The notes under the pieces are model-generated. The model searched no databases and was not told the origin of the DNA. It worked only from the letters and a program-made list of their open reading frames with translations. Below, in pieces: positions 1 to 64,000 of a stretch of DNA of 64,000 nucleotides. Source of the stretch: Deltaproteobacteria bacterium (lineage in GTDB: Bacteria; JAGRBM01; JAHCIT01); assembly GCA_026129095.1 (NCBI GenBank), contig JAHCIT010000001.1, positions 372,245-436,244 on the forward strand. The letters run 5' to 3'. The translations under genes were made by a program, and so were the position numbers. Within the stretch, counting starts at the first letter, position 1. The number at the start of each line of letters is the position of its first letter.

Positions 1-943
1 GATCGGCCGCCGGGAAAACCGGAACATCCAGTTCATGCGCCATTCGTTCACGTACCGGCCGGTAGTAACGGCGAGAAAATTCGCCATCGATAAATACCGG
101 TAGCGCCCCACGCTGGCGCACCAAATCCACAAGCCTGGCCATCAGCTCGGCATACTCGGCACGGCTCGTGAATGGCGCCCACCGCCACGGACCGAACCGG
201 CGGAAAGTCCCATCAAATACCGAGTCCAGATTGCCGGCAGGCGCCAGTTTCATGTCCGCCGTGGACGCCCCCGGCAGCCTGACTCTCCACAAATGGGCTG
301 GTGTCACCGACAAATCGGGGAGATGGCTTCTCATCTCCAGGGGTTTTACACCCAAGTCGTTGAACGCCGAGGCAATCATCACAATGTCAGATTCCAAGTC
401 TGAAAGACCCTGGTACAAATCCTCAATCCGGTTGAGTAAATATCCGGGGATCCCGAGATTGATAACTTCTATCTGCCGGTACGGATGACGCCGCAAGAGC
501 TCCGCTTCCAGCACGACCGCAAATGTTTCATCAGGTTCAACAGGGATTCCATAGGCCGTTGAGTCGCCCAAAAGCACAACGCGGAACACTTCCAAAGGTT
601 TTTTCAACCTGAACTCGCGGGTACGAAAACCCTGCGAGTTGGTGAATATCCGGAATGCGCGGCGAGGCCGTCCGGGGATCGTTTCCAGTCTTTCAATGCC
701 AAACCACTGCGGGTGAAATCTTGCCTCGATATCAGGCTTCATCGGTGAAATGTCCGGAGCAGGGTCCGGCAGAAACATCCCATCGGCACTCATCACCTGG
801 TTCAGGCTGGACGCATCGATCAGGAGCTTTCCATCCGGATTCCTCGAGACCGCAAGGCCCCGACCGGTAAACCTGTCACATGCTGCCGCTGGCAGCATCA
901 TAAGAACCGATACTGGTAGTAAAACCAGAAACCTGGGGGTCAT
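1..943 (-). CDS. SGNH/GDSL-family hydrolase lipoprotein (C-terminus cut by window edge)
   Basis: An open frame runs from ATG at 943 off the left edge with no stop, 314 codons visible. The N-terminus is a lipoprotein signal: hydrophobic residues 5-17, then the lipobox PAAAC with Cys22. Further in, VVLLGDSTAYG matches block I of the SGNH/GDSL hydrolase fold with its nucleophilic serine, followed by INLGIPGY, which resembles the glycine block. The family removes or transfers acyl groups on glycans, lipids or cell-wall polymers; the substrate here is unknown. The ATG overlaps the stop of the upstream HEAT lipoprotein gene (ATGA), so the two are probably co-translated and both envelope-anchored. 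The final catalytic Asp-His block lies beyond the window. Fold call fairly sure, substrate not. Confidence 0.75.
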   Translation of the reverse strand, partial: MTPRFLVLLPVSVLMMLPAAACDRFTGRGLAVSRNPDGKLLIDASSLNQVMSADGMFLPDPAPDISPMKPDIEARFHPQWFGIERLETIPGRPRRAFRIFTNSQGFRTREFRLKKPLEVFRVVLLGDSTAYGIPVEPDETFAVVLEAELLRRHPYRQIEVINLGIPGYLLNRIEDLYQGLSDLESDIVMIASAFNDLGVKPLEMRSHLPDLSVTPAHLWRVRLPGASTADMKLAPAGNLDSVFDGTFRRFGPWRWAPFTSRAEYAELMARLVDLVRQRGALPVFIDGEFSRRYYRPVRERMAHELDVPVFPAAD

Positions 944-1722
944 GGATTCAGCCCCGGCGTCCAGTGGACAATATACCGGATCATCCCCGCCTGTGTGGCG
1001 CTACCGTGCGCCTCCATGGCACGAAGCTCGGTAATCAGAGCCGGACGCCGCGGAATAATATCCATTATTGCCCAGGCCGCCCGGTACCGGACCCGTTCAT
1101 CGTCACTGCCTAGTTCCTTCAGAAGCGCACCGAAAATGTCGTCTACCGGTCCCGTATCACCGGTCACTGCCAGTCCTAAAAGCGCCTCCAGCCGATCATC
1201 GCCGTCAGTGGCCCCAAGCCGCTTCAGCCAGTCTGTGGCACCACGGCCGCGATACCAGACCTCCCCATCGGGTGCTATTTTTTTCAATGCGAGATGAGCA
1301 GCTTCACGAACTGACGGCTCGTAGTCATCAAGCAGGCCTGCTATCTCCGCCTGGTATTCGGTCGCAACCGCTCCCAAGTCGGAAATTGCCAATGCGGCTG
1401 TCGCCCTCACGTCTGGATGCCAATGGTTCAGAAGCAGTGAAAGTCCCGGCAAGGCTGATACCGGGGGCATCCCCAGGAGCGGCCTTATCTGGGCAACCTC
1501 AGCCGCCACCTCCCGCGATGGATCGGCCAGTAACTCCACGAAAATCCCGTATGACGATGGCTTTTGCCGAGACAAGCGGACCAATGCCTGTATCGCCGCC
1601 ATCCTGTCGGCAGGATCAGGATCGAAACGGGCGATCAGTTCCAGTCGCGTACTCTTGACATCGCAGGCAGCTAAAACGGCTCCGGATGCCATTATTGCAA
1701 CTATGAATTGAGCAAGTCTCAT
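940..1722 (-). CDS. HEAT-repeat lipoprotein
   Basis: Predicted 260-residue protein. I start it at ATG 1722 rather than the TTG at 1761 because only then does a lipoprotein signal begin at residue 1 (hydrophobic 4-17, lipobox LAAC, Cys20). The mature part consists of helical repeats with the alternating pattern of HEAT/PBS-lyase repeats, for example DVRATAALAISDLG, SVREAAHLALKKIA and RVRYRAAWAIMDI. Such repeats form a curved scaffold for protein-protein contact. It is the first gene of a pair with the SGNH lipoprotein, whose ATG overlaps its stop. A role as a partner or scaffold for that hydrolase is inference from the pairing only. Confidence 0.75.
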   Translation of the reverse strand: MRLAQFIVAIMASGAVLAACDVKSTRLELIARFDPDPADRMAAIQALVRLSRQKPSSYGIFVELLADPSREVAAEVAQIRPLLGMPPVSALPGLSLLLNHWHPDVRATAALAISDLGAVATEYQAEIAGLLDDYEPSVREAAHLALKKIAPDGEVWYRGRGATDWLKRLGATDGDDRLEALLGLAVTGDTGPVDDIFGALLKELGSDDERVRYRAAWAIMDIIPRRPALITELRAMEAHGSATQAGMIRYIVHWTPGLNP

Positions 1723-1816
1723 TTCTTGTGAAACATTATCCCGCCTGACCGCCTGCGCCAATCCGGCCGTGCCTGCCGCTTTGTGCTAGGCTTCTGTTTC
1801 AAACGGAGATCACCGC

Positions 1817-2824
1817 ATGACCATTCACGCACAGGCTGCACTGAAGGCCAAGGGCCCCCTGGTTTCGTGGAGCTTCGAGGAGGGTCCACTCGGCCCCTTC
1901 GAGCTGGAAATCGACGTCACCCATTGCGGCATCTGCCATAGCGACGTGCATCTGGTGGACAACAACTGGGGTGTCAGCAGCTATCCGCTGGTCCCAGGTC
2001 ACGAGGTCATCGGCAAAGTCCGCCAGATGGGAACACTCGTCACCGGTTTCGAGAAGGGAATGCGTGTGGGAATCGGCTGGCAAAGCGGCGCTTGCCTCAG
2101 ATGTGAATGGTGTATTTCCGGCGAGGACAACATCTGCCCTGACAGCCAGGCGACCTGCATTGGCCGCCATGGAGGTTTTGCCGAGCGTATCCGGTCAGAC
2201 AGCCGCTTCGCCTTCCCTATCCCGTCGCGCCTCAAGTCCGAAAATGCCGCCCCCCTCCTTTGTGGAGGCGCGACCGTCTATTCACCGCTGCGCCGTTACC
2301 GGAAAACCCCCAACCTGAAGGTAGGCGTCATCGGCATTGGCGGTCTTGGCCATCTGGCACTCCAGTTTGCCGCCGAGATGGGTTTCGAGGTGACCGCCTT
2401 TTCCACCACTGCCAACAAGGAACCCGAGGCAAGGGCATTCGGTGCGCGCCATTTTGTCGTGACGTCAGAGCCCGGTGCGATCGGGAAGGCCGCTGGCAGG
2501 TTCGATATCATTCTGAATACCGTACACGCGAACCTAGACTGGCAGGGGTATCTGGAAGCGCTTAGGCCCAACGGGCGGCTGGTCATTCTGGGAGCGCCAC
2601 AGGAAGACCTACGCATTGCAGGCGGGGCACTGATCGGAAGCCAGAAGGGCATTAGCGGAAGTGCCATCGGAAGCCGGTCGGTTATCAGTGAAATGCTGGA
2701 ATTTGCCGCCCGTCACGGCATCAAGGCCAAGACGGAGACCATGCCCATGAGCCGCGCCAGCGAAGCACTGGACCGGGTGCGCTCAGGGAAAGCCCGGTAC
2801 CGGATGGTTCTGGTGAAAAGCTGA
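1817..2824 (+). CDS. Zinc-dependent alcohol dehydrogenase (MDR family, YahK/CAD-like)
   Basis: A 335-residue medium-chain dehydrogenase that interconverts aldehydes and alcohols with NAD(P)H in the cytosol. Catalytic-zinc residues are visible: Cys40 in GICHSDVH, His62-Glu63 in PGHEVIG, and a further Cys in APLLCGGATVY. The structural-zinc loop has the usual four cysteines spaced C-x2-C-x2-C-x7-C. The Rossmann motif GIGGLGH follows in the second half. Length is normal for the YahK/cinnamyl-alcohol-dehydrogenase branch, which usually prefers NADPH; cofactor choice here is inferred. A GGAG ribosome site lies 8 bases before ATG 1817. The gene converges on the DUF4340 gene with only three bases between the two stops. 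Confidence 0.93.
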   Translation: MTIHAQAALKAKGPLVSWSFEEGPLGPFELEIDVTHCGICHSDVHLVDNNWGVSSYPLVPGHEVIGKVRQMGTLVTGFEKGMRVGIGWQSGACLRCEWCISGEDNICPDSQATCIGRHGGFAERIRSDSRFAFPIPSRLKSENAAPLLCGGATVYSPLRRYRKTPNLKVGVIGIGGLGHLALQFAAEMGFEVTAFSTTANKEPEARAFGARHFVVTSEPGAIGKAAGRFDIILNTVHANLDWQGYLEALRPNGRLVILGAPQEDLRIAGGALIGSQKGISGSAIGSRSVISEMLEFAARHGIKAKTETMPMSRASEALDRVRSGKARYRMVLVKS

Positions 2825-2827
2825 GTC

Positions 2828-3865
2828 CTATTTCCGCCGGCGCTCAAGGCCCTTCTTGATTTCACTGACCGGAACCTTGCGGGTTTCTTCCGGTCCGCCG
2901 GAAACCGTCAGCGACGTATATGACGGCGTCAGGGTGTCGTAAATCCACTGCGGGACAAAATACACCGATGAAGATCCCTCCCGCATCGCGGGGTAGGTGT
3001 CATCCTTGGACTTCATCCCGAACTTGATCAGCGTCACCTTGCCGCTGACCTCGGTCACCTTGATCGTGGCCTTGGGCGGTTCAAGGCCATAGCTGGCAAG
3101 ATCGGCTGCGGAAGCCGTATCCGCCACACTCCTGGCAATAATCACCGCGAACTGGTTGACCAGCTTGTTGACCTCGGACACCACAGCCGCATTTTTGTCC
3201 ATCGCAGGATCATCCGGAGCATGAAAGCCCCACGGCCCATCCGGCGAGCGGCGGATTGTCAGCGGCTTCTCGGTGTATTCATTGAAAAACTCGATTTCAT
3301 TCACCTGTGCGGGTTCAATGCGAATCAGCGTACGGTCACGCCAGTCTCCCGCGTCCCGGTCCACGAGCCTGCGGAGATCACCCCCCAACTCGTAAACCTC
3401 GTTGGCTCCAGCAACCCGCACATAGTTGGAGCGGAAATTGAAGGCGAGTTTTCCGATCACGATCTCTCCCAGTTTCCGCTCGCCTCCAGCAAGGAATGCC
3501 ACCACAATTCCCCTGTCGGCATCCACATCGAATGTGCCGAACTTCTCGGGATTGCTTGAGATCAGCTTTACAACCCGCGACTCGGACATCAGCTTGAACA
3601 GGTCCTCGATATTGCGTGATTCGGCAGGGAACGTACCCTCGCCCGGCACCTCAATGCGCCATTCGTTTTCGGCTTTCGTCAGGGTAATCCGTGCCTTGTT
3701 GGGCCGGTCAATCCGGATCGCCTCAACCGTCTGTCCGTTGATTCCCGGCAGGATAACATCCGGTGTTGCACTCCCGCGTTCCAGACGGTCCTGCTGCTTT
3801 GGAACCAGCACCAGAAGCAGGCCAAGGCCCACGACTACCGCCGACAGGATCACTATTTTTTTCAC
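2828..3865 (-). CDS. DUF4340 protein, ABC-operon accessory
   Basis: A 345-residue protein with an N-terminal membrane anchor (residues 4-20, IVILSAVVVGLGLLLVLV) and a large extracytoplasmic part. Sequence pattern and position fit the DUF4340 family, which regularly follows GldG-like ABC components. It is the last gene of the operon ATPase-permease-GldG-DUF4340. The start is GTG at 3865, preceded by a perfect AGGAGG eleven bases upstream; the nearer GTG would hit a stop after two codons. Molecular function of the family is not established. It probably acts in the periplasm with the GldG-like subunit. The C-terminus ends in a basic stretch (ERRRK). Confidence 0.8.
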   Translation of the reverse strand: MKKIVILSAVVVGLGLLLVLVPKQQDRLERGSATPDVILPGINGQTVEAIRIDRPNKARITLTKAENEWRIEVPGEGTFPAESRNIEDLFKLMSESRVVKLISSNPEKFGTFDVDADRGIVVAFLAGGERKLGEIVIGKLAFNFRSNYVRVAGANEVYELGGDLRRLVDRDAGDWRDRTLIRIEPAQVNEIEFFNEYTEKPLTIRRSPDGPWGFHAPDDPAMDKNAAVVSEVNKLVNQFAVIIARSVADTASAADLASYGLEPPKATIKVTEVSGKVTLIKFGMKSKDDTYPAMREGSSSVYFVPQWIYDTLTPSYTSLTVSGGPEETRKVPVSEIKKGLERRRK

Positions 3866-3887
3866 GATCTCACGAGCCTCCTATGCA

Positions 3888-5579
3888 TCAACCGGCGTGA
3901 TCCGGCTTCACATAGCCCATCGCCTCGGCGAACTCCTTGCGCTCGCGCCAGCGGAGTGCCGTCCGGATTCCGGCCCAGAGTACCACCAGCATCGCTGCGC
4001 CAAATGTGCCGATGAACTTCAGCCAACTCCGCTGCGCCTCGGTCAGTTCACGGGTAATCAGGCGGCGGCCCGCATCACGCATCCTCACCCCCATGAGCCT
4101 GTCGCCTATTTCCAGCGAATCGATGATATTCAGCAGCAATCCCAGGTTCTGCGGCGCCATCTGGAGCGCTTCGCTGGTAAGCCAGTAGGCAGAACCCGCC
4201 ACCACCAGCCGGCCCCGGTCAGTGGAATCGAGACGTTGTGCCTGCAGGGCCAACGGTGATTCTGGCGCTGGCTCGGGTGGGAGATCGCCTCTCAGCCTGA
4301 GGGGAGTCGGCTTCTCCCGTCCCTGGAAGTAGCTCGTAAAGGGGCCCTCGACCGCAACAACCAGACTCTGCGGCTCCTGCTCCGGAAACCGCAGGAACTC
4401 CGGCTGGTCCGGCGTCAGAAGCGTGGGCAGCGTGAGCGTCAGGGACCGCCGGCTCGACTGGACCAGCGGACGTATGTATGTATCTCCGCTCTGACGATCA
4501 ACCGAAACCGAGGACGTCCAGAACATCACGATTTCGTTAAGCCCGCGGGTGGCAATATCGTCTTTCAGGAAGCTCTCGGCAGTAATGCGCGGCCAGAGCG
4601 GATATCCCCGCAACACCCGGCGGCCGTACAACTGGAACATGGCCCGCTGGTTGCGTTCGTCCGCGACCAGATCGTTGTTGATACGGACGCCATAATGGGC
4701 AAGCAGGGATGTGACCGGTGTCGGAGCCATCTCGGCCCGCGACATGTCGGATGACCGCTGGTTTACTTCCTGGAGGACGACCAGGTTTCCCCCGCGCATC
4801 AGGAACTGGTCCAGGGCGTACAGGTCCCGTTCAGTCGCCCTCAGCGGACTGGCCACAATGAGCGTCGAAACATGGTCGGCGACCAGCTTGCCCTGTTCGA
4901 AACTGACCGGCTCAACCTGGTACTGCTGCTGCAGGGCGCGACGGACGGTTTCAAACTCCTTGTCGTATTCGTACCGCATCTCCGGCTTTTTAGTCGCCAC
5001 GCTGGGGTCCGTGTCCCCAAACCACATCCCGATCACCGGGACCGTGTCCTGCGTAACCTTAACGATGGCACTCGTGAGGCGGTACTCAAAATCCTCAAGC
5101 TGGGCGACCGCCTGGATGACTTCCTTGCGATCGGCATAGAATACTCCCATCCCCAAGTAGCCCTTTCGAACCTCCTGGCGGTCGGCCTCGATCACGTTAA
5201 ACTGGAGTTCCGGAATCCCCAGTATGCGCATCTGCTGGACCGTATCGGGAGAGTCGTCCGGGTCAATGAAACTGACCTGTATGTACCGGCCGCCAAATGC
5301 CTTGTACTCGGCGAGGTAGTCCTCGATCCCCTTTACCGTTGACGCCAGACGTGCCGGCAGGTTGCGGGTGCGGTAGAACTCGATCTTGACGATGTCATCG
5401 AGGCCCGCCAAGACCCTCTTGGTTCCGTCTGCAAGCGTGTATATCTGGTTCTCGGTCAGGTCGATACGGGTAAATACCCGAAGCGATACCAGATTCAGCA
5501 GGACAACAATCGCCACTACCAGCACAAACAGCGGAATACCGATCAGGTCGAACTTCAGCTTGTCAGGGGAAGCGGCCAT
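3888..5579 (-). CDS. GldG-like ABC transporter auxiliary protein
   Basis: A 563-residue protein of the Gld family/ABC_transp_aux type. It has an N-terminal membrane segment (about residues 13-35), a long extracytoplasmic domain, and a second membrane segment near the C-terminus (FIGTFGAAMLVVLWAGI), followed by a short basic cytoplasmic tail. I choose ATG 5579 because GGAGGG lies seven bases upstream; an in-frame ATG at 5621 lacks a ribosome site and would add 14 polar residues. GldG partners with GldA and GldF in Bacteroidota gliding, but homologs are common in non-gliding bacteria, where the substrate is unknown. It lies between the permease and DUF4340 genes in the same operon. Confidence 0.85.
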   Translation of the reverse strand: MAASPDKLKFDLIGIPLFVLVVAIVVLLNLVSLRVFTRIDLTENQIYTLADGTKRVLAGLDDIVKIEFYRTRNLPARLASTVKGIEDYLAEYKAFGGRYIQVSFIDPDDSPDTVQQMRILGIPELQFNVIEADRQEVRKGYLGMGVFYADRKEVIQAVAQLEDFEYRLTSAIVKVTQDTVPVIGMWFGDTDPSVATKKPEMRYEYDKEFETVRRALQQQYQVEPVSFEQGKLVADHVSTLIVASPLRATERDLYALDQFLMRGGNLVVLQEVNQRSSDMSRAEMAPTPVTSLLAHYGVRINNDLVADERNQRAMFQLYGRRVLRGYPLWPRITAESFLKDDIATRGLNEIVMFWTSSVSVDRQSGDTYIRPLVQSSRRSLTLTLPTLLTPDQPEFLRFPEQEPQSLVVAVEGPFTSYFQGREKPTPLRLRGDLPPEPAPESPLALQAQRLDSTDRGRLVVAGSAYWLTSEALQMAPQNLGLLLNIIDSLEIGDRLMGVRMRDAGRRLITRELTEAQRSWLKFIGTFGAAMLVVLWAGIRTALRWRERKEFAEAMGYVKPDHAG

Positions 5580-5628
5580 CCGCCATCCCTCCTTCGGTTT
5601 CTGCAATCTGCCTGTACGCATCAGCGCA

Positions 5629-6354
5629 TCAGGTCAGGTTTCGCCCGGCCAGCACACGGGCATTCAGGAACAGGAACAGTCCGATTATGGACAGGTAATA
5701 AACCACATCGCGGGAATCGATCACTCCACGTGACATCGATTCATAATGCACCCCAAGACCGATATAACTGAGAACATTCGTGAGTGTCTCCGTCAGCAAT
5801 CCCGACAGCTGTGTCGCATATCCCACTAGAAAAAGAGCGAGACACGCTACCAGCGCCAGAATAAATGCGACGATCTGGTTTTTGGTCAGTGCACTGGCAA
5901 ACAGACCGATAGACAGATACGCCGCCCCCACCAGCAGGGCCGCCAGGTAGCTGGCCACGATCGGCCCCGGATCGGGACTGCCGACATAAGATACGACAAG
6001 ATAAATCGGAAATGTGAGCGCCAGCGCCACGGCAAGAAACGCGACTGACGCCAGGAACTTGCCCAATATGACCTCATGGTCGTTGAGTGGAAGTGTCAAA
6101 AGCACTTCGATCGTGCCGGTGCGTCGCTCCTCCGCCCAGAGCCGCATGGACATGGCGGGGATCACAAACAGGAACACAAACGGCAGGATGCCGAAAAACT
6201 CCCGCATTTCGGCCGCCTCGATTACAAAAAAGGGCCGAAACCAGAAGAACCACCAGCCCTGGAACACCAGGAACACCACCAGCAACACATAGGCTATCGG
6301 CGAATTGAAATATGCCGAGAACTCCTTGCCGAACATGATCCCGATACGTTTCAT
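5629..6354 (-). CDS. ABC transporter permease, GldF-like (ABC-2 type)
   Basis: A 241-residue integral membrane protein with about six hydrophobic segments, for example FFGILPFVFLFVIPAMSM and FILALVACLALFLVGYA. The segment AEERRTGTIEVLLTLP is the coupling region typical of ABC-2/GldF permeases (the usual form is ERRSGTIELLLTLP). It would form the membrane pore for the ATPase encoded just upstream, whose stop overlaps this ATG. With the GldG-like and DUF4340 proteins it completes a four-part transporter in the inner membrane. Substrate unknown. Confidence 0.9.
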   Translation of the reverse strand: MKRIGIMFGKEFSAYFNSPIAYVLLVVFLVFQGWWFFWFRPFFVIEAAEMREFFGILPFVFLFVIPAMSMRLWAEERRTGTIEVLLTLPLNDHEVILGKFLASVAFLAVALALTFPIYLVVSYVGSPDPGPIVASYLAALLVGAAYLSIGLFASALTKNQIVAFILALVACLALFLVGYATQLSGLLTETLTNVLSYIGLGVHYESMSRGVIDSRDVVYYLSIIGLFLFLNARVLAGRNLT

Positions 6355-7316
6355 GATGGCCGCTCCCCGGGAGTCCCGGTTTGCCGTGTCAGCCGCTTGA
6401 ACACGTCTTCCAGGGACACCACTTCCTTCCGCAACTCACTGAGCGTCCAGCCGTTCGAGGCGACCGTCTGGAACACCTTTTCGCCGCCCTCCGGAACTCC
6501 CTTGAGAAACAGCCTGAAGATCTGGAAATCACGCACCTGCGGATCAACCCCCTGATCCGTGACGCCCGTGCAGCCATCCATTTTCGCAAGTGCCTGTTTC
6601 ACCTGGTCACGGGGACCACGAACAGCGACAACGAACCGTTCCTCACCAACCGCCATCCGGGCCAGTTCCTCGGTCGTGCCCTGTCCGGCGATCCGGCCAT
6701 TGGAGATTATGAGCACACGCGAGCAAGTCGCCTGCACTTCAGGAAGGATGTGGGTGGAGAGTATCACCGTCTTTTCGCGGCCGATCTCCTTGATAAGGTT
6801 CCGTATCTCGATGATCTGGTTCGGGTCGAGCCCGGATGTCGGCTCGTCCAGGATCAGGATATCCGGCCGGTGCAGCATCGCCTGGGCGAGCCCCACGCGC
6901 TGCCGGTAGCCCTTCGACAGCTCACCAATAGGCTTGAGCATCATCGGGCCGAGGCCGCAAACCTCGGCCATCTCACGGACCCGGTTCTTACGCTCGGACG
7001 CAGGAATGTCGCGGACCTTCGCCATGAACACGAGATAGTCCCGCACGTCCATTTCGTAATAAAGCGGGGCATTTTCGGGCAGGTATCCGATCCGGCGGCG
7101 AACCTCCATCGACTGGTCAACGACATCATATCCGCCCACAGTCGCCCTGCCCTCATCGGGGCGAAGGAAACAGGTCAGCATCTTCATGGTTGTCGTCTTT
7201 CCCGCACCATTGGGGCCCAGAAAGCCGACCACCTCGCGAGGATTCACCTCGAACGAAATACTGTCCACGGCCAGTGTCTGTCCGTATCGCTTGGTAAGGT
7301 TTTCAACGGAAATCAT
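6351..7316 (-). CDS. ABC transporter ATP-binding protein, GldA-like
   Basis: A 321-residue ATPase. Walker A is GPNGAGKTT (residues 34-42), the signature is LSKGYRQ (133-139), Walker B is ILILDEP (153-159), and the switch histidine is in ILSTHI. After the core of about 220 residues comes a C-terminal domain of about 90 residues, usual for GldA/NatA-type proteins. It energises the GldF-like permease encoded next; the two genes overlap by four bases. It is the first gene of the operon and has a candidate promoter about 95 bases upstream. Confidence 0.93.
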   Translation of the reverse strand: MISVENLTKRYGQTLAVDSISFEVNPREVVGFLGPNGAGKTTTMKMLTCFLRPDEGRATVGGYDVVDQSMEVRRRIGYLPENAPLYYEMDVRDYLVFMAKVRDIPASERKNRVREMAEVCGLGPMMLKPIGELSKGYRQRVGLAQAMLHRPDILILDEPTSGLDPNQIIEIRNLIKEIGREKTVILSTHILPEVQATCSRVLIISNGRIAGQGTTEELARMAVGEERFVVAVRGPRDQVKQALAKMDGCTGVTDQGVDPQVRDFQIFRLFLKGVPEGGEKVFQTVASNGWTLSELRKEVVSLEDVFKRLTRQTGTPGERPS

Positions 7317-7411
7317 GGTTTTCTCTCGCCGACATTAGCTTGCAATCAAACAAACGTCCTGCGCGGAACTACCTGCCTTTTCCGAGTAATGCACCAAAAT
7401 CCGGTAAGCTT

Positions 7412-7442
7412 CCTATATCGGCATTAGGCACCAATCTGTCAA
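7412..7442 (-). promoter_or_regulatory. Candidate sigma-70 promoter of the ABC operon
   Basis: On the minus strand a perfect -35 box TTGACA lies at 7442-7437. A weaker -10, GATATA at 17 bases spacing or TATAGG at 19, follows. It sits in the 212-base gap between the divergent ABC ATPase and LOG genes and points at the ATPase. The -35 is seen; promoter activity is inferred. Confidence 0.35.
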
Positions 7443-7528
7443 GGACCGGCTGCATGAAAAGCACTTAAGGATGTCTCTAGCAGGTCGCATGATATAACTC
7501 CCATACTCCCTGAAGATACTGGAGCCGC

Positions 7529-8140
7529 ATGACGCCCGCCGTATTCGACAAAAGAGGCCGCAAGGCAGTGGCAGTCTACTGTTCCGCCCGCAAGGCTGGT
7601 AACGAAGCCCGGGAACTGGGCCGCCTGCTCGCAGGCCGTGGCTATACCATCCTGTGCGGCGGCGGACCGGGTTCCATGCAAAGCCTGGCGGAAGGAACGC
7701 ACGAGGGTGGCGGCCGCATTGTCGCCGTCACGATACGGGACTATGCCCATGAAAGGCGCTCCCATTTCAGCGAGACAGTCGAACTGCCCGACCTTGCTTC
7801 ACGGCTCCAGTTCTTCATCCATGAAGCTGATGCATTTGTGGCCCTTGCAGGCGGCACGGGAACGCTGGCAGAACTGGCGCTTACCTGGGAGTTTGTAAAC
7901 AAGGGTCTCGTTGCTCCAAAGCCCATCATTATCACTGGACCATTCTGGAACCCGCTAGTCAGCATGCTCCACCTGGAACCGGGGGCGCCCGATCCCACGG
8001 GCCTTGCCACCGCCGCCGCGCAGCATATCCACAAGGCCAGAAACCCCCTCGAAGTCGTGACCGTTCTTGATGTCCGGATAGGCGGGCCCCACCTCAATGA
8101 CAGGCAGGTGCCAGCCACTTCGCAACCCGGAACCAATTGA
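7529..8140 (+). CDS. LOG-family (TIGR00730-like) Rossmann protein
   Basis: A 203-residue protein of the LOG/'lysine decarboxylase-like' family. It shows the family landmarks YTILCGGGPGSMQSLAEG in the N-terminal half and LAGGTGTLAEL (the PGGxGTxxE block) in the second. Characterised LOG enzymes are cytokinin-nucleotide phosphoribohydrolases, and many bacterial members hydrolyse AMP or other nucleotides to base plus ribose 5-phosphate. The usual proline of PGGxGT is alanine here. GGAG lies six bases before ATG 7529. The 25-residue tail after the fold is low in hydrophobics. The gene heads a short plus-strand pair with the cyclic-nucleotide-binding protein. Confidence 0.85.
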   Translation: MTPAVFDKRGRKAVAVYCSARKAGNEARELGRLLAGRGYTILCGGGPGSMQSLAEGTHEGGGRIVAVTIRDYAHERRSHFSETVELPDLASRLQFFIHEADAFVALAGGTGTLAELALTWEFVNKGLVAPKPIIITGPFWNPLVSMLHLEPGAPDPTGLATAAAQHIHKARNPLEVVTVLDVRIGGPHLNDRQVPATSQPGTN

Positions 8141-8190
8141 CCCGGACCGGTGTTTCGGCCAAATCTATCCCATAATCCGGCCACTAATAG

Positions 8191-8691
8191 ATGGATCTCC
8201 AGCGCATAGAACTGCTCCGCAAGAACTTCCTGTTCAGGGAGCTGGGCGACATTGAGCTGGAAAAGCTGGGGCGCGTCTGTATTGAGGAAATACACCCGGC
8301 AGGCAAGGCCATAGTGACCGAAGGGGAAACTGGACACGATCTGTACCTCGTGCTCAAGGGCGGAGTAAATATCGTCAAGGGAGAGGGACAGAGTTTCCTC
8401 TCATATATCGGCAGCGGCGGCTATTTCGGTGAAATGGCCGTCTTTCTCGAAGCTGCCGAACGGACTGCCAGTTGCATGGCCGCCATGGATACCACCACCC
8501 TGAAAATCGACCGGCATACGATCGACAGTTTTTGCGAGGAAAATCCTGCTGCCGGTGTCCGTATTTACCGCGCCATCATCAAGGCCCTGGCCGAACGGTT
8601 GCAAGCCACCAGCGGTGACCTAGCCATGATGATGAAAGCCCAGATCATGGACCAGTCGAAAATCACCGGACTGGTCGGTAAGACCAAGTAA
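8191..8691 (+). CDS. Cyclic nucleotide-binding domain protein
   Basis: A 166-residue protein made almost entirely of one CRP/FNR-like cyclic-nucleotide-binding barrel. Visible marks are the entry strand PAGKAIVTEGETG, the strand DLYLVLKGGVNIV and a phosphate-binding cassette GYFGEMAVFLEAAERTAS, with Glu and Arg at the expected ends. A helical tail follows (ALAERLQATSGDL). There is no DNA-binding helix-turn-helix, so it is a stand-alone sensor rather than a transcription factor. Ligand (cAMP, cGMP or none) cannot be told. No clear ribosome site precedes ATG 8191. It converges on the glycosyltransferase gene with nine bases between. Confidence 0.88.
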   Translation: MDLQRIELLRKNFLFRELGDIELEKLGRVCIEEIHPAGKAIVTEGETGHDLYLVLKGGVNIVKGEGQSFLSYIGSGGYFGEMAVFLEAAERTASCMAAMDTTTLKIDRHTIDSFCEENPAAGVRIYRAIIKALAERLQATSGDLAMMMKAQIMDQSKITGLVGKTK

Positions 8692-8700
8692 TCATCGGCG

Positions 8701-9750
8701 TCAGCGAAACGCCTCCTCCGGCTCCAGTCCGAACATCCTGAGCCAACCGCCAAACCGGCCCTCATCAATGGGCCACCGGCGCTCCAGTTCCAGCCGCTCG
8801 GCCCACAGGCTATTCCGCCGTTTCCATACATCACGATGCGCACGGAACATCGCACTGGCCAGCGGCAAGGCGCCCGATCTCATTGCGCTCTGGACAGTCC
8901 GCCCACGGTTAGTGACGAACGCCGCGATGCCGGAACCCAAACGACGCCCCAGCTCGACAGGGGATCTCCGGATGTAGTGTTGCGGGTAGTGCCTCAACAG
9001 GTTGTACAGCCGGTTCCGTTCGATCAGATAGAACCGCTCCGGACTGGCTGCACCAAGCACATGGGCGCCAGAATGAATGAACCGGGAACCTGGAATCCGG
9101 CGGCAGAAATGGCCTGCCCGGCGAAGCCGCATCCCCAGATCAAAATCGTCCCCGTATGCGAAATAAGATTCAGCAAGACCGCCCACATCCAGAAGCGCTT
9201 CTCGCCGGTACAATCCGGCCGCTCCGCTGGGACAGAATGCATCCGGCTCCCGGTCAACCTGTCCCGAATCCTGCTGGCCGCAACCAGCACCCCGGTTCAA
9301 CCCGTCAGAAAACAGTCCCAGACCAAAGGCATCAATCCGGCCGCTGGATTGCAGACCGGCCGGATCAGCTACCAGTATTTTGGGAGCGAACATGGCCGCA
9401 ACGGACTCTCCCTGAACCGCATCCATCAGTCGCCCCAGCGCACCAGGCTCCGGCCGTGCGTCCGCATTGAGAAACAACACCCAAGGGGCTTCGCCCGCTT
9501 CAAGCAGCCGGTTGTTCGGTGCACAAAAGCCAAGGTTACGGCCCGACTGCCCGAACCAGACACGGCGCCCCTGCTGGTGGTGCCACTCCAGCTCCCGTGC
9601 AATGAGAGCTGCCGACCCGTCACCCGATCCATTGTCGAACACGAGCAGCTCATAATCTTCAAATCCGCAATTACGAATGAACGCGAAGGTCTTGCCCAGT
9701 TCGGCTTCGCTGTTCAGGCTGACGATCTGTATCGATAGGCGGGCAGGCAT
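8701..9750 (-). CDS. Glycosyltransferase family 2
   Basis: A 349-residue GT-A glycosyltransferase, probably a rhamnosyltransferase-type enzyme of surface polysaccharide or LPS synthesis. The nucleotide-sugar fold starts at residue 6 (IQIVSLNS), FDNGSGDGS (38-46) is the family loop, NADA (95-98) takes the place of the metal-binding DxD, and YFAYGDDFDLGMRLRRAG supplies the catalytic acidic pair. No transmembrane segment, so it is cytosolic or membrane-associated. The ATG at 9750 has only a short AGG close upstream. The donor and acceptor are unknown. It stands alone between convergent and divergent neighbours. Confidence 0.88.
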   Translation of the reverse strand: MPARLSIQIVSLNSEAELGKTFAFIRNCGFEDYELLVFDNGSGDGSAALIARELEWHHQQGRRVWFGQSGRNLGFCAPNNRLLEAGEAPWVLFLNADARPEPGALGRLMDAVQGESVAAMFAPKILVADPAGLQSSGRIDAFGLGLFSDGLNRGAGCGQQDSGQVDREPDAFCPSGAAGLYRREALLDVGGLAESYFAYGDDFDLGMRLRRAGHFCRRIPGSRFIHSGAHVLGAASPERFYLIERNRLYNLLRHYPQHYIRRSPVELGRRLGSGIAAFVTNRGRTVQSAMRSGALPLASAMFRAHRDVWKRRNSLWAERLELERRWPIDEGRFGGWLRMFGLEPEEAFR

Positions 9751-9919
9751 ACCTGTTCATTATGGCCTAGCGGCGTAGCACCCCAAACCCCGGCTGAGGA
9801 GGACCCGATTCTGGACTTGTGCGGTAGGTCACGTTGCTCTAGGCTGGCTTGTTAACATTCTGCGGCACCGCGTTCTCGAAGGCCGGGGGGAAAAGGCCAT
9901 TACGGGGGATCAGTTCCAG

Positions 9920-12070
9920 ATGTTGAGGCGATTTTTACTGAAAGGCCGCGTCACTGGCCTGGTAGCAGGGATACTGCTGGCAATGGTGCCAGATCGCGCC
10001 ATGGCCAGTTCAGCACCGGTATTCGATCAGGTTAACCGCTATCTGCATGCACAGGTGCTTTCTGGCGCAGCCACGGCCGATCTTCATCAGGTTCCGCTGG
10101 CATCGATTCGGGTAATGGCGCTCGGAGCCGGCGGTATGCAGCCGATACCGTTCCAGATCGACGAGCGGCTTCCCGACGGAACCTTTGTCGCCGACCGCGG
10201 CAAGGTCACCCGGGATGATACTCCAAACCTCCTGGATGCCGATGACGAAATCGTGTTCCTGGTGCGGGATGCCGGTTTTCGTGCGCCGAAGAATGCCTGG
10301 CCCAAGGGTGCCCTGAAGTCGGTAGAAATCCAGCTTAGCGATCCATTGGGCGGGACCACTGGATACGTGTACCTGTTCGCTTTTGGCGGGACACCCCCGC
10401 GGATGAGTGAACGCCGTCACATCTCGTACGACTCTGCTCTGGACCGGACGAGCAGCGATACCGTCTCTATCGGTTTCGATCGCAAGATGCCGATCATGCT
10501 CGACCACGGCGTATTCAAGCGTATGAATGACAGCGGCCGGGACAAGGATGTGATCGACCGGCTCAAGATCCGTATCAAGGCCGTGACTTCGGCTGGTGTC
10601 ACAATCTCCCGCAACGAGGAAGAGTTCACCCAGGAACTGACAGGAGTCCGGGTCGGACCCGTTCGCGTGATTCGCTCACTGCAATTGTCCGTGTCCATAC
10701 CGCCGATGCCGACCGTGCCAATCAGCGTCACATTCCTCATTTACCCTGATTACGTGGATGTGCCTGTCAATTTCGAGATTCCCGGACTCGTCAGCATGTT
10801 CATGAAAGACATGGTGGTGAACGTTGGCGTCGATTTTGATGGCATGCAGAACACAACTTTTGCCACCCTCGAACGGCCACGGGGCACCATCGTTGACGGA
10901 CAGCAGCCTGAAATCGAGCGCTACATCCCCATGGGCTCCGAAGAGTGGTTCATGATGCAGGGACGCGGCCTCAATACGTTTGTCGTGTTTGAGCTGGACA
11001 AGGAACTGAAAAAGCGGAGACTGAAGAAAGAGATCCATTTCATGGACTCGACTGATGGCTCCAATCCGCCCGAATCGATTCCCGGCCAGCTTCCCGAGAT
11101 CGGCTTCGCCCTGTCTCAATGGGGCGGCCTTGAGGCCCGTAAATACTATTTCGAGGCAAAGCTTCACTTCCTGTGGGAAGCTCCCCAGCAGGGGGGTAGC
11201 GGCTATTACAAGTATCTCATGACGCCGCTCAAAACTGCAGCATTACCAGGCGAAGATGCGACTGTGCTGATCGCCAGCGAAGCTGGAGATTCCGCAGGAG
11301 AAAAGCTGGCGGCACAGCTCCGGGAAAAACTGGGTACGCTGGCCAGCACCGGAACGGTCAAATCAATGTCCCGGCCTGCCATTGGACAGAAGCAAAGCCC
11401 CAATGTGGTTATTCTGACCGGGATGCCGCCGCTGCCAGCCGTACGCGCTGAAATCTCCCGTAACGGCAGCTACGCCGTCCTGGCCGGCGAGGAAACGAGG
11501 CACCTTGAAGACGGAATCACCTCTGTCGGGCTTGTCGTGGGGCCTCGCGCCCTGCTCGGCCTGATTCGCCAGTTTTTTACCGGAAAAGTAAAAGCAGGGC
11601 TGGTCATTTCCGGACTTTCCCGTACCGAACTGAAAGATTACACCGATGGCGCCCAGCGGCTTTCAATTGAACTGGTACAGCTCAAGCCCGGCCCGGACGG
11701 GCGTATTGATGCCGGTCAAACGGCTGACCTTAACGTGATCCTGGTTCCGGGCGGCGAGTCATGGACCAGTGGAGGTGGCAAGGCGTTCGCCGAACTGCTC
11801 AAGTCGGCCCACGCTGGCGGAGTTCCCGTACCGGTGTTCACCAACAGCCGGGAGCTCGTTGGACTTGGTGCCACGGTCGGTGCCGAGCCTAACATAGGTG
11901 CCGGTGCCGATTACTTGACCGCCATGGTGCAGCGCTATCTGCGGGGTGAAACCATGCAACCCGAAAGCGGGGCAAGCCAGTTCCTGAAGATCTATCTGAA
12001 CCGGGAAGGCGTCCGCAGTTCACGGCTTCTGGTACCACCAGCACTTATCCGGCTTGCGGAAGCAATGTAA
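9920..12070 (+). CDS. Secreted two-part protein, paralog A of an unnamed family, with PBP-like C-terminal region
   Basis: A 716-residue protein with a Sec signal peptide (basic residues 3-10, hydrophobic 11-23, likely cut near 30). Residues about 55-290 align by eye with the protein encoded at 26202-27689: both have SIRVMA (62-67), PIPFQID (75-81), an acidic DDEIVFLVRDAG block, a GxVYLFAF strand and GPVRVIR. The C-terminal part from about residue 445 looks like a periplasmic-binding fold: VLIASEAGDSAGEKLAAQL at its start and FLKIYLNREG...LLVPPALIRLAEAM at its end, the latter resembling the end of ABC_sub_bind (PF04392) proteins. I do not recognise the N-terminal family. Periplasmic or outer-surface location is inferred; function unknown. 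Confidence 0.8.
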   Translation: MLRRFLLKGRVTGLVAGILLAMVPDRAMASSAPVFDQVNRYLHAQVLSGAATADLHQVPLASIRVMALGAGGMQPIPFQIDERLPDGTFVADRGKVTRDDTPNLLDADDEIVFLVRDAGFRAPKNAWPKGALKSVEIQLSDPLGGTTGYVYLFAFGGTPPRMSERRHISYDSALDRTSSDTVSIGFDRKMPIMLDHGVFKRMNDSGRDKDVIDRLKIRIKAVTSAGVTISRNEEEFTQELTGVRVGPVRVIRSLQLSVSIPPMPTVPISVTFLIYPDYVDVPVNFEIPGLVSMFMKDMVVNVGVDFDGMQNTTFATLERPRGTIVDGQQPEIERYIPMGSEEWFMMQGRGLNTFVVFELDKELKKRRLKKEIHFMDSTDGSNPPESIPGQLPEIGFALSQWGGLEARKYYFEAKLHFLWEAPQQGGSGYYKYLMTPLKTAALPGEDATVLIASEAGDSAGEKLAAQLREKLGTLASTGTVKSMSRPAIGQKQSPNVVILTGMPPLPAVRAEISRNGSYAVLAGEETRHLEDGITSVGLVVGPRALLGLIRQFFTGKVKAGLVISGLSRTELKDYTDGAQRLSIELVQLKPGPDGRIDAGQTADLNVILVPGGESWTSGGGKAFAELLKSAHAGGVPVPVFTNSRELVGLGATVGAEPNIGAGADYLTAMVQRYLRGETMQPESGASQFLKIYLNREGVRSSRLLVPPALIRLAEAM

Positions 12071-12075
12071 TCATC

Positions 12076-12089
12076 GCCGGTTTACCGGC
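12076..12089. terminator. Short GC hairpin between convergent genes
   Basis: GCCGG-TTTA-CCGGC forms a perfect five-base-pair stem six bases past the stop of paralog A. On the plus strand it is followed by AAGTCTCTTTC, only a weak T-run. It may end transcription of the convergent pair; this is weak evidence. Confidence 0.3.
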
Positions 12090-12098
12090 AAGTCTCTT

Positions 12099-12536
12099 TC
12101 AATGACGGACGACGGTGGTACTGCGTGCCCTGAAAACGACCTTGCCGCTCCGGTCCGTGCCTTCCTGGTCGACGACGAGAAAGTCCATCCCGCCTGACTT
12201 TCCATCCTTGGTGTATATATCGGCAATCTTCTGCGTAATAGTGATGGTCTCACCAGCCAGCAGTGGCCGTTCATATTCAAACCGCTGGCCGCCATGTAGA
12301 ACCTTGGTCATGTCAATGCTGAGTGCATCGCGCATATTGAACTTCGGCCGGAAGATCGTCGCAAAGGTCGGCGGAGCCGGAATGGCGGCATAACCTGCCG
12401 CCTTCGCCGCACCTTCATCGAAATATATCTCGCTGGTATCGCCTATGGCCTCCGCAAAACGGCGGATATGCCCCTTTTCAATATCAAAAGTCTCAGGCGG
12501 TGAGGTTAAACCGATTTTCGATTTGTCGAGCGGCAT
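12099..12536 (-). CDS. MaoC-like hot-dog dehydratase (N-terminal FAS1-like type)
   Basis: A 145-residue single hot-dog protein. It contains RFAEAIGDTSEIYFDEGAAK and PAPPTFATIF, typical of the MaoC dehydratase N-terminal (FAS1-like) family, then LHGGQRFEYERPLLAGETIT and KVVFRARSTTVVR. Family members hydrate enoyl-CoA or hydroxyacyl-CoA thioesters, or pair with a second small MaoC subunit. The partner with the full D-x4-H catalytic loop is not next door, so this may be one half of a heterodimer or a non-catalytic form. ATG 12536 is chosen because AGGGAA lies seven bases upstream; the longer frame from 12647 would overlap the divergent gene. Confidence 0.82.
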   Translation of the reverse strand: MPLDKSKIGLTSPPETFDIEKGHIRRFAEAIGDTSEIYFDEGAAKAAGYAAIPAPPTFATIFRPKFNMRDALSIDMTKVLHGGQRFEYERPLLAGETITITQKIADIYTKDGKSGGMDFLVVDQEGTDRSGKVVFRARSTTVVRH

Positions 12537-12637
12537 CGCTGATTTCCCTTCCGTGCCCGTGTATTCGGGAGCCAGACTGATAGTAAACTTGCCACAAGGT
12601 AGCAACCACCTTGCCGAATACGAAGGGTCTTGCCGGA

Positions 12638-14023
12638 ATGGCATCAAGGCGACACATCTGGCTGTGGATCACTGGCGTGGCTGCAGCCACGGCCGCAGTG
12701 TTCGCCGGCTTCCAGGCGGTTCATGCCACGACGGCCACTTTCGCCGTTATCGTCATTTCGGCAATCGCCGTCGGGGCCGCCAGCCTGTCGAGCCGCTGGG
12801 CATCAGACAGTTTCGATGACCGCCGGTTTCTGTTCCGGATATTTCTTGTTGGCTACTTTTTCCGGCTTGCGATCGCCCTGTTCCAGTATTTCTACCTGAC
12901 ACCGGACTTCTTCGCCCCTGACCAGAACGCCTACCACCTGTTTGCCAGCATGGGGGCTGAGCGGATGGAGGCGGGGCTTGCCCCATTCCCCGAAACCGCA
13001 CTTCGTCACAGGCTTTATGTCATTTATTGTGCGTATCTGTACTACCTGTTCGGAAGCGATATCCTGCTGCCGTCGCTTCTGAATTCGATATACGGCTGCC
13101 TGGCTGCCATGGCCGCATACCGGCTGACTGCAATGCTCGATACTCCCGAGGCTGGGCGTTACACGGCTCTGCTCGTCCTTTTCACGCCTTCCCATATGCT
13201 CTGGTCTGCCCTGAACCTGCGCGATGTTCCGGCAATTCTCAGCCTTATGTTTGCCGTCTACTTCATGACCCAACTGAAGCTGAAGTTCTCTTTCGCTGCC
13301 GTTCTCGGATTCGTGCTCGCCATGCTCGTCCTGCTGGGACTCCGCGACTATATTTTCTTCCTGACACTGGGTTCGCTTCTGATCGGATATCTGGGGGTAC
13401 GTTCGGGCCGCATGCTCGAATTCATGGCTGGCGGCATTCTGGTGATGAGTGCCTCCATCTTCCTTTATAACGCGGTTCCGGACGGCAATCCTTTCGCCAG
13501 ACCAGCCACTCTTGCCGATATACAGACATACCGTCAGGGATTTCTTTCAGATGCGTCTTCCGCCTTCCTGCCCGATGCAGATGTTTCCACTCCGGCAGGG
13601 GCCCTACTGTATTTCCCGATAGGCCTTGCCTACTTCCTGCTGGCACCGTTCCCGTGGCAGTGGGGCTCACCCCGCCAAATCATCGCCGTACCGGAAACAC
13701 TGCTCTGGTATTCGCTCATTCCCGCCACCATTGCCGGCTTTGTCCATATTGCCCGGACACGCCTAGGCACGACCCTGCCGCTGCTGATCCTGATTGCGTC
13801 GGTTACGGTCAGCTATGCCATGGTGCAGGGAAATATCGGAACGTCATTCCGCCACCGTGCACAGGTGATCGTTTTTCTCTATGTGTTTTCCGCGATCGGA
13901 CTCCGGCTCAGGCGCACGCCGCAGCCGAACCCGCCTGTGCCGGGCGGCCATCCAGCCACATCCGCTCAAGCGATGGCCCGTGTGCAGGGCGTGTCACCGA
14001 CAGCACCGCCCGCTCAAGCGTAA
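12638..14023 (+). CDS. Polytopic membrane protein, GT-C glycosyltransferase-like
   Basis: A 461-residue membrane protein with roughly ten hydrophobic segments. An early loop contains FAPDQNAYH with an Asp, and a later loop SALNLRDVPA; both fit the layout of GT-C (dolichyl-phosphate-sugar-like) glycosyltransferases such as GT39/PMT, but no family motif is strong enough to name it. I use ATG 12638; the TTG at 12611 only adds nine residues. The last 40 residues (from about RRTPQPNPPVPGG) are Pro/Ala-rich and hydrophilic. They are encoded opposite the end of the M16 peptidase, so the reading frame probably continues past its ancestral stop. Likely works on cell-surface glycans. Confidence 0.7.
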   Translation: MASRRHIWLWITGVAAATAAVFAGFQAVHATTATFAVIVISAIAVGAASLSSRWASDSFDDRRFLFRIFLVGYFFRLAIALFQYFYLTPDFFAPDQNAYHLFASMGAERMEAGLAPFPETALRHRLYVIYCAYLYYLFGSDILLPSLLNSIYGCLAAMAAYRLTAMLDTPEAGRYTALLVLFTPSHMLWSALNLRDVPAILSLMFAVYFMTQLKLKFSFAAVLGFVLAMLVLLGLRDYIFFLTLGSLLIGYLGVRSGRMLEFMAGGILVMSASIFLYNAVPDGNPFARPATLADIQTYRQGFLSDASSAFLPDADVSTPAGALLYFPIGLAYFLLAPFPWQWGSPRQIIAVPETLLWYSLIPATIAGFVHIARTRLGTTLPLLILIASVTVSYAMVQGNIGTSFRHRAQVIVFLYVFSAIGLRLRRTPQPNPPVPGGHPATSAQAMARVQGVSPTAPPAQA

Positions 14024-16556
14024 GGTATTTCCGGGCGGCCTTCAGGACGTCCTCACGCGTAACCGCACGAATACGCTCGGGAAATTCCAGATGATGCTTG
14101 ACGCCGAGGCCGTACAGTCCGTTCAGCGCCATCGTGCTTGCCTGGGAACCGCTCCGCTGGAGGTCAATCTCGAAGGTGCCGGTCAGATATCGTTGCGCGC
14201 GGCTGATCTCGTCGCGTGCCACCAGTTGCTGTCGCACACGGTCCAGCTCCGCCTCCATTGACTGAAGGGCCTGAACGAGCTTGTCCGGCGACGTGCCGAT
14301 ATAGGCCGCGAACAAGCCCGTTCCGATCCCCTCGGTGCTTGACGTTGCCACCGTATAGGCAAGGCTCTGACGGTCCCGAAGCTCACGGAACAGCCGACCA
14401 CCCTGTCCGCTCAGGATCGTATTGAGTATTTCCAGTGCATAACGGTCTGGACTATGAAGCGAGGCTCCCAGAAAGCCGATGGCCAGATGGGCCTGCGACC
14501 TGTCCGCTATCTCCTCGACATACTGGCGGCCGGACAATACGGGGGCCACATGACCGGATACTGTGGCACTGGCCGGGGGCTGGTAACGTCCCGCCTCCGC
14601 GCTGAACCTGTGTACGATCTCCTCCGTATCCACGTCCCCCACCACGGAAATCCAGAGGCCCGATGGGTCCATGTGACGGCGGTACAGGTCCGAGAGCGCG
14701 CCGGAGCTGAACCCCCTGACCGTGTCAGCCCGTCCATGAAGGCGAAAGCCGTACGGATGGGCTCCGTACAGGGTCTTTCGCAGGTTCGCGAAAGTGAGCG
14801 ACGAAAGCTGGTCCCGCTCGCGCTCGATGGCTGCCAGCGTTTCCGACCGCACCGCCGGGATTTCCGCTTCCGGGAAAACCGGGTCCAGAAGCAGCTCTGT
14901 GAAAAGGCTGATGGCCCGGTCATGGAAACGCGACAGGGCGGCCACCTCTATACCGAGGCTGTTCCGGCCAGAATACCCGCCCGCCGATCCGGCTATCGCA
15001 TCCGCCTCGCGGGCGATCTCCTCGGCCGTGTGACGGCCAGTACCCTTGGACAGCATTTCGGCCATGAACGAGCCTATCCCCTCGGTTTCCGGGGTTTCAG
15101 CAAGCGATCCCCCGCGAACGGCACACTTGATCGCGAGCGTCGGAGTGCTGTGCCGCTCGCGCACGACGAGCTTCGCTCCGTTGGGCAGTTCGTGGATGGA
15201 AATATCGTCGCCAGGAAGAAGTTTCGGCCGTGTAGCCACCTTAATGGTTCGTCCCGGATGGCCATGCCGGTGATAGGCGCCATGAACGGTTTCGGCGAGA
15301 GATTCCCGCTCCGCCTTCGCGGCGGCGGGTTCTCCTGGGCCGAACAGGCCGAACGTCAGGTTCCGCTCATGCAGGTATTTACGGGCTGCGTCACTGACCT
15401 GGTCCGGTGTGGTGTTGGCGAGACGGTCCAGATAGCGTTTTTCGAAATCCAGATCCTGTGCGGTCATGTGATAAAAACCCCATTTGCGGGCGAGCCCCTG
15501 AACAGTCTCCTTGAGATAAACCAGATCGCTCTCGATATTCAGCCGTGCGCGCTCGAATTCGGAACGGGCAGGCGGATCCTTCTGGATGCGGACCACCTCG
15601 CCTATCAGCTCACCGACAGCTTCGGCTTCCCTGCCAGCGAACAGGTTACCGCCGGCCATGAAGACACCAGGGTCACGTGGCGTGTAGGCGCCGGCGTACA
15701 CCTCCGAGACAATGTTTTTCCGGTATTTCAGCTCACGGACGAACCGTGAACTTTCCCCCCCACCCAGAATCGTAGAGAGCAGGTCCAGCGCCACGCTGTC
15801 CTCGTGGACGACTCCCGGAATGTGCCACGCCATCGACAGATAGGTGTCATTCATGTCCCCACGCTCGACAAAACCGCGCATGGCCTTCTGGGCACGCTCG
15901 ACCGGACGGCGCGGGCGGCGGACCGCATGGCTCCTGACACCCCGGAATGCCTTCTGGACGAGCGCGAACGCACGCCGGGGATCCACATCCCCCGCGATCA
16001 CGACCGCCATATTGGAAGGGGTATAGTACTTACGGTAAAAATCGAGGACGTTTTTCCGCCGGAAACTCCGGACACTGGCAGCCGTTCCGATCACTGGCAG
16101 CCGGTATGGGTGGTGCTGAAAGGCAGTGGAGAATATCCGCTGGGAAAGCCTCCGGCCGGGCTGGTCATCCCCGCGGCGGATTTCCTCCAGAATGACTTCC
16201 TGTTCCCGGGCCAGTTCTTCAGGATCAAATGCCGGGTGTAGAACAGCGTCGGTCAGTACATCCAGTGCCCGGTCAAAGAACCGGCTGGCCGAAACAATGT
16301 AGTAGACTGTCTCGTCGAAACTGGTATAGGCGTTGATTTCTCCTCCCAGTGCCTCGATCTCCGCAGCGATCTCGCCGGTCCCCCGCCTTTTGGTGCCCTT
16401 GAACAGCATGTGCTCATGAACGTGCGCGAGCCCTGCCTCGGCATGGGTTTCATCCGCCGACCCTACCCCCACCCAGACCTGGACGGCCACGCATGGCGAG
16501 GTGTGGTTCTCGTCGACAAAGACATTCAGCCCGTTGGATAGGCGGCGGTGTTCCAT
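13908..16556 (-). CDS. M16 family zinc metallopeptidase, double-domain (pitrilysin-like)
   Basis: An 882-residue protein formed of two M16 units in tandem. The first carries the inverted zinc motif H-x-x-E-H (His45, Glu48, His49 in AHVHEHMLFKG) and a downstream EEI helix for the third ligand. The second (from about residue 450) has FMAEMLSKGTG at the equivalent place and so lacks zinc ligands, as in pitrilysin and mitochondrial-type pairs. No signal peptide is seen from this start. ATG 16556 is chosen because AGGAGA lies five bases upstream; the open frame runs 36 codons further without a better site. It would degrade peptides inside a closed chamber. Its last 116 bases overlap the convergent GT-C-like gene. 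Confidence 0.93.
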   Translation of the reverse strand: MEHRRLSNGLNVFVDENHTSPCVAVQVWVGVGSADETHAEAGLAHVHEHMLFKGTKRRGTGEIAAEIEALGGEINAYTSFDETVYYIVSASRFFDRALDVLTDAVLHPAFDPEELAREQEVILEEIRRGDDQPGRRLSQRIFSTAFQHHPYRLPVIGTAASVRSFRRKNVLDFYRKYYTPSNMAVVIAGDVDPRRAFALVQKAFRGVRSHAVRRPRRPVERAQKAMRGFVERGDMNDTYLSMAWHIPGVVHEDSVALDLLSTILGGGESSRFVRELKYRKNIVSEVYAGAYTPRDPGVFMAGGNLFAGREAEAVGELIGEVVRIQKDPPARSEFERARLNIESDLVYLKETVQGLARKWGFYHMTAQDLDFEKRYLDRLANTTPDQVSDAARKYLHERNLTFGLFGPGEPAAAKAERESLAETVHGAYHRHGHPGRTIKVATRPKLLPGDDISIHELPNGAKLVVRERHSTPTLAIKCAVRGGSLAETPETEGIGSFMAEMLSKGTGRHTAEEIAREADAIAGSAGGYSGRNSLGIEVAALSRFHDRAISLFTELLLDPVFPEAEIPAVRSETLAAIERERDQLSSLTFANLRKTLYGAHPYGFRLHGRADTVRGFSSGALSDLYRRHMDPSGLWISVVGDVDTEEIVHRFSAEAGRYQPPASATVSGHVAPVLSGRQYVEEIADRSQAHLAIGFLGASLHSPDRYALEILNTILSGQGGRLFRELRDRQSLAYTVATSSTEGIGTGLFAAYIGTSPDKLVQALQSMEAELDRVRQQLVARDEISRAQRYLTGTFEIDLQRSGSQASTMALNGLYGLGVKHHLEFPERIRAVTREDVLKAARKYLTLERAVLSVTRPAHGPSLERMWLDGRPAQAGSAAACA

Positions 16557-16719
16557 TTTCTCTCCTGAATCCGGCAGCGGGAGCAGTCCGGCCGCCAGAT
16601 TTCCAGTCTGGCATATTTTCATCCGCTGGCGAGCTGGGGCAACCCCATGACACCGGAAGCCCATGGACCACCCCCGATGAAGCCGCTAACGTCTTCCCTG
16701 CAGGGAGAGTTTGTACCCA

Positions 16720-17367
16720 ATGAAAGCCTCCGAAGAACAGGAAATACCCGTTTTCATTGTCACGGAGACGGTGCTGTTTCCCGGCACGACTGCCCAGGTA
16801 AACTGTTACGAGGATGACCCCGAACGGCGGCTGATCGAGGAAAACTACGTCCACGGACGGGAAATCGGGGTTTTTCTGGCCGACTCATCTACCTGGGGGA
16901 CTGACGACCCCCGGCCGTTGCCAGTAGGATGCAAGGCACGCATTCTGGACTGGGAAGACATCTCTCCCATGGACAGGCTTGCGAGAGTCCAGGGCATCTC
17001 CCGGCTCCAGATCGTCGACTGGGTGTCAAGCAATCCCTACCCCAAGGCCATCGTTCAGGAAGCAGAGCCCTCCCGGGGGATTCTGGGCAAGCCGGTGGAT
17101 CCGAAACAGACGCAGCGAATCCGGGCCGGACTTCAGGAACTGTGCTTTCTCCAGGGCGGCGAGGAGTATACCCGGCTCATTCCCCTGCTCGATGTGCAGA
17201 AAGAACCTGGACAGCTGGCTGACTTCGCCGCGTTCCATCTGGTCCGCGACATCTTTCTGAAGCAGGAGTTACTCGAAACGCTGGCACCAGCCGACCGGCT
17301 CGACACCATCAGCCACTGGCTGAACGGGGAAATGGGCCGCCATTCCCCTCGCCCATCCGGTCCGTAA
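16720..17367 (+). CDS. Stand-alone Lon N-terminal (LON substrate-binding) domain protein
   Basis: A 215-residue protein matching only the N-terminal LON/PUA-like domain of Lon protease (PF02190). Landmarks are IPVFIVTETVLFPGT at the start, EIGVFLAD, then GCKARILDWEDISPMDRLARVQGISRLQI. The helical C-terminal third (LETLAPADRLDTISHWL) matches the end of the domain. There is no AAA+ or protease part. Bacterial proteins of this kind are of uncertain role, perhaps substrate recruitment. ATG 16720 is used; AGGGAG ends ten bases before it, within the 12-base palindrome TCCCTGCAGGGA. An alternative TTG lies at 16711. It runs divergently from the M16 gene. Confidence 0.88.
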   Translation: MKASEEQEIPVFIVTETVLFPGTTAQVNCYEDDPERRLIEENYVHGREIGVFLADSSTWGTDDPRPLPVGCKARILDWEDISPMDRLARVQGISRLQIVDWVSSNPYPKAIVQEAEPSRGILGKPVDPKQTQRIRAGLQELCFLQGGEEYTRLIPLLDVQKEPGQLADFAAFHLVRDIFLKQELLETLAPADRLDTISHWLNGEMGRHSPRPSGP

Positions 17368-17390
17368 CCGCTATTTTTTCTTCTTTTTTT
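17358..17390 (+). terminator. Possible T-tract terminator embedded in the uspA 3' end
   Basis: A small stem CGGT-CCGTA-ACCG overlaps the stop of the Lon-N gene and is followed on the plus strand by T6, CTTC and T7. On the minus strand the same T-tract encodes the poly-lysine tail of the UspA protein. The stem is short, so termination is uncertain. Confidence 0.3.
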
Positions 17391-17850
17391 CGATTCGCAC
17401 CGTCAGCACAGCGCAAGGTGCGTGCCGGACGACATTTTCGGCCACCGAACCGATCAGGGCATGGGCAATTCCGGTCCGGCCATGGGTGCCGATCACGATC
17501 AGGTCGGCCTTGACCGATTCGGCGAACTCGCAGATCGCCGGCGCCGGGCTCCCGTTGATCGTAAGCAACCGTGGATGGGGACCCGTGTAGTCCTTCGGAC
17601 AGGCGGCCTTCCACTGGCTGGCAAGCTTCTGGTCAGCGGCCGCGTGGATTTCCTTCAGTGCCTGCTTGGAAACCTCTAGTCCCAGGCCGTACTCGCGGCC
17701 AAGCAGAAGCTCAGACGATGACACCACATGGATGATGTGCAGCTTGTCCGCACTGGTGGCCAGATCGGCCGCCCGCTGCAACCCCTGAATGGAGTTGTCT
17801 GACAGGTCGCTCGTAACGACGATATTCCTGAACCTTGTGTCTATGGGCAT
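17371..17850 (-). CDS. Universal stress protein, UspA family, with poly-Lys tail
   Basis: A 159-residue UspA-fold protein, ATP-binding class. The nucleotide signature G-x2-G-x9-G-S is present: Gly121, Gly124, Gly134-Ser135 in GTHGRTGIAHALIGSVAE. The first strand is NIVVTSDLSDNS. The protein ends in six lysines after VRIEK, which is unusual and gives a strongly basic tail. ATG 17850 has GGAGGGG ten bases upstream. Such proteins are cytosolic stress or energy sensors, often dimeric. The gene converges on the Lon-N gene with three bases between. Confidence 0.93.
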   Translation of the reverse strand: MPIDTRFRNIVVTSDLSDNSIQGLQRAADLATSADKLHIIHVVSSSELLLGREYGLGLEVSKQALKEIHAAADQKLASQWKAACPKDYTGPHPRLLTINGSPAPAICEFAESVKADLIVIGTHGRTGIAHALIGSVAENVVRHAPCAVLTVRIEKKKKK

Positions 17851-17914
17851 AGATAAAACCCCCTCCGAACCGGGAACTATTAGCCATTGGCTATCAGGAC
17901 AGGCAAACCGGCTG

Positions 17915-18700
17915 CTATTTGCGGAACTGGTTGAAATCGGGCTTCCGCTTTTCCAGGAATGCCTTCATCCCTTCGCCGAGTTCCTCACCCCCGTAACAGA
18001 CGGCAAGCAGCTCACCACCGTGCTCGAAGGATGAATCCATTTCGGCGATGCCGTGATTGAAACTCATCTTGGCGATACGGAGCGACTGCGGCGACTTCGC
18101 CAATATGTCCATGCAGATCGAGCGAGTCTCCTCCCGCAGCTTTTCGTGTGGAACAACCTTGTTGCACAGGCCCCATTCGAGCGCCTTCCGGGCATCAATG
18201 CGCGGGCACAGGTAGACCATCTCCCGGGCCCGCTTCTCCCCGATGATCCGGGGGAGTAACTGGGTTCCGCCCCAGACCGGCACCGAACCCACCGTGGGGC
18301 CGGTCTGCCCGAACACTGCCTTTTCGGACGCGATCGTGAGATCGCAGAACAGGTGCAGCTCGTTCCCGCCCCCCATCGCATAACCGTTCACCATTGCTAT
18401 GACCGGTTGGGGACAGTCGCGCATTGCCTGAGAGAGCCGCCGGCAGGCTCTGAGAAATGTCCGCCCGTTGGCCGGTGTGAGAGACGACATGGAGCCGATA
18501 TCTCCGCCAGTACAGAATGCCTTGTCTCCGGCGCCGGTCAGAATGATGACTCCACAGACCCCGTCGGCTCCTGCCTGATCAAACGCATGGGCCAGTTCCT
18601 CCAGCGTCTGCGTCCGGAATGCGTTCAAAACCCTAGGCCGGTCGATCGTGATCCAGACAATATGTCCGTCCCGATCCACCCTGATATCTTCGTATTGCAT
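17915..18700 (-). CDS. Enoyl-CoA hydratase/isomerase (crotonase), MenB/BadI-like
   Basis: A 261-residue crotonase. The oxyanion-hole segments are KAFCTGGDIG and VNGYAMGGGNELH. The block VFGQTGPTVGSVPVWGGTQLLP and the end EGMKAFLEKRKPDFNQFRK look like the MenB and BadI branch (naphthoate synthase, 2-ketocyclohexanecarboxyl-CoA hydrolase), which make or break C-C bonds, rather than the fatty-acid enoyl-CoA hydratases. No other menaquinone or benzoate genes are nearby, so the substrate is undecided. ATG 18700 is the first ATG and matches the usual start (MQYEDI); the upstream TTG is unlikely. Shine-Dalgarno is weak. Confidence 0.88.
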   Translation of the reverse strand: MQYEDIRVDRDGHIVWITIDRPRVLNAFRTQTLEELAHAFDQAGADGVCGVIILTGAGDKAFCTGGDIGSMSSLTPANGRTFLRACRRLSQAMRDCPQPVIAMVNGYAMGGGNELHLFCDLTIASEKAVFGQTGPTVGSVPVWGGTQLLPRIIGEKRAREMVYLCPRIDARKALEWGLCNKVVPHEKLREETRSICMDILAKSPQSLRIAKMSFNHGIAEMDSSFEHGGELLAVCYGGEELGEGMKAFLEKRKPDFNQFRK

Positions 18701-18877
18701 GGCGGCAATCTTCGCCCGGGAGTTCCCAAAACACAACTATCGCACGACGTTGAGGATTGATTGGTGGACTCCATTCCCTTTTTGGCCTTTTGGCGCAATG
18801 CGGCTATGCTGAGGGCCGGATCGCGGTCCACAGTGCATACCGCCTGGAATGGCGGATGCAACCGGAGACACGGTGCC

Positions 18878-19861
18878 ATGACGCAACAACTGGGAAGCCC
18901 GCTCGGTCCCCCCGAGGCAAACCCTTGGGGCGATGTGACGGGCTGGAAGCCTCTAGATACCCTCATAGATGAATCGCTGCTGTCGTACACCGAGACCGGT
19001 GTTGCAAACGGTGCGAGACACTTTGCCGGGGAGATGAAATTCGGTCATCCAGCCCTGATGGGCCCGCCAGGCCGCCTCCAGGGCGGCCTGCACTGCGTGG
19101 CACGAATCTTTCCCCTGCTCCGGCGGGTGCAGGAGCACGATCCTGCCGCCACCTGGCCGTGCCGGATCTACGTCCGGCTGGAACGCGCCCTTCCCCTTTA
19201 TGAAACCATACCGTGGGAAGCCGCCTACCGGCGCCATGTGAGTGGCCAGTGGTGGATCACCAGCCGGTTCGCCGGTACCGACAAGCTGGATGCCGCGTGC
19301 TGGTCCGTCCCGAAGACCGAGCATCTGGACTCCCGCCGCTGGGACCGCTGGCGCGAACGGTTCACGGCTGCATCGTCGCGTCCTGATCTCCGCAAGGTGA
19401 AAGTCATGGCCACCGAGTATGAGTCACATGGCGACCTGTTCTGGACGCGTGTGGATCCGGCCCAGATACGCGCACCCGGCCAGATGCTCCGGCTTTTCGA
19501 GGCTGGCGAAGGGCATCTTTCCCTTGCCTTTGTCTGTTTCTACCTCGACGTGATCGGGGCACTCTCGAAGGCCCTCGACGGTTTCCGGCCACAATTCACG
19601 ACACTGGTATCGCTGGAACTGGGCACCGACCGTATACCGTCGAATGAGCCGCTCCTGCTCATCGCCGACAACAGTACCCGCCGTCCAGCCGAGCATTCCC
19701 GCGCCCGGCCGGTCGAGATCAACGGCCAGCTTGAGGGAACCGACATCGTGCAAACGCTGCTCGTGCCGGCAGACTTCTCGAAGGTCTATGCACATGGCTG
19801 GGTCGCCACGCATCCAATCGACCTCAAGAAGATGACTGCGCTCCAGACGCGACCGGCGTGA
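18878..19861 (+). CDS. Hypothetical protein, possible double hot-dog thioesterase-like fold
   Basis: A 327-residue soluble protein I cannot place in a named family. ATG 18878 follows GGAG at ten bases. Residues about 45-75 (GHPALMGPPGRLQGGLHCVARI) recall the G-x2-GG loop of hot-dog thioesterases, and the last 70 residues (LVSLELGTDRI to HGWVATHPIDL) could be a second hot-dog unit, as in TesB or ThiE-like double folds. Trp and Arg content is high. No catalytic residues can be assigned. The neighbours are the divergent crotonase and the downstream alkylation-repair-like gene, 46 bases away. The thioesterase idea is inference; a CoA-ester role would fit the crotonase next door. Confidence 0.55.
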   Translation: MTQQLGSPLGPPEANPWGDVTGWKPLDTLIDESLLSYTETGVANGARHFAGEMKFGHPALMGPPGRLQGGLHCVARIFPLLRRVQEHDPAATWPCRIYVRLERALPLYETIPWEAAYRRHVSGQWWITSRFAGTDKLDAACWSVPKTEHLDSRRWDRWRERFTAASSRPDLRKVKVMATEYESHGDLFWTRVDPAQIRAPGQMLRLFEAGEGHLSLAFVCFYLDVIGALSKALDGFRPQFTTLVSLELGTDRIPSNEPLLLIADNSTRRPAEHSRARPVEINGQLEGTDIVQTLLVPADFSKVYAHGWVATHPIDLKKMTALQTRPA

Positions 19862-19907
19862 CCTCCCCCGCTGGCACGGCGACCCCGTTCCGCTACACTC
19901 CATCCCA

Positions 19908-20714
19908 GTGCCAGCTGCCTCCACACGCAAGCCTGCCCGCCGGATGGCAGAGATACCACCAGCGGTCCTGCGCCAGCTCAACGCAGGGACAACTGAATCG
20001 CTAAACCTGGTCGAATGGCTTGCCGTTGACATCGAAAAGCTGGCAAAGGCCGCCGGATATTCTGCCGGGCTGGACGGAGCCGAGCTGGCCACCCATGCCC
20101 GAAAGCTCCGTGGCCTCGGGGTCATGCAAAGAACCGGGGGCATGGGTGCGGCACTTCACCAGTTGCTCGAAAATGACCAGCGGCGGGAGAAAACACTCGG
20201 CAAGCTGGCCTCGCATATGTCTGATTCGGTCCGGACGTGGGCCTGCTACGCGCTGGTAGCTCACTCGGAGCTTCCCCTGGAAACGCGCCTTGAGCTTGTG
20301 CGCCCCTTCGCCGCTGATTCGCACATGGGGGTGCGGGAAATCGCCTGGATGGCCGTCCGGCCCCATTTGGCAATGGATCTGGAGCTTGCGTTCAGGCTTC
20401 TTGTGCCATGGACAACCGAAGATGATCCTAACCTGAGGCGATTTGCCTCCGAGGCCACCCGCCCACGCGGCGTCTGGTGCTCCCATATCAGCGAGCTGAA
20501 AAATGATCCTGAACCGGGCCTCGCCATTCTGGAGCCGCTCCGGAGCGATCCCCACATCTACGTGCGCCGATCGGTAGCCAACTGGCTCAATGATGCCAGC
20601 AAAACCCGCCCGGACTGGGTGAGAAAGATCACCGCCCGGTGGCTCAGGGAATCAAAAACCAGAGAAACCGCCTGGACCGTCAATCACGCCACCCGGACAC
20701 TGCGGAAAGGATAA
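19908..20714 (+). CDS. DNA alkylation repair protein-like (AlkC/AlkD-type HEAT protein)
   Basis: A 268-residue all-helical protein. The signature RRFASEATRPRGVWC and the later YVRRSVANWLNDASKTRPDWV match the HEAT-like DNA glycosylase family (AlkC/AlkD, COG4335-type), which removes 3-methyladenine and other alkylated bases without base flipping. Helical repeats occupy residues about 80-250. The start is GTG 19908; the next ATG (19944) would remove the basic N-terminus RKPARR, which short family members usually have. No good ribosome site is visible for either. Active-site residues cannot be confirmed by eye, so glycosylase activity is inferred. Confidence 0.8.
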   Translation: MPAASTRKPARRMAEIPPAVLRQLNAGTTESLNLVEWLAVDIEKLAKAAGYSAGLDGAELATHARKLRGLGVMQRTGGMGAALHQLLENDQRREKTLGKLASHMSDSVRTWACYALVAHSELPLETRLELVRPFAADSHMGVREIAWMAVRPHLAMDLELAFRLLVPWTTEDDPNLRRFASEATRPRGVWCSHISELKNDPEPGLAILEPLRSDPHIYVRRSVANWLNDASKTRPDWVRKITARWLRESKTRETAWTVNHATRTLRKG

Positions 20715-21095
20715 ACAGTGGTGACGATCACTCCCGCATTCCATTCCGGCATCTGTCTTAATACCTGTGGAAACAGATACCTTCCTGTTTTCACGCGGAA
20801 AAACAGAAGCGGGTACGCTGCCGGATTTTCCCGTTAAGCCCCCGTGCTTTACGGGCATAACCTGGAACTACATATTCAGTTTCAGCAACTTGTCTCGCCC
20901 GAAAAGCACCTTAGAGACATTCCCGGGAAAGCGCGGTTTTGCCGGAAGGAACAGGCCAAGATGGGTCAGGATGATCCTTCCTGGGCCAAAATGGATCACG
21001 TCCTTGAATCGTCCGAAAAACACCGGCATTAATCGCAACAGATCACGAGTGCGCCCTGAATGAATGGCCGTGCGACGGGCACAACCCGCCTGCTG
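20715..21095. other. 381-base intergenic region between convergent genes, with two hairpins
   Basis: No convincing gene is present; open frames here are short and lack ribosome sites. Two inverted repeats stand out. CTGTTTT (20785-20791) pairs perfectly with AAAACAG (20800-20806) around an eight-base loop. CCCGTTAAGC (20830-20839) pairs with GCTTTACGGG (20846-20855), nine of ten positions, around a six-base loop. Neither is followed by a T-run. They may be termination or mRNA-stability elements for the convergent alkylation-repair and antiporter genes. Confidence 0.5.
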
Positions 21096-22067
21096 CTAAC
21101 CACCAACCGTAAACAGCCAAGCAATATAAGTTGCATAGATCGCGAGGAACCCTGTGCCCGTCGCACGGCCTAGATGCCGGATCCGGAAGATAAACGGCCC
21201 CAAGACTGCGGTGACAGCGAGCATGGCCCACATGTCGAACCGGATAAAACCTTCGGAAACCGGAATAGAGCCGAACAGTGACGCCGCGCCCGGTATAAAC
21301 AGCGTATTCAGGATGTTCGCACCAATCACGTTGGCTACAGCCAGCTCATGGCTTTTCTTGAGTGACGAGGCGATGGCTGTGGCGATTTCTGGCGCTGACG
21401 TCCCGACCGCCACGATCGTCAGGCCGATTACCCGCTCACTGACGCCCAGGAACCCGGCGATGCTTACCGCACCGGTGATGAGGAGCCGTGCTCCAATGCC
21501 AAGCGACAGAAGACACAGGACAAGCACTCCGATGAGATACCATCCGGGCTTGTGGCGGAGCTCATCCGCATGCTCGGGCACCGTTTCGGCCAGTTCCCGG
21601 CGTTCTTCGCGGGAGGACTGCATCCGGGCGGTCCAGACAGACCAGCCAAGATAGGCGACCACTGCCAGCAGCATGAACAGGCCTTCTAGCCGGTCAATAC
21701 GGCCATCACGTGCCAGAAGCAGCATCACGCATCCGGCCAGAAAGCAGAACGGATAGTCGATCCGCACGGCATGGGCGGTAATGGGAATGGTGGCGATTAC
21801 CGCCGCCGCCCCCAGCACCAGAGTGAGATTGGTCAGGTTGGACCCCACGACGTTGCCAAGTGCAATGTCGGGCGAACCCTCAATGGCGGCCACGACCGAA
21901 ACGACAAGTTCCGGAAACGTCGTCCCGGCCGAGACAATGGTCAGGCCAATCACGGCCTTTGTTACGTGGGCCTTTTCGGCCAGCGCCGAGGCAAAATCGA
22001 CCAGTTTGTCGCCGCCCACCGTCAGGATGAGCAGTCCGCCCGCAACGAGGAGGAGATCCAGCAGCAT
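21096..22067 (-). CDS. Calcium/sodium antiporter (CaCA family, YrbG-like)
   Basis: A 323-residue membrane protein with about ten hydrophobic segments and two inverted alpha repeats. The first has TIVSAGTTFPELVVSVVAA and GNVVGSNLTN; the second has TIVAVGTSAPEIATAIASS and NVIGANILN. These acidic and Asn/Gly residues form the ion sites in the family, which exports Ca2+ in exchange for Na+ (or K+) across the inner membrane. A hydrophilic loop (about residues 140-165) joins the halves. It follows the aminotransferase gene with four bases between, so the two probably share a transcript. Confidence 0.93.
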   Translation of the reverse strand: MLLDLLLVAGGLLILTVGGDKLVDFASALAEKAHVTKAVIGLTIVSAGTTFPELVVSVVAAIEGSPDIALGNVVGSNLTNLTLVLGAAAVIATIPITAHAVRIDYPFCFLAGCVMLLLARDGRIDRLEGLFMLLAVVAYLGWSVWTARMQSSREERRELAETVPEHADELRHKPGWYLIGVLVLCLLSLGIGARLLITGAVSIAGFLGVSERVIGLTIVAVGTSAPEIATAIASSLKKSHELAVANVIGANILNTLFIPGAASLFGSIPVSEGFIRFDMWAMLAVTAVLGPFIFRIRHLGRATGTGFLAIYATYIAWLFTVGG

Positions 22068-22071
22068 GTGC

Positions 22072-23229
22072 TCAGCCGCCTTTCACCACTCCGTCCATCA
22101 GGTCGAAGAACCGGGAAATGTCGTCCGCCGTATTGTAGAAATGGGGGGAAACCCGCACGGCACCGCGCCGGAACGCGAGATCGGAACCGGACTGCTTGAG
22201 TTTCTTCACAACAGAGGAGCCGTCGAAGTCGCCGGTAAAGCAGGTAATGGCGACATCCAGGCCGGTCCCACGGAAATTCACCACCTCCCAGCCCCGGCGA
22301 CGGACCGCTTCGCGAACCAGGGCGGCATTGGCGAGCGCCATCCGCTCGATACGGTCAATACCGATTTCGGCCAGTTTCTCCAGTGCAGCCCCCAGCGGGA
22401 AAATTGTCAGCTGCGGAAGCGACCCCTCCTCGAACCGGCGCGCATGCGCGGGCAGGTCGAATTCGTAGGTATCGAAATCCTTGTTCTTCACCACCGAATT
22501 CCAGCCTACCAGCGGCGGCCGGAGCTGGCCGATGAGGTTTTTCTTAACGTAGAAAACGCCGGTCCCCTCAAACGAGCAGAGCCATTTGTGCCCGTCGGCG
22601 GCGAGAAAATCGATCCCCATCCGCACGACGTCGACCGGATGTACGCCAAGCGACTGGATCGCGTCCACACAGAGGAGCGCGCCTCTCGCATGCACGGCAT
22701 CGGCAAGCATGCCGAGATCGAAACGGAATCCGGTGGAAAACTCGACATGGGAAACCGACACGAGACGTGTCCGGCTGTCGATGGCGGCGATCAGGTCTTC
22801 GGTCCTGAACTCGCCATCCCGGGCCGGGACCAGCCTGGTGGAAACGCCCCGGTGCTTGAGGTTCAGCCACGGGTAGACATTAGAGGGATACTCGACGGCA
22901 GTCGTCACGATATTGTCTCCCTCGCGCCAGTCGAGTCCCTCGGCGACGAGCGAAAGTCCGTGCGAGGTGTTACGGACAAAGGCCACCTCCTCCGGCTGGG
23001 CCCCCATGAACCAGGCGGCGAGCCCCCGGATCTTCTCGATCCTGGCCTCCCACTGGGCGTAGTTCTGCTGGGCCGTACGGGTGGCCTCCGCGGCGAAATG
23101 GGCGGCGGCCAGCATCGCGCTGGTCATCACCGGGGCGATACCCGCATGATTGAGATGCAGGATTTTCTGGAGGACCGGAAACTCGGTCTTCCGGAACTCA
23201 TCGAGCTGGTCGGGCGGCATGACGGACAT
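22072..23229 (-). CDS. Class V aminotransferase (PLP-dependent, epimerase/desulfurase-like)
   Basis: A 385-residue fold-type I PLP enzyme. LNHAGIAPVMTSAM at the N-terminus, SVSHVEFSTGFRFDL, LLCVDAIQSLGVHPVD (cofactor Asp/Gln) and DFLAADGHKWL with the Schiff-base lysine place it in the class V group with isopenicillin-N epimerase and cysteine desulfurases. The reaction cannot be decided: there is no clear desulfurase Cys loop and no SUF/ISC genes nearby. ATG 23229 is used, with GGGAG eleven bases upstream; nine bases later is a second ATG. The frame is open further upstream but would run into the divergent ferredoxin gene. First gene of a pair with the Ca/Na antiporter. Confidence 0.9.
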   Translation of the reverse strand: MSVMPPDQLDEFRKTEFPVLQKILHLNHAGIAPVMTSAMLAAAHFAAEATRTAQQNYAQWEARIEKIRGLAAWFMGAQPEEVAFVRNTSHGLSLVAEGLDWREGDNIVTTAVEYPSNVYPWLNLKHRGVSTRLVPARDGEFRTEDLIAAIDSRTRLVSVSHVEFSTGFRFDLGMLADAVHARGALLCVDAIQSLGVHPVDVVRMGIDFLAADGHKWLCSFEGTGVFYVKKNLIGQLRPPLVGWNSVVKNKDFDTYEFDLPAHARRFEEGSLPQLTIFPLGAALEKLAEIGIDRIERMALANAALVREAVRRRGWEVVNFRGTGLDVAITCFTGDFDGSSVVKKLKQSGSDLAFRRGAVRVSPHFYNTADDISRFFDLMDGVVKGG

Positions 23230-23334
23230 GGGCGGTTTGACTCCCGCCCTCCGTTTGGCTTTAACCTTGGCCAGTTTCAAGGCGCGGGGTGTGCCGGTCC
23301 GAAGGCCCCCGAAGCCCGGAAACCGGAGAGTTTC

Positions 23335-23994
23335 ATGGCAGCCCGCGTTGTCCTCATTCGCCGCACCCAGCCCTCCTTCCTGGAGCGGATCTACGTGCCC
23401 GAAGTGGCTCGTGGCCTTGCGACGACATTCGGCCAGCTGGTCCGCAATCTCGTCCACACCTGGACGTCAAAACTGCCCCGCGTGCGCTCCACCCTGAATG
23501 CCGTCAGAAAGGCATTGGCGCCGGTGCCGGGCCTGGGTGCGATCGTGCGAGGGCTGCTGCCTGGAGAGCGGGACGGCATCGTCACGGTGGACTACCCGAA
23601 CGAGCAGATCTGGCAGCCGCCCTATTACCGGGCTGCCCACCGGCTGATGCAGCACGAAGACGGGCGGACCCGCTGCACCGCTTGCATGCTGTGCGCCACC
23701 AACTGCCCGGCTCACTGCATCCATATCGAGGCCCAGGAAGTCGAAGACCCGGCGGTGGAAAAGGCTCCCCGCCGCTATGATATCGACATACTGCGCTGCG
23801 TATTCTGCGGTTTCTGCGTGGAGGCATGCCCCTGCGATGCCATCCGGATGGACTCCGGAATTGTAGATGACGTGCAGTACGGCCGGACGGTTCTCGACAT
23901 CAACTTCCTCATGAAGCGGGGCGCCAAGGTGACTCACCCGAGCGACCACCGCCACGACCGGCGCGAGTTTTTCAACGGCCTGCCGGGACACTGA
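23335..23994 (+). CDS. NuoI-like 2[4Fe-4S] ferredoxin-type protein
   Basis: A 219-residue protein resembling NADH-quinone oxidoreductase subunit I. Two clusters are visible: C-T-A-C-M-L-C-A-T-N-C-P (about residues 113-124) and C-V-F-C-G-F-C-V-E-A-C-P (about 158-169). The N-terminus (FLERIYVPEVARGLATTF) is the membrane-facing helix of NuoI, but about 40 basic residues separate it from VTVDYP, longer than in most NuoI. Cluster wires of this type carry electrons from NADH to quinone. No other nuo gene is in the window, so it is an orphan here. CGGAGAG lies four bases before ATG 23335. Confidence 0.87.
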   Translation: MAARVVLIRRTQPSFLERIYVPEVARGLATTFGQLVRNLVHTWTSKLPRVRSTLNAVRKALAPVPGLGAIVRGLLPGERDGIVTVDYPNEQIWQPPYYRAAHRLMQHEDGRTRCTACMLCATNCPAHCIHIEAQEVEDPAVEKAPRRYDIDILRCVFCGFCVEACPCDAIRMDSGIVDDVQYGRTVLDINFLMKRGAKVTHPSDHRHDRREFFNGLPGH

Positions 23995-24018
23995 TATCCG
24001 CCGCCCAATAACGGGTGT

Positions 24019-25458
24019 CTAGTGCTCAAGCTCACCGGAATCGTGGTCGGTTCCGGCACCGGGGGGCGGGTGAATACCGCGTTTCTTGAGTTTTTCAATC
24101 AGCGTGGTCCGCTTGATCCGAAGCAAGGCGGCAGCACGGTTCTTGTTCCAGCCGGTCCGGTCCAGAGCCGACAGGATCAGCCGGTCCTCAAAATCCTCGA
24201 TGGTCCGCTTGAGGTCCAGCCCGCCTTGCGGCAGCGCCATCGCCGGCGAGCGGACCACGGCCGCCTCTCCGCCAAACAGCTTTTCAGGGAGATCGGCCAG
24301 ATCAATCACGCCTTCGCCCTTCAGGACGACCGTACGCTCCATGAGGTTTTCAAGTTCCCGCACGTTTCCGGGCCAGCTGTAATCGGTCAGCGCGGCCATG
24401 GCTCCGCTGGTAATTCCCCGGATCGGCATGTTTTTCTCGCGGACAAACCGGTCAATAAAATACTTGGCCAGCAGCGGGATATCGTCGCGGCGTTCTCTTA
24501 AAGGCGGAATCTGGATGGGAATCACATTCAGCCGGTAATAAAGATCCTCTCGGAACCTGTCCTCACGGATCAGTTTTGAGAGATCCTGGTTCGTCGCTGC
24601 AATGACACGTACATCCACTTTCAGGGTTTTTTCCGAGCCAATCGGCGTGACTTCCTTTTCCTGAAGAACACGCAGGAGCTTCACCTGGAGATTCGGGCTC
24701 ATCTCGCCCACTTCATCCAGAAACAGCGTGCCGCCGTGGGCCGACACAAACCGGCCGGTACGGTTGGCAATGGCCCCGGTGAAGCTGCCCCGGGTATGGC
24801 CGAACAGTTCACTTTCGAGCAGGTCTTCAGGAATCGCGCCGCAGTTCACCGCCACAAGCAGCTTGTCCCGACGACGCGAAAGGTTGTGAAGTGCACGGGC
24901 AACCAGTTCCTTGCCGGTTCCCGATTCCCCCGTAATGAGCACCGTTGAGTCCGTATCGGCAACACGGCGAATGAGTGAAAATATCTTCTGCATCTTCTCG
25001 GAAGATCCAATGAAGTTTTCAAAACCGGACAACGTCTGGAGCTGCCTCTTCAGTTCCAGGTTTTCCTGCCGGAGCGCATGGTGCTCACGGGCCTTGGCAA
25101 GAAGATTCAGGAGATCGTCCAGCTGGAATGGCTTGGTGATGTAATGGAATGCGCCACTCTTCATGGCATCCACGGCACTTTCCACCGTGCCATAGCCAGT
25201 CATCACGATGACTTCCGATTCGGGGGAGAGCGTCTTGATCTCCTTGAGCAGGTCGATCCCGTCCATGTCGGGAAGTTTCACGTCAAGCAGCACCACTTCC
25301 GGACGGAGCCGGTCAATCGATTCGCGCCCTGCACGGCCGGAATCGGCAGTGGTCACCTCGAAGCCATGGCGCTGCAGTACAAGCTGCGTCGACTGCCGCA
25401 TCATCGGCTCGTCATCAACGATCAGCACACTCGGCAGGCTGGCAGTTTCCTTACTCAT
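24019..25458 (-). CDS. Sigma-54-dependent response regulator, NtrC family
   Basis: A 479-residue three-domain activator. The receiver domain has acidic pair DD (15-16) and phospho-acceptor Asp59 (VVLLDVKLPDMDG). The AAA+ domain has Walker A GESGTGKE, the sigma-54 contact loop as GSFTGA (consensus GAFTGA), and Walker B GGTLFLDEVGEM. A Fis-type helix-turn-helix closes the protein (NRAAALLRIKRTTLIEKLKKRGI region). It would be phosphorylated by a histidine kinase and activate RNA polymerase-sigma-54 promoters. No kinase gene is adjacent. ATG 25458 is preferred over GTG 25479; the ribosome site GGAA is weak. Confidence 0.95.
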   Translation of the reverse strand: MSKETASLPSVLIVDDEPMMRQSTQLVLQRHGFEVTTADSGRAGRESIDRLRPEVVLLDVKLPDMDGIDLLKEIKTLSPESEVIVMTGYGTVESAVDAMKSGAFHYITKPFQLDDLLNLLAKAREHHALRQENLELKRQLQTLSGFENFIGSSEKMQKIFSLIRRVADTDSTVLITGESGTGKELVARALHNLSRRRDKLLVAVNCGAIPEDLLESELFGHTRGSFTGAIANRTGRFVSAHGGTLFLDEVGEMSPNLQVKLLRVLQEKEVTPIGSEKTLKVDVRVIAATNQDLSKLIREDRFREDLYYRLNVIPIQIPPLRERRDDIPLLAKYFIDRFVREKNMPIRGITSGAMAALTDYSWPGNVRELENLMERTVVLKGEGVIDLADLPEKLFGGEAAVVRSPAMALPQGGLDLKRTIEDFEDRLILSALDRTGWNKNRAAALLRIKRTTLIEKLKKRGIHPPPGAGTDHDSGELEH

Positions 25459-25579
25459 GTTCCGGCACCGCGGCGGCACTGGACACTGCCTCCGCGCAAT
25501 TTCCCTTTATCATCCGGTGAAACGAGAACAGACCCCGCATGCAAGTGTAATCATTTGCCTGAAAAGGGCCAGCCCCGCA

Positions 25580-26134
25580 CTAACGGCCCTGACGATCCCG
25601 GCTGATGCCATCGCACGATGCGGCATAAGGCCCGGCCGGTATGCCCAGTTCGGCACGGCAATCACAGTTTGCCTCCAGAACCATGCGGCAGGCCTCGACA
25701 ATTCCAGGCCGGAGATCTTCCCGGACGCTACTCACATCTTTTGGCGGAAGGCTGATCCGGAATGGAGCGATGGAAATCATGGAGTCACAGGGCGACACAA
25801 ACCGCATCTGGAACTTGAGTGAATTGCTGCTGCATTCGGGACTTTCAATAAAAGCACTGATAGCAAATGCCCGGCTGCTGTCTTCGACCGGACTGAACCT
25901 GGATAACCCGCCGTCAGGAACAGCCTCGCCGCCGCAGGCGGCAATGAACCGCCCGGCTGCCCGCTGGGCCTGAATGCCGATCTCATTGCAGACGTCAATC
26001 GTGGGGCGAGTCTCGATGCGCATCCGGTTCAGCCAGATGGCAAGACCCGTGAAGAGAACAAGCAGCCCGCCGCCCACAATCATGAGCTGCTTGCCACTGA
26101 CCATTTCCGATGGTTCCGGTGCGTTCGCTGGCAT
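25580..26134 (-). CDS. Hypothetical membrane-anchored protein, cysteine-containing
   Basis: A 184-residue protein not recognised. One transmembrane segment (about residues 17-34, LMIVGGGLLVLFTGLAIW) follows a short N-terminus, leaving about 150 residues outside if it is N-in. The outer part has several cysteines (for example CNEIG, AACGG, SPECSS, VSPCDS, EACRM, NCDCRAE), which could form disulfides in the periplasm. It starts at ATG 26134, 67 bases after the stop of paralog B on the same strand, so the two may be co-transcribed. The function is unknown. Confidence 0.6.
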   Translation of the reverse strand: MPANAPEPSEMVSGKQLMIVGGGLLVLFTGLAIWLNRMRIETRPTIDVCNEIGIQAQRAAGRFIAACGGEAVPDGGLSRFSPVEDSSRAFAISAFIESPECSSNSLKFQMRFVSPCDSMISIAPFRISLPPKDVSSVREDLRPGIVEACRMVLEANCDCRAELGIPAGPYAASCDGISRDRQGR

Positions 26135-26201
26135 GAACGTCTATCCCTGCGCACCTGGCGCGCCGTGGTGGCTACCGGACCGGAAGCGGCTTTTCAACCA
26201 C

Positions 26202-27689
26202 CTATCTGGCTGTGTACTGCAACGGGTTGTCGAGAATATCCAGGTAATGCTTTTCATCGCCCGGTTTGAAGGGGAAAGCGAGGTACTGGAAAAACGTAAT
26301 ATTGAACTTGCCCTTGGGGAAAGTCAGGAGATCCACGTCGTAGCCAACATAGTGGTAACCCTTTTCATTCTCGGGGGGGTCTTCCCGCTCGGCATCATCT
26401 TCAAACCGGAACATCATCTTCACGTTCTTTTTCTGGAGTTCCTCGTCAAAAATCAGCCGTGCGATGATTGCTGCCTCCTCGTCCGGCTTGTAGACGGCGA
26501 ACCAGGGACGGCCTTCTTTTTCGGAAGCGAGATTCACCTCTTCGGGAGTCATTTTGCCATCAATAACGAACGGCTTGGCCTGTCCAGTCGTGAATACCTG
26601 GGCACCATAAACCGATGTCCTCAAGTCCACGCCGCCACTGAACATGGAACCCTCGCGAAGCATGTATTTTGGATTGAACGGATTGAATATCTCTGTCGGA
26701 CCCTGGAGCTGATTGTCATAAAACTTGAAATAGACGATCGCCTTGGGAAAAAATGGCAGCTTGATCCCGCCAATCACGATCCAGAAGATATTGCGCCGAA
26801 TGACACGTACGGGACCGTCAATATAGCCGGCCGTAAAGCTTTTCACGTTGTTCTCGTCGAAATTGAGGGTGAAGAACATGATCGGCCGGATCGTGATCCG
26901 AAGTTTGAACCGGTCCAGCACGTTCGGCTGGGATTTACCGGTCTTCTGGTCCTTTCCGATAATCTTTTCGAGCACCAGCGGCTTGTCGTCCACGAAATCC
27001 AGAACGGCGAACTTACTCTCCACGGTATCGCTTTTGGGGTCATAGGTGATGTAGTCCGCCGGACTGAGCGGGGGAGGGGATGACGGATATGATGCCACGT
27101 ATATCCATCCGGCAGTCTTGTCGACCGGATTACGAATCGTGACTTCAACTATCTCGGCATTTTGTGGCAGTTCATCCGGACCCGCACGATCACCTGCATC
27201 CCTGGCCATGAACACCAGTTCGTCGTTGAAATCAAACTCGTCGAGTTTTTCTTTCCATGTGGCGGCACGCTTGCGGGCCTCGAATGCGGCCCGGGAAAGC
27301 TTCCCGCTGCTCACGTTCTCTTCCAGACGCTTCTCTTCGCGGCGAAACTCCTTCTCCCGGTCGCGGGCGCGCTGCTCCTCGGTCCGGGTATCCCATCCGG
27401 TTTCATCGATAACCTGTTGCGACATGGACCCGGTTGGAATCATGTAGTTGCCGTCAGGATCAAGCTTGTCGATCTGGAAGGGGATGGACTGAAGCACGCC
27501 ATCCCGCCTGGCCATTACCCGGATGGAGGCTGTCTTGCGGTCCCAGAGTTTCTGGAGCAGTTCCCCCTGGAGAACCGATGGATCGGCATGCCGGGAAAGC
27601 GTTCGCGTAGCCTGGGCGAATGCCGCCCCTGGAACAGCCAAACCGGCAGCCAACAGAACATAAAAAGCAGTTTTTGCACGCAAATGCAT
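26202..27689 (-). CDS. Secreted protein, paralog B of the 9.9-12.1 kb protein
   Basis: A 495-residue protein with a Sec signal peptide (residues 1-25, ending AAFA). It shares with the protein at 9920-12070 the blocks SIRVMA (55-60), SIPFQID (68-74), NDELVFMARDAG, GWIYVASY and GPVRVIR in the same order, so the two are clearly related. Between blocks two and three it has an extra charged, probably coiled-coil insert rich in E and R (RTEEQRARDREKEFRREEK). It lacks the PBP-like half of paralog A and instead ends in a region of aromatic beta-strand character (FNITFFQYLAFPF). ATG 27689 is used with GGA four to five bases upstream; GTG 27698 is possible. Family and function unknown; export is inferred. 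Confidence 0.78.
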   Translation of the reverse strand: MHLRAKTAFYVLLAAGLAVPGAAFAQATRTLSRHADPSVLQGELLQKLWDRKTASIRVMARRDGVLQSIPFQIDKLDPDGNYMIPTGSMSQQVIDETGWDTRTEEQRARDREKEFRREEKRLEENVSSGKLSRAAFEARKRAATWKEKLDEFDFNDELVFMARDAGDRAGPDELPQNAEIVEVTIRNPVDKTAGWIYVASYPSSPPPLSPADYITYDPKSDTVESKFAVLDFVDDKPLVLEKIIGKDQKTGKSQPNVLDRFKLRITIRPIMFFTLNFDENNVKSFTAGYIDGPVRVIRRNIFWIVIGGIKLPFFPKAIVYFKFYDNQLQGPTEIFNPFNPKYMLREGSMFSGGVDLRTSVYGAQVFTTGQAKPFVIDGKMTPEEVNLASEKEGRPWFAVYKPDEEAAIIARLIFDEELQKKNVKMMFRFEDDAEREDPPENEKGYHYVGYDVDLLTFPKGKFNITFFQYLAFPFKPGDEKHYLDILDNPLQYTAR

Positions 27690-27818
27690 GTAATCCACCC
27701 CGGCAATAGAACTGTCTCCTTAGCACGCCGCCTGTGTCTCTCGCCATAGGCATTGGTTCTTCCGGCCGGATACACTTCCAAGTGCTATCCGGATGAAAGG
27801 CGGTACGGCCCCGTCATT

Positions 27819-28823
27819 ATGGCGACTACCCACAAGATCGTCCTGCTCCCTGGCGACGGTATCGGACCGGAAATCACGACGGCCACCCGGCGGGTGCTGG
27901 AGGCGACAGGCCTGAAATTCGAGTTTGAGGAGTACCTCTGCGGACAGGCCGTGGCCGAACAGTACGGAACCCTGCTTCCTGACCATGTGGTTGAGGCGCT
28001 CAGGCGGGTGGGAACAGGGCTCAAGGGGCCCATCGGAACGCTGATCGGAAAGGGACTACCGTCAGCAAATGTCGCACTCCGCAAGGCTGGCGACCTCTAT
28101 GCCAACTACCGACCCTGCCGCAATCTGCCCGGGATCGTGACACCGTTCCAAGACGTTGATCTTATTATTATCCGGGAAAATACGGAGGATTTATATTCGG
28201 GTCTTGAGCATGAAGTGGCTCCAGGTGTCGTAGAGTCGATCAAGGTGATTACCGAAAAGGCGAGTACCCGCATCGCCCGGTTCGCCTTCGAGACAGCCCG
28301 CAAGCTTGGGCGTCGCAAGGTAACTGCTATTCACAAGGCCAACATCATGAAGGTTTCCGACGGGCTTTTCCTGGACTGCTTCCGCAATGTGGCAAAGGAC
28401 TACCCCGGTCTGAACGCCGAAGAGATGCTGGTGGACCACGCTTGTACCGATCTCGTCAGCTCACCACAGATGTTCGATGTCATGGTTATGGAAAACCTGT
28501 TTGGAGACATACTTTCCGACCTGTGTGCGGGCCTTGTCGGGGGACTTGGCGTCTGTCCGGCAGGCAATATCGGAGAGAAGGCCGCCGTCTTCGAACCGGT
28601 GCACGGCACAGCACCAGATATCGCGGGACAGAACAAAGCAAACCCGACCGCCATGATACTGTCAGCAGCCATGATGCTGGATCATCTGGGTGAAACTGCA
28701 GCGGCCCAGCGTGTCCGGGATGCTGTCAGCAAAACACTCTCGGCGGGGAAGATCAGGACCGGCGACCTGGGCGGTTCGGCAACCACCACCCAGTTCACGG
28801 AAGCGATCTGCGCGGCGCTTTGA
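27819..28823 (+). CDS. NAD-type isocitrate dehydrogenase (IDH3-like, decarboxylating)
   Basis: A 334-residue beta-decarboxylating dehydrogenase that converts isocitrate to 2-oxoglutarate in the TCA cycle. The sequence follows the NAD-IDH/IDH3A pattern: LPGDGIGPEI at the start, LYANYRPCRNLPG with the two substrate arginines nearby, IIRENTEDLYSGLEH, HKANIMKVSDGLFL with the catalytic Lys, and GDILSDLCAGLVGGLG with the metal Asp residues. FEPVHGTAPDIAG is the cofactor loop. The related isopropylmalate and homoisocitrate dehydrogenases are less likely from these blocks. It runs divergently from paralog B; the Shine-Dalgarno before ATG 27819 is weak. Confidence 0.9.
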   Translation: MATTHKIVLLPGDGIGPEITTATRRVLEATGLKFEFEEYLCGQAVAEQYGTLLPDHVVEALRRVGTGLKGPIGTLIGKGLPSANVALRKAGDLYANYRPCRNLPGIVTPFQDVDLIIIRENTEDLYSGLEHEVAPGVVESIKVITEKASTRIARFAFETARKLGRRKVTAIHKANIMKVSDGLFLDCFRNVAKDYPGLNAEEMLVDHACTDLVSSPQMFDVMVMENLFGDILSDLCAGLVGGLGVCPAGNIGEKAAVFEPVHGTAPDIAGQNKANPTAMILSAAMMLDHLGETAAAQRVRDAVSKTLSAGKIRTGDLGGSATTTQFTEAICAAL

Positions 28824-28851
28824 GGCGGCATTTCGGGCCGGTCCGAGGACA

Positions 28852-30237
28852 TTACCGCTGCAATTCCGCCGCCCTGGAGAGCAGATAGTCCCGAGTATTC
28901 CGGGCGGGATCGGTCAGCACCTCCTCAAGCAAAGCCCTGAGTGCTGCTCCCATCGCAGGGCCTGGTTCCAGTCCAAGCTTCCGGAGATCTTCCCCTCCTA
29001 TGGCAAGGTCATTGACCGACAGGGGAACCTCACGTGCTGTTTCTTCGCGGACCCTGCGTACCCAGCGTTCGCCCTCTGGGGAAGCGCGGTTTCCATCTTC
29101 CCCTGCGTTGGCATCTGAAAAGGAAACCACAACCTCCGCACGGGCAGCGACAAGTTCCACCAGCGGCTCCAGCTCGTTTCGGCCGGCGAGTGACATCCAG
29201 CGGCGGACTTCTGTACCAGTCGAATCCTGAAGACCGGGCCATCCTTCGGCGGCTTTAAGGGCCCGGGTCCAGCCAGCAAGCCGCGCCGGATCAGCTCCTG
29301 CGACCGACGCCTTGATCCGTCTGAGAAATGCGAGCGCGAATCTGTCCGAATCGGCAGCAATCAACTCTTTGCCCGGCCTGATACAGGCAGCAAGCACTCC
29401 CCATCGGAGCAGCGATGGCGCCCCGGATAATCGCGGGGTGAAACTCATCCAGCCCTTGATGCAACGCCCTCGTGACAGAAACACGTCCGCAATCTGCTCA
29501 CTCCAGGCAGGACCCAGCTCAGGAAGGACATGCTCGATAAGCCCTCCGCGTTCCAGCCAGTCAAAACCCTGTCCTGGCCGCTCACATGCGAGAAATTTGT
29601 CTATTTCTGCACTGATTCGCTCTCCAGGCAGATGGCGTACGAGATGACTATCCCGCCGCATATGACGAAGCGTGTCAGGCTCAATGGTAAAGCCAAGGCG
29701 CGCAGCAAACTGGGCTGCCCGAATAAGCCTTAGCGGATCGTCCTGAAACGACCTGTCATGAAGCAGCCTGAGTTCACGGCGCCCAAGATCCTGCAGGCCA
29801 TTATGAATATCAATAACAGGTCCCAACGTCCCCGTCTTGTCAACAATCTCGCAGGCGAACGCATTGATAGTGAAATCCCGGCGGCCGAGATCCTCCTCCA
29901 CCGGCAAATGAGGATCGGCATGAATCCAGAAGTCCCGGTGACCGGGTCCAGTAGAACGTTCTTTCCGCGGGAGTGCAAAATCGATTGTCTCCCGCTCTGT
30001 CGCCAGCTTGATGATACCAAACGATTTTCCGACCTCTTTCACCTGGCCAAATCCAGACAGGAGATTCTCCAGCGAACTCGGCGCCAGCCCGCAAACCATC
30101 AGATCCAGGTCCGTGACGCTCCGGCCAAGCAGGAGATCGCGGACCGGCCCCCCCACCAGATACACCCTCCCGCCAGCCCTGTGGATGGCATCCACAAACG
30201 GGACTGGGCGGTTCAGGGTGGAAGGAAATGGCTTCAT
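28852..30237 (-). CDS. CCA tRNA nucleotidyltransferase/poly(A) polymerase family protein
   Basis: A 461-residue class II nucleotidyltransferase. The head has VYLVGGPVRDLLLG and the metal-binding DLDLM, then RRDFTINAFACE and DDPLRLIRAAQFAARLGF, which are the RRDxxxN and flexible-loop motifs of tRNA CCA-adding enzymes and PcnB. The end PLSVNDLAIGGEDLRKLGL is typical of bacterial CCA/poly(A) proteins. No HD phosphohydrolase motif is present, so it is not the bifunctional type. Whether it adds CCA, AC, or poly(A) tails cannot be told. The ATG overlaps the stop of the CvpA-like gene (ATGA). It is the last gene of a five-gene operon. Confidence 0.9.
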   Translation of the reverse strand: MKPFPSTLNRPVPFVDAIHRAGGRVYLVGGPVRDLLLGRSVTDLDLMVCGLAPSSLENLLSGFGQVKEVGKSFGIIKLATERETIDFALPRKERSTGPGHRDFWIHADPHLPVEEDLGRRDFTINAFACEIVDKTGTLGPVIDIHNGLQDLGRRELRLLHDRSFQDDPLRLIRAAQFAARLGFTIEPDTLRHMRRDSHLVRHLPGERISAEIDKFLACERPGQGFDWLERGGLIEHVLPELGPAWSEQIADVFLSRGRCIKGWMSFTPRLSGAPSLLRWGVLAACIRPGKELIAADSDRFALAFLRRIKASVAGADPARLAGWTRALKAAEGWPGLQDSTGTEVRRWMSLAGRNELEPLVELVAARAEVVVSFSDANAGEDGNRASPEGERWVRRVREETAREVPLSVNDLAIGGEDLRKLGLEPGPAMGAALRALLEEVLTDPARNTRDYLLSRAAELQR

Positions 30238-31091
30238 GGGATTTGCTGGGCCTCCACAGACATTTCGTCAGGAAGGTCGTCAGGCGAATCGTCTCGTAGC
30301 GCTTCCGACTCCATCGCCTCTTTTCCAACCGGATCGAGCGGATACTCGGCCTGAAGAATCGCGTCCATGAGGGTTCGGTCAGTCAGAACCTCGGCCAGCA
30401 ACGGATGAAGAATTGCCTTATGCCGCTCGCCGGCGGATGCAAGTCGCCTGGCATCAGGGTCAGCCGACAGTGCTTTCAGGCGCAAATCCTCCCATAACGG
30501 GTCGGTGAAGCCAGCGGCCCGGAGCCGGCGCATTCGGTCCGCATCGCCCAGAAATTCCAGCATTACCGATAGTGCAGAAACTTCCCGGTGCGAGTCAGTC
30601 ACGAGCAGATCCGGGTCGGCAAGGAAATTAAGTGGCCTGGTTAGGGCCACAAACAGTGAACTGGTAATCTGTTCAGGAAGGTGCGGGACACTGCGCTGGA
30701 AGCTCCGGGGTAACGCCGCAATAACAAACAGAAACATGACAGCCCAGAACCCGCCATCCAGGACACCAAGCGCCAACCCACGGACCTTGTCACGCTTGCG
30801 ATGCCCAGGCTCGCGGCCATGAAAAATCATTTCGCGAACGAGTATCCCGATCAGGTTTACGGTCAGGATAATAAAGAAAAAACTCAGAATGGTAAGGCCA
30901 TATACCCTTACTACTGGTGCGACACCTTCCCATGCTGGAAATATCCTCGCAGTCGCACGGCCAGCCCGGTAACAGCCAAAAAAGGCAAGCATGATGCCGA
31001 ACAACTTGACGACCTGGAATACAAACCCCCGCTGGTAGCCAAAGACAGCAAAAGCAAAGACAATCAGGGCAGCCAGTATATCAATCAGCAT
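30234..31091 (-). CDS. CvpA family membrane protein
   Basis: A 285-residue protein whose first 170 residues hold four hydrophobic segments, starting MLIDILAALIVFAFAVFGYQ, followed by VKLFGIMLAFFGCYRAGR; this is the CvpA/colicin-V-production pattern. GLALGVLDGGFWAVMFLFV is the family's glycine-containing third to fourth segment. The hydrophilic C-terminal 130 residues are longer than in E. coli CvpA and unlike it. CvpA proteins influence envelope homeostasis by an unclear mechanism. ATG 31091 lies one base after the uvrA stop, with GGAG inside uvrA upstream, so translation is probably coupled. Confidence 0.85.
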   Translation of the reverse strand: MLIDILAALIVFAFAVFGYQRGFVFQVVKLFGIMLAFFGCYRAGRATARIFPAWEGVAPVVRVYGLTILSFFFIILTVNLIGILVREMIFHGREPGHRKRDKVRGLALGVLDGGFWAVMFLFVIAALPRSFQRSVPHLPEQITSSLFVALTRPLNFLADPDLLVTDSHREVSALSVMLEFLGDADRMRRLRAAGFTDPLWEDLRLKALSADPDARRLASAGERHKAILHPLLAEVLTDRTLMDAILQAEYPLDPVGKEAMESEALRDDSPDDLPDEMSVEAQQIP

Positions 31092-31092
31092 G

Positions 31093-33873
31093 CTAGCGGA
31101 CCCGCTCCGTCCGTGACTCCAGAAATAATGGCCGCAGATACTGGCCAGTAATAGACCGGGGCTCACGGGCAACCTGTTCAGGCGGGCCCTCGGCGACGAT
31201 TTCTCCTCCCGCTGTCCCTCCTTCAGGACCAAGATCGATGACCCAGTCGGCACGGGCAATCACATCCAGATTATGTTCGATTACGATAACAGTATGACCA
31301 TCATCCACCAGTCGCTGCAGCACCCGCAGGAGACGGGCCACATCGACACCATGGAGCCCGGTGGTCGGTTCATCCAGAATGTACAGCAGCTTCCCCTTCG
31401 GTGCAGCCGCCAGTTCACCCGCGATCTTGAGACGCTGCGCCTCACCACCCGACAACGTCGAGGATGACTGGCCAAGCCTGAGATAACCGAGCCCAACCGA
31501 TTCCAGCAGCATCAGTTTCCCACGGGTGGATGGTAGTCCGGGAAAGAGCGAAATCGCCTCGCTGACGGTGAGACCCAGCACATCGCTGATATTGTACGTC
31601 TTGTACCGGATACGGAGGACCTCTGGCTTGTAGCGGCGCCCATTACACGCTTCACAGGGAACTTCCACATCGGCGAGGAACTGCAGGTCGATGGTCTGGA
31701 TTCCTTCTCCGGAACAAACTGGGCAACGGCCACCTTCAACATTGAATGAAAAACTCGATGGCTTGAATCCGGCACGGCGCGAGTCCGGAAGCTGGGCAAA
31801 TAGTTCTCGAATCTCGTCGAATGCCTTGAGATAGGTGACCGGATTGGACCGGCTGGACCGGCCAAGAGGAGACTGGTCAATCAATGCAACACCGCGCAGG
31901 GCTTCCATACCACTCACCATGTCAAACTGGCCGATTGGTTCGGTTCCTTCGTTGAAAATCCGGCTCAACGCCCGGTAGAGGGTTTTTACAATGAGTGTTG
32001 TCTTTCCCGAGCCCGATACGCCGGTCACACAGATAAAATTGCCGAGCGGAATCCGGACAGTGAGATTACGCAGGTTGTTTTCCCTGGCCCCACCCAGCTT
32101 TACCCATCCACGGTTTTGATGCCTCTCCGCGGCGGGCGGAAGCCGTAAATCTCCATTGAGAACCCGCGCAGTCGGTGTATCTCCACGTTTTGATAGATCT
32201 CCAGGAGTTCCGCCGAATACCAATTTCCCGCCATTCCGGCCAGCACCCGGTCCCAGTTCCGCGACCCAGTCGGCAGAACGAATCACTTCACGATCATGCT
32301 CGACCACAACGACCGAATTCCCACGCTCCCTGAGGCGATGAAGAATACTGATCAAACGGGTTGTGTCACGTGGATGGAGTCCGATGGATGGTTCATCGAG
32401 CACATAAAGGGATCCTGTCAGTGCGTTACCGAGCTGGTTTGAAAGCAGAAGCCGCTGGTACTCGCCGCCCGACAATGTGCGCCCGAGGCGATCAAGTCCC
32501 AGATAACCCAGCCCCATTTCAGCCATGCACTCAAGCCGTTGCCGGACCTGGCGGACTGGCTCGGCAGCGATCTGCATTTGCACGGGAAGAAGTCTCAGCC
32601 CTGACAGCCATGAAATAGCCTGATCCACCGTCAGACGACAGAAATCCGCAATGCTCAGGCCTCCGATCTGAAACCTGAGCACTTCCGGCTGAAGCCTTGC
32701 CCCATTACACGCTTCACAGACCGACTGGCTCTGATAGCGGCGCAGGAATACCCGTACATGCAGCTTGTATTTCGACCGCTCGGTCGCCTTGAAAAACGGC
32801 AATACGCCTTCAAACTTCGGGGACCCTATGAAAATCTTGTCCCGCTGATCTTGAGAAAGCTCTTTCCAGGGTGTTCGTGCGCTGATTTTCGCCGACTTGC
32901 AGTAGGCCAGCAGTTCATCCTGCATATGGCGGAGGGATGGCTTGGTCCACGGTTCAATTGCTCCCTGGGAGATCGAAAGCTGTGGATTGGGAACAATCAG
33001 CTTCTCGTCATATGACAGAATGTTTCCGAAACCGTGGCACTCGGGACAAGCTCCCAGTGGTGAACTGAACGAAAATAGCGCCGGCGAGGGATCAAGAAAT
33101 ACTTCGCCCGAAACCGGATCATGCAGGATATTCCGGTACCGGCGAAGCCCTGTCTCATGCTCTACCTGAACCCAACAGCGCCCGCTACCTTGCTTGAACG
33201 CAGCTTCAACCGATTCGCTAATCCGACCCAGCGCATCCGGCTTGATAATGAGCCGGTCCGTGACGATCGCCAGTTCTTTCGCATCTTTCCAGCAAGACGG
33301 GGCGGACGGGTCTTCGATCTCGACAATCTTTCCGTCGGCCCAGAACCTGAGCCTGCCCGTGGCCAGCAGATCGGCCGGGCGGAACTGGGGACGTGGCTCG
33401 AACGTAACTGGCTCCAGAATAGCAAGCCGGGTTCCCTCAGGAAGCGTCATCAATTCCCGGCAAACCACAGCCGGATCATGACGGATCGCTTCGACCCCGG
33501 TGGATTCGTTAATAAGTTTCGATACTTTTGCCCACAAGAGCCTCAAGTAATCGTAGATTTCTGTCAGGGTAGACACAGTCGAACGGCTGTTGCGAACCGG
33601 ATTGCGTTGCTCAATTGCCAGCGCCGGCTGGACGTTCTCAATGAAATCAACATCGGGCTTGGGCATCCGCTCCAGGAACTGGCGGGCATAGGTCGACAGA
33701 CTTTCAATATACCGGCGCTGCCCTTCAGCATATAGAGTATCAAATGCGAGGGAACTCTTTCCACTTCCCGATGGTCCGGTAATAACCGTCATACGCTTCA
33801 GCGGGATATCAATATCAATCCCCTGGAGGTTATGCTGGCGGGCTCCCCGGATCCGGATGAAGTTCGTCGTCAT
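31093..33873 (-). CDS. uvrA: Excinuclease ABC subunit A
   Basis: A 926-residue UvrA, the damage-recognition ATPase of nucleotide excision repair, close to the usual length. Two ABC units are present. The first has Walker A TGPSGSGKSSLAFDTL near residue 33 and signature TLSGGEYQRLLLSNQLG; the second has TGVSGSGKTTLIVKTL and TLSGGEAQRLKIAGELA. Zinc modules are seen as CPECHGFG with CEACNGAR, and CPVCSGEG with CEACNGRR. It acts with UvrB and UvrC, which are not in the window. It starts one base after the stop of the ABC ATPase gene, so it sits third in the operon. Confidence 0.98.
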   Translation of the reverse strand: MTTNFIRIRGARQHNLQGIDIDIPLKRMTVITGPSGSGKSSLAFDTLYAEGQRRYIESLSTYARQFLERMPKPDVDFIENVQPALAIEQRNPVRNSRSTVSTLTEIYDYLRLLWAKVSKLINESTGVEAIRHDPAVVCRELMTLPEGTRLAILEPVTFEPRPQFRPADLLATGRLRFWADGKIVEIEDPSAPSCWKDAKELAIVTDRLIIKPDALGRISESVEAAFKQGSGRCWVQVEHETGLRRYRNILHDPVSGEVFLDPSPALFSFSSPLGACPECHGFGNILSYDEKLIVPNPQLSISQGAIEPWTKPSLRHMQDELLAYCKSAKISARTPWKELSQDQRDKIFIGSPKFEGVLPFFKATERSKYKLHVRVFLRRYQSQSVCEACNGARLQPEVLRFQIGGLSIADFCRLTVDQAISWLSGLRLLPVQMQIAAEPVRQVRQRLECMAEMGLGYLGLDRLGRTLSGGEYQRLLLSNQLGNALTGSLYVLDEPSIGLHPRDTTRLISILHRLRERGNSVVVVEHDREVIRSADWVAELGPGAGRNGGKLVFGGTPGDLSKRGDTPTARVLNGDLRLPPAAERHQNRGWVKLGGARENNLRNLTVRIPLGNFICVTGVSGSGKTTLIVKTLYRALSRIFNEGTEPIGQFDMVSGMEALRGVALIDQSPLGRSSRSNPVTYLKAFDEIRELFAQLPDSRRAGFKPSSFSFNVEGGRCPVCSGEGIQTIDLQFLADVEVPCEACNGRRYKPEVLRIRYKTYNISDVLGLTVSEAISLFPGLPSTRGKLMLLESVGLGYLRLGQSSSTLSGGEAQRLKIAGELAAAPKGKLLYILDEPTTGLHGVDVARLLRVLQRLVDDGHTVIVIEHNLDVIARADWVIDLGPEGGTAGGEIVAEGPPEQVAREPRSITGQYLRPLFLESRTERVR

Positions 33874-33874
33874 C

Positions 33875-34663
33875 TCAGCGGTCCTGCCCGTCCCGAAGCA
33901 GCCGGTCAGCCGCTGAAAGATCCTCGGCGCCGGTCAGCTTGAGAAACACATGCTCCAGGTTCGCGTCTGGATCATTGGCCTTGCGGCGAATCTCCTCAAA
34001 AGTCCCAGTAGCAAGCAATTTTCCATGCTGGATGATCGACAGCCGGTGACAGAGTTCCTCGGCCACCTCCAGAGAGTGGGTGGACATGAAAATCGCCGCA
34101 CCCTCATCTGCCAACCGGTGAAATACCTTTTTGAGCAGCCGCGATCCTTTGGGATCCAGTCCTACGGTTGGTTCGTCCACGATCAGCAGTTTTGGCTTGT
34201 GTATCAGGGCACCCGAGAGCGCGATTCGCTGCTTCATGCCGTGCGAGAAACTCTCGACCAGGGCATCGGTCCAGTCCGTCAGCTCAAAAAAATCGAGGAG
34301 CTCCATCGTTCGCGCCCGGATTGTTTCGGGAGGCAGCCCGTAAATGCCGCCTACAAACCGGAGATATTCCCGGGCAGTTAGCTTTTCATAGATGAATGGC
34401 CGGTCAGGGAGAAAACCCGTTACCTGCTTGGCTGCTTCGGGCTCCTTGTCCATGTCATGTCCGCAGATAGTGATGCTGCCTTCAGTGGCCTTGAGCAGCC
34501 CGATCAGCATACGGATGGTTGTCGTTTTTCCCGCTCCATTCGGCCCCAGAAAGCCATAGATTTCTCCTGGCTGTACATCAAAATGGATACCATCCACCGC
34601 AACGAACCGGTCGTAGACCTTGGTCAGGCCGCGCACGTCGACACAGTGAGAAGGAGCTGCCAT
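33875..34663 (-). CDS. ABC transporter ATP-binding protein without a neighbouring permease
   Basis: A 262-residue ATPase of the NatA/CcmA-like drug or membrane-remodelling group. Walker A is GPNGAGKTTT (about 38-47), signature FSHGMKQR, Walker B LLIVDEPTVGLDP, and FMSTHSLE supplies the switch histidine. It ends about 40 residues after the core, without the long regulatory tail of the ATPase at 6351-7316. No permease gene adjoins it: upstream lies the transglutaminase-like gene, downstream uvrA. It may pair with a permease elsewhere. A run GGGGG lies two bases before ATG 34663. Confidence 0.92.
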   Translation of the reverse strand: MAAPSHCVDVRGLTKVYDRFVAVDGIHFDVQPGEIYGFLGPNGAGKTTTIRMLIGLLKATEGSITICGHDMDKEPEAAKQVTGFLPDRPFIYEKLTAREYLRFVGGIYGLPPETIRARTMELLDFFELTDWTDALVESFSHGMKQRIALSGALIHKPKLLIVDEPTVGLDPKGSRLLKKVFHRLADEGAAIFMSTHSLEVAEELCHRLSIIQHGKLLATGTFEEIRRKANDPDANLEHVFLKLTGAEDLSAADRLLRDGQDR

Positions 34664-34667
34664 CCCC

Positions 34668-36269
34668 CTATTCGGCCTCCAGCAGTTCCAGCTTCAGCCG
34701 CCCAATAAGCCGGGAAATTTCCGACTGCCGGTCGGCTCCACCATCAATAAACTTTATGTGTGTGACATCCGCCGGAAACTGGTTGAACACGGCATCGGCC
34801 GTTATCCACCTGTCTCCAGTCCAGAAACTGACCCACGCGTGATAGTAGAACCGACCAGACTCCTCGAGATGCATCAGGCCTGCCTGCTGTTTGGTCGGTA
34901 TGCCCGCAGCCCTTCCAAGAGCTGTCAGCAGAACAGTATGCTCATTACAGTCGCCCTTGAGGCGATCCAGGACATCCAGTGCATTTGGAAGCGAAAACAC
35001 CGGTTGCTTGTCGACAGACCGGTATACCCATTCGATCAGACGCCGGGCAGCCATCACCGGATCAGCAAAGGCCCCCTTAGGACGGCGGCGGAATAATTCC
35101 AGAAACCCATCCACTCCGCCAATTTTTGAAGATGCATCGAGTCCGGTAATCCGCCGGGCCTCGGCAATAATCCGGGGATGATCGGAGGCGACCATCGGCT
35201 CCGGGAGAAGATATTCGGCCCATTCTCCGTTCGCTGGATAAGGCAGTTCATAGCCACCTTCTACCGGCAGGGTTTCCCTGACAATAGTGAGAACGTCTTC
35301 CGTGAACTCCTGCCGGGCGTCATCCAGGTCAAAGCCATCAAAATCGGCGCCCGATAACCGCACCCGAAGCCGCGTGAGCCTGTCCTGACGGCGAATAGGC
35401 TTACCCGCGCTGACTGACAGCGCTTCAGCAAAATCGGCCGGGTTCTCGGCGATACCTGAACGAGCCGTTTCGGCTGTCTCCCGTATCAGTACAAATCCAT
35501 CGCCAGTTTCTTCGCGCAGCGGGTTTCCATCCCGGCTTATCCAGGCGGTCGTCGTGATACCCAGCAGGGTCTGGCGAACCTGCCATGCAGGGACCAGATT
35601 GCCCAACACGTCAATGGTCCCTTCACCCAGAACCTCCAGCATAAGGGGCTGCCGGCTCTGGGTAGTTGAATCGAACACAACCAGCTTGTGGGTTTCACCT
35701 GCCCGAATCCCGGTGTGCCGGAGCCAGGGGTAAATCACCGATGGGGTGTAGACTGGTGGATCGCCAGCAGGCCTGGGGATGTCAACCATCTGTTCCGAGC
35801 GCGCTGAGCGAATAACCACTGCGATCCGGTCCGGATGGACAGAAGCTGTGTAGTCGAGATGCACGTCAGGCGCCCGCATGGAAAAATCGATCCGGTCAAG
35901 CGAGTAATCAGCCCGGATATGGCTCCGCTCGGCAATACTCACTTCGCGGGTTACATCCAGCATCTTCAGGCGAAACCAGCTTTCCGATTCCGATTTCCAG
36001 CCGCCACCTTCGCTTTCGAACACCGGAGCCAAAAGCTGACGGCCCCATCCGATTTTCTGCTCCCTGAAATAAATACCCCACCACTCGGCTTCCGGTGACT
36101 CTGGGGCTTTTGCAGATGTCTCACCCAATAATACCGGAGGGGACGCCAGCGCCTGAGCCGGGTCCAGTGTCCTGCCAAAGGAGGATTCCCGTTCGGTGCG
36201 ATGCTTGCCTGCAAGAAGCCCGAGCAAAGCCACGGCGGCGGCAATGCTCAGAATCCGGACAGCCTTCAT
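34668..36269 (-). CDS. Transglutaminase-like domain protein, membrane-anchored
   Basis: A 533-residue protein with an N-terminal signal or anchor (residues 5-20) and a C-terminal transglutaminase-core domain. The catalytic triad is complete: Cys441 in GDCNEH, His477 in YYHAWV and Asp492 in TADAVFN. About 400 residues of beta-rich region precede it, including YPWLRHTGIRAGETHKL. Proteins of this layout are extracytoplasmic proteases or amidases, less often cross-linkers. AAGAG lies ten bases before ATG 36269. It is the first gene of the operon with the ABC ATPase, uvrA, CvpA-like and CCA-type genes; the next gene starts four bases after its stop. A shared function with the ATPase is inference. 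Confidence 0.88.
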   Translation of the reverse strand: MKAVRILSIAAAVALLGLLAGKHRTERESSFGRTLDPAQALASPPVLLGETSAKAPESPEAEWWGIYFREQKIGWGRQLLAPVFESEGGGWKSESESWFRLKMLDVTREVSIAERSHIRADYSLDRIDFSMRAPDVHLDYTASVHPDRIAVVIRSARSEQMVDIPRPAGDPPVYTPSVIYPWLRHTGIRAGETHKLVVFDSTTQSRQPLMLEVLGEGTIDVLGNLVPAWQVRQTLLGITTTAWISRDGNPLREETGDGFVLIRETAETARSGIAENPADFAEALSVSAGKPIRRQDRLTRLRVRLSGADFDGFDLDDARQEFTEDVLTIVRETLPVEGGYELPYPANGEWAEYLLPEPMVASDHPRIIAEARRITGLDASSKIGGVDGFLELFRRRPKGAFADPVMAARRLIEWVYRSVDKQPVFSLPNALDVLDRLKGDCNEHTVLLTALGRAAGIPTKQQAGLMHLEESGRFYYHAWVSFWTGDRWITADAVFNQFPADVTHIKFIDGGADRQSEISRLIGRLKLELLEAE

Positions 36270-36374
36270 CAGCGGCCACTCTTTCCGCCGTCAATATGCC
36301 CAAATGGTTTCATCCGGGAAGCGGCACAACCGGAGCAGACTGGCCGATAGCCGGATTAACTGCAACGAGAACGC

Positions 36375-38063
36375 TCAGTAGTAACCCGGGTCGCGGTACT
36401 CGCCGAATACTTCTTTCATGGTGCCGACGATTTCGCCCAAAGTCGCATAACTCCGCACGCAGTCAAGAATGGGAGGCATGACATTCTGATTGCCCTCACA
36501 CACCTTCTTGAGCCGCTTAAGTGTAGTTTGGACTGCGTTATTATCTCGGGCCTGCCTCAGGTCCCTGAGCGATTCCACCTGCTCACGCTCGATGGTTTCC
36601 GGAATATCGAGTATCTCTATTGGGCATTTCTCATCGTGCTGGACGTATTTCGTGACGCCGACAATGGTCTTTTCACCCTTTTCCACCTGCTCATGATACC
36701 GGAGTGCTGCCTTGTGTATTTCCTGCTGGGTGTAGCCTTTCTCAATGGCCGGAATCATTCCACCCATGGAATCCAGCCGTTCGACATAAGCCCATGCTTG
36801 TGACTCCATCTCGTCGGTCAGCGTTTCCACAAACCAGCTTCCTCCCAGTGGATCAATCGTATTGGTGACCCCCGTCTCCTCGGCAATGATCTGCTGGGTG
36901 CGGAGGGCGATAGTGACCGCCTGTTCGGTCGGCAACCCAAGTGTTTCATCCATTGAGTTGGTATGAAGCGACTGGGTGCCGCCAAGCACCCCCGCAAGCG
37001 CCTGCAGCGCCGTCCGGACAATGTTGTTATATGGTTGCTGGGCAGTCAGCGAGCAGCCAGCCGTTTGCGTATGAAACCGGAGCTGCATTGACCGCACATC
37101 CTTCGCTCCAAAACGTTCCTTCATTATCTTTGCCCACATACGGCGTGCGGCGCGCATTTTGGCAATTTCCTCGAAGAAATCCGAATGGGAGTTAAAAAAG
37201 AAACTGAGCCGCGGAGCGAAGCTGTCCACATCCAGTCCCGCCTCCACGCAGTGGCGGACATATTCCAGGCCATCGTAGAGCGTAAAGGCGAGCTCCTGCG
37301 CCGCCGTCGAACCTGCTTCGCGAATGTGGTAACCCGAAATAGAAATCGTGTTCCACTTGGGCACCGCTTCACGGCAAAATGTAATCATGTCGGTAACAAG
37401 GCGCATCGCAGGCCGCGGCGGAAATATCCATGTCTTTTGCGCAATGAACTCTTTAAGTACGTCGTTCTGGGTCGTCCCACCGAGTTTTGTCCACGGAACG
37501 CCCTGCTTTTCTGCCGCTGCCAGAAAAAATGAGAACACGATCGCCGCCGGAGCATTGGTCGTCATCGAAGTCGTTATATCCCCCATCGGAATACCGCTGA
37601 AAAGGGTTTCCATGTCGCGCAGGGAGTCCATCGCTACACCGCACTTGCCCACCTCGCCGGCCGAACGCGGATCATCCGAATCGAGCCCCATCAGCGTCGG
37701 GAGATGAAACGCTACCGACAGCCCCATCTGCCCGTTTTTCAAGAGGTAGTGGTATCGCTCATTTGTCTGGCTGGCAGTCCCGAAACCGGAAAATATGCGG
37801 GTAGTCCAGTTCTTTCCACGGTAACCGGATGGGTGAATTCCACGGGTATACGGAAACTGGCCGGGAAAACCCAGGTCGCGTTCGTAGTCACTGGAAGCCT
37901 GGTTCCAGGGCCCATACAACCGGTCAACCGGGACATCACTGAGCGTAGTAAATGGTACCGGCCGTTCCGGCATACGGTTCAGAGCTTCTCTTAGCTCAGT
38001 AACAGTCCAGGTTTCCTTTTTTTTCAAAAGTGCTTCGATAGCTTCGCGTGAGTAGCCAGACAT
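36375..38063 (-). CDS. B12-dependent acyl-CoA mutase, large (catalytic) subunit
   Basis: A 562-residue protein of the methylmalonyl-CoA mutase superfamily, catalytic TIM-barrel domain only. The B12-binding domain is absent and no small subunit is in the window. Blocks include [49 protein letters not shown] and [10 protein letters not shown]. At the place where classical methylmalonyl-CoA mutase has the carboxylate-binding Arg (MVRN), this protein has Gln (IAQK, codon 37437-37439), as I recall for isobutyryl-CoA and 2-hydroxyisobutyryl-CoA mutases. So methylmalonyl-CoA may not be the substrate. ATG 38063 is used with GAGG nine bases upstream; two ATGs lie just before it. It diverges from the mrp operon. 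Confidence 0.9.
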
Positions 38064-38272
38064 TTCCGCCATCCTCATCCGGCTGTGGAACAGCCATCAG
38101 CCCTAAAAACAGGGACTCACCAAGGTAATCAAGTCCATACCCCGCACGCAATGAGCAGAAATCAGCGCCCGCCGGATGATCTCCCGGACCAAAACAGGAA
38201 AAACCACGCGCCGAAATCGGTTCAGCCTTTATTGCCGCCGTGACACGGCGCAGCTAAAGGACAGGGTAACCT

Positions 38273-40624
38273 GTGAAAGGATATCCGGCTTGTTCTTTTT
38301 CCGTCGTGCCGATGATTCCTGATCTCACGCTGTCTCTTCTCCTGATATTTTCACCTGCCTTGGCCGGTGTACTGGTTATTTTTGTCCCTGGCACGGGAGC
38401 AATCGCCCACTGGCTGGGAGCTGCGGCATCGGCTGTCTCGGTTTTCTGTGCGATTCAGCTGGGCCTTGTTGGAGGAAGCGAGACTGTTCTGGCCGCCCAG
38501 TGGGTCAAGGCGCTGGAAATCGACATTTCCTTCCGGATCAATCCACTCACTTTGAGCCTCGCCGGCATGGTGGCCGGTATCGGGGCCATCATTCTCCACT
38601 ACTGCGGCCATTACTTTGCGCCCGGCCAGAAGCGCGACCGGGTCATCGCCACGCTTTCCCTGTTTGAGTCCGCAATGCTCGGTGTCGTGCTTTCCGACAA
38701 TCTCTATCTCATCTTTATCTTCTGGGAACTGACAGGGCTCTGTTCTTTCTTCCTGATCGCTACCGATTCCGACAAGGATCCCGACGCCCCGCTTGCCGCA
38801 AAACAGGCATTACTGGTGACCGTAGGCGGCGGGCTTCCCATGCTGATCGGGTTCATCTACCTGGCATCCATGACGGGAACGGCGAGCCTCGCCCAGCTCG
38901 CGGCGAACCCTCCTCCACCGGACATAGCACTGGTAGCTCTTGCCTTCATCCTGCCCGGCGTGCTCACGAAGAGTGCCCAGTTCCCCTTCCATTTCTGGCT
39001 TCCCGGCGCGATGGCAGCCCCTACTCCTATTTCGGCTTACCTGCACTCGGCGACCATGGTGAAGGCTGGCGTGATTCTGCTGCTTTTCCTGTACCCGGTG
39101 TTGGGTGAATCGTGGCTCTGGCACACCGCGCTCATTCCTCTTGGAGCGGTAACCATGCTCTGGGGAAGTTTTCAGGCGCTCCGGCAGGATGACATCAAAA
39201 TCCTCATGGCCTGGTCTACCGTGGCACAACTCGGCCTGCTGGTGACAGCTATTGGCATTGGCTCGCCGCTTTCAATTCGGGGTGCGGTAATGCATCTGTT
39301 TGCCCACGCCTTTTTTAAGGCAGCACTGTTTCTGGTAGTGGGCATTGTCTACCACGAAACCCATACACGGCTTTTATCCAAACTCGGCGGCATGCGTACC
39401 GTGATGCCATTACTGGCGGTAGCATGCGCGGCATGCGCGGCCTCCATGGCCGGTGCACCTCCATTCGCCGGGTTCCTTTCGAAGGAGATCATCCTGGAGG
39501 CCGGATTCGGATCCTGGGGTTGGGCCCGGATCGTGTCACTTGCAGCCATTACGCTGGGATCAATAGGTACTGTCTGGTATTCAGCCAGATTCTACATTGG
39601 GATATTCGAAGGCGAGCAGAGGAGCGACGACGCCCGTCACGCCCACAAACCGGCTGTTTCCTTTGAGAGCGGGACGGTTTTCCTCGCTCTTCTGACCGTT
39701 GGAATCGGATTTGCTGCCGGGTGGTTTGGCGATACGATCCTGAATCCGGCCGTTACGACACTAAGCAGGGCGGAAGCAGCCGCCGGACACCTTGCGCTAT
39801 GGCATGGTGTTAATGTCCCGCTGATTACCTCCATCACCATTCTGTCGGCGGGTTTTCTCCTGCACCGAAGGGCAGGATTAAAACCGCTAGCAGGCTCCGG
39901 CTTTGGAACCGACGCCTCCGTCCTGTTCGAGCAGTTCCAGGACGGATGCAAATCCGTTGGCAGCTGGCTCAACCGCTACCTTTCAGCGGCCAATCCATCC
40001 TGGTATTTTGCAGCCGCCATCATTGCCGGGTTTGCCGGGGCCATCGTCGGCATTCCCTCCTATCCATACGAGTTTTCGATGGGAGAGCTGCCGATTGCCG
40101 CATGGATGGTAATCGCCGTACAAGCGTTGTCCATCGCCGGTATTTTCTCTGTCCGCAGCCGTCTGGCACGTGCGCTGCTACTTTCCGCTGTCGGTTTCAG
40201 CACAGCCGTCCTGTATCGCATTTTCCGCGCTCCGGATCTGGTGCTGACACAGGTGCTGGTTGAAATCCTGCTGACGGTGTTTCTTGTCCTGTCAATCCGG
40301 TTCTTGCCCCGAAGCACCGGCACGGTCTGGCCGCGCAATCCGGTGGCCATACCAGCCCGCACCCTCCTCTCTCTGGCTGCTGGAGCTGGAGCTGCCGCCG
40401 TGGCGCTGGCGATGTTCGCCATTCCCCGCGATACACGGCTGGCCGACTATTTCTTCCGTGCCGCTCCCGAAATCTCCCAGGGCAACAACATCGTTAACGT
40501 CATCATCGTTGATGTCCGCGGCATCGATACCCTGATGGAGGTCATGGTGATTGTGGTGGCAGTACTTGGTGTCGCGGGACTGATACGGCATCGGGAACTG
40601 CCAGTGGAGGAAACGCCCGAATGA
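38273..40624 (+). CDS. mrpA: Na+/H+ antiporter subunit A
   Basis: A 783-residue polytopic membrane protein related to NuoL. The proton-channel part has FFLIATDSDKDPDAPLAAKQ with QFPFHFWLPGAM and AYLHSATMVKAGVILL, which carry the key Lys and Glu residues. The C-terminal region contains the MrpA-specific DUF4040 part (FSTAVLYRIFRAPDLVLTQV) and the MbhE-like end. It is the largest subunit of the multi-subunit Mrp antiporter, which pumps Na+ out against H+ in alkaline or salty conditions. GTG 38273 has AGGG six bases upstream; ATG 38312 has no site. A perfect hairpin CGCCGT-GAC-ACGGCG (38236-38250) sits in the leader. Confidence 0.95.
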   Translation: MKGYPACSFSVVPMIPDLTLSLLLIFSPALAGVLVIFVPGTGAIAHWLGAAASAVSVFCAIQLGLVGGSETVLAAQWVKALEIDISFRINPLTLSLAGMVAGIGAIILHYCGHYFAPGQKRDRVIATLSLFESAMLGVVLSDNLYLIFIFWELTGLCSFFLIATDSDKDPDAPLAAKQALLVTVGGGLPMLIGFIYLASMTGTASLAQLAANPPPPDIALVALAFILPGVLTKSAQFPFHFWLPGAMAAPTPISAYLHSATMVKAGVILLLFLYPVLGESWLWHTALIPLGAVTMLWGSFQALRQDDIKILMAWSTVAQLGLLVTAIGIGSPLSIRGAVMHLFAHAFFKAALFLVVGIVYHETHTRLLSKLGGMRTVMPLLAVACAACAASMAGAPPFAGFLSKEIILEAGFGSWGWARIVSLAAITLGSIGTVWYSARFYIGIFEGEQRSDDARHAHKPAVSFESGTVFLALLTVGIGFAAGWFGDTILNPAVTTLSRAEAAAGHLALWHGVNVPLITSITILSAGFLLHRRAGLKPLAGSGFGTDASVLFEQFQDGCKSVGSWLNRYLSAANPSWYFAAAIIAGFAGAIVGIPSYPYEFSMGELPIAAWMVIAVQALSIAGIFSVRSRLARALLLSAVGFSTAVLYRIFRAPDLVLTQVLVEILLTVFLVLSIRFLPRSTGTVWPRNPVAIPARTLLSLAAGAGAAAVALAMFAIPRDTRLADYFFRAAPEISQGNNIVNVIIVDVRGIDTLMEVMVIVVAVLGVAGLIRHRELPVEETPE

Positions 40625-41091
40625 GGAGTTTTCTGCTTGAGCAGCTCTCCCGGCTCATATTGCCGCTCGCCATCCTGCTTGCAATCCACCTCTACTGGCG
40701 TGGCCACAATCTGCCCGGTGGCGGTTTTGTAGGCGGTCTCACGCTCGCCGTTGCAGGCATTCTCATCGTTGCTGCCTATGGCCTAAAGGTATTCCGGGAC
40801 CGGGTGCCGGTCGACCCCGCATGGATGGCAGTCTTCGGGTTCGTTTTCATCATGGTCGCAACGCTTCTCCCGCTGTTCCTCGGCCAGCCGATGCTGACGC
40901 ACCAGCAGGGGCATATAGATATGTTCGGCGTGCTCCCGTACCATTTCCATACAGCGGCCATTTACGACCTTGGCGTCATGCTGGTTGTGGGTGCTGGAGG
41001 CACTTCCGCAGCCATTCACCTGTGGGAACTTCCCCACTCCGCCCACGATCATAATGACAGCGGCACTCCAGCGGATGGAGAGCAGCCGTGA
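40621..41091 (+). CDS. mrpB: Na+/H+ antiporter subunit B
   Basis: A 156-residue membrane protein with four hydrophobic segments and the family motif GHNLPGGGFVGGL near residue 29, the hallmark of MnhB/MrpB. The C-terminal tail is His/Asp-rich (HSAHDHNDSG). It is a core subunit of the antiporter; here it is separate, not fused to subunit A. Its ATG overlaps the mrpA stop by four bases, so translation is coupled. Confidence 0.95.
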   Translation: MRSFLLEQLSRLILPLAILLAIHLYWRGHNLPGGGFVGGLTLAVAGILIVAAYGLKVFRDRVPVDPAWMAVFGFVFIMVATLLPLFLGQPMLTHQQGHIDMFGVLPYHFHTAAIYDLGVMLVVGAGGTSAAIHLWELPHSAHDHNDSGTPADGEQP

Positions 41092-41501
41092 GCATCTTTC
41101 TTGCTCTTTCCGTGTTTCTCACCACGTCGGCAGGTGTATATCTGCTTCTCGACCGGAGCATGTTCCGGGTAATCCTGGGAGTCGGCTTTGTCGGCCATGC
41201 GACCAACCTGATAGTTTTGGCCTCCGGGCGCTGGCGGCCAAGGTCGCCCATCGTGGATGAAACCCTCCAGGCGGCGGAAATGGCCGACCCGCTTCCTCAC
41301 GCCTTCATTCTGACAGCAATCGTCATCTCAATGGCCGTGACCATCTATCTGATGACTCTGATGGTGATGAATGTCCGAACCAGTGGGCTCAGCTCGATTG
41401 AACCTGCTCCTGAAACTGATGCGGGCCGACAGCCTGACCATATTCGGTCCGAACTGGAAGGCCGAACCACATCCGCAGATGCAGAAGGTACGGCTGCATG
41501 A
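41088..41501 (+). CDS. mrpC: Na+/H+ antiporter subunit C (NuoK-like)
   Basis: A 137-residue membrane protein with three hydrophobic segments, homologous to NuoK. The motif DPLPHAFILTAIVISMA at about residues 66-82 is the family's conserved third-helix start. The C-terminal 35 residues are hydrophilic. The start is GTG at 41088 (GTGA) overlapping the mrpB stop, in the usual B-C order. Confidence 0.95.
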   Translation: MSIFLALSVFLTTSAGVYLLLDRSMFRVILGVGFVGHATNLIVLASGRWRPRSPIVDETLQAAEMADPLPHAFILTAIVISMAVTIYLMTLMVMNVRTSGLSSIEPAPETDAGRQPDHIRSELEGRTTSADAEGTAA

Positions 41502-43012
41502 CCATAGAGCCGGTACTTATGTTTTTGCTTCCAGTGACGGCCGCACTGGCAATCTGGCTGGCCCGGCTGGAATACCGCGCTGCGCGCGGACTGACTCTGG
41601 TCACAAGCATCATCCTTCTGCTGACAAGCGTCCGGCTACTGGTTCTTGCAGATGGCACGGACCGGTGGGTCCACTATGTCGGCAACTGGCCCGCCCCGTT
41701 CGGAATTACTTGGGTTGTGGACCGGCTCGCTGCACTTTTCGCCTTTATCCAGTCCCTCCTGCTGGTCGCGGCTACTGGAATGCTGCGCTCGGAAACCCAT
41801 GGCGAGACCACGGCCCTCAGGGCCTATCCACTGCTCCTGGTGCTCGCCTTCGGCCTTATGGGCGCAGTTTTTACGGCAGATATTTTCAACCTGTTCGTGA
41901 TGTTCGAGGTGGTCCTGATTACCTCGTATCTTCTGATCCAGGTTCCCGGCACTCCCCGTTCCCTCAAGGCTGGTTTCCCCAATGTGGTCATCAATGTGAT
42001 CGCCGCCGCATTTTTCTTCGCTGGAGTAGGGATTCTTTATGGAATCGGCGGATCGGTAAATATGGCTGATCTTGCAATGCGGGTTCCTGATGCAGACCCC
42101 TTCCTCCGGCTGGCCGGTGCCGGCATGATCGTGACCGCATTTGTCATCAAGGCTGGCGTGCTTCCGGTAACCGTATTCTGGCTGCCGGCAACCTATCCGA
42201 CCTTCTCTGGGCCAGTCGCGGCATTTTTCGGCGGCATGCTGACCAAGCTGGGCATTTACGCCCTGATCCGGACGGCTCCAATCCTGCTGGTCCCGACCGG
42301 GCTAAACTCGGTGCTCTTATGGCTTGGTGGCGCCACGGCCCTCATCGGCGTATTGATGGCTTTCGCCCAGTATGAACTGAGGCGTTTGCTGTCTTTCCAC
42401 ATCGTCTCGCAGGTGGGGTACATGGCCGCAGCCTTGTCGCTGCTGACTCCTGCAGGCATCGCAGCGGCAATTTTCTTCGCTCTGCACAACATACTCGTGA
42501 AATCGGCTCTTTATTTCACCGCTGATGAACTGGAACGGGCCAACGGAACCCGCGATCTACGGGAGATGCGCTGGTACCGGGGAGGGACAGGCGTTGCATT
42601 CATTTTCTGCGTCGCTGCCTTCTCGATAGCCGGAATCCCGCCGCTGTCGGGTTTTTTCGGAAAACTGTCGGTATTCAAGGCAGTCTGGGATGAAACCGCG
42701 GTTGGGCCCCTTGCTCTGCTGGTGGCAGCATCATTCTTTACACTCGCCTCAATGGTGAAAATCTGGCAATTCTGCTTTCAGCAAGTGCCGGAGGCAAGGC
42801 GCCCGGCAGGCTTTGAGGACAACCGGTCTCCCGCCCGGCTGATACCTCTCCTGCTCGTGACTGCCGTTTCGCTGGCAATGGGGGCTGGAGCCGGATGGAT
42901 GAGCCGCTACAGTCTTGATGCCGCACGGCAGGTGCTGGATACGAAGGGCGCCGTCAAGGAAATCATACGGCCTGAAATGGCCATTATGCCCGAACCGAAG
43001 GAGCCACACTGA
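41498..43012 (+). CDS. mrpD: Na+/H+ antiporter subunit D (NuoN/NuoM-like)
   Basis: A 504-residue polytopic subunit related to NuoM/N, with about 14 hydrophobic segments. FNLFVMFEVVLITSYLLI carries the conserved membrane Glu; FVIKAGVLPVTVFWLPATYP carries the conserved Lys; AFAQYELRRLLSFHIVSQVGYM carries the next charged cluster. Together with A it forms the ion-translocating core. ATG overlaps the mrpC stop (ATGA) and its own stop overlaps the ATG of mrpE by one base. Confidence 0.96.
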   Translation: MTIEPVLMFLLPVTAALAIWLARLEYRAARGLTLVTSIILLLTSVRLLVLADGTDRWVHYVGNWPAPFGITWVVDRLAALFAFIQSLLLVAATGMLRSETHGETTALRAYPLLLVLAFGLMGAVFTADIFNLFVMFEVVLITSYLLIQVPGTPRSLKAGFPNVVINVIAAAFFFAGVGILYGIGGSVNMADLAMRVPDADPFLRLAGAGMIVTAFVIKAGVLPVTVFWLPATYPTFSGPVAAFFGGMLTKLGIYALIRTAPILLVPTGLNSVLLWLGGATALIGVLMAFAQYELRRLLSFHIVSQVGYMAAALSLLTPAGIAAAIFFALHNILVKSALYFTADELERANGTRDLREMRWYRGGTGVAFIFCVAAFSIAGIPPLSGFFGKLSVFKAVWDETAVGPLALLVAASFFTLASMVKIWQFCFQQVPEARRPAGFEDNRSPARLIPLLLVTAVSLAMGAGAGWMSRYSLDAARQVLDTKGAVKEIIRPEMAIMPEPKEPH

Positions 43013-43488
43013 TGCGACTGCTCGGTTTCACGCTGGCTTGTGCGCTCATATGGGTTGCCCTGGAAGGGGATTTCCAGGGCAGCCGGTTCCTGATGGGACT
43101 TCTCATCGGAATCGTACTGGTGACAATGGAGCAGTCCCGTCTTCGGCGGACAAATATCTGGCGCAAGACCTTTGCGGCGGTTTATATACTGTTTCTATTT
43201 CTATTCGAGATCGTTTACGCCAACTGGGAACAACTCAAAATTGTACTGGCACCAAAGGTAAAGGTTGAGCCCCATTGGATTCAGTATCCCATGCAGCTCC
43301 AGAGTCCACACTTTCAGGCCATGCTGGCCGCCATGATCACGCTTACTCCCGGTACCTGCTCGGTGGATGTCGATCCGGGCCGCCGGATCATCTGGGTTCA
43401 TGCACTGAATGCCGCTGATGCACCGGCCACCATCGCCCGTATTCACGACCGGCTGGAAAAGCCCCTGCTCAGCCTGGAGGAAACATGA
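43012..43488 (+). CDS. mrpE: Na+/H+ antiporter subunit E
   Basis: A 158-residue membrane protein with two or three hydrophobic segments at the N-terminus and a cytoplasmic C-terminal domain. The block SPHFQAMLAAMITLTPGTCSVDVDP is the MrpE family mark. It is needed for complex assembly in characterised systems. It begins one base into the mrpD stop and ends overlapping the ATG of mrpF. Confidence 0.95.
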   Translation: MRLLGFTLACALIWVALEGDFQGSRFLMGLLIGIVLVTMEQSRLRRTNIWRKTFAAVYILFLFLFEIVYANWEQLKIVLAPKVKVEPHWIQYPMQLQSPHFQAMLAAMITLTPGTCSVDVDPGRRIIWVHALNAADAPATIARIHDRLEKPLLSLEET

Positions 43489-43754
43489 TCGGCATTATCT
43501 ACCAGATCAGCACCGGAATTATCTGTCTGGCCATGCTGATGGCTGCCATCCGCGCTGTACGGGGGCCTTCGTCCTTCGACCGGGTGATGTCAGTCGATAT
43601 GGTGGCCTTGGGCGTTGTCGGCCTGCTGATGACCGAGTCGGTGGCAAGCCGCGATCTCACCTATTTTGATGCGGCGCTTTCACTCGCCCTTTGTTCATTC
43701 ATCGGAACGGCATTTCTTGCCCATTTTCTCGGGGAGGGTCAGCTCGATGACTGA
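43485..43754 (+). CDS. mrpF: Na+/H+ antiporter subunit F
   Basis: An 89-residue protein with three hydrophobic segments, the normal size and shape of MrpF. RAVRGPSSFDRVMSVDMV between the first two segments is the family motif. Start ATG overlaps the mrpE stop by four bases; its 3' end overlaps the mrpG start by eight. Confidence 0.95.
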   Translation: MIGIIYQISTGIICLAMLMAAIRAVRGPSSFDRVMSVDMVALGVVGLLMTESVASRDLTYFDAALSLALCSFIGTAFLAHFLGEGQLDD

Positions 43755-44169
43755 ACTGGCCTATTCCGGGTTCGAATGGGCGGCCGCCCTGTTTACGCTG
43801 GCGGGATCGTTTTTCTTCCTGGCGGGAGCTATTGCCATCTTCCGGTTACCGGACTTCTACTGCCGCATGCATGGGCCTACCAAGGCGGTCACTCTAGGTC
43901 TTATGCTGGTCGGAACCGGAGCCCTGCTTCGGTCCATTGAAGGTGCCAGCGCCCACTGGCCCAAAGATCTGATACTGGTCATCTTCCTGTTTATTACTGC
44001 CCCGGTGAGCGCGCAGCTACTGATGCGTGCGGCCTGTGCACGCCGGGAGGTGCAAACCGGAACCGCTCGCGGCCTGCCGCCACTCCAAGATGTGGAGCAT
44101 GTGGAAGAAACCGGCGAACTGGTCAAGGCACTGGTTCACGAGAAATACAAAAACAACAGCCCTGACTGA
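43747..44169 (+). CDS. mrpG: Na+/H+ antiporter subunit G
   Basis: A 140-residue protein with three hydrophobic segments. The conserved stretch IFRLPDFYCRMHGPTKA lies after the first. The tail from about residue 95 is hydrophilic and longer than in many MrpG. I use ATG 43747, where homology begins; the frame is open to 43666 but overlaps mrpF. It is the last gene of the seven-gene operon, in canonical order A to G with no gap anywhere. Confidence 0.95.
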   Translation: MTELAYSGFEWAAALFTLAGSFFFLAGAIAIFRLPDFYCRMHGPTKAVTLGLMLVGTGALLRSIEGASAHWPKDLILVIFLFITAPVSAQLLMRAACARREVQTGTARGLPPLQDVEHVEETGELVKALVHEKYKNNSPD

Positions 44170-44207
44170 TCCGATAGCGGCAATCAGCAGTCATAAGGAG
44201 TCTTCCC

Positions 44208-44720
44208 ATGCCAAAATCAAAAGAACCTGCCAAGAAACCTTCCCGGTCCCAAAAGAAGGCGGCCCCTGCCGGTGTGCCCTTAGCAAAAGAGTTCAGTGAC
44301 CAGCAGAATCTGCGTATCGTCAAGGACTTTTTCAGCCTGACAGAATCGCTTGACCTCGACCGGGCGATGGGATTCTTCTCTGAGAACGCCGTTTATCACA
44401 ATATTCCATTACCGCCCGCTCGCGGGAAGCGCCAAGTGGAACGTACACTCCGGAGCATGATGCAGTATGTAACCGGTTTTGAAGTCCAGATGCTTCATAT
44501 CGCCGCTGGCGACGGCGCGGTGCTCACCGAGCGCATCGACAGGATTACTGTGGGTCCAATCAGGATCGAACTGCCAGTAAGCGGAACTTTTGAAATAAAA
44601 GACGGACAAATCACCGCCTGGCGGGACTATTTTGACCTGATCCAAATGTTCCGTCTCATGATGCCGTCACTGGGGGAAGTTGCCGCCCGGAGCCTGAAAG
44701 GGTTTCTGCCGTCCCGGTGA
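44208..44720 (+). CDS. Limonene-1,2-epoxide hydrolase-like protein
   Basis: A 170-residue protein of the LEH branch of the NTF2/SnoaL fold. The five active-site positions of limonene epoxide hydrolase are matched: Tyr63 and Asn65 (VYHNIP), Arg109 and Asp111 (TERID), and Asp140 (WRDYFD). So it probably opens epoxides with water; the natural substrate is unknown. The first 28 residues are a Lys/Ala/Pro-rich extension. GGAG lies seven bases before ATG 44208. It follows mrpG by 38 bases and its last 65 bases overlap the convergent CPA2 antiporter gene. Confidence 0.85.
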   Translation: MPKSKEPAKKPSRSQKKAAPAGVPLAKEFSDQQNLRIVKDFFSLTESLDLDRAMGFFSENAVYHNIPLPPARGKRQVERTLRSMMQYVTGFEVQMLHIAAGDGAVLTERIDRITVGPIRIELPVSGTFEIKDGQITAWRDYFDLIQMFRLMMPSLGEVAARSLKGFLPSR

Positions 44721-47193
44721 TTCCCAGAGCACCCATGAGTTCTTCAGCATTGGCGGCCGCAATGGCGCGTCCCACTGCCTCCGATGACCGGATCGAGCGG
44801 GCGATATCCGCGAGTACATCCAGCCGCTCCCGTGCGTAATCCAGCCGGGACGGATTGAGTACCACAAAAACAAGCCGGGCCCCTTTCACGGACGCCGGTT
44901 GCTCGAAGACTCCCGCTGAACTGCACATGAGAACAGCGGGTTCTTCCAGCGCCCCGTAATCACCGTGAACGACAAATACTCCTGGTGTAACCTGAACTGC
45001 GGAGGCCAAGAGGTCATGAGTGATCGAGTCCGGTAATGGATAGTACAGATGAAGCCCCGGAGACGCTTTTTCCAGAAGCTTCTGCAATACAACTTGCAGC
45101 GAAGTATCCTCTGCGTGAACTATCACCCGCTCAGGATTGACAAGGCCCGCCAGCCGCGAAACCTCGGCTGCCTTTCCGGCCACCGTCATGGTGGCAGCGG
45201 CCGGTTCCGGCGGATAGGAAACCACGAAATTCACGTCCGGGAATCTCTCGGCGATCTGCCGGGGCATCCTGTCCAGAGCCGCCCTCCATCCAAGGCTGCC
45301 CTCACGTGGAGCGTACAGCAGCAAGAGATCATTGGAGGTAATCCGGTCTGCCAGTGCCTGCTGGAGCCCATTCCATGATTCGATGGTTTCGATCTTGAAC
45401 TCCGCCGCCGGTTTTGCGGCCCCAAGTTGCCGCTTGATTACCTTTTCCGCCTGCCTTTCCCCCAGAACAACTACAGGACAGGACAACTTGGCGGCGATCA
45501 TCTTAACGGTGGAGGCTACAGCCAGAAAGCCGGGCTCACGCTCGGCACGGGGCGGAATAGCCAGTACGATCCGGGTCATCGTGTTCAACGGGTGCATCAG
45601 GCGGGCGACCAGCAGTTGGGGCTCCGAATCGTCAAGAAGCTTCTCCAGCACAGTTCCAAACAGACGATTTTGGGCAGATACCTTTCCGGCCCACCCAACA
45701 ATCACATGGGATATCCGAAGCTCCTGACGGGCACGCATGATGGCGGCCGCCGCATTGATATCAATGCGGGTAACCGCACGGGTCGGAACGTCTGCAGCGG
45801 TCAGCTTCATCACCGCTCTGGCGAGCATTTTTTCCGCATAGACGACATTTTCACTGGCCCGGCTGTCTTCGTGCACAACCGTAAGCGGATATACTGGCTG
45901 CGCCTGGGTGGCATCACGGATCAGCATGGCAAGGTCCAGAAGCGGAACCGCTGTCTCGGCATTGGACATTGATACCAGAATCCGCTGGGGCGGGATGTCC
46001 TCCTCAGGACGCAGGTCCTCCTGCAGCATTGCCAGATTGCGGCCATGCCGGTCGACAACAAGCGGTGCGTAAACACAGGTGCCGATCATCATGACGATTG
46101 CCCCGTTCACCACCGCATCGTCGAACAGTCCTATCCGGTAGCCAACCATCACTGCCGCCAGTGTTGCGGCCGCCTGCGGCACGCTCAGACCAAACATCAC
46201 CTGGATTTCATCGCGGCTGTACCGGAACAAAATCCCTGAAAGACGGGCAGCTAACCACTTGGTCGCCAGGACCGAGCCCAGCATTCCTATGGATACCGCC
46301 CAGGAACGGAAACCGCTGAAAAATACCCTCACATCCAGCAACATTCCGATAGAAAGCAGGAAAAACGGGATAAACAACGCCTCACCGGTGAACTGCACAC
46401 GGTTCATCAGCGGCCCATCATGCGGAATCAGCCGGTTGAGCGCCAGCCCAGCCAGAAATGCTCCGACAATCGGCTCTATTCCTGCCAGATGAGAAAGACT
46501 GGCCGCCACAAACACCGAGGCTAGGACGAAAATGAACTCTGCCGGGCCATCCGGCCGGACGTTGCGGAAAAACCATCGTGCCAGCCTGGGAAGACCGATC
46601 AGGATAACCGATACGTAAAGACTCATCGACACGCCAAGCTGGAACCAGAAAGCGTCGTCTATCTCCCCCTTTTCGGTCATCCGGGCGATAACGGCCAGAA
46701 CAAGCAAGGCCGCCGTATCCGTAATGATCGTACCGCCCAAGGTCGTCGTCACCGCCTGATTTTTTGCCAGCCCCAGCCGGCTAACGATCGGATAAGCAAG
46801 AAGCGTGTGGGACGCGAACAAACTGGCAAGCAAGATGGCAGCAGGCCAGTCGAATCCCAGGATGTAATGGGCCATCAGGGTCCCTAGGCCCTGCGGAAAC
46901 GCAAACGTCAGCACCCCGAAAACGATACTGTGGAATTTCGACCGCTTGAGGACAACGAGGTCGATCTCCAGTGCAGCTGCGAACATGATGTACAGCAAGC
47001 CGACCGTTCCGAGCAGCACGATTGACTGGTCGCGTGCCAGTATCCCGAGGGCATTGGGGCCCAGAATGGCGCCGGCCAGCAACATGCCGATGGCGCCCGG
47101 AATCCGGTAACGCTCCAGCAGCAGGGGCGTAGTGAGAATAAGCATCGTCACTACGGCAAAAACAATCACCGGATCGGTGATAGGGGAAAGCAT
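44656..47193 (-). CDS. CPA2 cation:proton antiporter with UspA-like and PTS-EIIA-like C-terminal domains
   Basis: An 845-residue protein. Residues 1-385 form a KefB/NhaA-type transporter of about 12 segments (GMLLAGAILGPNALGIL, FFLLSIGMLLDVRVF). Residues about 400-690 hold two UspA-like regions (ILVSMSNAETAVPLLDLAM, then IVLAIPPRAEREPGFL). The last 140 (LLEKASPGLHLYYPLPDSI, VFVVHGDYGALEEPA, ARLVFVVLNPSRLDYARERLDVL) resemble a PTS EIIA type-2 fold, with a His where EIIA has its phosphorylation site. This suggests gating of K+/Na+/H+ exchange by nucleotide or phosphorylation state; that is inference. GGAGG lies eight bases before ATG 47193. Confidence 0.88.
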   Translation of the reverse strand: MLSPITDPVIVFAVVTMLILTTPLLLERYRIPGAIGMLLAGAILGPNALGILARDQSIVLLGTVGLLYIMFAAALEIDLVVLKRSKFHSIVFGVLTFAFPQGLGTLMAHYILGFDWPAAILLASLFASHTLLAYPIVSRLGLAKNQAVTTTLGGTIITDTAALLVLAVIARMTEKGEIDDAFWFQLGVSMSLYVSVILIGLPRLARWFFRNVRPDGPAEFIFVLASVFVAASLSHLAGIEPIVGAFLAGLALNRLIPHDGPLMNRVQFTGEALFIPFFLLSIGMLLDVRVFFSGFRSWAVSIGMLGSVLATKWLAARLSGILFRYSRDEIQVMFGLSVPQAAATLAAVMVGYRIGLFDDAVVNGAIVMMIGTCVYAPLVVDRHGRNLAMLQEDLRPEEDIPPQRILVSMSNAETAVPLLDLAMLIRDATQAQPVYPLTVVHEDSRASENVVYAEKMLARAVMKLTAADVPTRAVTRIDINAAAAIMRARQELRISHVIVGWAGKVSAQNRLFGTVLEKLLDDSEPQLLVARLMHPLNTMTRIVLAIPPRAEREPGFLAVASTVKMIAAKLSCPVVVLGERQAEKVIKRQLGAAKPAAEFKIETIESWNGLQQALADRITSNDLLLLYAPREGSLGWRAALDRMPRQIAERFPDVNFVVSYPPEPAAATMTVAGKAAEVSRLAGLVNPERVIVHAEDTSLQVVLQKLLEKASPGLHLYYPLPDSITHDLLASAVQVTPGVFVVHGDYGALEEPAVLMCSSAGVFEQPASVKGARLVFVVLNPSRLDYARERLDVLADIARSIRSSEAVGRAIAAANAEELMGALGITGTAETLSGSGRQLPPVTAS

Positions 47194-47336
47194 CCGTCAG
47201 CCTCCGGGAACTCTTTATATCAGTTCCACTGTCCAAAGGGCACACCTGTCCATTGAAAACCAGCCCGGCGCCGTTTGCCAAGAGGCGTTCAAATCGGCTT
47301 TGCTGTGTGTCTCGCAGGCAAAGGGGGAAAACCAGA

Positions 47337-48863
47337 ATGGGCGTGATCGCCGAAACACGTACCGGCAAGATCAAGGGTATTGAGCAAAATGGAGTCAACG
47401 TATTCCGGGGAATCCCGTTTGCCGCGCCGCCTGTCGGGAAACTCCGCTTCCAGGCTCCGCAACACCCGGCACCCTGGAGTGGTGTCCGGGATGCCACCAG
47501 GTTCGGGCCGTCTGCCCCTCAGGACACCATGCCGGGCATGGAAGTAGGTCCCCAGAGTGAAGATTGCCTCTATCTGAACGTCTGGACCCCGGCTGCTGAC
47601 AATAAGTGCCGGCCCGTGATGGTCTGGATTCATGGCGGCGGCTTCATGGGTGGTTCCGGTTCGCAAGAGATGTACGAGGCCACCAGTCTTGCCCGTTCAG
47701 GCGACGTGACAGTGGTGACAATCAATTACCGGCTTGGGGCACTGGGCTTTCTGTACCCAGCCTCCCTTCTCGGTGAATCATTTCCAAGCACCCCGAACGC
47801 CGGCATACTGGATCAGATCGCAGCGCTCGAATGGGTACGGGACAATATTGGCAACTTTGGCGGTGATCCCGGCAATGTCACAATTTTCGGCGAATCGGCT
47901 GGCGGCATGAGTACGGCTGTCCTGTTCGGCATGGAACGCTCAAAAGGCCTGTTCCATCGCGCTATACCGCAGAGCGGAGCCGCACATAACGTCTGCCAGC
48001 TGGAGGATGCCCGTGCCGTCGTTGAGCGTTTCCTTCATGAAGCGAATGTAAGCCCCTCGCAGCCGCAACGGCTTCTGGAACTCACACCCGAGGAAATACG
48101 GACGGCCCAGCGCAGGACTGCCAGCCTCACCGTCAATCATAATGTTAAAGACCGACTTCCACTCGCCGGCATGGTGTTTGTGCCAGTTGTGGATGGAAAG
48201 ATCATTTCCCAGCAACCACTGGAGGCCGTCCGCACGGGGCTTTCAGCGAATGTGCCGCTGATGATTGGTACCAATCTGGATGAGTGGGCATTTTTCATAC
48301 AATTCACCGAGGTGAAAAAGAAAAACCTGGACGAGGCGGGGCTCTTCAAGGTGCTTTCCAAGCGGCTTGGCGACACGACTACAATGCGGGCCGAGCAGGC
48401 GGTCGCCGTCTACCGGAAAGGACGGCCAGACTCCAAACCCGTTGATATCTACTGCGCCTTCGAGTCCGACCGCATCTTCCGGATTCCGGCCATCCGGCTG
48501 GCTGAAGCACATGCTCCCCATTCAGCCCCGACCTGGAAATACCTGTTCACATGGGCTTCGCCCATGATGGGCGGCCTGCTCAAGAGCTGTCATGCATTGG
48601 AAATTCCGTTCGTGTTCGGCAATGGCGACAGCCAGTTCGGCAAGCTGTTCACCGGCGGTGGAGAAGCGGCAAAACCGCTAACCCGCACCATGCAGTCCGC
48701 ATGGCTCGCGTTTGCCCGGACAGGCAACCCGGCCTCAACGGATCTTCCGGACTGGCCGTCCTATGACACGACCCGCCGGTCCACGATGGAATTTGGCAGC
48801 AGGGTTCGCGTGGTTAACGACCCGCTTCCGGAGGAACGCCGCTTCTGGGACGGGATTCTGTAG
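47337..48863 (+). CDS. Type B carboxylesterase
   Basis: A 508-residue alpha/beta-hydrolase. Marks are FRGIPFAAPPVGKLRF and EDCLYLNVWTP near the start, the oxyanion loop WIHGGGFMGGSG, the nucleophile elbow FGESAGG, the acid region GTNLDEWAFF and the His region CHALEIPFVFGN. It hydrolyses carboxylic esters; no signal peptide is seen, so it is likely cytosolic. I start it at ATG 47337, with AGGGGG ten bases upstream. The frame is open from 47253 but the earlier residues are not family-like. The following membrane-protein gene begins eight bases after its stop. Confidence 0.93.
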   Translation: MGVIAETRTGKIKGIEQNGVNVFRGIPFAAPPVGKLRFQAPQHPAPWSGVRDATRFGPSAPQDTMPGMEVGPQSEDCLYLNVWTPAADNKCRPVMVWIHGGGFMGGSGSQEMYEATSLARSGDVTVVTINYRLGALGFLYPASLLGESFPSTPNAGILDQIAALEWVRDNIGNFGGDPGNVTIFGESAGGMSTAVLFGMERSKGLFHRAIPQSGAAHNVCQLEDARAVVERFLHEANVSPSQPQRLLELTPEEIRTAQRRTASLTVNHNVKDRLPLAGMVFVPVVDGKIISQQPLEAVRTGLSANVPLMIGTNLDEWAFFIQFTEVKKKNLDEAGLFKVLSKRLGDTTTMRAEQAVAVYRKGRPDSKPVDIYCAFESDRIFRIPAIRLAEAHAPHSAPTWKYLFTWASPMMGGLLKSCHALEIPFVFGNGDSQFGKLFTGGGEAAKPLTRTMQSAWLAFARTGNPASTDLPDWPSYDTTRRSTMEFGSRVRVVNDPLPEERRFWDGIL

Positions 48864-48871
48864 CGGAACAG

Positions 48872-50764
48872 ATGATTGCAACCACCAGCCGGTGGCAACC
48901 CGTACTTCTGGCAGCGTTCATGCTGACCGGTCTGACAATCTGGCTTGCCGGTATTCCCTTATTCGTTACCGGAAACATTCTCAGCCCAGCCCGTCCTGAC
49001 GAACTCCATAACTTTTACACCGTCGAATGGACCCTTTATGCCTGGCGCAACGGACTGCCTGTGCCCTGGATGAATATCTTTGGTGGCAATCTGCCAGTTC
49101 TCTACCTGAGCGAGCAGTTCTGGATTCCCGCAGAAATTTCCGGGGCATTTCAGGCGGCAGGGATGACTTCAAGAAATGCCTATCTTTCGACAATTGTGCT
49201 GTTCCTGCTGCTGAATGTCCTGTCACTCTGCTGGCTCGCCTGGACCATCACAGGCCACTGGGTCTTGGCCTGCTCTGTTGCCGCACTTTTCGTATTTGGC
49301 GGCTACGCACAACACGATGTCCTTCAGGTCATGATCAGGATGCCGGTATTTCATATACCGGTTCTTCTCCTGACCTTCGTCCGTGCGATTGAAAATCCTG
49401 ACTGGCGATGGCGTGCCGGATTTGGTTCTGTTTTCCTCATAAGCACGCTGCTTCCACTCGGTTATCTTGTCATCGCTGCGGTTGCACTCGCCATATCGGC
49501 AGCAGCAATCCGCCCAAAAGCTATCTCCCTGATAAAACTCGCTCCATGGACTCTTCCTGCCGGGATAGCGGCACTGTTCATCTATCTGCATTACCGGGCT
49601 GCACATGCAGAACTGGGACTGGCATTCCAGAGCCGGGAGTTCGGCGAAGCCGCACCAGGCATGATGAAGTTTTTCGGTTTATTGCCCGGCATCGATGTCT
49701 CTGTAATCGCAATTTGTGCACTCGCATGCGGTTTCATCCGAATGGGTACCGGGACGGCGGCTGAGCCCGCAAAGCGGTTCCATGTTCCACTTCTGGCATT
49801 GCTACTGGTTGCTGCCGGAACCGGTCTTGCCGGGCTGGAATGGTCGGGCAGACTCGAGAGAACAACCGTTGTCATTCCTGGACTTCTATGGCCCAGCGTT
49901 GCGATTTATTTTTTTGCCGCCGCGGCGGTATTTGCTGCTGCCCGCACTCGATCATATGGCCAATGGATGGAATTCTGGAACGGACAAACCACCTTGTGGA
50001 GATCATTGGCGGCACTTTCCGTCGCCGGGCTGCTGCTTGCACTGAATCACCGGATTTGCTGGGAGCAGAAATGTCTTGCCTACGGACCTATCGTGGGGCT
50101 TCAGGCCTTGATGCCACCACTAGGCATGATTCGGGGGCCAGAGCGCTTCCTGTTACTTGTATCCCTGTCGCTCCCGGCACTGGCCTATGGATGGTTATGG
50201 ACCCAGTCTAAAGCGTGGCCTCACCTGGCCAGATTATCTCTCCTTGCGGTCATTGCCGCGCTTGCGGCAGCCCAGTCGTATCCTGCAACTTTCCGCTTCA
50301 GCGGATCACCAGATGCCCTGCATAAATGGTACTGGCGAGGTGAAGAGCCATTCTCAAAAGAACTTCCACAGATCTACCGGGAGCTGCTCACGCGTCCCCG
50401 GGCTTTGACTCTTGAGCTGATGGAACCAGACAACTTACGGACATCTGGTGCCGTTGTGTCGTGGCTATCCACATTTCACTGGTTCCCTCTCGTCAACGGA
50501 TATTCCAGCTACTACCCCGCCGGATACGAGGATGGTTTCCGGCAACTCATCGTTCCCGGACCAGAGTTGCCGGAGCGACTCCGTCGTGCCGGAGTCAGAT
50601 ATGTGCTTATTCACGACCGGCTGCTTTCACCGGAGCTGAAGACACAGTATGCCACTGCGCTTGGCCCGTGGCGGTCCTGGCAGGAACGACAGAACCATCA
50701 AGGCGACTGGATCGCCGATTTGGAGACACCGGCGAATCCCAGCGCTTCTACGGATGGGCATTGA
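48872..50764 (+). CDS. Large polytopic membrane protein, GT-C/YfhO-like layout, unassigned
   Basis: A 630-residue protein with about 12 hydrophobic segments and a soluble C-terminal part of about 150 residues. An early loop (SPARPDELHNFYTVEWTLYA) with an Asp-Glu pair and a later WLSTFHWFPLVNGYSSYYP resemble glycan or lipid glycosyltransferases of the GT-C and YfhO type. The C-terminal block ERLRRAGVRYVLIHDRLL is a small alpha/beta unit seen in these membrane proteins. No defining motif allows a name. It probably works at the inner membrane on surface polymers. It lies eight bases after the esterase stop and ends 74 bases before the convergent truB stop. Confidence 0.75.
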   Translation: MIATTSRWQPVLLAAFMLTGLTIWLAGIPLFVTGNILSPARPDELHNFYTVEWTLYAWRNGLPVPWMNIFGGNLPVLYLSEQFWIPAEISGAFQAAGMTSRNAYLSTIVLFLLLNVLSLCWLAWTITGHWVLACSVAALFVFGGYAQHDVLQVMIRMPVFHIPVLLLTFVRAIENPDWRWRAGFGSVFLISTLLPLGYLVIAAVALAISAAAIRPKAISLIKLAPWTLPAGIAALFIYLHYRAAHAELGLAFQSREFGEAAPGMMKFFGLLPGIDVSVIAICALACGFIRMGTGTAAEPAKRFHVPLLALLLVAAGTGLAGLEWSGRLERTTVVIPGLLWPSVAIYFFAAAAVFAAARTRSYGQWMEFWNGQTTLWRSLAALSVAGLLLALNHRICWEQKCLAYGPIVGLQALMPPLGMIRGPERFLLLVSLSLPALAYGWLWTQSKAWPHLARLSLLAVIAALAAAQSYPATFRFSGSPDALHKWYWRGEEPFSKELPQIYRELLTRPRALTLELMEPDNLRTSGAVVSWLSTFHWFPLVNGYSSYYPAGYEDGFRQLIVPGPELPERLRRAGVRYVLIHDRLLSPELKTQYATALGPWRSWQERQNHQGDWIADLETPANPSASTDGH

Positions 50765-50838
50765 GATACCGCCGAGTGGCTGGCCGAATGGGCCAATCAG
50801 CTCTATGCATCCAAGCAAACATCAGGATTCCGGGAACC

Positions 50839-51879
50839 TCAGAAAAGTCGCTCTCCACGCGAGAGCACACGAAATGGCTTTAAGAATTTCTGGCCGGTTT
50901 TTCGGCCCTCAGGATACTGGCATTCAATCAGGACCGTACCTCGCCCGGCACTGTCACTTGCCCGAATAGCGCCCCCCGCTTCCAGCGTTTCCACGGCGCG
51001 AGCGAGGTTTTTCTCCTTCGCCAGTGCGATCAGTACGTCAGGGTCCGTAATCCGCCCATCGGACAGCTCCAGAAAATCTGCCCGGTTCACCTGAATTTCA
51101 GGTATTGCCTCGAGAAGTTCGTCCGCGGGAAAAAACCATTTTGCATACATCGATGGAGCTGATCCCACATCAAGTGGACCGACTTCTGCATCGAGTTCGC
51201 TCAGTGAAAAACTCCGTTCCAGGGTCAAAGGCCCCACGGCCTCCCTCACCAGACTTTCCAGAAGCCCCCCGGTTCCCAGTTTCCTGCCTAGATCATGGGC
51301 AATGGACCGGAGATAGGTTCCTTTCGAACATCGGATGGTCAGATCCAGCATCGGAGGGGCATACGAATTCACCCGGACATCATAGAGTGTCACCTCACGC
51401 ACCTTCTGCGACATGTCGAAGGTTTCTCCCGCGCGGGCACGCTCATAGAGCGGCTTTCCTTCTACCTTGACGGCTGAGAACAGTGGTGGCTCCTGAAGGA
51501 TCTTTCCCCGAAAAGATCCCAGTGCGGCATCCACTTCTAAACGATCAGGCAGCCTTACCCCTTCATGCACTTTTACTGAACCTGTCCGGTCATAGGTATC
51601 AGACTCCGCACCCAGACGGATCACGCCGCGGTAAGTCTTATCCAGGTCCGTTACGATGCTGGCAAACCGGGTAGCCTTATTCAGACATACCGGAAGCACA
51701 CCCGTAGCGAAGGGGTCCAGAGTTCCGGTATGGCCGACCTTCTTGACCTTGAATATCTTTTTTACTGCCTTAACGACGGCAAAGGAGGTCATATCCATAT
51801 CTTTTCGGACACAAACGATTCCGCTCAGATCAGAGCGGAATTCAATACGCGGGCGGCGGGGCTCAGTCACGGACTCCAA
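50839..51879 (-). CDS. truB: tRNA pseudouridine(55) synthase
   Basis: A 346-residue TruB that makes pseudouridine-55 in the T-loop of all tRNAs. The catalytic block is VGHTGTLDPFATGVL with Asp55; KTYRGVIRLGAESDTYD and SKGTYLRSIAHDLG follow. The C-terminal region after residue 240 is a PUA-like extension. The start is uncertain: TTG 51879 has AGGAGA just upstream, while GTG 51870 has GGAG three bases before. It follows nrnA, an order common in bacteria around infB and rbfA, though those two genes are not here. Confidence 0.96.
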   Translation of the reverse strand: MESVTEPRRPRIEFRSDLSGIVCVRKDMDMTSFAVVKAVKKIFKVKKVGHTGTLDPFATGVLPVCLNKATRFASIVTDLDKTYRGVIRLGAESDTYDRTGSVKVHEGVRLPDRLEVDAALGSFRGKILQEPPLFSAVKVEGKPLYERARAGETFDMSQKVREVTLYDVRVNSYAPPMLDLTIRCSKGTYLRSIAHDLGRKLGTGGLLESLVREAVGPLTLERSFSLSELDAEVGPLDVGSAPSMYAKWFFPADELLEAIPEIQVNRADFLELSDGRITDPDVLIALAKEKNLARAVETLEAGGAIRASDSAGRGTVLIECQYPEGRKTGQKFLKPFRVLSRGERLF

Positions 51880-51948
51880 ATATCTCCTGGCCCAAGAAAT
51901 GCTGGCCTAGCTTGTGATTAGCAGTAAAAGCCCGCCAACCGGGGGAGC

Positions 51949-52965
51949 TCACTTCCCACGTCCGGGCATTTTTTGCAAGTCCTTTTCGATCTCTCCGATT
52001 ACTGCAGCGCGCACTTCCCCATAGGAGCCATTAATCGTGCAGCCAGCAGCACGCGCATGGCCCCCGCCTCCGAACCGGTTACAGACAGCCCCCACGTCCA
52101 GAAACCGTTTTGACCGGAGCGAAATACGCCACTCACTGTTTCCGGCTTCCTTAAAAAATACTGCTACTTCCACACCTTCAATGCCGCGTGGATAGTTGAC
52201 AAACTCGTCCAGCAGATCCTTGGAGCCGCCATATTTCTTCATCGTTTCCCGGCGGATGAAGATAGACGCCGCTTTACCGTCCAGATGCATTTCCAGTGTT
52301 GGAAGCACCTCAGACAACAGAAAGATTCTTGTCGCCGGATAGGTCATGTAAATCATTTCGGCCGACAGTGCCGGATCAATCCGGAATCGTTCCATGAGAT
52401 CTGTCGCCACCCGCATGGTCTTGGGTGAGGTATTGGAGTACCGGAATGCGCCGGTGTCCGTAATAATCGCCGTGTAACAGCAGACTGCCGCTCCCTGGTT
52501 CAGCCCCAGCGAAGCCCGGATAATGTCATAGGCGCATTCGCCGGAAGAGGAAGCCTTCAGGTCAATATAGTTGATGTCACCAAACCGGGTATTGTCCTTG
52601 TGGTGATCGACATTGAGAATGCTCTTTACGAGCCCATTTTCACGCCAGCCCTTGAGATCGACACCCGGTCGCTCAATGGAGCCCGAATCGGAAATCACAC
52701 ACAAGTCAAATGGTTTCCTGAAATCCGGCGCCTTGTTGCGAATCCATTTGCTACCAGGAAGAAACCCAAGATTGTGGGGGACCGGGTCGGTATTGAAGAC
52801 ATATACCTCTTTCCCTGCAGCTTTCAGCACATTGGCAAACGCAAGAGTGGCGCCCAGTGCGTCACCATCCGGGTTCACGTGACAAGTGCAAATTACCCGT
52901 CGGGCGTTCTTGAGCACCTTTGCAGCAGCCTTGAGTTCAGGAAGTGGTTTTGTCATTCGTGCCAT
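51949..52965 (-). CDS. nrnA: DHH-family bifunctional oligoribonuclease/PAP phosphatase
   Basis: A 338-residue DHH/DHHA1 phosphoesterase. CHVNPDGDALGAT is the first metal motif, SDSG the second, NVDHHKDN the DHH motif, and ITDTGAFRYSNTS the next; NRFGGGGHARAAG is the DHHA1 end that binds substrate. NrnA enzymes finish RNA decay by cutting 2-5-mers and hydrolyse pAp. I use ATG 52965; the TTG at 53001 adds 12 basic residues. It lies upstream of truB and 44 bases downstream of ruvC on the same strand. Confidence 0.92.
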   Translation of the reverse strand: MARMTKPLPELKAAAKVLKNARRVICTCHVNPDGDALGATLAFANVLKAAGKEVYVFNTDPVPHNLGFLPGSKWIRNKAPDFRKPFDLCVISDSGSIERPGVDLKGWRENGLVKSILNVDHHKDNTRFGDINYIDLKASSSGECAYDIIRASLGLNQGAAVCCYTAIITDTGAFRYSNTSPKTMRVATDLMERFRIDPALSAEMIYMTYPATRIFLLSEVLPTLEMHLDGKAASIFIRRETMKKYGGSKDLLDEFVNYPRGIEGVEVAVFFKEAGNSEWRISLRSKRFLDVGAVCNRFGGGGHARAAGCTINGSYGEVRAAVIGEIEKDLQKMPGRGK

Positions 52966-53009
52966 AATCAACAGGGTTCGACGGACCAGCGAAAAGTGCA
53001 AGTGTTCGC

Positions 53010-53486
53010 TTACTGCCGGAGCCGGAACGCATGGCAGATTGCCACGGCAAGTGCGTCCGCAGCGTCAGCGGGGGGGCGCTCCCGGAGATTCAGCAGGGTT
53101 TTTACCATCAACTGAACTTGGGCCTTTTCTGCCTTTCCCGAGCCAGTAATTGCCTGTTTCACTGTGGCTGGCGGGTAGGAAGCGAGCATAACCCCTGCCC
53201 GGGCGAGCGCCAGAACCGCAGCACCACGTGCATGGCCCAGCACAATCGCCGTTTGCGGGTTTTCTGAAACGAATGGCAGTTCTACCCCAGCATGCACGGG
53301 AACATGCTCCCGGAGAACCGCCTCCAACGCATCATATATTTCGACAAGACGGTCTTCGATGGGCTTTCGTCCGCTGGCGCGAATCTGCCCATGTGCCACG
53401 TGAATAAGTCGTGAACCATCCCGGTCAATAATTCCCCAGCCGGTAACATTCGATCCAGGGTCAATGCCGATGATTCGCACGGGCAT
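53010..53486 (-). CDS. ruvC: Crossover junction endodeoxyribonuclease
   Basis: A 158-residue RuvC, the Holliday-junction resolvase. The four metal-binding acids are in place: Asp9 (GIDPG), Glu69 (AGVELPF), Asp141 and Asp144 (PADAADALAVAICH). ATG 53486 fits the usual N-terminus (MPVRIIGIDPG), with AGGG eleven bases upstream; the frame extends 45 codons upstream without support. RuvA and RuvB are not in the window. It lies 25 bases downstream of the CorC/CNNM gene. Confidence 0.96.
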   Translation of the reverse strand: MPVRIIGIDPGSNVTGWGIIDRDGSRLIHVAHGQIRASGRKPIEDRLVEIYDALEAVLREHVPVHAGVELPFVSENPQTAIVLGHARGAAVLALARAGVMLASYPPATVKQAITGSGKAEKAQVQLMVKTLLNLRERPPADAADALAVAICHAFRLRQ

Positions 53487-53511
53487 AAAACGAACTACCC
53501 TATCTGTGGCG

Positions 53512-54801
53512 TTATGACATTGTTCCACCCGTGGGTGGAACAGCGGAAGATTGCGACTGGGTAGATATGGCTTCGTTGATTCTCCGAATCGACGCTTCGA
53601 ACACCTGCCCGCGCCGGACACGGCGGACCGTTATTTCATGATCACCGATTCGGAATGATTCGCTCGCCTTGGGAACATGCCCAAGGCGCGTAATTATCCA
53701 TTCAGACAGCGTCCTCTGCGGCGGGATATCGCCCGTTATGCCCGTCAGGGCAAATGCATCTTTCGGAGCGAGCTTCCCGCCCAGCATCCAGGTTCCACCT
53801 GGCAAGCTATGAACCATCGACGGCAGATGATCGAATTCGTCCTCGATCTCGCCAACCAGTTCTTCCACCAGATCTTCCAGCGTAACCAGTCCTACGAGCT
53901 TTCTGGCTCCATCCTGAACCAGAGCCATATGGGCGTGCTCTGCAACAAACCGCTCCAGCACCCGGGCAACCGTATCGTCCGCATTAACATATGCCAGTGG
54001 CCTCACGATGCCCTGTACGTTCGTGACATTGGGATTGGTCCGGGCCAGGAACACCAATTCCTTGAAATTGATATACCCCGTTATCTCCGCCGACTTGGTG
54101 TCGGACTTTACCGGGAACCGGGTGTGGGGGTTGAAATGGGCTATGAGCAGATTTTCCACAAGCGTCGAATCAAGTCTCATGTAGACAATCTGGTCAGGTG
54201 GAATCATGACATCGCGTATTTTGAGCCGCCCCAAACGTGCTGCACGGGTGATTATTTTTTCCTGATGGCCACGGATCACGTTTGACGCCCGTGCCAGTGT
54301 CGCAAGCGCGCCAATCTCTTCGGGCACCACCAGGGGGCGGCCGCTTTGGCTTCCCGTGATGTAACGGGGAATCAGGCTGGTAATGGCAATCACTGGTGAA
54401 AGCAGTTTCGTCAGAATCTTCAGCACCGGGGCAACGATGATGGAAAAACGGTAAGCATGAACCACACCAAGGGTTTTCGGAAGAATTTCCGACAGAACAA
54501 GAATTCCCAGAGCAAATCCGAGTGAAAAAGGAATTAGATAAATCGGACCAAGGTGCTTTTCCACCTGCACAGCCACCAGCGTTGCACCAATCATGTTTAT
54601 CAGTGTGTTGCAGATCAGGATTGCTCCCAGCGGGCGGTTGATCTCTTCCTTGAAATCCCCCCACATGGCTGCGATGGCGGGGTGCCTCTGGTGGAGCTGT
54701 GCCAGCTGGCCGGGCGTCAGGCTCAGCACGACGGCCTCCATTACCGAGCAGGCAAAACTACCCAGAAGCGTCAGAAACACGGTGACAATCAGAATTGTCA
54801 T
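53512..54801 (-). CDS. CNNM/CorC-type hemolysin-family membrane protein with CBS pair
   Basis: A 429-residue protein. Residues about 1-180 form the DUF21/CNNM membrane domain with four segments (ICNTLINMIGATLVAVQV, FALGILVLSEILPKTLG). Then come two CBS domains (from RDVMIPPDQIVYM to LVGLVTLEDLVEELVGEI) and the C-terminal CorC/HlyC domain (LPSMVHSLPGGTWMLGG). Members handle Mg2+/Co2+ or regulate such transport; haemolysin is a historical name. The last residues are Gln/Ser/Pro-rich. GGAG lies ten bases before ATG 54801. Confidence 0.93.
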   Translation of the reverse strand: MTILIVTVFLTLLGSFACSVMEAVVLSLTPGQLAQLHQRHPAIAAMWGDFKEEINRPLGAILICNTLINMIGATLVAVQVEKHLGPIYLIPFSLGFALGILVLSEILPKTLGVVHAYRFSIIVAPVLKILTKLLSPVIAITSLIPRYITGSQSGRPLVVPEEIGALATLARASNVIRGHQEKIITRAARLGRLKIRDVMIPPDQIVYMRLDSTLVENLLIAHFNPHTRFPVKSDTKSAEITGYINFKELVFLARTNPNVTNVQGIVRPLAYVNADDTVARVLERFVAEHAHMALVQDGARKLVGLVTLEDLVEELVGEIEDEFDHLPSMVHSLPGGTWMLGGKLAPKDAFALTGITGDIPPQRTLSEWIITRLGHVPKASESFRIGDHEITVRRVRRGQVFEASIRRINEAISTQSQSSAVPPTGGTMS

Positions 54802-54873
54802 GGGCAGCCAGCTCCGGTTGCCGAAGCGGCTGGGACGGCACTGGCAGGGACACTGTCCATGCGCGCTTGGTTC

Positions 54874-56205
54874 CTAGCGGCGAGGCCGGAACGTCTTGGT
54901 CGCCCCCGTAATACCACCGCCCACTACTGGCAGGTCATCCCAGAATCCGGGCGTAGGAGGCGCGCTATAGTTAAACCCTTCCAGAGTACGGACAGGAATT
55001 TTCTCGTTTAATAACGCCTCAACACCCCGGAGCAATGATTCTTCCGACGGCTGACATAGCGTGAATGCCTCTCCCGTGGAGAAAGCCCGTCCTGTGCGTC
55101 CAATCCGGTGGACATAGTCCTCAGCCTGAGTAGGTACATCGTAGTTGATGACATGCGAGATACCCTCGACATCGAGCCCTCTGCTCGCCACGTCGGTCGC
55201 CACCAAAATTCGTATCTTGCCTTCCCGAAAAGCATCCAGGGCGGCGTTACGCTCTGACTGTGTACAGTCAGAATGAAGCTTCACAACCGGGACACCTGTC
55301 CGCTCAATCGCGCGAAACACCTCATTCGTCCGGTTCCGGGTACGGGCGAAGATGATGAAGGTGCCATCAGTCCCGTATTGTTCGAGGATCTTCAGAAGAA
55401 GTTGCTTTTTCAGGTGCGCTGGTACCGGCCAGAGCGAATGCTCGACAGTCTCGGCACGTTCACCATGCCTGGCAACGTCAAGATACTCCGGCTCCTTCAT
55501 AAACTGACGTGCCAGCTCACGAATTACCGGCGGCATGGTTGCGGAAAACATCAGGCTCTGGCGCCCTGCCGGAAGCTTCGAAATGATCCGCTTTACATCC
55601 GGAATAAAACCCATATCGAGCATCCGGTCGGCCTCATCAAGTATGAGAAAACGGACGGCAGAAAATTCAATAGCCCGTTGCTCGGCCAGATCCAGCAGAC
55701 GGCCCGGGGTGGCGACCACAACATCGGCCCCTTTTCTCAGATCCGATACCTGGCCACCCATGCCCACTCCACCGATTACCGGAATAATCTTGAGTGGCAG
55801 ATAGCGGCTGTATTCGGTCAGGTTCTTCTGAACTTGCAGACAAAGCTCGCGGGTCGGCGTCAGGATAAGTGCATGCGGAAGCCGGGATTTGGCTTTTTCA
55901 TGCCGAATGTGATGCAAAAGTGGAAGCCCGAAAGCGGCGGTCTTGCCAGTACCCGTGCGGGCACATGCAACCATATCCCTTCCCTTGAGTAGCACCGGAA
56001 TGGCCCGGTCCTGGATTTCCGTCGCCTGCCTGAAGCCTATATCCTCAACTGCCCAGACCAGTTTTTCGTCAAGGCCAAAACGGGCGAAAGATTGATCGGT
56101 GGTTTCAGTTGTCTGGCCGTCCGTCTGCTGGTGCACGGCATCTGTCGTCTGGTTATTCAAGCTATCTCTTGGTTTAAAGCTTCCAAGCGAGACACTCCAA
56201 GACAT
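54874..56205 (-). CDS. DEAD-box ATP-dependent RNA helicase
   Basis: A 443-residue helicase of the RhlE/DeaD type. Q motif GFRQATEIQDRAIP, motif I ARTGTGKT, Ia PTRELCLQ, II DEADRMLD, III SATMP, V VATDVASRGLDVEGI and VI HRIGRTGRAF are all present. It unwinds structured RNA in ribosome assembly or mRNA decay. The N-terminal 40 residues are Gln/Thr-rich, and no long basic tail follows the core. ATG 56205 is the first ATG; no ribosome site is obvious, and the TTG at 56316 would add an unlikely leader. The upstream 160 bases contain a marked palindrome at 56348-56372. Confidence 0.94.
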   Translation of the reverse strand: MSWSVSLGSFKPRDSLNNQTTDAVHQQTDGQTTETTDQSFARFGLDEKLVWAVEDIGFRQATEIQDRAIPVLLKGRDMVACARTGTGKTAAFGLPLLHHIRHEKAKSRLPHALILTPTRELCLQVQKNLTEYSRYLPLKIIPVIGGVGMGGQVSDLRKGADVVVATPGRLLDLAEQRAIEFSAVRFLILDEADRMLDMGFIPDVKRIISKLPAGRQSLMFSATMPPVIRELARQFMKEPEYLDVARHGERAETVEHSLWPVPAHLKKQLLLKILEQYGTDGTFIIFARTRNRTNEVFRAIERTGVPVVKLHSDCTQSERNAALDAFREGKIRILVATDVASRGLDVEGISHVINYDVPTQAEDYVHRIGRTGRAFSTGEAFTLCQPSEESLLRGVEALLNEKIPVRTLEGFNYSAPPTPGFWDDLPVVGGGITGATKTFRPRR

Positions 56206-56347
56206 CGTATCTGGGAGCTGATCGCCGGCTCGCCCCTCACTGTAAAATCCAGTCAGGGGCAGATGGGGTGAAAACCTCCACACTTCCCCGGCCAAAAACG
56301 GGGAAACGTGACGCAACGCATACTAGCCGGGAGTGATAGGAGTTGCC

Positions 56348-56372
56348 AGTAGTACAACTAGTTGTAACTACT
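56348..56372. repeat. 25-base near-perfect inverted repeat overlapping the ald stop
   Basis: The centre ACAACT-AGTTGT (56354-56365) is a perfect palindrome. It is flanked by AGTAGT on the left and ACTACT on the right with a single unpaired A at 56366. The right arm covers the ald stop codon (56368-56370). It lies about 145 bases upstream of the helicase start. With no loop and no T-run it looks more like a protein-binding operator than a terminator. Confidence 0.6.
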
Positions 56373-57468
56373 GTGTTAAATAAGCCCGTTGGACTCCGTG
56401 ATGAATGATTTCGTGGCCGGCGACATTAATACCACTCCGCCAGACCGGATCCTGGTAAATGACGAGCCGAGGGTCATCACTTGAAAACAGCCGCAGCAGG
56501 TGTGGTTCCAATGCAGACGAAAATGCCTGTGTAGATGTCCTGGGAACTGCCCCTGGCATGTTCGGCACGGCATAATGCACAACCCCTTTGTACACATAAA
56601 CCGGTTTCGCATGGGTTCCAGGCCGTGAGCTTTCGACACACCCACCCTGATCGATTGCAATATCAACAATAACTGATCCCTTTCGCATCTGCCGGACGAG
56701 TCCCCTGGAAACCAGCACAGGCGCCCGCTCTCCCGGCCGGTATGCCGAGGCAATGAGAAGATCGCAGTTTTTCACCTGCCAGTCTGTTTCTGCCAGTTCC
56801 ACAACGGAAATATGCGGGAACTCTTCCCGGACTCCCTGGCGGGCATCACTCGACACATCGATCACTGTCACTTTCGCACCAAAGCCGATGAGACTGCGAA
56901 TCGCTTCGCGCCCTGCTGAACCGGCACCCAGAACGACCACCTGTGCCGGAGCCACGCCGCTGACACACCCGATATACTTCCCCATCGCCTCCGGGTGTTT
57001 GGCTAGCAGCCAAGCACCTTCCAGAGCAGCCATCCGTCCGGCAACTTCGCTCATCGGCGCCAGCATCGGCGCATGACCGCTCAAATCAAGCATCGTCTCC
57101 AGCCCGACAGCCACTCCCCCTGAAGCCAGCAGCGCAGCAGTAACCAGCGGTTCAGCGGCCAGGTGAAGATAACAGAGCAGCGTAATATCTTCGTGGAGCC
57201 ATTTGAGCTCGGGACCAACCGGCTCTTTTACCTTAAGGATGACCCGCGAATACCGCCACAATCGCCTGGCATCATGAATAATCCGAGCGCCCGCGTCCCG
57301 GTAATCCCGGTCGGTGAAGCCACTACGGACTCCGGCGCCAGCCTCTACATGGACCCGAACGCCTGATTGCACCAGCCTTCCAACCAGAGCCGGGGTCGCA
57401 GCTACACGGCCCTCATTCGCCTTTCGCTCCTTCGGAATTCCCACGACGGTCAGTTCAGATACTTGCAT
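56368..57468 (-). CDS. ald: Alanine dehydrogenase
   Basis: A 366-residue NAD-dependent enzyme that interconverts alanine and pyruvate plus ammonia. VGIPKERKANEGRVAATP is the N-terminal block shared with PntA, Lys81 (KVKEP) and His102 (YLHLA) are the active-site residues, VVVLGAGSAGREAI is the nucleotide loop, and VDIAIDQGG carries the catalytic Asp. The PNT proton-translocating partner is absent, which favours alanine dehydrogenase over transhydrogenase alpha. No strong ribosome site precedes ATG 57468. It is upstream of the helicase gene on the same strand. Confidence 0.95.
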   Translation of the reverse strand: MQVSELTVVGIPKERKANEGRVAATPALVGRLVQSGVRVHVEAGAGVRSGFTDRDYRDAGARIIHDARRLWRYSRVILKVKEPVGPELKWLHEDITLLCYLHLAAEPLVTAALLASGGVAVGLETMLDLSGHAPMLAPMSEVAGRMAALEGAWLLAKHPEAMGKYIGCVSGVAPAQVVVLGAGSAGREAIRSLIGFGAKVTVIDVSSDARQGVREEFPHISVVELAETDWQVKNCDLLIASAYRPGERAPVLVSRGLVRQMRKGSVIVDIAIDQGGCVESSRPGTHAKPVYVYKGVVHYAVPNMPGAVPRTSTQAFSSALEPHLLRLFSSDDPRLVIYQDPVWRSGINVAGHEIIHHGVQRAYLTQ

Positions 57469-57528
57469 CAGCTGTACTTATTAGAGGCCGGGGCTGGTCA
57501 TGGCAACCGGCTGTGCTAGTTTGCCGCC

Positions 57529-57605
<77 letters not shown>

Positions 57606-57876
57606 CCAGTCTCCGTTACCGCCATATTTCTTCCAGAATGACTTGTATTGACAGTATGTTTAAAAATTTGTGTGAATTTACGAAATTGGACTATTCACCA
57701 ACAGGTAAGTATTGCGCTGCAAACAGCCAAAATTATTCATGACGGACAGACAGTCTGATTTGTCATTCATATCAATAGGTTCTAACGTCCCGCCGACTTC
57801 AGAATATATTGTCATTAATGACAATCAGTTTCCTCAGAAGTCATATAGTTTTGATCTAAACAGAAGGACACTCAAG
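57606..57876. promoter_or_regulatory. AT-rich leader with candidate promoter
   Basis: This stretch is clearly richer in A/T than its surroundings. It holds a perfect TTGACA at 57648-57653 (weak -10) and, nearer the gene, a good -10 TATATT at 57805-57810 with a poor -35 (TTCTAA, 57780-57785). The latter -10 overlaps the palindrome at 57808-57825, as an operator would. No gene is apparent here. Confidence 0.4.
57808..57825. promoter_or_regulatory. Perfect 18-base palindrome, likely operator
   Basis: ATTGTCATT-AATGACAAT is its own reverse complement over all 18 bases. The half-site TTGTCATT also occurs singly at about 57760-57767, 49 bases upstream. The palindrome overlaps a TATATT -10 and sits 52 bases before the start of the basic protein gene. 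A dimeric repressor site, possibly autoregulatory, is inferred. Confidence 0.6.
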
Positions 57877-58284
57877 ATGGCCCGCCCCAAGAAACAAGAA
57901 ACTATTCTTAAAGATCTGCTGAAGCTGTCACCTGCTGAGCGCCGAGCGCTCCTAAAGCGGGCAAATTCTGCCGGGAAAGACATGAAAAAGCTGAGGGCCC
58001 GTCGCAAGGAGCTTGTGCGCAACATCCGCAAGCTTGAGAAGGAGCTGGCCAAAGTGGACGCCCAGATGGGGGGTGGCTCCGGCGGTCGTGGAGCTCCAGG
58101 CCGCAAGCGGGGGCCAAGATCCCCCGAAGCCACCCGGCAGGCACGGCTTACCCGTTACACAAATTCAGTTCCCAAGCTGAAGGCTGCCATAGAAAAAGCC
58201 AAAGGTGCTGCCAAAGAGAAGCTCCAGGCACGGCTGGCCAAAGCTGAGCGAATCCTCAAGGAACTGGGCGGCAAGGGCCGCTAG
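57877..58284 (+). CDS. Small basic coiled-coil/AT-hook-like protein, possible nucleoid protein
   Basis: A 135-residue, very Lys/Arg/Ala-rich protein not in a family I can name. Residues about 10-65 are heptad-like helix (LSPAERRALLKRA, KKLRARRKELVRNIRKLEKEL). Residues about 68-85 form a Gly/Arg linker (GGSGGRGAPGRKRGPRSPE) recalling AT-hook or H-NS-type DNA-binding loops. The rest is a second basic helix of KAK repeats. Helix-linker-helix plus strong charge suggests DNA or RNA binding, perhaps a nucleoid-associated protein; this is inference. ATG 57877 has AAGGA eight bases upstream; the open frame from 57712 runs through AT-rich sequence without support. Confidence 0.7.
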   Translation: MARPKKQETILKDLLKLSPAERRALLKRANSAGKDMKKLRARRKELVRNIRKLEKELAKVDAQMGGGSGGRGAPGRKRGPRSPEATRQARLTRYTNSVPKLKAAIEKAKGAAKEKLQARLAKAERILKELGGKGR

Positions 58285-58414
58285 GCCCATAGTTCGGTTG
58301 CGGCCCAACTAATTTGGTTCTATCCGCTACTGCAGGATTGCTTGGGTTATGATGCTGTCTTGCAGTGAAACGACAATCTTGCGGGCCGGGTTAATCGGTT
58401 AGGGGTGGGATCTG

Positions 58415-60916
58415 TCAGAATTCCACTTCTGCTTCCGGCATGAGTTTTCGGATGTCGGTTGCGTTGAGATAAAGCGAAGGCGAACGGTCTTTCACACAAA
58501 GGAAACCGTCTGACAACTCGCCACCAGGCCAGATAACGCGCACCTTGAGGTCAAACCGGAGCATGTCTGCGGTTCTCTCAATGACCTTTGCCTTCTTGGC
58601 GGTGGCCTTGAGCTCGTTTGAAACCTCAGTTGTAAAAAACCGCCAGTTACCGGATGGCTTCGCAGGTGGCTCCGGCTCAGGGGCAGACAAAGACGGCGCC
58701 AGTGGCTCCACTTTCGTTGATCCGGAAATAGCCTGAACTGGCTCCGAAGCGCCGCCGAATACCTCTTCAGCCGACATGATCGCCTCAGCTTCTGCGAGTG
58801 CTTTCTCGGTTTCTTCGGGAGTATTGAAGTTGGTGTACCGCATATCCGCGGCTACTTCGGAATCTGTTTCGCGCATCGCGGGGGGCTCTTCAGGAAAATC
58901 CACCATCTTGGCCGGACGTTCACCAAACAAATCCTCCGCCGTGGAAACATCGTCATCAATGGCAACTGCCTCGTCATCGAAAGCCCTGGGAGCTCCTTTG
59001 GCTATCAGTTCGTCAAACTTTCCAGACGGAGCCGGCGCCTCCCCATTTCGCAATTGGGCTGCCTGCCGGGCATGGACCGACAGTATCTCTCCATTTTTCG
59101 GGAGCGTGGAAATCCCATCCAGGTACGCTACGTCGTCATGGGCATAGGCCTCCCCCTGAGCATCACCCGCATCAATTCCGAGCTGGTCAGGAAGTCCTAC
59201 CGGGTCCGTACGGCCTGGTGCCACATCGGAAATCGTTGCACCGCGGCCGGCAAGCGCCTCTGGATCGGTGAGACTTTCAACTTCACCCAATGCAACTTCA
59301 GTCTCTTCGGCAAACATGGGCTCATCGGCCTCTGATACGCCGTCCAGGCTGGCAGAAACCGGCTTGATATCAGCGTCAGAAATACCCGTTTCGTCCGGAA
59401 ACTCCTCCGGGCTGGCAGCGGCCGGGCTATCGGATATTGCAACCGGTTCTTCTTCCGCTATAGCCGACGTTGATACCTCAACGGGCTCCACAAGGTCTGC
59501 ATTGACTGTTTCGCCCGCCACTTGCGCCGCCATCTCTTCAGCTTGCAATGCAAGCTCAGCAGCGGATTCCGATTGCATAACAGGAGACTGCGCTGGTGCG
59601 GCGGAATCGGAAAGATCCCACTCGCTGCTGGGCGGACTAGAAACTGCTACCGGCACATTACTGGCCGTTTCCTGAGCCAGTGACACTGCTTCAGGATCGT
59701 GAGCAGACTCTCGCTGTGCGCCAGGAGCGGGGGATTGTTCGGACAAATCCCAAGCACCGCTGAACTCATCAGAACCTGTCACGGCCTCGCTGGCCACAGA
59801 CTCAGGCTCCGGGGCCGCCTGAGAACCAGCATCCAAATCCTCGAATGGATTTTCATCAGATGGGGTTTCCGCTGCTTCTGATCCGGATGTACCCGGAGCC
59901 GCATCCAGTTCGGCAAACGGATCTTCATCGGCCGCCACGGGAATAGCGTCCATGGAGGCAGCCTCGGACTGCTGGCCGCTTTCGAAACCGGCAGCGAACG
60001 GATCTTCATCCTCAACAGGCTGAACGGGTCCAGCTGTTGCGGCGGCAACCGGTTCCTCCGGCATTTCCGGTTCAGCTAGCGGCTCCGCCTCCGGTTCTTC
60101 GGGAAGCTCAAGCATTTCATCGGGAGCTGCGTCCGTATTCGCATCAGCGGCCGGCGGTGCCTTGGCTGCCGGGGTTCCGCTTTCATCCACATCGTCGAGA
60201 GACCATGTACGGCCGCTCGTGCTCACCATGAGATCGGCGTCCGGGTCAGTCAAAAAGCCATCGTCCTGCTTGGCAGGTGATTCCGGCTTCTGTGAATCAT
60301 AGCGCTGAAAATCAAGATCGCCGCCGCTCTCAAGATCGGAAAGATCTGTCTTGGCAAGTGGACTCCGGGCCGGCTTGCTCCGGCCCAGTTCGTCGGGAAA
60401 CTGGGCTTTGGCGGCCACATTTTCTTCAGTGCCACCGGATAGATCCGAAAAATCGTCTACTGGCTTGGGAGCTGGTTTCGACTTTGGCTTGACGGGAACG
60501 GAACCGCGCGCCGATGGCTGGGACTTTGCAGCCTGGTCTTCACGGCTTGCTGCAGCGATAATTTCCGAAGTGAAGTGGCGGCTGCTCACTCCCTCCTGGC
60601 CAGTCAGCCGCTGGAGGTTTTCCCGGCCTCCAGCAATCGATACCAGATGAAATCCGTGTTGTGATGGGCGTCCACCCGATATGATCCAGACGCACCGCGC
60701 CGAAATGATCGACCGGTCCGGCATCAGAAAATCCAGCGGCTCGTTTGTTACTTTGGAAATGTACGACTTATAAGCAGGATTGCGGAATGGACCGCTTGGC
60801 GAGCCTGACGCCTGAAACATCAGTCTCAGTAGCGAAAAGTTCGGACCCACAGGCAACCATCGGAGGGGAACTCCTCCACCGGACTGGCCGCCACCTTTCT
60901 TGCTAAAAACTGCCAT
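58415..60916 (-). CDS. Acidic low-complexity protein with conserved-looking ends
   Basis: An 833-residue protein I do not recognise. The first 110 residues look folded (GPNFSLLRLMFQASGSPSG, LDFLMPDRSIISARCVWII), as do the last 85 (NWRFFTTEVSNELKATAKKA, VRVIWPGGELSDGFLCVKD, LYLNATDIRKLMPEAEVEF). Between them are about 600 residues of Glu/Asp/Ala/Pro/Ser-rich disordered sequence. It contains recurring short motifs: DEDPFA twice and DENPFE once (59842-60015 region), and AWDLSE/EWDLSD pairs. The architecture suggests a tether or adaptor with many binding sites for one partner. No signal peptide or membrane segment is seen. Ribosome site weak (GGA at 13 bases). Confidence 0.75.
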   Translation of the reverse strand: MAVFSKKGGGQSGGGVPLRWLPVGPNFSLLRLMFQASGSPSGPFRNPAYKSYISKVTNEPLDFLMPDRSIISARCVWIISGGRPSQHGFHLVSIAGGRENLQRLTGQEGVSSRHFTSEIIAAASREDQAAKSQPSARGSVPVKPKSKPAPKPVDDFSDLSGGTEENVAAKAQFPDELGRSKPARSPLAKTDLSDLESGGDLDFQRYDSQKPESPAKQDDGFLTDPDADLMVSTSGRTWSLDDVDESGTPAAKAPPAADANTDAAPDEMLELPEEPEAEPLAEPEMPEEPVAAATAGPVQPVEDEDPFAAGFESGQQSEAASMDAIPVAADEDPFAELDAAPGTSGSEAAETPSDENPFEDLDAGSQAAPEPESVASEAVTGSDEFSGAWDLSEQSPAPGAQRESAHDPEAVSLAQETASNVPVAVSSPPSSEWDLSDSAAPAQSPVMQSESAAELALQAEEMAAQVAGETVNADLVEPVEVSTSAIAEEEPVAISDSPAAASPEEFPDETGISDADIKPVSASLDGVSEADEPMFAEETEVALGEVESLTDPEALAGRGATISDVAPGRTDPVGLPDQLGIDAGDAQGEAYAHDDVAYLDGISTLPKNGEILSVHARQAAQLRNGEAPAPSGKFDELIAKGAPRAFDDEAVAIDDDVSTAEDLFGERPAKMVDFPEEPPAMRETDSEVAADMRYTNFNTPEETEKALAEAEAIMSAEEVFGGASEPVQAISGSTKVEPLAPSLSAPEPEPPAKPSGNWRFFTTEVSNELKATAKKAKVIERTADMLRFDLKVRVIWPGGELSDGFLCVKDRSPSLYLNATDIRKLMPEAEVEF

Positions 60917-61177
60917 TGCGTTCCAACAGTCCTGCGGGAGAAACCGGCCTTGAACCAGTTTCGATATGCTTTCCTCCCGGTTCGGAGGCTACCCGCCTTG
61001 GACATCAAACATAGTGTGGATAGTGCCATAAGTTCAAACCTGCCTCGGAAGGAAATTCACTGATAAAACCACTATTTCCGGCCACTTCGGGACTCCGATG
61101 CAAATTTTCTTCTCCGGACTGGCATCATGGTTCTCTGCCGTGGCCAGCACCCCAGCCAGCGATTATGCTCCAGTCTA

Positions 61178-62083
61178 ATGAATGGTACACCACTAAAAGC
61201 CGGTTCTGTTCGCATTGCCATCGACCAGTTATCCATGCGGCTGGGCGATTTGGATGCCAATCTCGAAAAGCTGGAGGTGGCAGCCGAAAAAGCGGTCTCC
61301 AAGGGAGCTGGGCTGCTCATCACACCCGAGCTGGGACTGACCGGCTACCATCTGAAAGATGCCGTTTGCGACGTGGCTATCGGACGTGGTTCAACCGTAT
61401 GGAGGCGGCTCGAAAAGCTGTCCAAGCGTATTGATCTTGTCGCCGGTTTTGTCGAGCAATCACGTGCCCACCAGTATTACAATGCCGCAGGATACTTTTC
61501 CGCTGGAGAAACCACCCATGTTCACCGGAAGGTATATCTTCCGACATATGGAATGTTCGACGAGCAGCGGTATTTTGCACGTGGTTCCCGGATTGATGTT
61601 TTTGAAACCCGGATTGGCCGGGTTGCAATTTTGATCTGCGAGGATGCATGGCATCCGTCAGCTGTTTATCTGGCTAGTCTGCAGAACCCAGAGATTCTCA
61701 TAATTCCGTCCAGTTCCCCCATGCGGGGAGTCGCTGCCCGACCCGGAAAGCGGGGGACCCGTCGCGCGGCAAGTTCCGCCGGATGGGAGGAAATGAACCG
61801 GACTTACGCACGGCTGTATTCAGTGCATCTTGCATATGCCAATCGTGTCGGAGTGGAAGATGGCGTTGGATTTTCCGGCGGCTCTCATATCGTCGATCCG
61901 CATGGGCAAACGACCGCGCAGGCTCCTTATGGCGAAGAATTCCTCTTGCTGGCAGACATAGACAAGAGCGACATACGCCGGAGCCGCCAGCAGACGCCTG
62001 TCATCCGGGATGAAAACTTCGAATTTACTTTCAGTGAAATGGAGCGTATCCGGCGTCTTCGCTGGGAACAGGAACCTGGATGA
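61178..62083 (+). CDS. Nitrilase-family glutaminase subunit of NAD+ synthetase
   Basis: A 301-residue carbon-nitrogen hydrolase. The catalytic triad is Glu51 (TPELGLTGY), Lys118 ([10 protein letters not shown]) and Cys154 (ILICEDAW). The insert [22 protein letters not shown] is typical of the glutaminase half of glutamine-dependent NAD synthetases. It releases ammonia from glutamine for the synthetase encoded immediately downstream, whose ATG overlaps this stop. In many bacteria the two are fused; here they are separate genes. ATG 61178 is chosen by homology, and a longer start at 61127 is possible. The 260 bases between it and the divergent acidic-protein gene show no other gene. Confidence 0.9.
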
Positions 62084-62964
62084 GCGGCCGCCGCAAAGCT
62101 TCTGCACTGAACGGGCCTATCAGTTTTGACCCAGCCATATGGCTTGAGCAGCTCATTATTGACGAAGAACTGACGGTACGGATTCTTACGGCATTCCTCA
62201 AGGAAGAAATCTCCAAAACCGGTTCCCGGAAGGCAGTTCTGGGGCTGTCGGGTGGCATTGATTCGGCACTCGTCCTGTATCTGGCGGTGAAAGCACTGGG
62301 ACCGGACAATGTTCTGGGAGTCACGATGCCCTACAGGCAATCGAGCCCACAAAGCCTTGCCGACGCACTCGAAGCAGTACGCGACACCGGCTGCCGTCAT
62401 GAAGTCGTCGAAATCACTCCCCAGATTGACGCCCATTTCAGCCGTTTTCCGGATGCCTCGCGCCTCCGGCGTGCAAACAAGATGGCTCGCGAGCGAATGA
62501 CGATACTCTATGACCTCTCGGCCCGGGATGGTTCCCTCGTTCTCGGCACTTCAAACAAGACAGAACTGCTGCTTGGCTATGGCACTCTTTACGGAGATAT
62601 GGCGAGCGCACTCAATGCCATTGGTGATCTCTACAAGACGCAGGTATGGCAGCTCTCCCGTTATCTGGGCGTGCCGGATTCCATTGTAAAAAAGCCGCCG
62701 ACCGCTGACTTGTGGGAAGGCCAGACAGACGAGGCTGAGCTGGGATTCACCTATGGACAGGCAGATGCCGCACTGTATCTTTTCATTGAAGAACGCCGGA
62801 CCCGTAATGAAATTATCGCGGCCGGGATACCGGAGACATTCTGTGATCTCATTCTGAGAAAAGTGCGGAGTTCCCAATTCAAGCGGCGGCTTCCGGTCAT
62901 CGCCAAACTGGGATCACGCACCATAGACCGTGATTTCCGCTATGCCCGCGACTGGGGAATGTAG
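62080..62964 (+). CDS. nadE: NAD+ synthetase
   Basis: A 294-residue adenine-nucleotide alpha-hydrolase that amidates deamido-NAD to NAD+. The PP-loop is [10 protein letters not shown] (SGGIDS at 57-62), [15 protein letters not shown] and [18 protein letters not shown] follow, and [20 protein letters not shown] binds the nicotinate end. It would take ammonia from the upstream glutaminase-like subunit; ATGA overlap couples their translation. Length fits the synthetase domain alone. It is followed after a gap by the cobalamin riboswitch. Confidence 0.96.
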
Positions 62965-62983
62965 CCACGGTTAAACTTTTACC

Positions 62984-63012
62984 TTGACAGTCCAGCGCTA
63001 CTTCTTCATTGT
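62984..63012 (+). promoter_or_regulatory. Candidate promoter upstream of the cobalamin riboswitch
   Basis: A perfect -35 TTGACA (62984-62989) is followed at 17 bases by CATTGT (63007-63012), a poor -10. It lies 20 bases after the nadE stop and about 60 before the aptamer, the right place to drive the riboswitch-receptor transcript. Activity is inferred. Confidence 0.35.
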
Positions 63013-63069
63013 TTGTCTCGGAGCCAGTATCAGCATTGCTGAAGCTGGCGCCAATAGATAAGCCGTTCC

Positions 63070-63278
63070 AGCAGGTGTCCGTCCCGTAGCCACAAGGTTT
63101 CGAGACGGAATAAATGGGAAGCCGGTGAGATTCCGGCGCGGTCCCGCCACTGTTAGGGAGATAACGGCCCGAACGCACCCCCCGGTCACTGGGAGCCCGC
63201 ATACGGACGGGTTTCCGGGAAGGCCGGGATCTGGAGGGGCGTCCGCGGTCAGGCTCCCGAAGCCAGGACACCAGCCTG
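63070..63278 (+). ncRNA. Cobalamin (B12) riboswitch
   Basis: The conserved core is present: AATGGGAAGCCGGTGAGATTCC-type P3/P4 segment at about 63108-63135 (written here as AAATGGGAAGCCGGTGAGAT in part), then CGGTCCCGCCACTGT, and the 3' segment GAAGCCAGGACACCAGCCTG ending at 63278. The closing stem P1 pairs GGTGTCC (63074-63080) with GGACACC (63266-63272) perfectly. It lies 44 bases before the BtuB-like receptor start and would reduce its expression when adenosylcobalamin is plentiful. Whether control is by termination or ribosome-site masking is not clear. Confidence 0.95.
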
Positions 63279-63321
63279 ATGGAACTTCCGATTGATCGGT
63301 CCCCCGAGGAGGGTCTGGCCG

Positions 63322-64000
63322 GTGCGCGACTTGTCGCATACCTGGCGGCCTGCTTCCCGATGGGGAGGCGGGCCGTATTCAGTGGTGGTTCTGGTGCTGT
63401 ATGGCTGCCTGGCCTCAGTCCCTTCCGCTGCGTACGCGCAGGACAGCGAGCCAGGTGCACTAGAACTCCCCTCCGTTGTCGTCGAACGTGAGCGCACCGT
63501 TGCCGAGAGTGAAAACGAGCGCGACTCGACCGGTGCCGTCACAACGATAGAGCGAAAAGAGCTCGACCGGCCCGGCGAGAACCTCGATCAGGTACTGGAC
63601 CGGCAGGCAGGAGTGAGCGCCGTCCGGCTCGGCGGGCTTGGCGACTTTTCCGCCGCTTCGATACGCGGGTCCAGCTTCGATCAGGTTCTGGTTTTTCTGG
63701 ATGGAATCCCACTAAATGCCGGGCTGGGCGGAGCGGTCGACCTTTCGGCCCTGCCTCTTTCGCATATCGAGCGCATGGAGATTTACCGCGGCTTCGCACC
63801 GGTCGAAGCCACCGCGAGTGCCCTTGGTGGCGCGGTATTTCTTTCCACCCGTGAACTGGAAAAGGAAACCCTGTCGGCCCGTGGCGGATACGGTTCGTTC
63901 AATACGATATCGGCGGGCCTCTTTGGCGGCGGGCTGATTGATTTCACCGGGAACGAAAAAACCAGAATGGCCGCGGGCCTCGATTTCATGCACTCAAGGG
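63322..64000 (+). CDS. TonB-dependent receptor, BtuB-like (C-terminus cut by window edge)
   Basis: A frame open to the window end, 226 codons. The start is GTG 63322 with GAGGAGGG eight bases upstream; this start was not an ATG, and other frames here are poorer. It has a long signal peptide (hydrophobic SVVVLVLYGCLASVP, cut near AYAQ). A TonB-box-like LPSVVV is next, then a plug domain: LDQVLDRQAGVSAVR, ASIRGSSFDQVLVFLDGI, IERMEIYRGFAPVEA and GGAVFLSTRELE. The barrel has only just begun at the edge. The cobalamin riboswitch directly upstream indicates uptake of B12 or a related corrinoid across the outer membrane. Confidence 0.93.
   Translation, partial: MRDLSHTWRPASRWGGGPYSVVVLVLYGCLASVPSAAYAQDSEPGALELPSVVVERERTVAESENERDSTGAVTTIERKELDRPGENLDQVLDRQAGVSAVRLGGLGDFSAASIRGSSFDQVLVFLDGIPLNAGLGGAVDLSALPLSHIERMEIYRGFAPVEATASALGGAVFLSTRELEKETLSARGGYGSFNTISAGLFGGGLIDFTGNEKTRMAAGLDFMHSR

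Follow-up and report, generated by a model that had tools for sequence, protein, structure and literature searches.

An uncatalogued family of exported, predicted supersandwich proteins with a solute-binding-type fusion and, in another phylum, a TonB-receptor operon

Two genes of the window, a 64,000-nucleotide stretch of a Deltaproteobacteria bacterium genome, encode proteins A and B, which are homologous, exported members of a protein family without a name; in A, the shared domain is followed by a C-terminal half that resembles periplasmic binding proteins (PBPs). The joint statement that the two are homologous, that the family is nameless, that both are exported and that A carries a PBP-like half is one we hold to be very nearly certain. 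The function of these proteins is a more tentative matter, with extracytoplasmic ligand capture as the leading candidate. Since no Pfam or NCBIfam profile describes the family, its genes would receive no name from those libraries, and the nameless family spans many phyla, is present in 11 copies in this genome and forms part of a near-universal operon in another phylum.

Two Exported, Homologous Proteins in the Window

Proteins A and B are related (BLASTP: 95 bits, E 8e-25, 441 columns), and the five sequence blocks by which a previous sequence-only reading had connected them all lie inside this alignment in the same order. That reading had set the shared region at residues 55-290 of A; the segment is indeed homologous, but it was drawn too short, as the similarity extends to about residue 389. 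The proposed relationship of the N-terminal regions survived pairwise, whole-genome and profile searches alike. The idea that the resemblance reflects chance or composition, with no family behind it, could appeal to the low identity of the pair (26%), but it is refuted for practical purposes by the pairwise E-value, by the strength of independent single-sequence matches and by 173 relatives in other genomes.

Export of both proteins, also claimed earlier, agrees with an evident signal peptide at the start of each (Table 1). The start of B is taken here as the GTG at 27698, giving 498 aa, while the ATG at 27689 chosen in the sequence-only reading gives 495 aa. B further contains a charged insertion, and the paralog C3_232 has one of the same kind.

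Table 1. Features of proteins A and B and of the gene block around A (positions within the window)
Feature	Coordinates	Strand	Description	Basis or remark
Syntenic block around A	8701..17367			Same gene order in a second genome, from another family of the order
Protein A	9920..12070	+	716 aa; signal peptide, family domain, PBP-like half	Intact ORF
Signal peptide of A	9920..10006	+	About residues 1-29, ...DRAMA/SSAP (slash, cleavage)	Read by eye from translation
Family domain of A	10025..11233	+	About residues 36-438, predicted all-beta	11-paralog alignment and AlphaFold2 model
Q-I-D-E motif	10154..10165	+	Residues 79-82	Q79 in 87/87 and D81 in 86/87 of the wider family
D-D-E-I-V-F motif	10241..10258	+	Residues 108-113	D109 and E110 invariant in 11 paralogs
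G-P-V-R-V-I-R motif	10655..10675	+	Residues 246-252	R249 invariant in 87/87
PBP-like half of A	11237..12067	+	About residues 440-716	Remote similarity to ABC_sub_bind (PF04392)
Protein B	26202..27698	-	498 aa; signal peptide and family domain, without PBP half	Intact ORF
Charged insertion of B	27243..27410	-	About residues 97-152, between QIDK and NDELVF	Gap in the A/B alignment
Signal peptide of B	27615..27698	-	About residues 1-28, ...GAAFA/QA (slash, cleavage)	Read by eye from translation

Copies in the Genome and Their History

A whole-genome search recovered 11 family members scattered over the 3.67 Mb genome (23 contigs). All reach profile E-values of 1e-149 or better, which are not independent since these copies are the rows of the profile itself; single-sequence matches, independent of the profile, go down to E 3e-74. 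The earlier picture of two paralogs, of which only A has a PBP-like half, is right for the window but not for the genome, where three of the 11 copies (A, C1_296 and C2_483) have the additional C-terminal half, some 250-280 residues long. One other genome of the same order yielded 16 matches, some of them fragments at contig ends, and matches were found in 3 of the next 39 genomes; because the comparison genomes jump from the same order to the same domain, the window's lineage is very sparsely sampled in this set.

In a tree built by a quick method, with SH-aLRT support only, A groups with two proteins of the sister family that show the same fusion; B is placed together with three sister-family proteins and one further paralog of this genome. 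A shares 43% identity over 420 columns with its sister-family orthologue. The separate groupings indicate that the split between the lineages of A and B predates that between the two families of the order. The tree makes A and B ancient paralogs from separate sub-lineages, and a recent local duplication was rejected because these lineages are distinct and older than the split of the families. Members with the PBP fusion sit close to the base of the unfused "short" clade, in a node order that is not strongly supported; this basal position would fit a loss of the fusion in the "short" clade.

A scan of 84,980 species genomes provided the 173 relatives, of which 80 were kept. They belong to Deltaproteobacteria-type lineages, Planctomycetota, KSB1/Calditrichaeota, Gammaproteobacteria, Nitrosomonadaceae, Gemmatimonadota, Saprospiraceae and others, and some bear additional beta-propeller, FN3, cadherin-like or Ig-like domains. 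A type IX secretion (T9SS) sorting domain was detected at E<0.01 in 22 of 28 FCB-group members and exceeded the NCBIfam cut-off in both of the FCB-group members tested at that level. The Deltaproteobacteria-type copies are mostly solitary and have no specific recurring neighbor; the acyl-CoA ligases, histidine kinases and ABC ATPases that recur near them are expected of abundant gene families.

Predicted Fold and Conserved Residues

Neither Pfam, NCBIfam nor PHROG models match the shared domain, and no PDB chain was matched by single sequence or by profile, so the earlier description of an unnamed family holds. Searches with the family gave no match among plasmid records and no informative match in a viral structure library. 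AlphaFold2, supplied with residues 28-445 of A and an alignment with 86 relatives, produced a nearly all-beta model with a pLDDT of 90.2 and a pTM of 0.91. Foldseek against the PDB returned 61 matches at E<=0.001, mostly to carbohydrate-active proteins, with TM-scores of at most 0.50. The top matches are supersandwich proteins, the best being GalM, GH38 mannosidases, LacZ and a PL26 lyase (E 2e-6 to 5e-4); a copper amine oxidase and a holo-translocon chain are also included. We take the galactose-mutarotase-like supersandwich to be the fold that these matches have in common.

The closest structural counterparts of the A model are GalM, the C-terminal regions of GH38 enzymes and LacZ, and PL26, at TM-scores of 0.33-0.50 by query length and 8-11% identity, and without a sequence-profile match to any PDB chain. 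From the model, the family domain is probably a galactose-mutarotase-like supersandwich, an assignment to be read with the modest TM-scores, which make the topology of the remaining part less certain. The domain is uncatalogued, yet not fold-novel. PcRGLX_1st (PF19501), suspected from a Q...DG motif, is absent from this genome, and the likeness to PL26 consequently comes from Foldseek only.

Across 87 sequences, Q79, D81, G119, Y151 and R249 show no or almost no variation, and the 11 paralogs share invariant Q79, D81, D109, E110, Y151, D213, R218 and R249. As the wider set was fetched with the search pattern D-x-[ND]-D-E-[IL]-V-F-[ML], the conservation of this motif within it is partly ascertainment; the 11 paralogs were found by whole-protein similarity, and motif conservation among them is free of this effect.

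Fold and residues together bear on the main rival to ligand capture, namely that the domain works enzymatically on extracellular polysaccharide (as a lyase, epimerase or hydrolase), with the PBP half, the T9SS tail and the propeller fusion merely localizing it or binding its product. Many supersandwich proteins are parts of polysaccharide-acting enzymes; most of the Foldseek matches are domains of carbohydrate-active enzymes (GalM, GH38, LacZ and PL26); the polar residues Q79, D81, D109, E110 and R249 are invariant; and in two families of the order the gene for A has kept a family-2 glycosyltransferase gene as its neighbor. In GH38, LacZ and PL26, however, catalysis belongs to a domain of its own, next to the supersandwich. 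The family proteins have no such catalytic domain, and no CAZyme gene cluster surrounds the 11 copies of this genome within the scanned part of their neighborhoods. An enzymatic role is, in our estimation, rather unlikely, although it is the most serious competitor.

The C-Terminal Half of Protein A

The PBP-like nature of the C-terminal half of A, proposed in the sequence-only reading, was corroborated by profile methods. A profile built from five halves (A, C1_296, C2_483 and two sister-genome proteins) matched the PDB entries 3lkv (E 6.6e-6) and 6hni (E 1.2e-3). PF04392 itself matches three of the five homologous halves, with a best E of 2.2e-4, A's own half not being among them, and hhalign aligned the five-half profile with two genuine PF04392 proteins of the genome over 246 columns (probability 96.5%, E 8e-10). 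On this profile evidence, the half is a remote solute-binding-type domain. Its profile similarity to ABC_sub_bind proteins (PF04392; 3lkv, 6hni) is full-length, but in A the half is fused behind a beta domain of 400 residues, and, in contrast to ABC_sub_bind systems, there is no ABC permease or ATPase among the scanned neighbors of A. PF04392 belongs to a set of 45 Pfam families by which solute-binding proteins have been defined, and members of such families can also be sensor domains (PMC9602780).

Elsewhere in the genome, on contig C4 (L128:1462-2730), a genuine PF04392 protein has about 90 extra residues before its binding domain; PBP domains may accordingly be fused repeatedly to N-terminal beta modules in this organism.

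A Remote Link to DUF4861

The profile of the 87-member family aligned with that of DUF4861 (PF16153) over 53 columns (probability 87%, E 4e-6), whereas 12 column shuffles and a reversal used as controls gave E 0.18 or worse. The profile of the 11 paralogs of this genome reached only E 0.017, and hmmscan with PF16153 found no match for A or B at E<=1 and none in the genome. The N-terminal section of the family domain is alignable with DUF4861 and shares with it the motif IP-x-Q-x-D-[DE]...DG, in which IP-x-Q-x-D corresponds to Q-I-D-E of A, and DUF4861 proteins are likewise exported; beyond this section, the remaining length of the family does not align. A remote relationship, based on the N-terminal section and the shared motif, is accordingly likely, and a function found for either group would inform the other. 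A literature search returned no function for DUF4861 and no mention of it. DUF4861 proteins, many with a lipoprotein-like start, are present in 69 of 73 genomes of one order (L130, L132-L160), which makes the DUF close to a core gene in that order.

A Three-Gene Operon in KSB1-Type Bacteria

In KSB1/Calditrichaeota, an operon combines a family protein, usually with a T9SS tail, a two-domain lipoprotein and a TonB-dependent receptor identified by Pfam PF00593 and PF07715. Examples are found at L080:8007-12825, L049:207-5138 and L094:5155-14580, among others, and L078 and L094 each hold two sets back to back. The lipoprotein, of about 280 aa or, in a shorter version, about 155 aa, has no Pfam or NCBIfam match.

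Of the 12 strongest lipoprotein matches in whole-genome searches of 15 KSB1-type genomes, 11 adjoin a family gene, and these 11 include contigs outside the set from which the link was defined (G127:C447, G119:C1). Among 79 genomes sampled from the KSB1-type phylum, 70 gave a lipoprotein match. At the 20 top lipoprotein loci, drawn from genomes that were not fetched through the family, the family gene lies just upstream in 17 and the receptor just downstream in 18, both missing receptors falling at contig ends; as these loci are the best-scoring ones, linkage may be less frequent for lipoproteins that are more distant.

The arrangement recalls SusCD-type pairs in that the gene for a TonB receptor with a CarboxypepD_reg-like extension is accompanied by those for a surface protein and a lipoprotein. 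It departs from them in three respects. The receptor, of about 730 aa, comes closest in NCBIfam to heme, B12 and siderophore receptors without passing any of the curated cut-offs; the lipoprotein is modeled as two beta domains (pLDDT 86, pTM 0.71) and not as a helical SusD; and the third component is the family protein. A literature search produced no report combining KSB1, a TonB-dependent receptor and a lipoprotein.

Foldseek matches of the lipoprotein model are mostly pilins and adhesins at low TM-score, which lends something to another rival, in which the family has a structural or chaperone-like role in the envelope (as part of a surface layer, as an adhesin or in assembly) and binds envelope proteins and not a nutrient. 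The FN3, cadherin-like and Ig-like fusions of some members, the holo-translocon chain among the Foldseek matches of A and the scattered, mostly solitary genes would also be in keeping with such a role. A solute-binding-domain fusion and a TonB-receptor operon would nevertheless be unusual for a purely structural protein, and we regard this reading as improbable.

Ligand Capture as the Leading Reading

The fusion and the operon are independent arrangements, each testable, and both point to extracytoplasmic ligand capture. Family proteins may thus serve as extracytoplasmic ligand-capture proteins, a tentative proposal whose chances we put somewhat below even. In KSB1-type bacteria, the family protein would reach the surface by type IX secretion and deliver its ligand to the lipoprotein and TonB receptor encoded next to it. 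In A, the beta domain would be tethered to a solute-binding module, so that a ligand caught by the former could be handed to the periplasmic binding protein or sensed jointly with it. The paralogs would differ in ligand. The relatives of the fold suggest a glycan as the ligand, by analogy, while the nearest curated relatives of the receptor hint weakly at a small cofactor such as heme.

Several observations weigh against ligand capture. Its weak point is the window's own genome, in which 11 copies face two TonB plug domains and neither A nor B has a transporter as its neighbor. The conserved polar residues Q79, D81 and R249 would suit an enzyme or a metal site equally well, a half of the type-1 binding-protein kind can also serve as a sensor domain (PMC9602780), and both the modest Foldseek TM-scores and the mostly solitary state of the Deltaproteobacteria-type copies count on the same side. 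A bolder version of the proposal, doubtful as it stands, would make the family the surface part of an undescribed TonB-linked uptake system, composed of a secreted supersandwich protein, a two-domain lipoprotein and a TonB receptor and present in almost the whole KSB1-type phylum; the capture domain would, in the window's order, have been rewired to a PBP fusion and multiplied to at least 11 copies.

Gene Surroundings of A and B

In the scanned neighborhoods, neither A nor B is flanked by a transporter gene. The genome has only two TonB plug domains, against 11 family copies, and for this reason a TonB-receptor partnership within this genome was judged unsupported. One of the plug domains is located at the right end of the window (63517-63834), and the other TonB-dependent receptor gene lies about 8 kb from the paralog C1_296.

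The block around A comprises genes for a family-2 glycosyltransferase, A, a MaoC-like dehydratase, a multi-pass membrane protein, an M16 peptidase and a LON-domain protein; in the other-family genome that has the same block, A is duplicated in tandem. Strands alternate around A, which is therefore probably transcribed alone. The multi-pass membrane protein (12611-14023, 470 aa), without a Pfam or NCBIfam match, stands beside A in both families.

Membership of B in an operon with a signaling pair was considered and rejected, its neighbors being an NtrC-type regulator, a cysteine-desulfurase-like enzyme and a Na/Ca exchanger with no clear link. On the same strand, 67 bases downstream of B, a 184-aa ORF (25580-26134) with an N-terminal transmembrane stretch and no Pfam or NCBIfam match is possibly co-transcribed with it.

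Follow-up and report, generated by a model that had tools for sequence, protein, structure and literature searches.

A small basic orphan protein encoded behind an AT-rich leader with an imperfect inverted repeat

A short gene for a strongly basic protein, preceded by unusually AT-rich DNA, raises the question of what kind of protein this is and whether the DNA in front of it controls its expression. We analysed this locus within a window of 64,000 nucleotides (the whole stretch of DNA under study, to which all coordinates refer). A previous sequence-only reading had placed a 135-residue ORF downstream of a tRNA gene, and both are present: a tRNA-Met gene with a CAT anticodon lies at 57529-57605 on the plus strand (ARAGORN; Rfam RF00005, 77.6 bits), and the ORF occupies 57877-58284 on the same strand, with its ATG at 57877 and its stop at 58284. 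An SD-like AGAAGG (57862-57867, plus strand) is located 9 nt 5' of the ATG. The tRNA gene is the 5' neighbour of a 271 bp leader (57606-57876, plus strand) that separates it from the ORF, and on the other side the ORF is convergent with an 833-aa ORF on the minus strand (58415-60916). The stretch between the convergent ORFs (58281-58420) folds as RNA at -48.7 kcal/mol (z -2.05, reached in 5 of 200 shuffles) and is possibly a terminator common to both.

The ORF has a codon score of 0.267 bits per codon, within the span of 38 reference ORFs (0.126-0.394), and the other two forward frames have negative scores. However, the codon-aligned antisense frame scores 0.21 against 0.27 for the sense frame, and because these values are nearly equal, codon usage gives only modest evidence for the strand. 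We rejected an N-terminal extension of the ORF, as codon usage in the leader is below background and the upstream starts, inspected by eye, have no SD-like site. The leader is open in frame over 56 codons (57709-57876, with an ATG at 57739); the negative codon score of this stretch argues that it is non-coding.

The encoded protein is of low-complexity composition, with a predicted charge of about +27.5 and a pI of 11.5. It can be divided into a coiled coil (residues 36-64), a Gly/Arg/Pro linker (residues 65-82) and a basic C-terminal helix (residues 83-132). The heptad score of residues 36-64 was reached in none of 5,000 shuffles, while the heptads of the C-terminal helix are unremarkable (P 0.10-0.17). 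An internal duplication was considered and rejected (P 0.145, not significant). AlphaFold, run on the single sequence with no alignment, predicts helices at residues 5-15, 19-63 and 83-132 with a mean pLDDT of 80.6 (84-95 in the helix blocks) and a pTM of 0.31; because of this pTM, the relative arrangement of the helices should not be read from the model. None of the matches to Pfam, PHROGs, NCBIfam and PDB sequences was strong (best E 0.0061), and most were of a coiled-coil or low-complexity type. A Foldseek search of the predicted structure against the PDB gave no match, and neither profile nor structure searches recognised a sequence-specific DNA-binding domain.

The charge, the heptad pattern and the predicted helices favour the earlier description of a basic, helical, nucleic-acid-binding protein. 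That description had also included an AT-hook-like Gly/Arg linker. A Gly/Arg/Pro linker is indeed present, but the AT-hook resemblance is weak: the linker reads GRKRGPR and is without RGR, the core motif of AT-hooks is GRP, and the AT-hook family (PF02178) has no match in the protein up to E = 1. Judging from its heptads and predicted helices, the protein is probably a dimer joined by the coiled coil of residues 36-64, and composition and heptads together point to a largely non-specific nucleic-acid binder.

We searched for relatives of the protein and its surroundings. At E ≤ 1e-4, only its own genome matched among 386 genomes, and at E ≤ 0.001, two of 60 genomes matched (its own and G005). 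The order to which the genome belongs was represented by one other genome (G001), the next nearest being related at the level of the domain only. The best match in G001 (E 0.002) lies inside an ORF, at locus L047, which we take to be dnaX-like, an assignment made without a profile search, and the match was rejected as a homolog on that account. Also rejected were the G005 match (L004), whose ORF reads as a lipoprotein-like frame of 100 aa, and two weak matches in the protein's own genome (L002 and L003), whose ORFs do not resemble relatives. These four loci are the candidates whose ORFs were read, with L048 left out. No homolog was found in scans of genome contigs, viral contigs and phage records, and in G001 no comparable ORF was seen by eye in the stretch beside the ortholog of the 833-aa gene or in that beside the best tRNA-Met match. 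Since no homolog was found among the sequences searched, neither the protein nor the leader has support from conservation. Short proteins of low complexity are poorly detected by such searches, and a fast-evolving ortholog could therefore be missed.

The neighbouring genes were also inspected. The 833-aa protein has no Pfam match and has a long acidic low-complexity middle; its N-terminal ~150 aa are conserved, with 45% identity in G001, and this conserved part had no match in the genome-contig scan. Further along, at 61127-62964, a carbon-nitrogen hydrolase ORF shares 4 bases with a distinct NAD-synthase ORF, and the glutaminase-like and synthetase parts are apparently encoded as two genes. 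A mobile element or tRNA-integrated island was rejected, as no further copy of the tRNA 3' end was found in the window (allowing up to 3 mismatches) and none of the leader elsewhere in the genome.

The ORF might be spurious, or might be a gene that arose recently between other genes in AT-rich DNA and has no function. The failure to find homologs, the low-complexity composition and the similar score of the antisense frame favour this reading, but the 135 codons are used as elsewhere in the genome, and this usage, the SD-like site and the non-random heptads speak for a real gene, and we consider a spurious or dead ORF distinctly unlikely. The ORF itself, its composition and its heptad pattern are established.

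If the gene is real, to which class of proteins does it belong? According to PMC6936261, H-NS, Lsr2 and MvaT share a module order in which a coiled-coil-like helix in the N-terminal half is followed by a basic linker, and H-NS and Lsr2 have a Q/RGR minor-groove motif. The 135-aa protein resembles the H-NS/Lsr2/MvaT/Rok proteins in being small and in having a coiled-coil-like helix in its N-terminal half followed by a basic linker, and, as in that family, its own gene is accompanied by AT-rich DNA. It differs from them in that none of its 19 Pfam matches up to E = 1 is to a model of these families, and in that its C-terminal part is predicted to form one long helix rather than a folded DNA-binding domain. 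Unlike in H-NS and Lsr2, QGR and RGR are absent from all 135 residues.

A second comparison is with small basic proteins of other kinds. The chlamydial histone H1-like proteins HctA and HctB are small, helical and rich in Lys, Ala and Arg, and the 135-aa protein is alike in all of these respects. However, it has no match to Pfam Hc1 or Hc2 up to E = 1, and its Gly/Arg/Pro linker is placed centrally, between two helical parts. With HU/IHF (PF00216) it has in common that it is a small, basic, putative nucleoid protein, but it has no match to that profile and its predicted structure is all-helical. Three HU/IHF-family genes are present elsewhere in the genome, and the protein is therefore not a stand-in for a missing HU. 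As the profile and Q/RGR tests fail, we keep it out of the H-NS-like and H1-like families; the resemblance to H-NS and to histone H1, as read from the sequence, is one of design and not of descent. We group it broadly with small, basic orphan proteins of probable nucleic-acid-binding function.

What, then, does the leader do? It was described before as AT-rich, and its GC content is 37.3%, compared with 57.7% in the window. The 13 lowest-GC windows of 200 bp (step 20) in the 64 kb all overlap it, and its GC content is the lowest among the 26 gaps of at least 50 bp listed between long ORFs. A TATATT at 57805-57810 (plus strand) is a possible -10 box, but a promoter scan found no plus-strand site and no convincing -35 partner for TATATT.

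The central claim for the leader had been a perfect 18-bp palindrome, ATTGTCATTAATGACAAT, which is found exactly as claimed at 57808-57825 (on neither strand in particular) and overlaps the TATATT as had been reported. The same half-site was said to recur upstream. A copy does exist, TTGTCATT at 57760-57767 (plus strand), but it is partial (8 of 9 bases) and lies in the 5' arm of the hairpin described below. A first-order Markov model with the composition of the window (60 simulations) predicts 0.37 perfect palindromes of 18 bp or longer in every 64 kb, and the window has two: the leader palindrome and one of 20 bp at 45750-45769. In simulated 271-bp leaders of the real composition, an 18-bp palindrome occurs with a probability of 0.0011 (20,000 simulations). 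The palindrome is thus unremarkable for the window and unusual for its location. The 20-bp palindrome, CCGCATTGATATCAATGCGG, is located within a long ORF on the minus strand (44656-47193).

A genome-wide search for the palindrome had been proposed as a check, and its outcome gives no regulon. The perfect site occurs only once in the genome of 3.67 Mb. When up to 3 mismatches are allowed, the 18-mer has three sites including its own, and the core TGTCATNNATGACA has 12 including its own at a limit of 1 mismatch; a control with the reversed pattern gave 0. Given a uniform-base estimate of ~8, we read the 12 core sites as near chance, despite that control. All of the other sites, for 18-mer and core, sit within ORFs of at least 60 aa, often on both strands. 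At one of them (L040), an ORF at 173-1654 covers the match provided that the match sits at locus position 1057, which its contig position implies. With no other intergenic site found in the genome, a regulon for the palindrome was rejected. Among 60 genomes, three including its own contain the 18-mer if up to one mismatch is allowed, and both foreign sites are inside ORFs. The palindrome sequence was not found in the literature searched.

These results bear on the proposal that the protein recognises the palindrome as a specific operator overlapping the -10 box, thereby repressing the promoter of its own gene. The overlap with TATATT fits this proposal, as do the presence of an imperfect 22-nt second copy 49 bp upstream and the restriction of the palindrome to this one gene, which would be expected of a dedicated autoregulatory operator. 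However, the possible -10 box has no -35 partner, and the upstream copy is explained as a hairpin arm. The idea of an operator bound by the protein itself has no specific support, given the lack of a recognised specific DNA-binding domain, the lack of a second site outside ORFs and the position of the motif within a larger hairpin-forming repeat, and we regard it as unlikely. The palindrome could instead be an operator for a regulator encoded elsewhere, with the basic protein merely its target. Perfect two-fold symmetry over 18 bp generally suits a dimeric helix-turn-helix regulator better than a non-specific basic protein. Such a regulator is usually encoded beside its site or has several sites, whereas the 11 further one-mismatch core sites and two weaker 18-mers are all in ORFs; this arrangement also seems improbable to us.

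The leader contains an element that is missing from the earlier note, an imperfect inverted repeat with arms of 30 nt at 57760-57789 and 57795-57824, which are complementary at 23 of 30 positions across a 5-nt gap. The repeat includes most of the palindrome, which is in the 3' arm. None of 400 and none of 5,000 simulated leaders reached this complementarity, and only one of 5,000 did so when the palindrome was kept fixed. The window contains no other repeat of its type (arm 30, spacer up to 12). A reading of the same sequence as a direct repeat (17 of 22, spacing 49) is weaker, as 2.5% of simulated leaders reach the same. These features of the leader and their rarity are established.

As RNA, the inverted repeat is predicted to fold into a 73-nt hairpin (57756-57828, plus strand) at -19.5 kcal/mol (z -4.39, reached in none of 200 shuffles), although this stretch was picked after the repeat had been seen. 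Since the repeat folds in this way, a 5'-UTR hairpin explains the leader as well as a DNA operator does. The hairpin may control translation or stability of the mRNA, possibly with the protein bound to it as in ribosomal-protein feedback, and the symmetry of the 18-mer would then be a by-product or an alternative fold. Ribosomal-protein leaders are an autoregulatory hairpin type of leader, and by this analogy the present locus may be similar in encoding a basic nucleic-acid-binding protein behind a structured leader; it differs in that no Rfam family matches the leader. Control through RNA is consistent with the z-score above, with that of a wider stretch (57735-57850, z -2.98), with the rarity of the repeat among simulated leaders and with a small hairpin of the palindrome itself (57800-57833, -7.0 kcal/mol), which is mutually exclusive with the 73-nt hairpin. 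Against it, the entire leader has a z-score of only -1.21, the 73-nt stretch was selected post hoc, and there is neither an Rfam match nor a set of relatives for covariation. We hold this RNA reading as a tentative possibility.

Taking the protein and its leader together, we judge the prospects to be even that the gene encodes a lineage-restricted, small, basic, helical nucleic-acid-binding protein and that the leader repeat acts in the expression of this same gene. The orphan protein would probably form dimers by way of its coiled coil (residues 36-64), and its Arg/Lys-rich linker and C-terminal helix would probably bind DNA (or RNA) with little sequence specificity. Because binding of this kind is proposed, the protein would work like small basic nucleoid proteins. 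For the inverted repeat, the most likely role is in expressing this gene alone, whether it works within the 5' UTR as a hairpin or close to the promoter as a DNA site, and it may serve in feedback. We infer the expression of the gene, the dimerisation and nucleic-acid binding of its product and any regulation from the features described above. Weighing against this explanation are the failure to find a homolog, the antisense codon score, the pTM of 0.31, the three HU/IHF genes, the lack of a recognised strong promoter and the z-score of -1.21 for the leader. The more specific proposal of a new nucleoid protein type, a coiled-coil dimer with a basic Gly/Arg/Pro linker and C-terminal helix that limits its own level by binding the leader hairpin or the palindrome, appears decidedly improbable. 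The readings considered here overlap, and the confidence placed in them need not sum to one.

At present the 135-aa gene is a single orphan gene. If its product is an abundant chromosome-coating protein, it would mean that small basic nucleoid proteins arose independently once more, in a sparsely sampled lineage, and the AT-rich leader with its inverted repeat would offer a ready assay of whether it is on DNA or on RNA that proteins of this type sense their own level.
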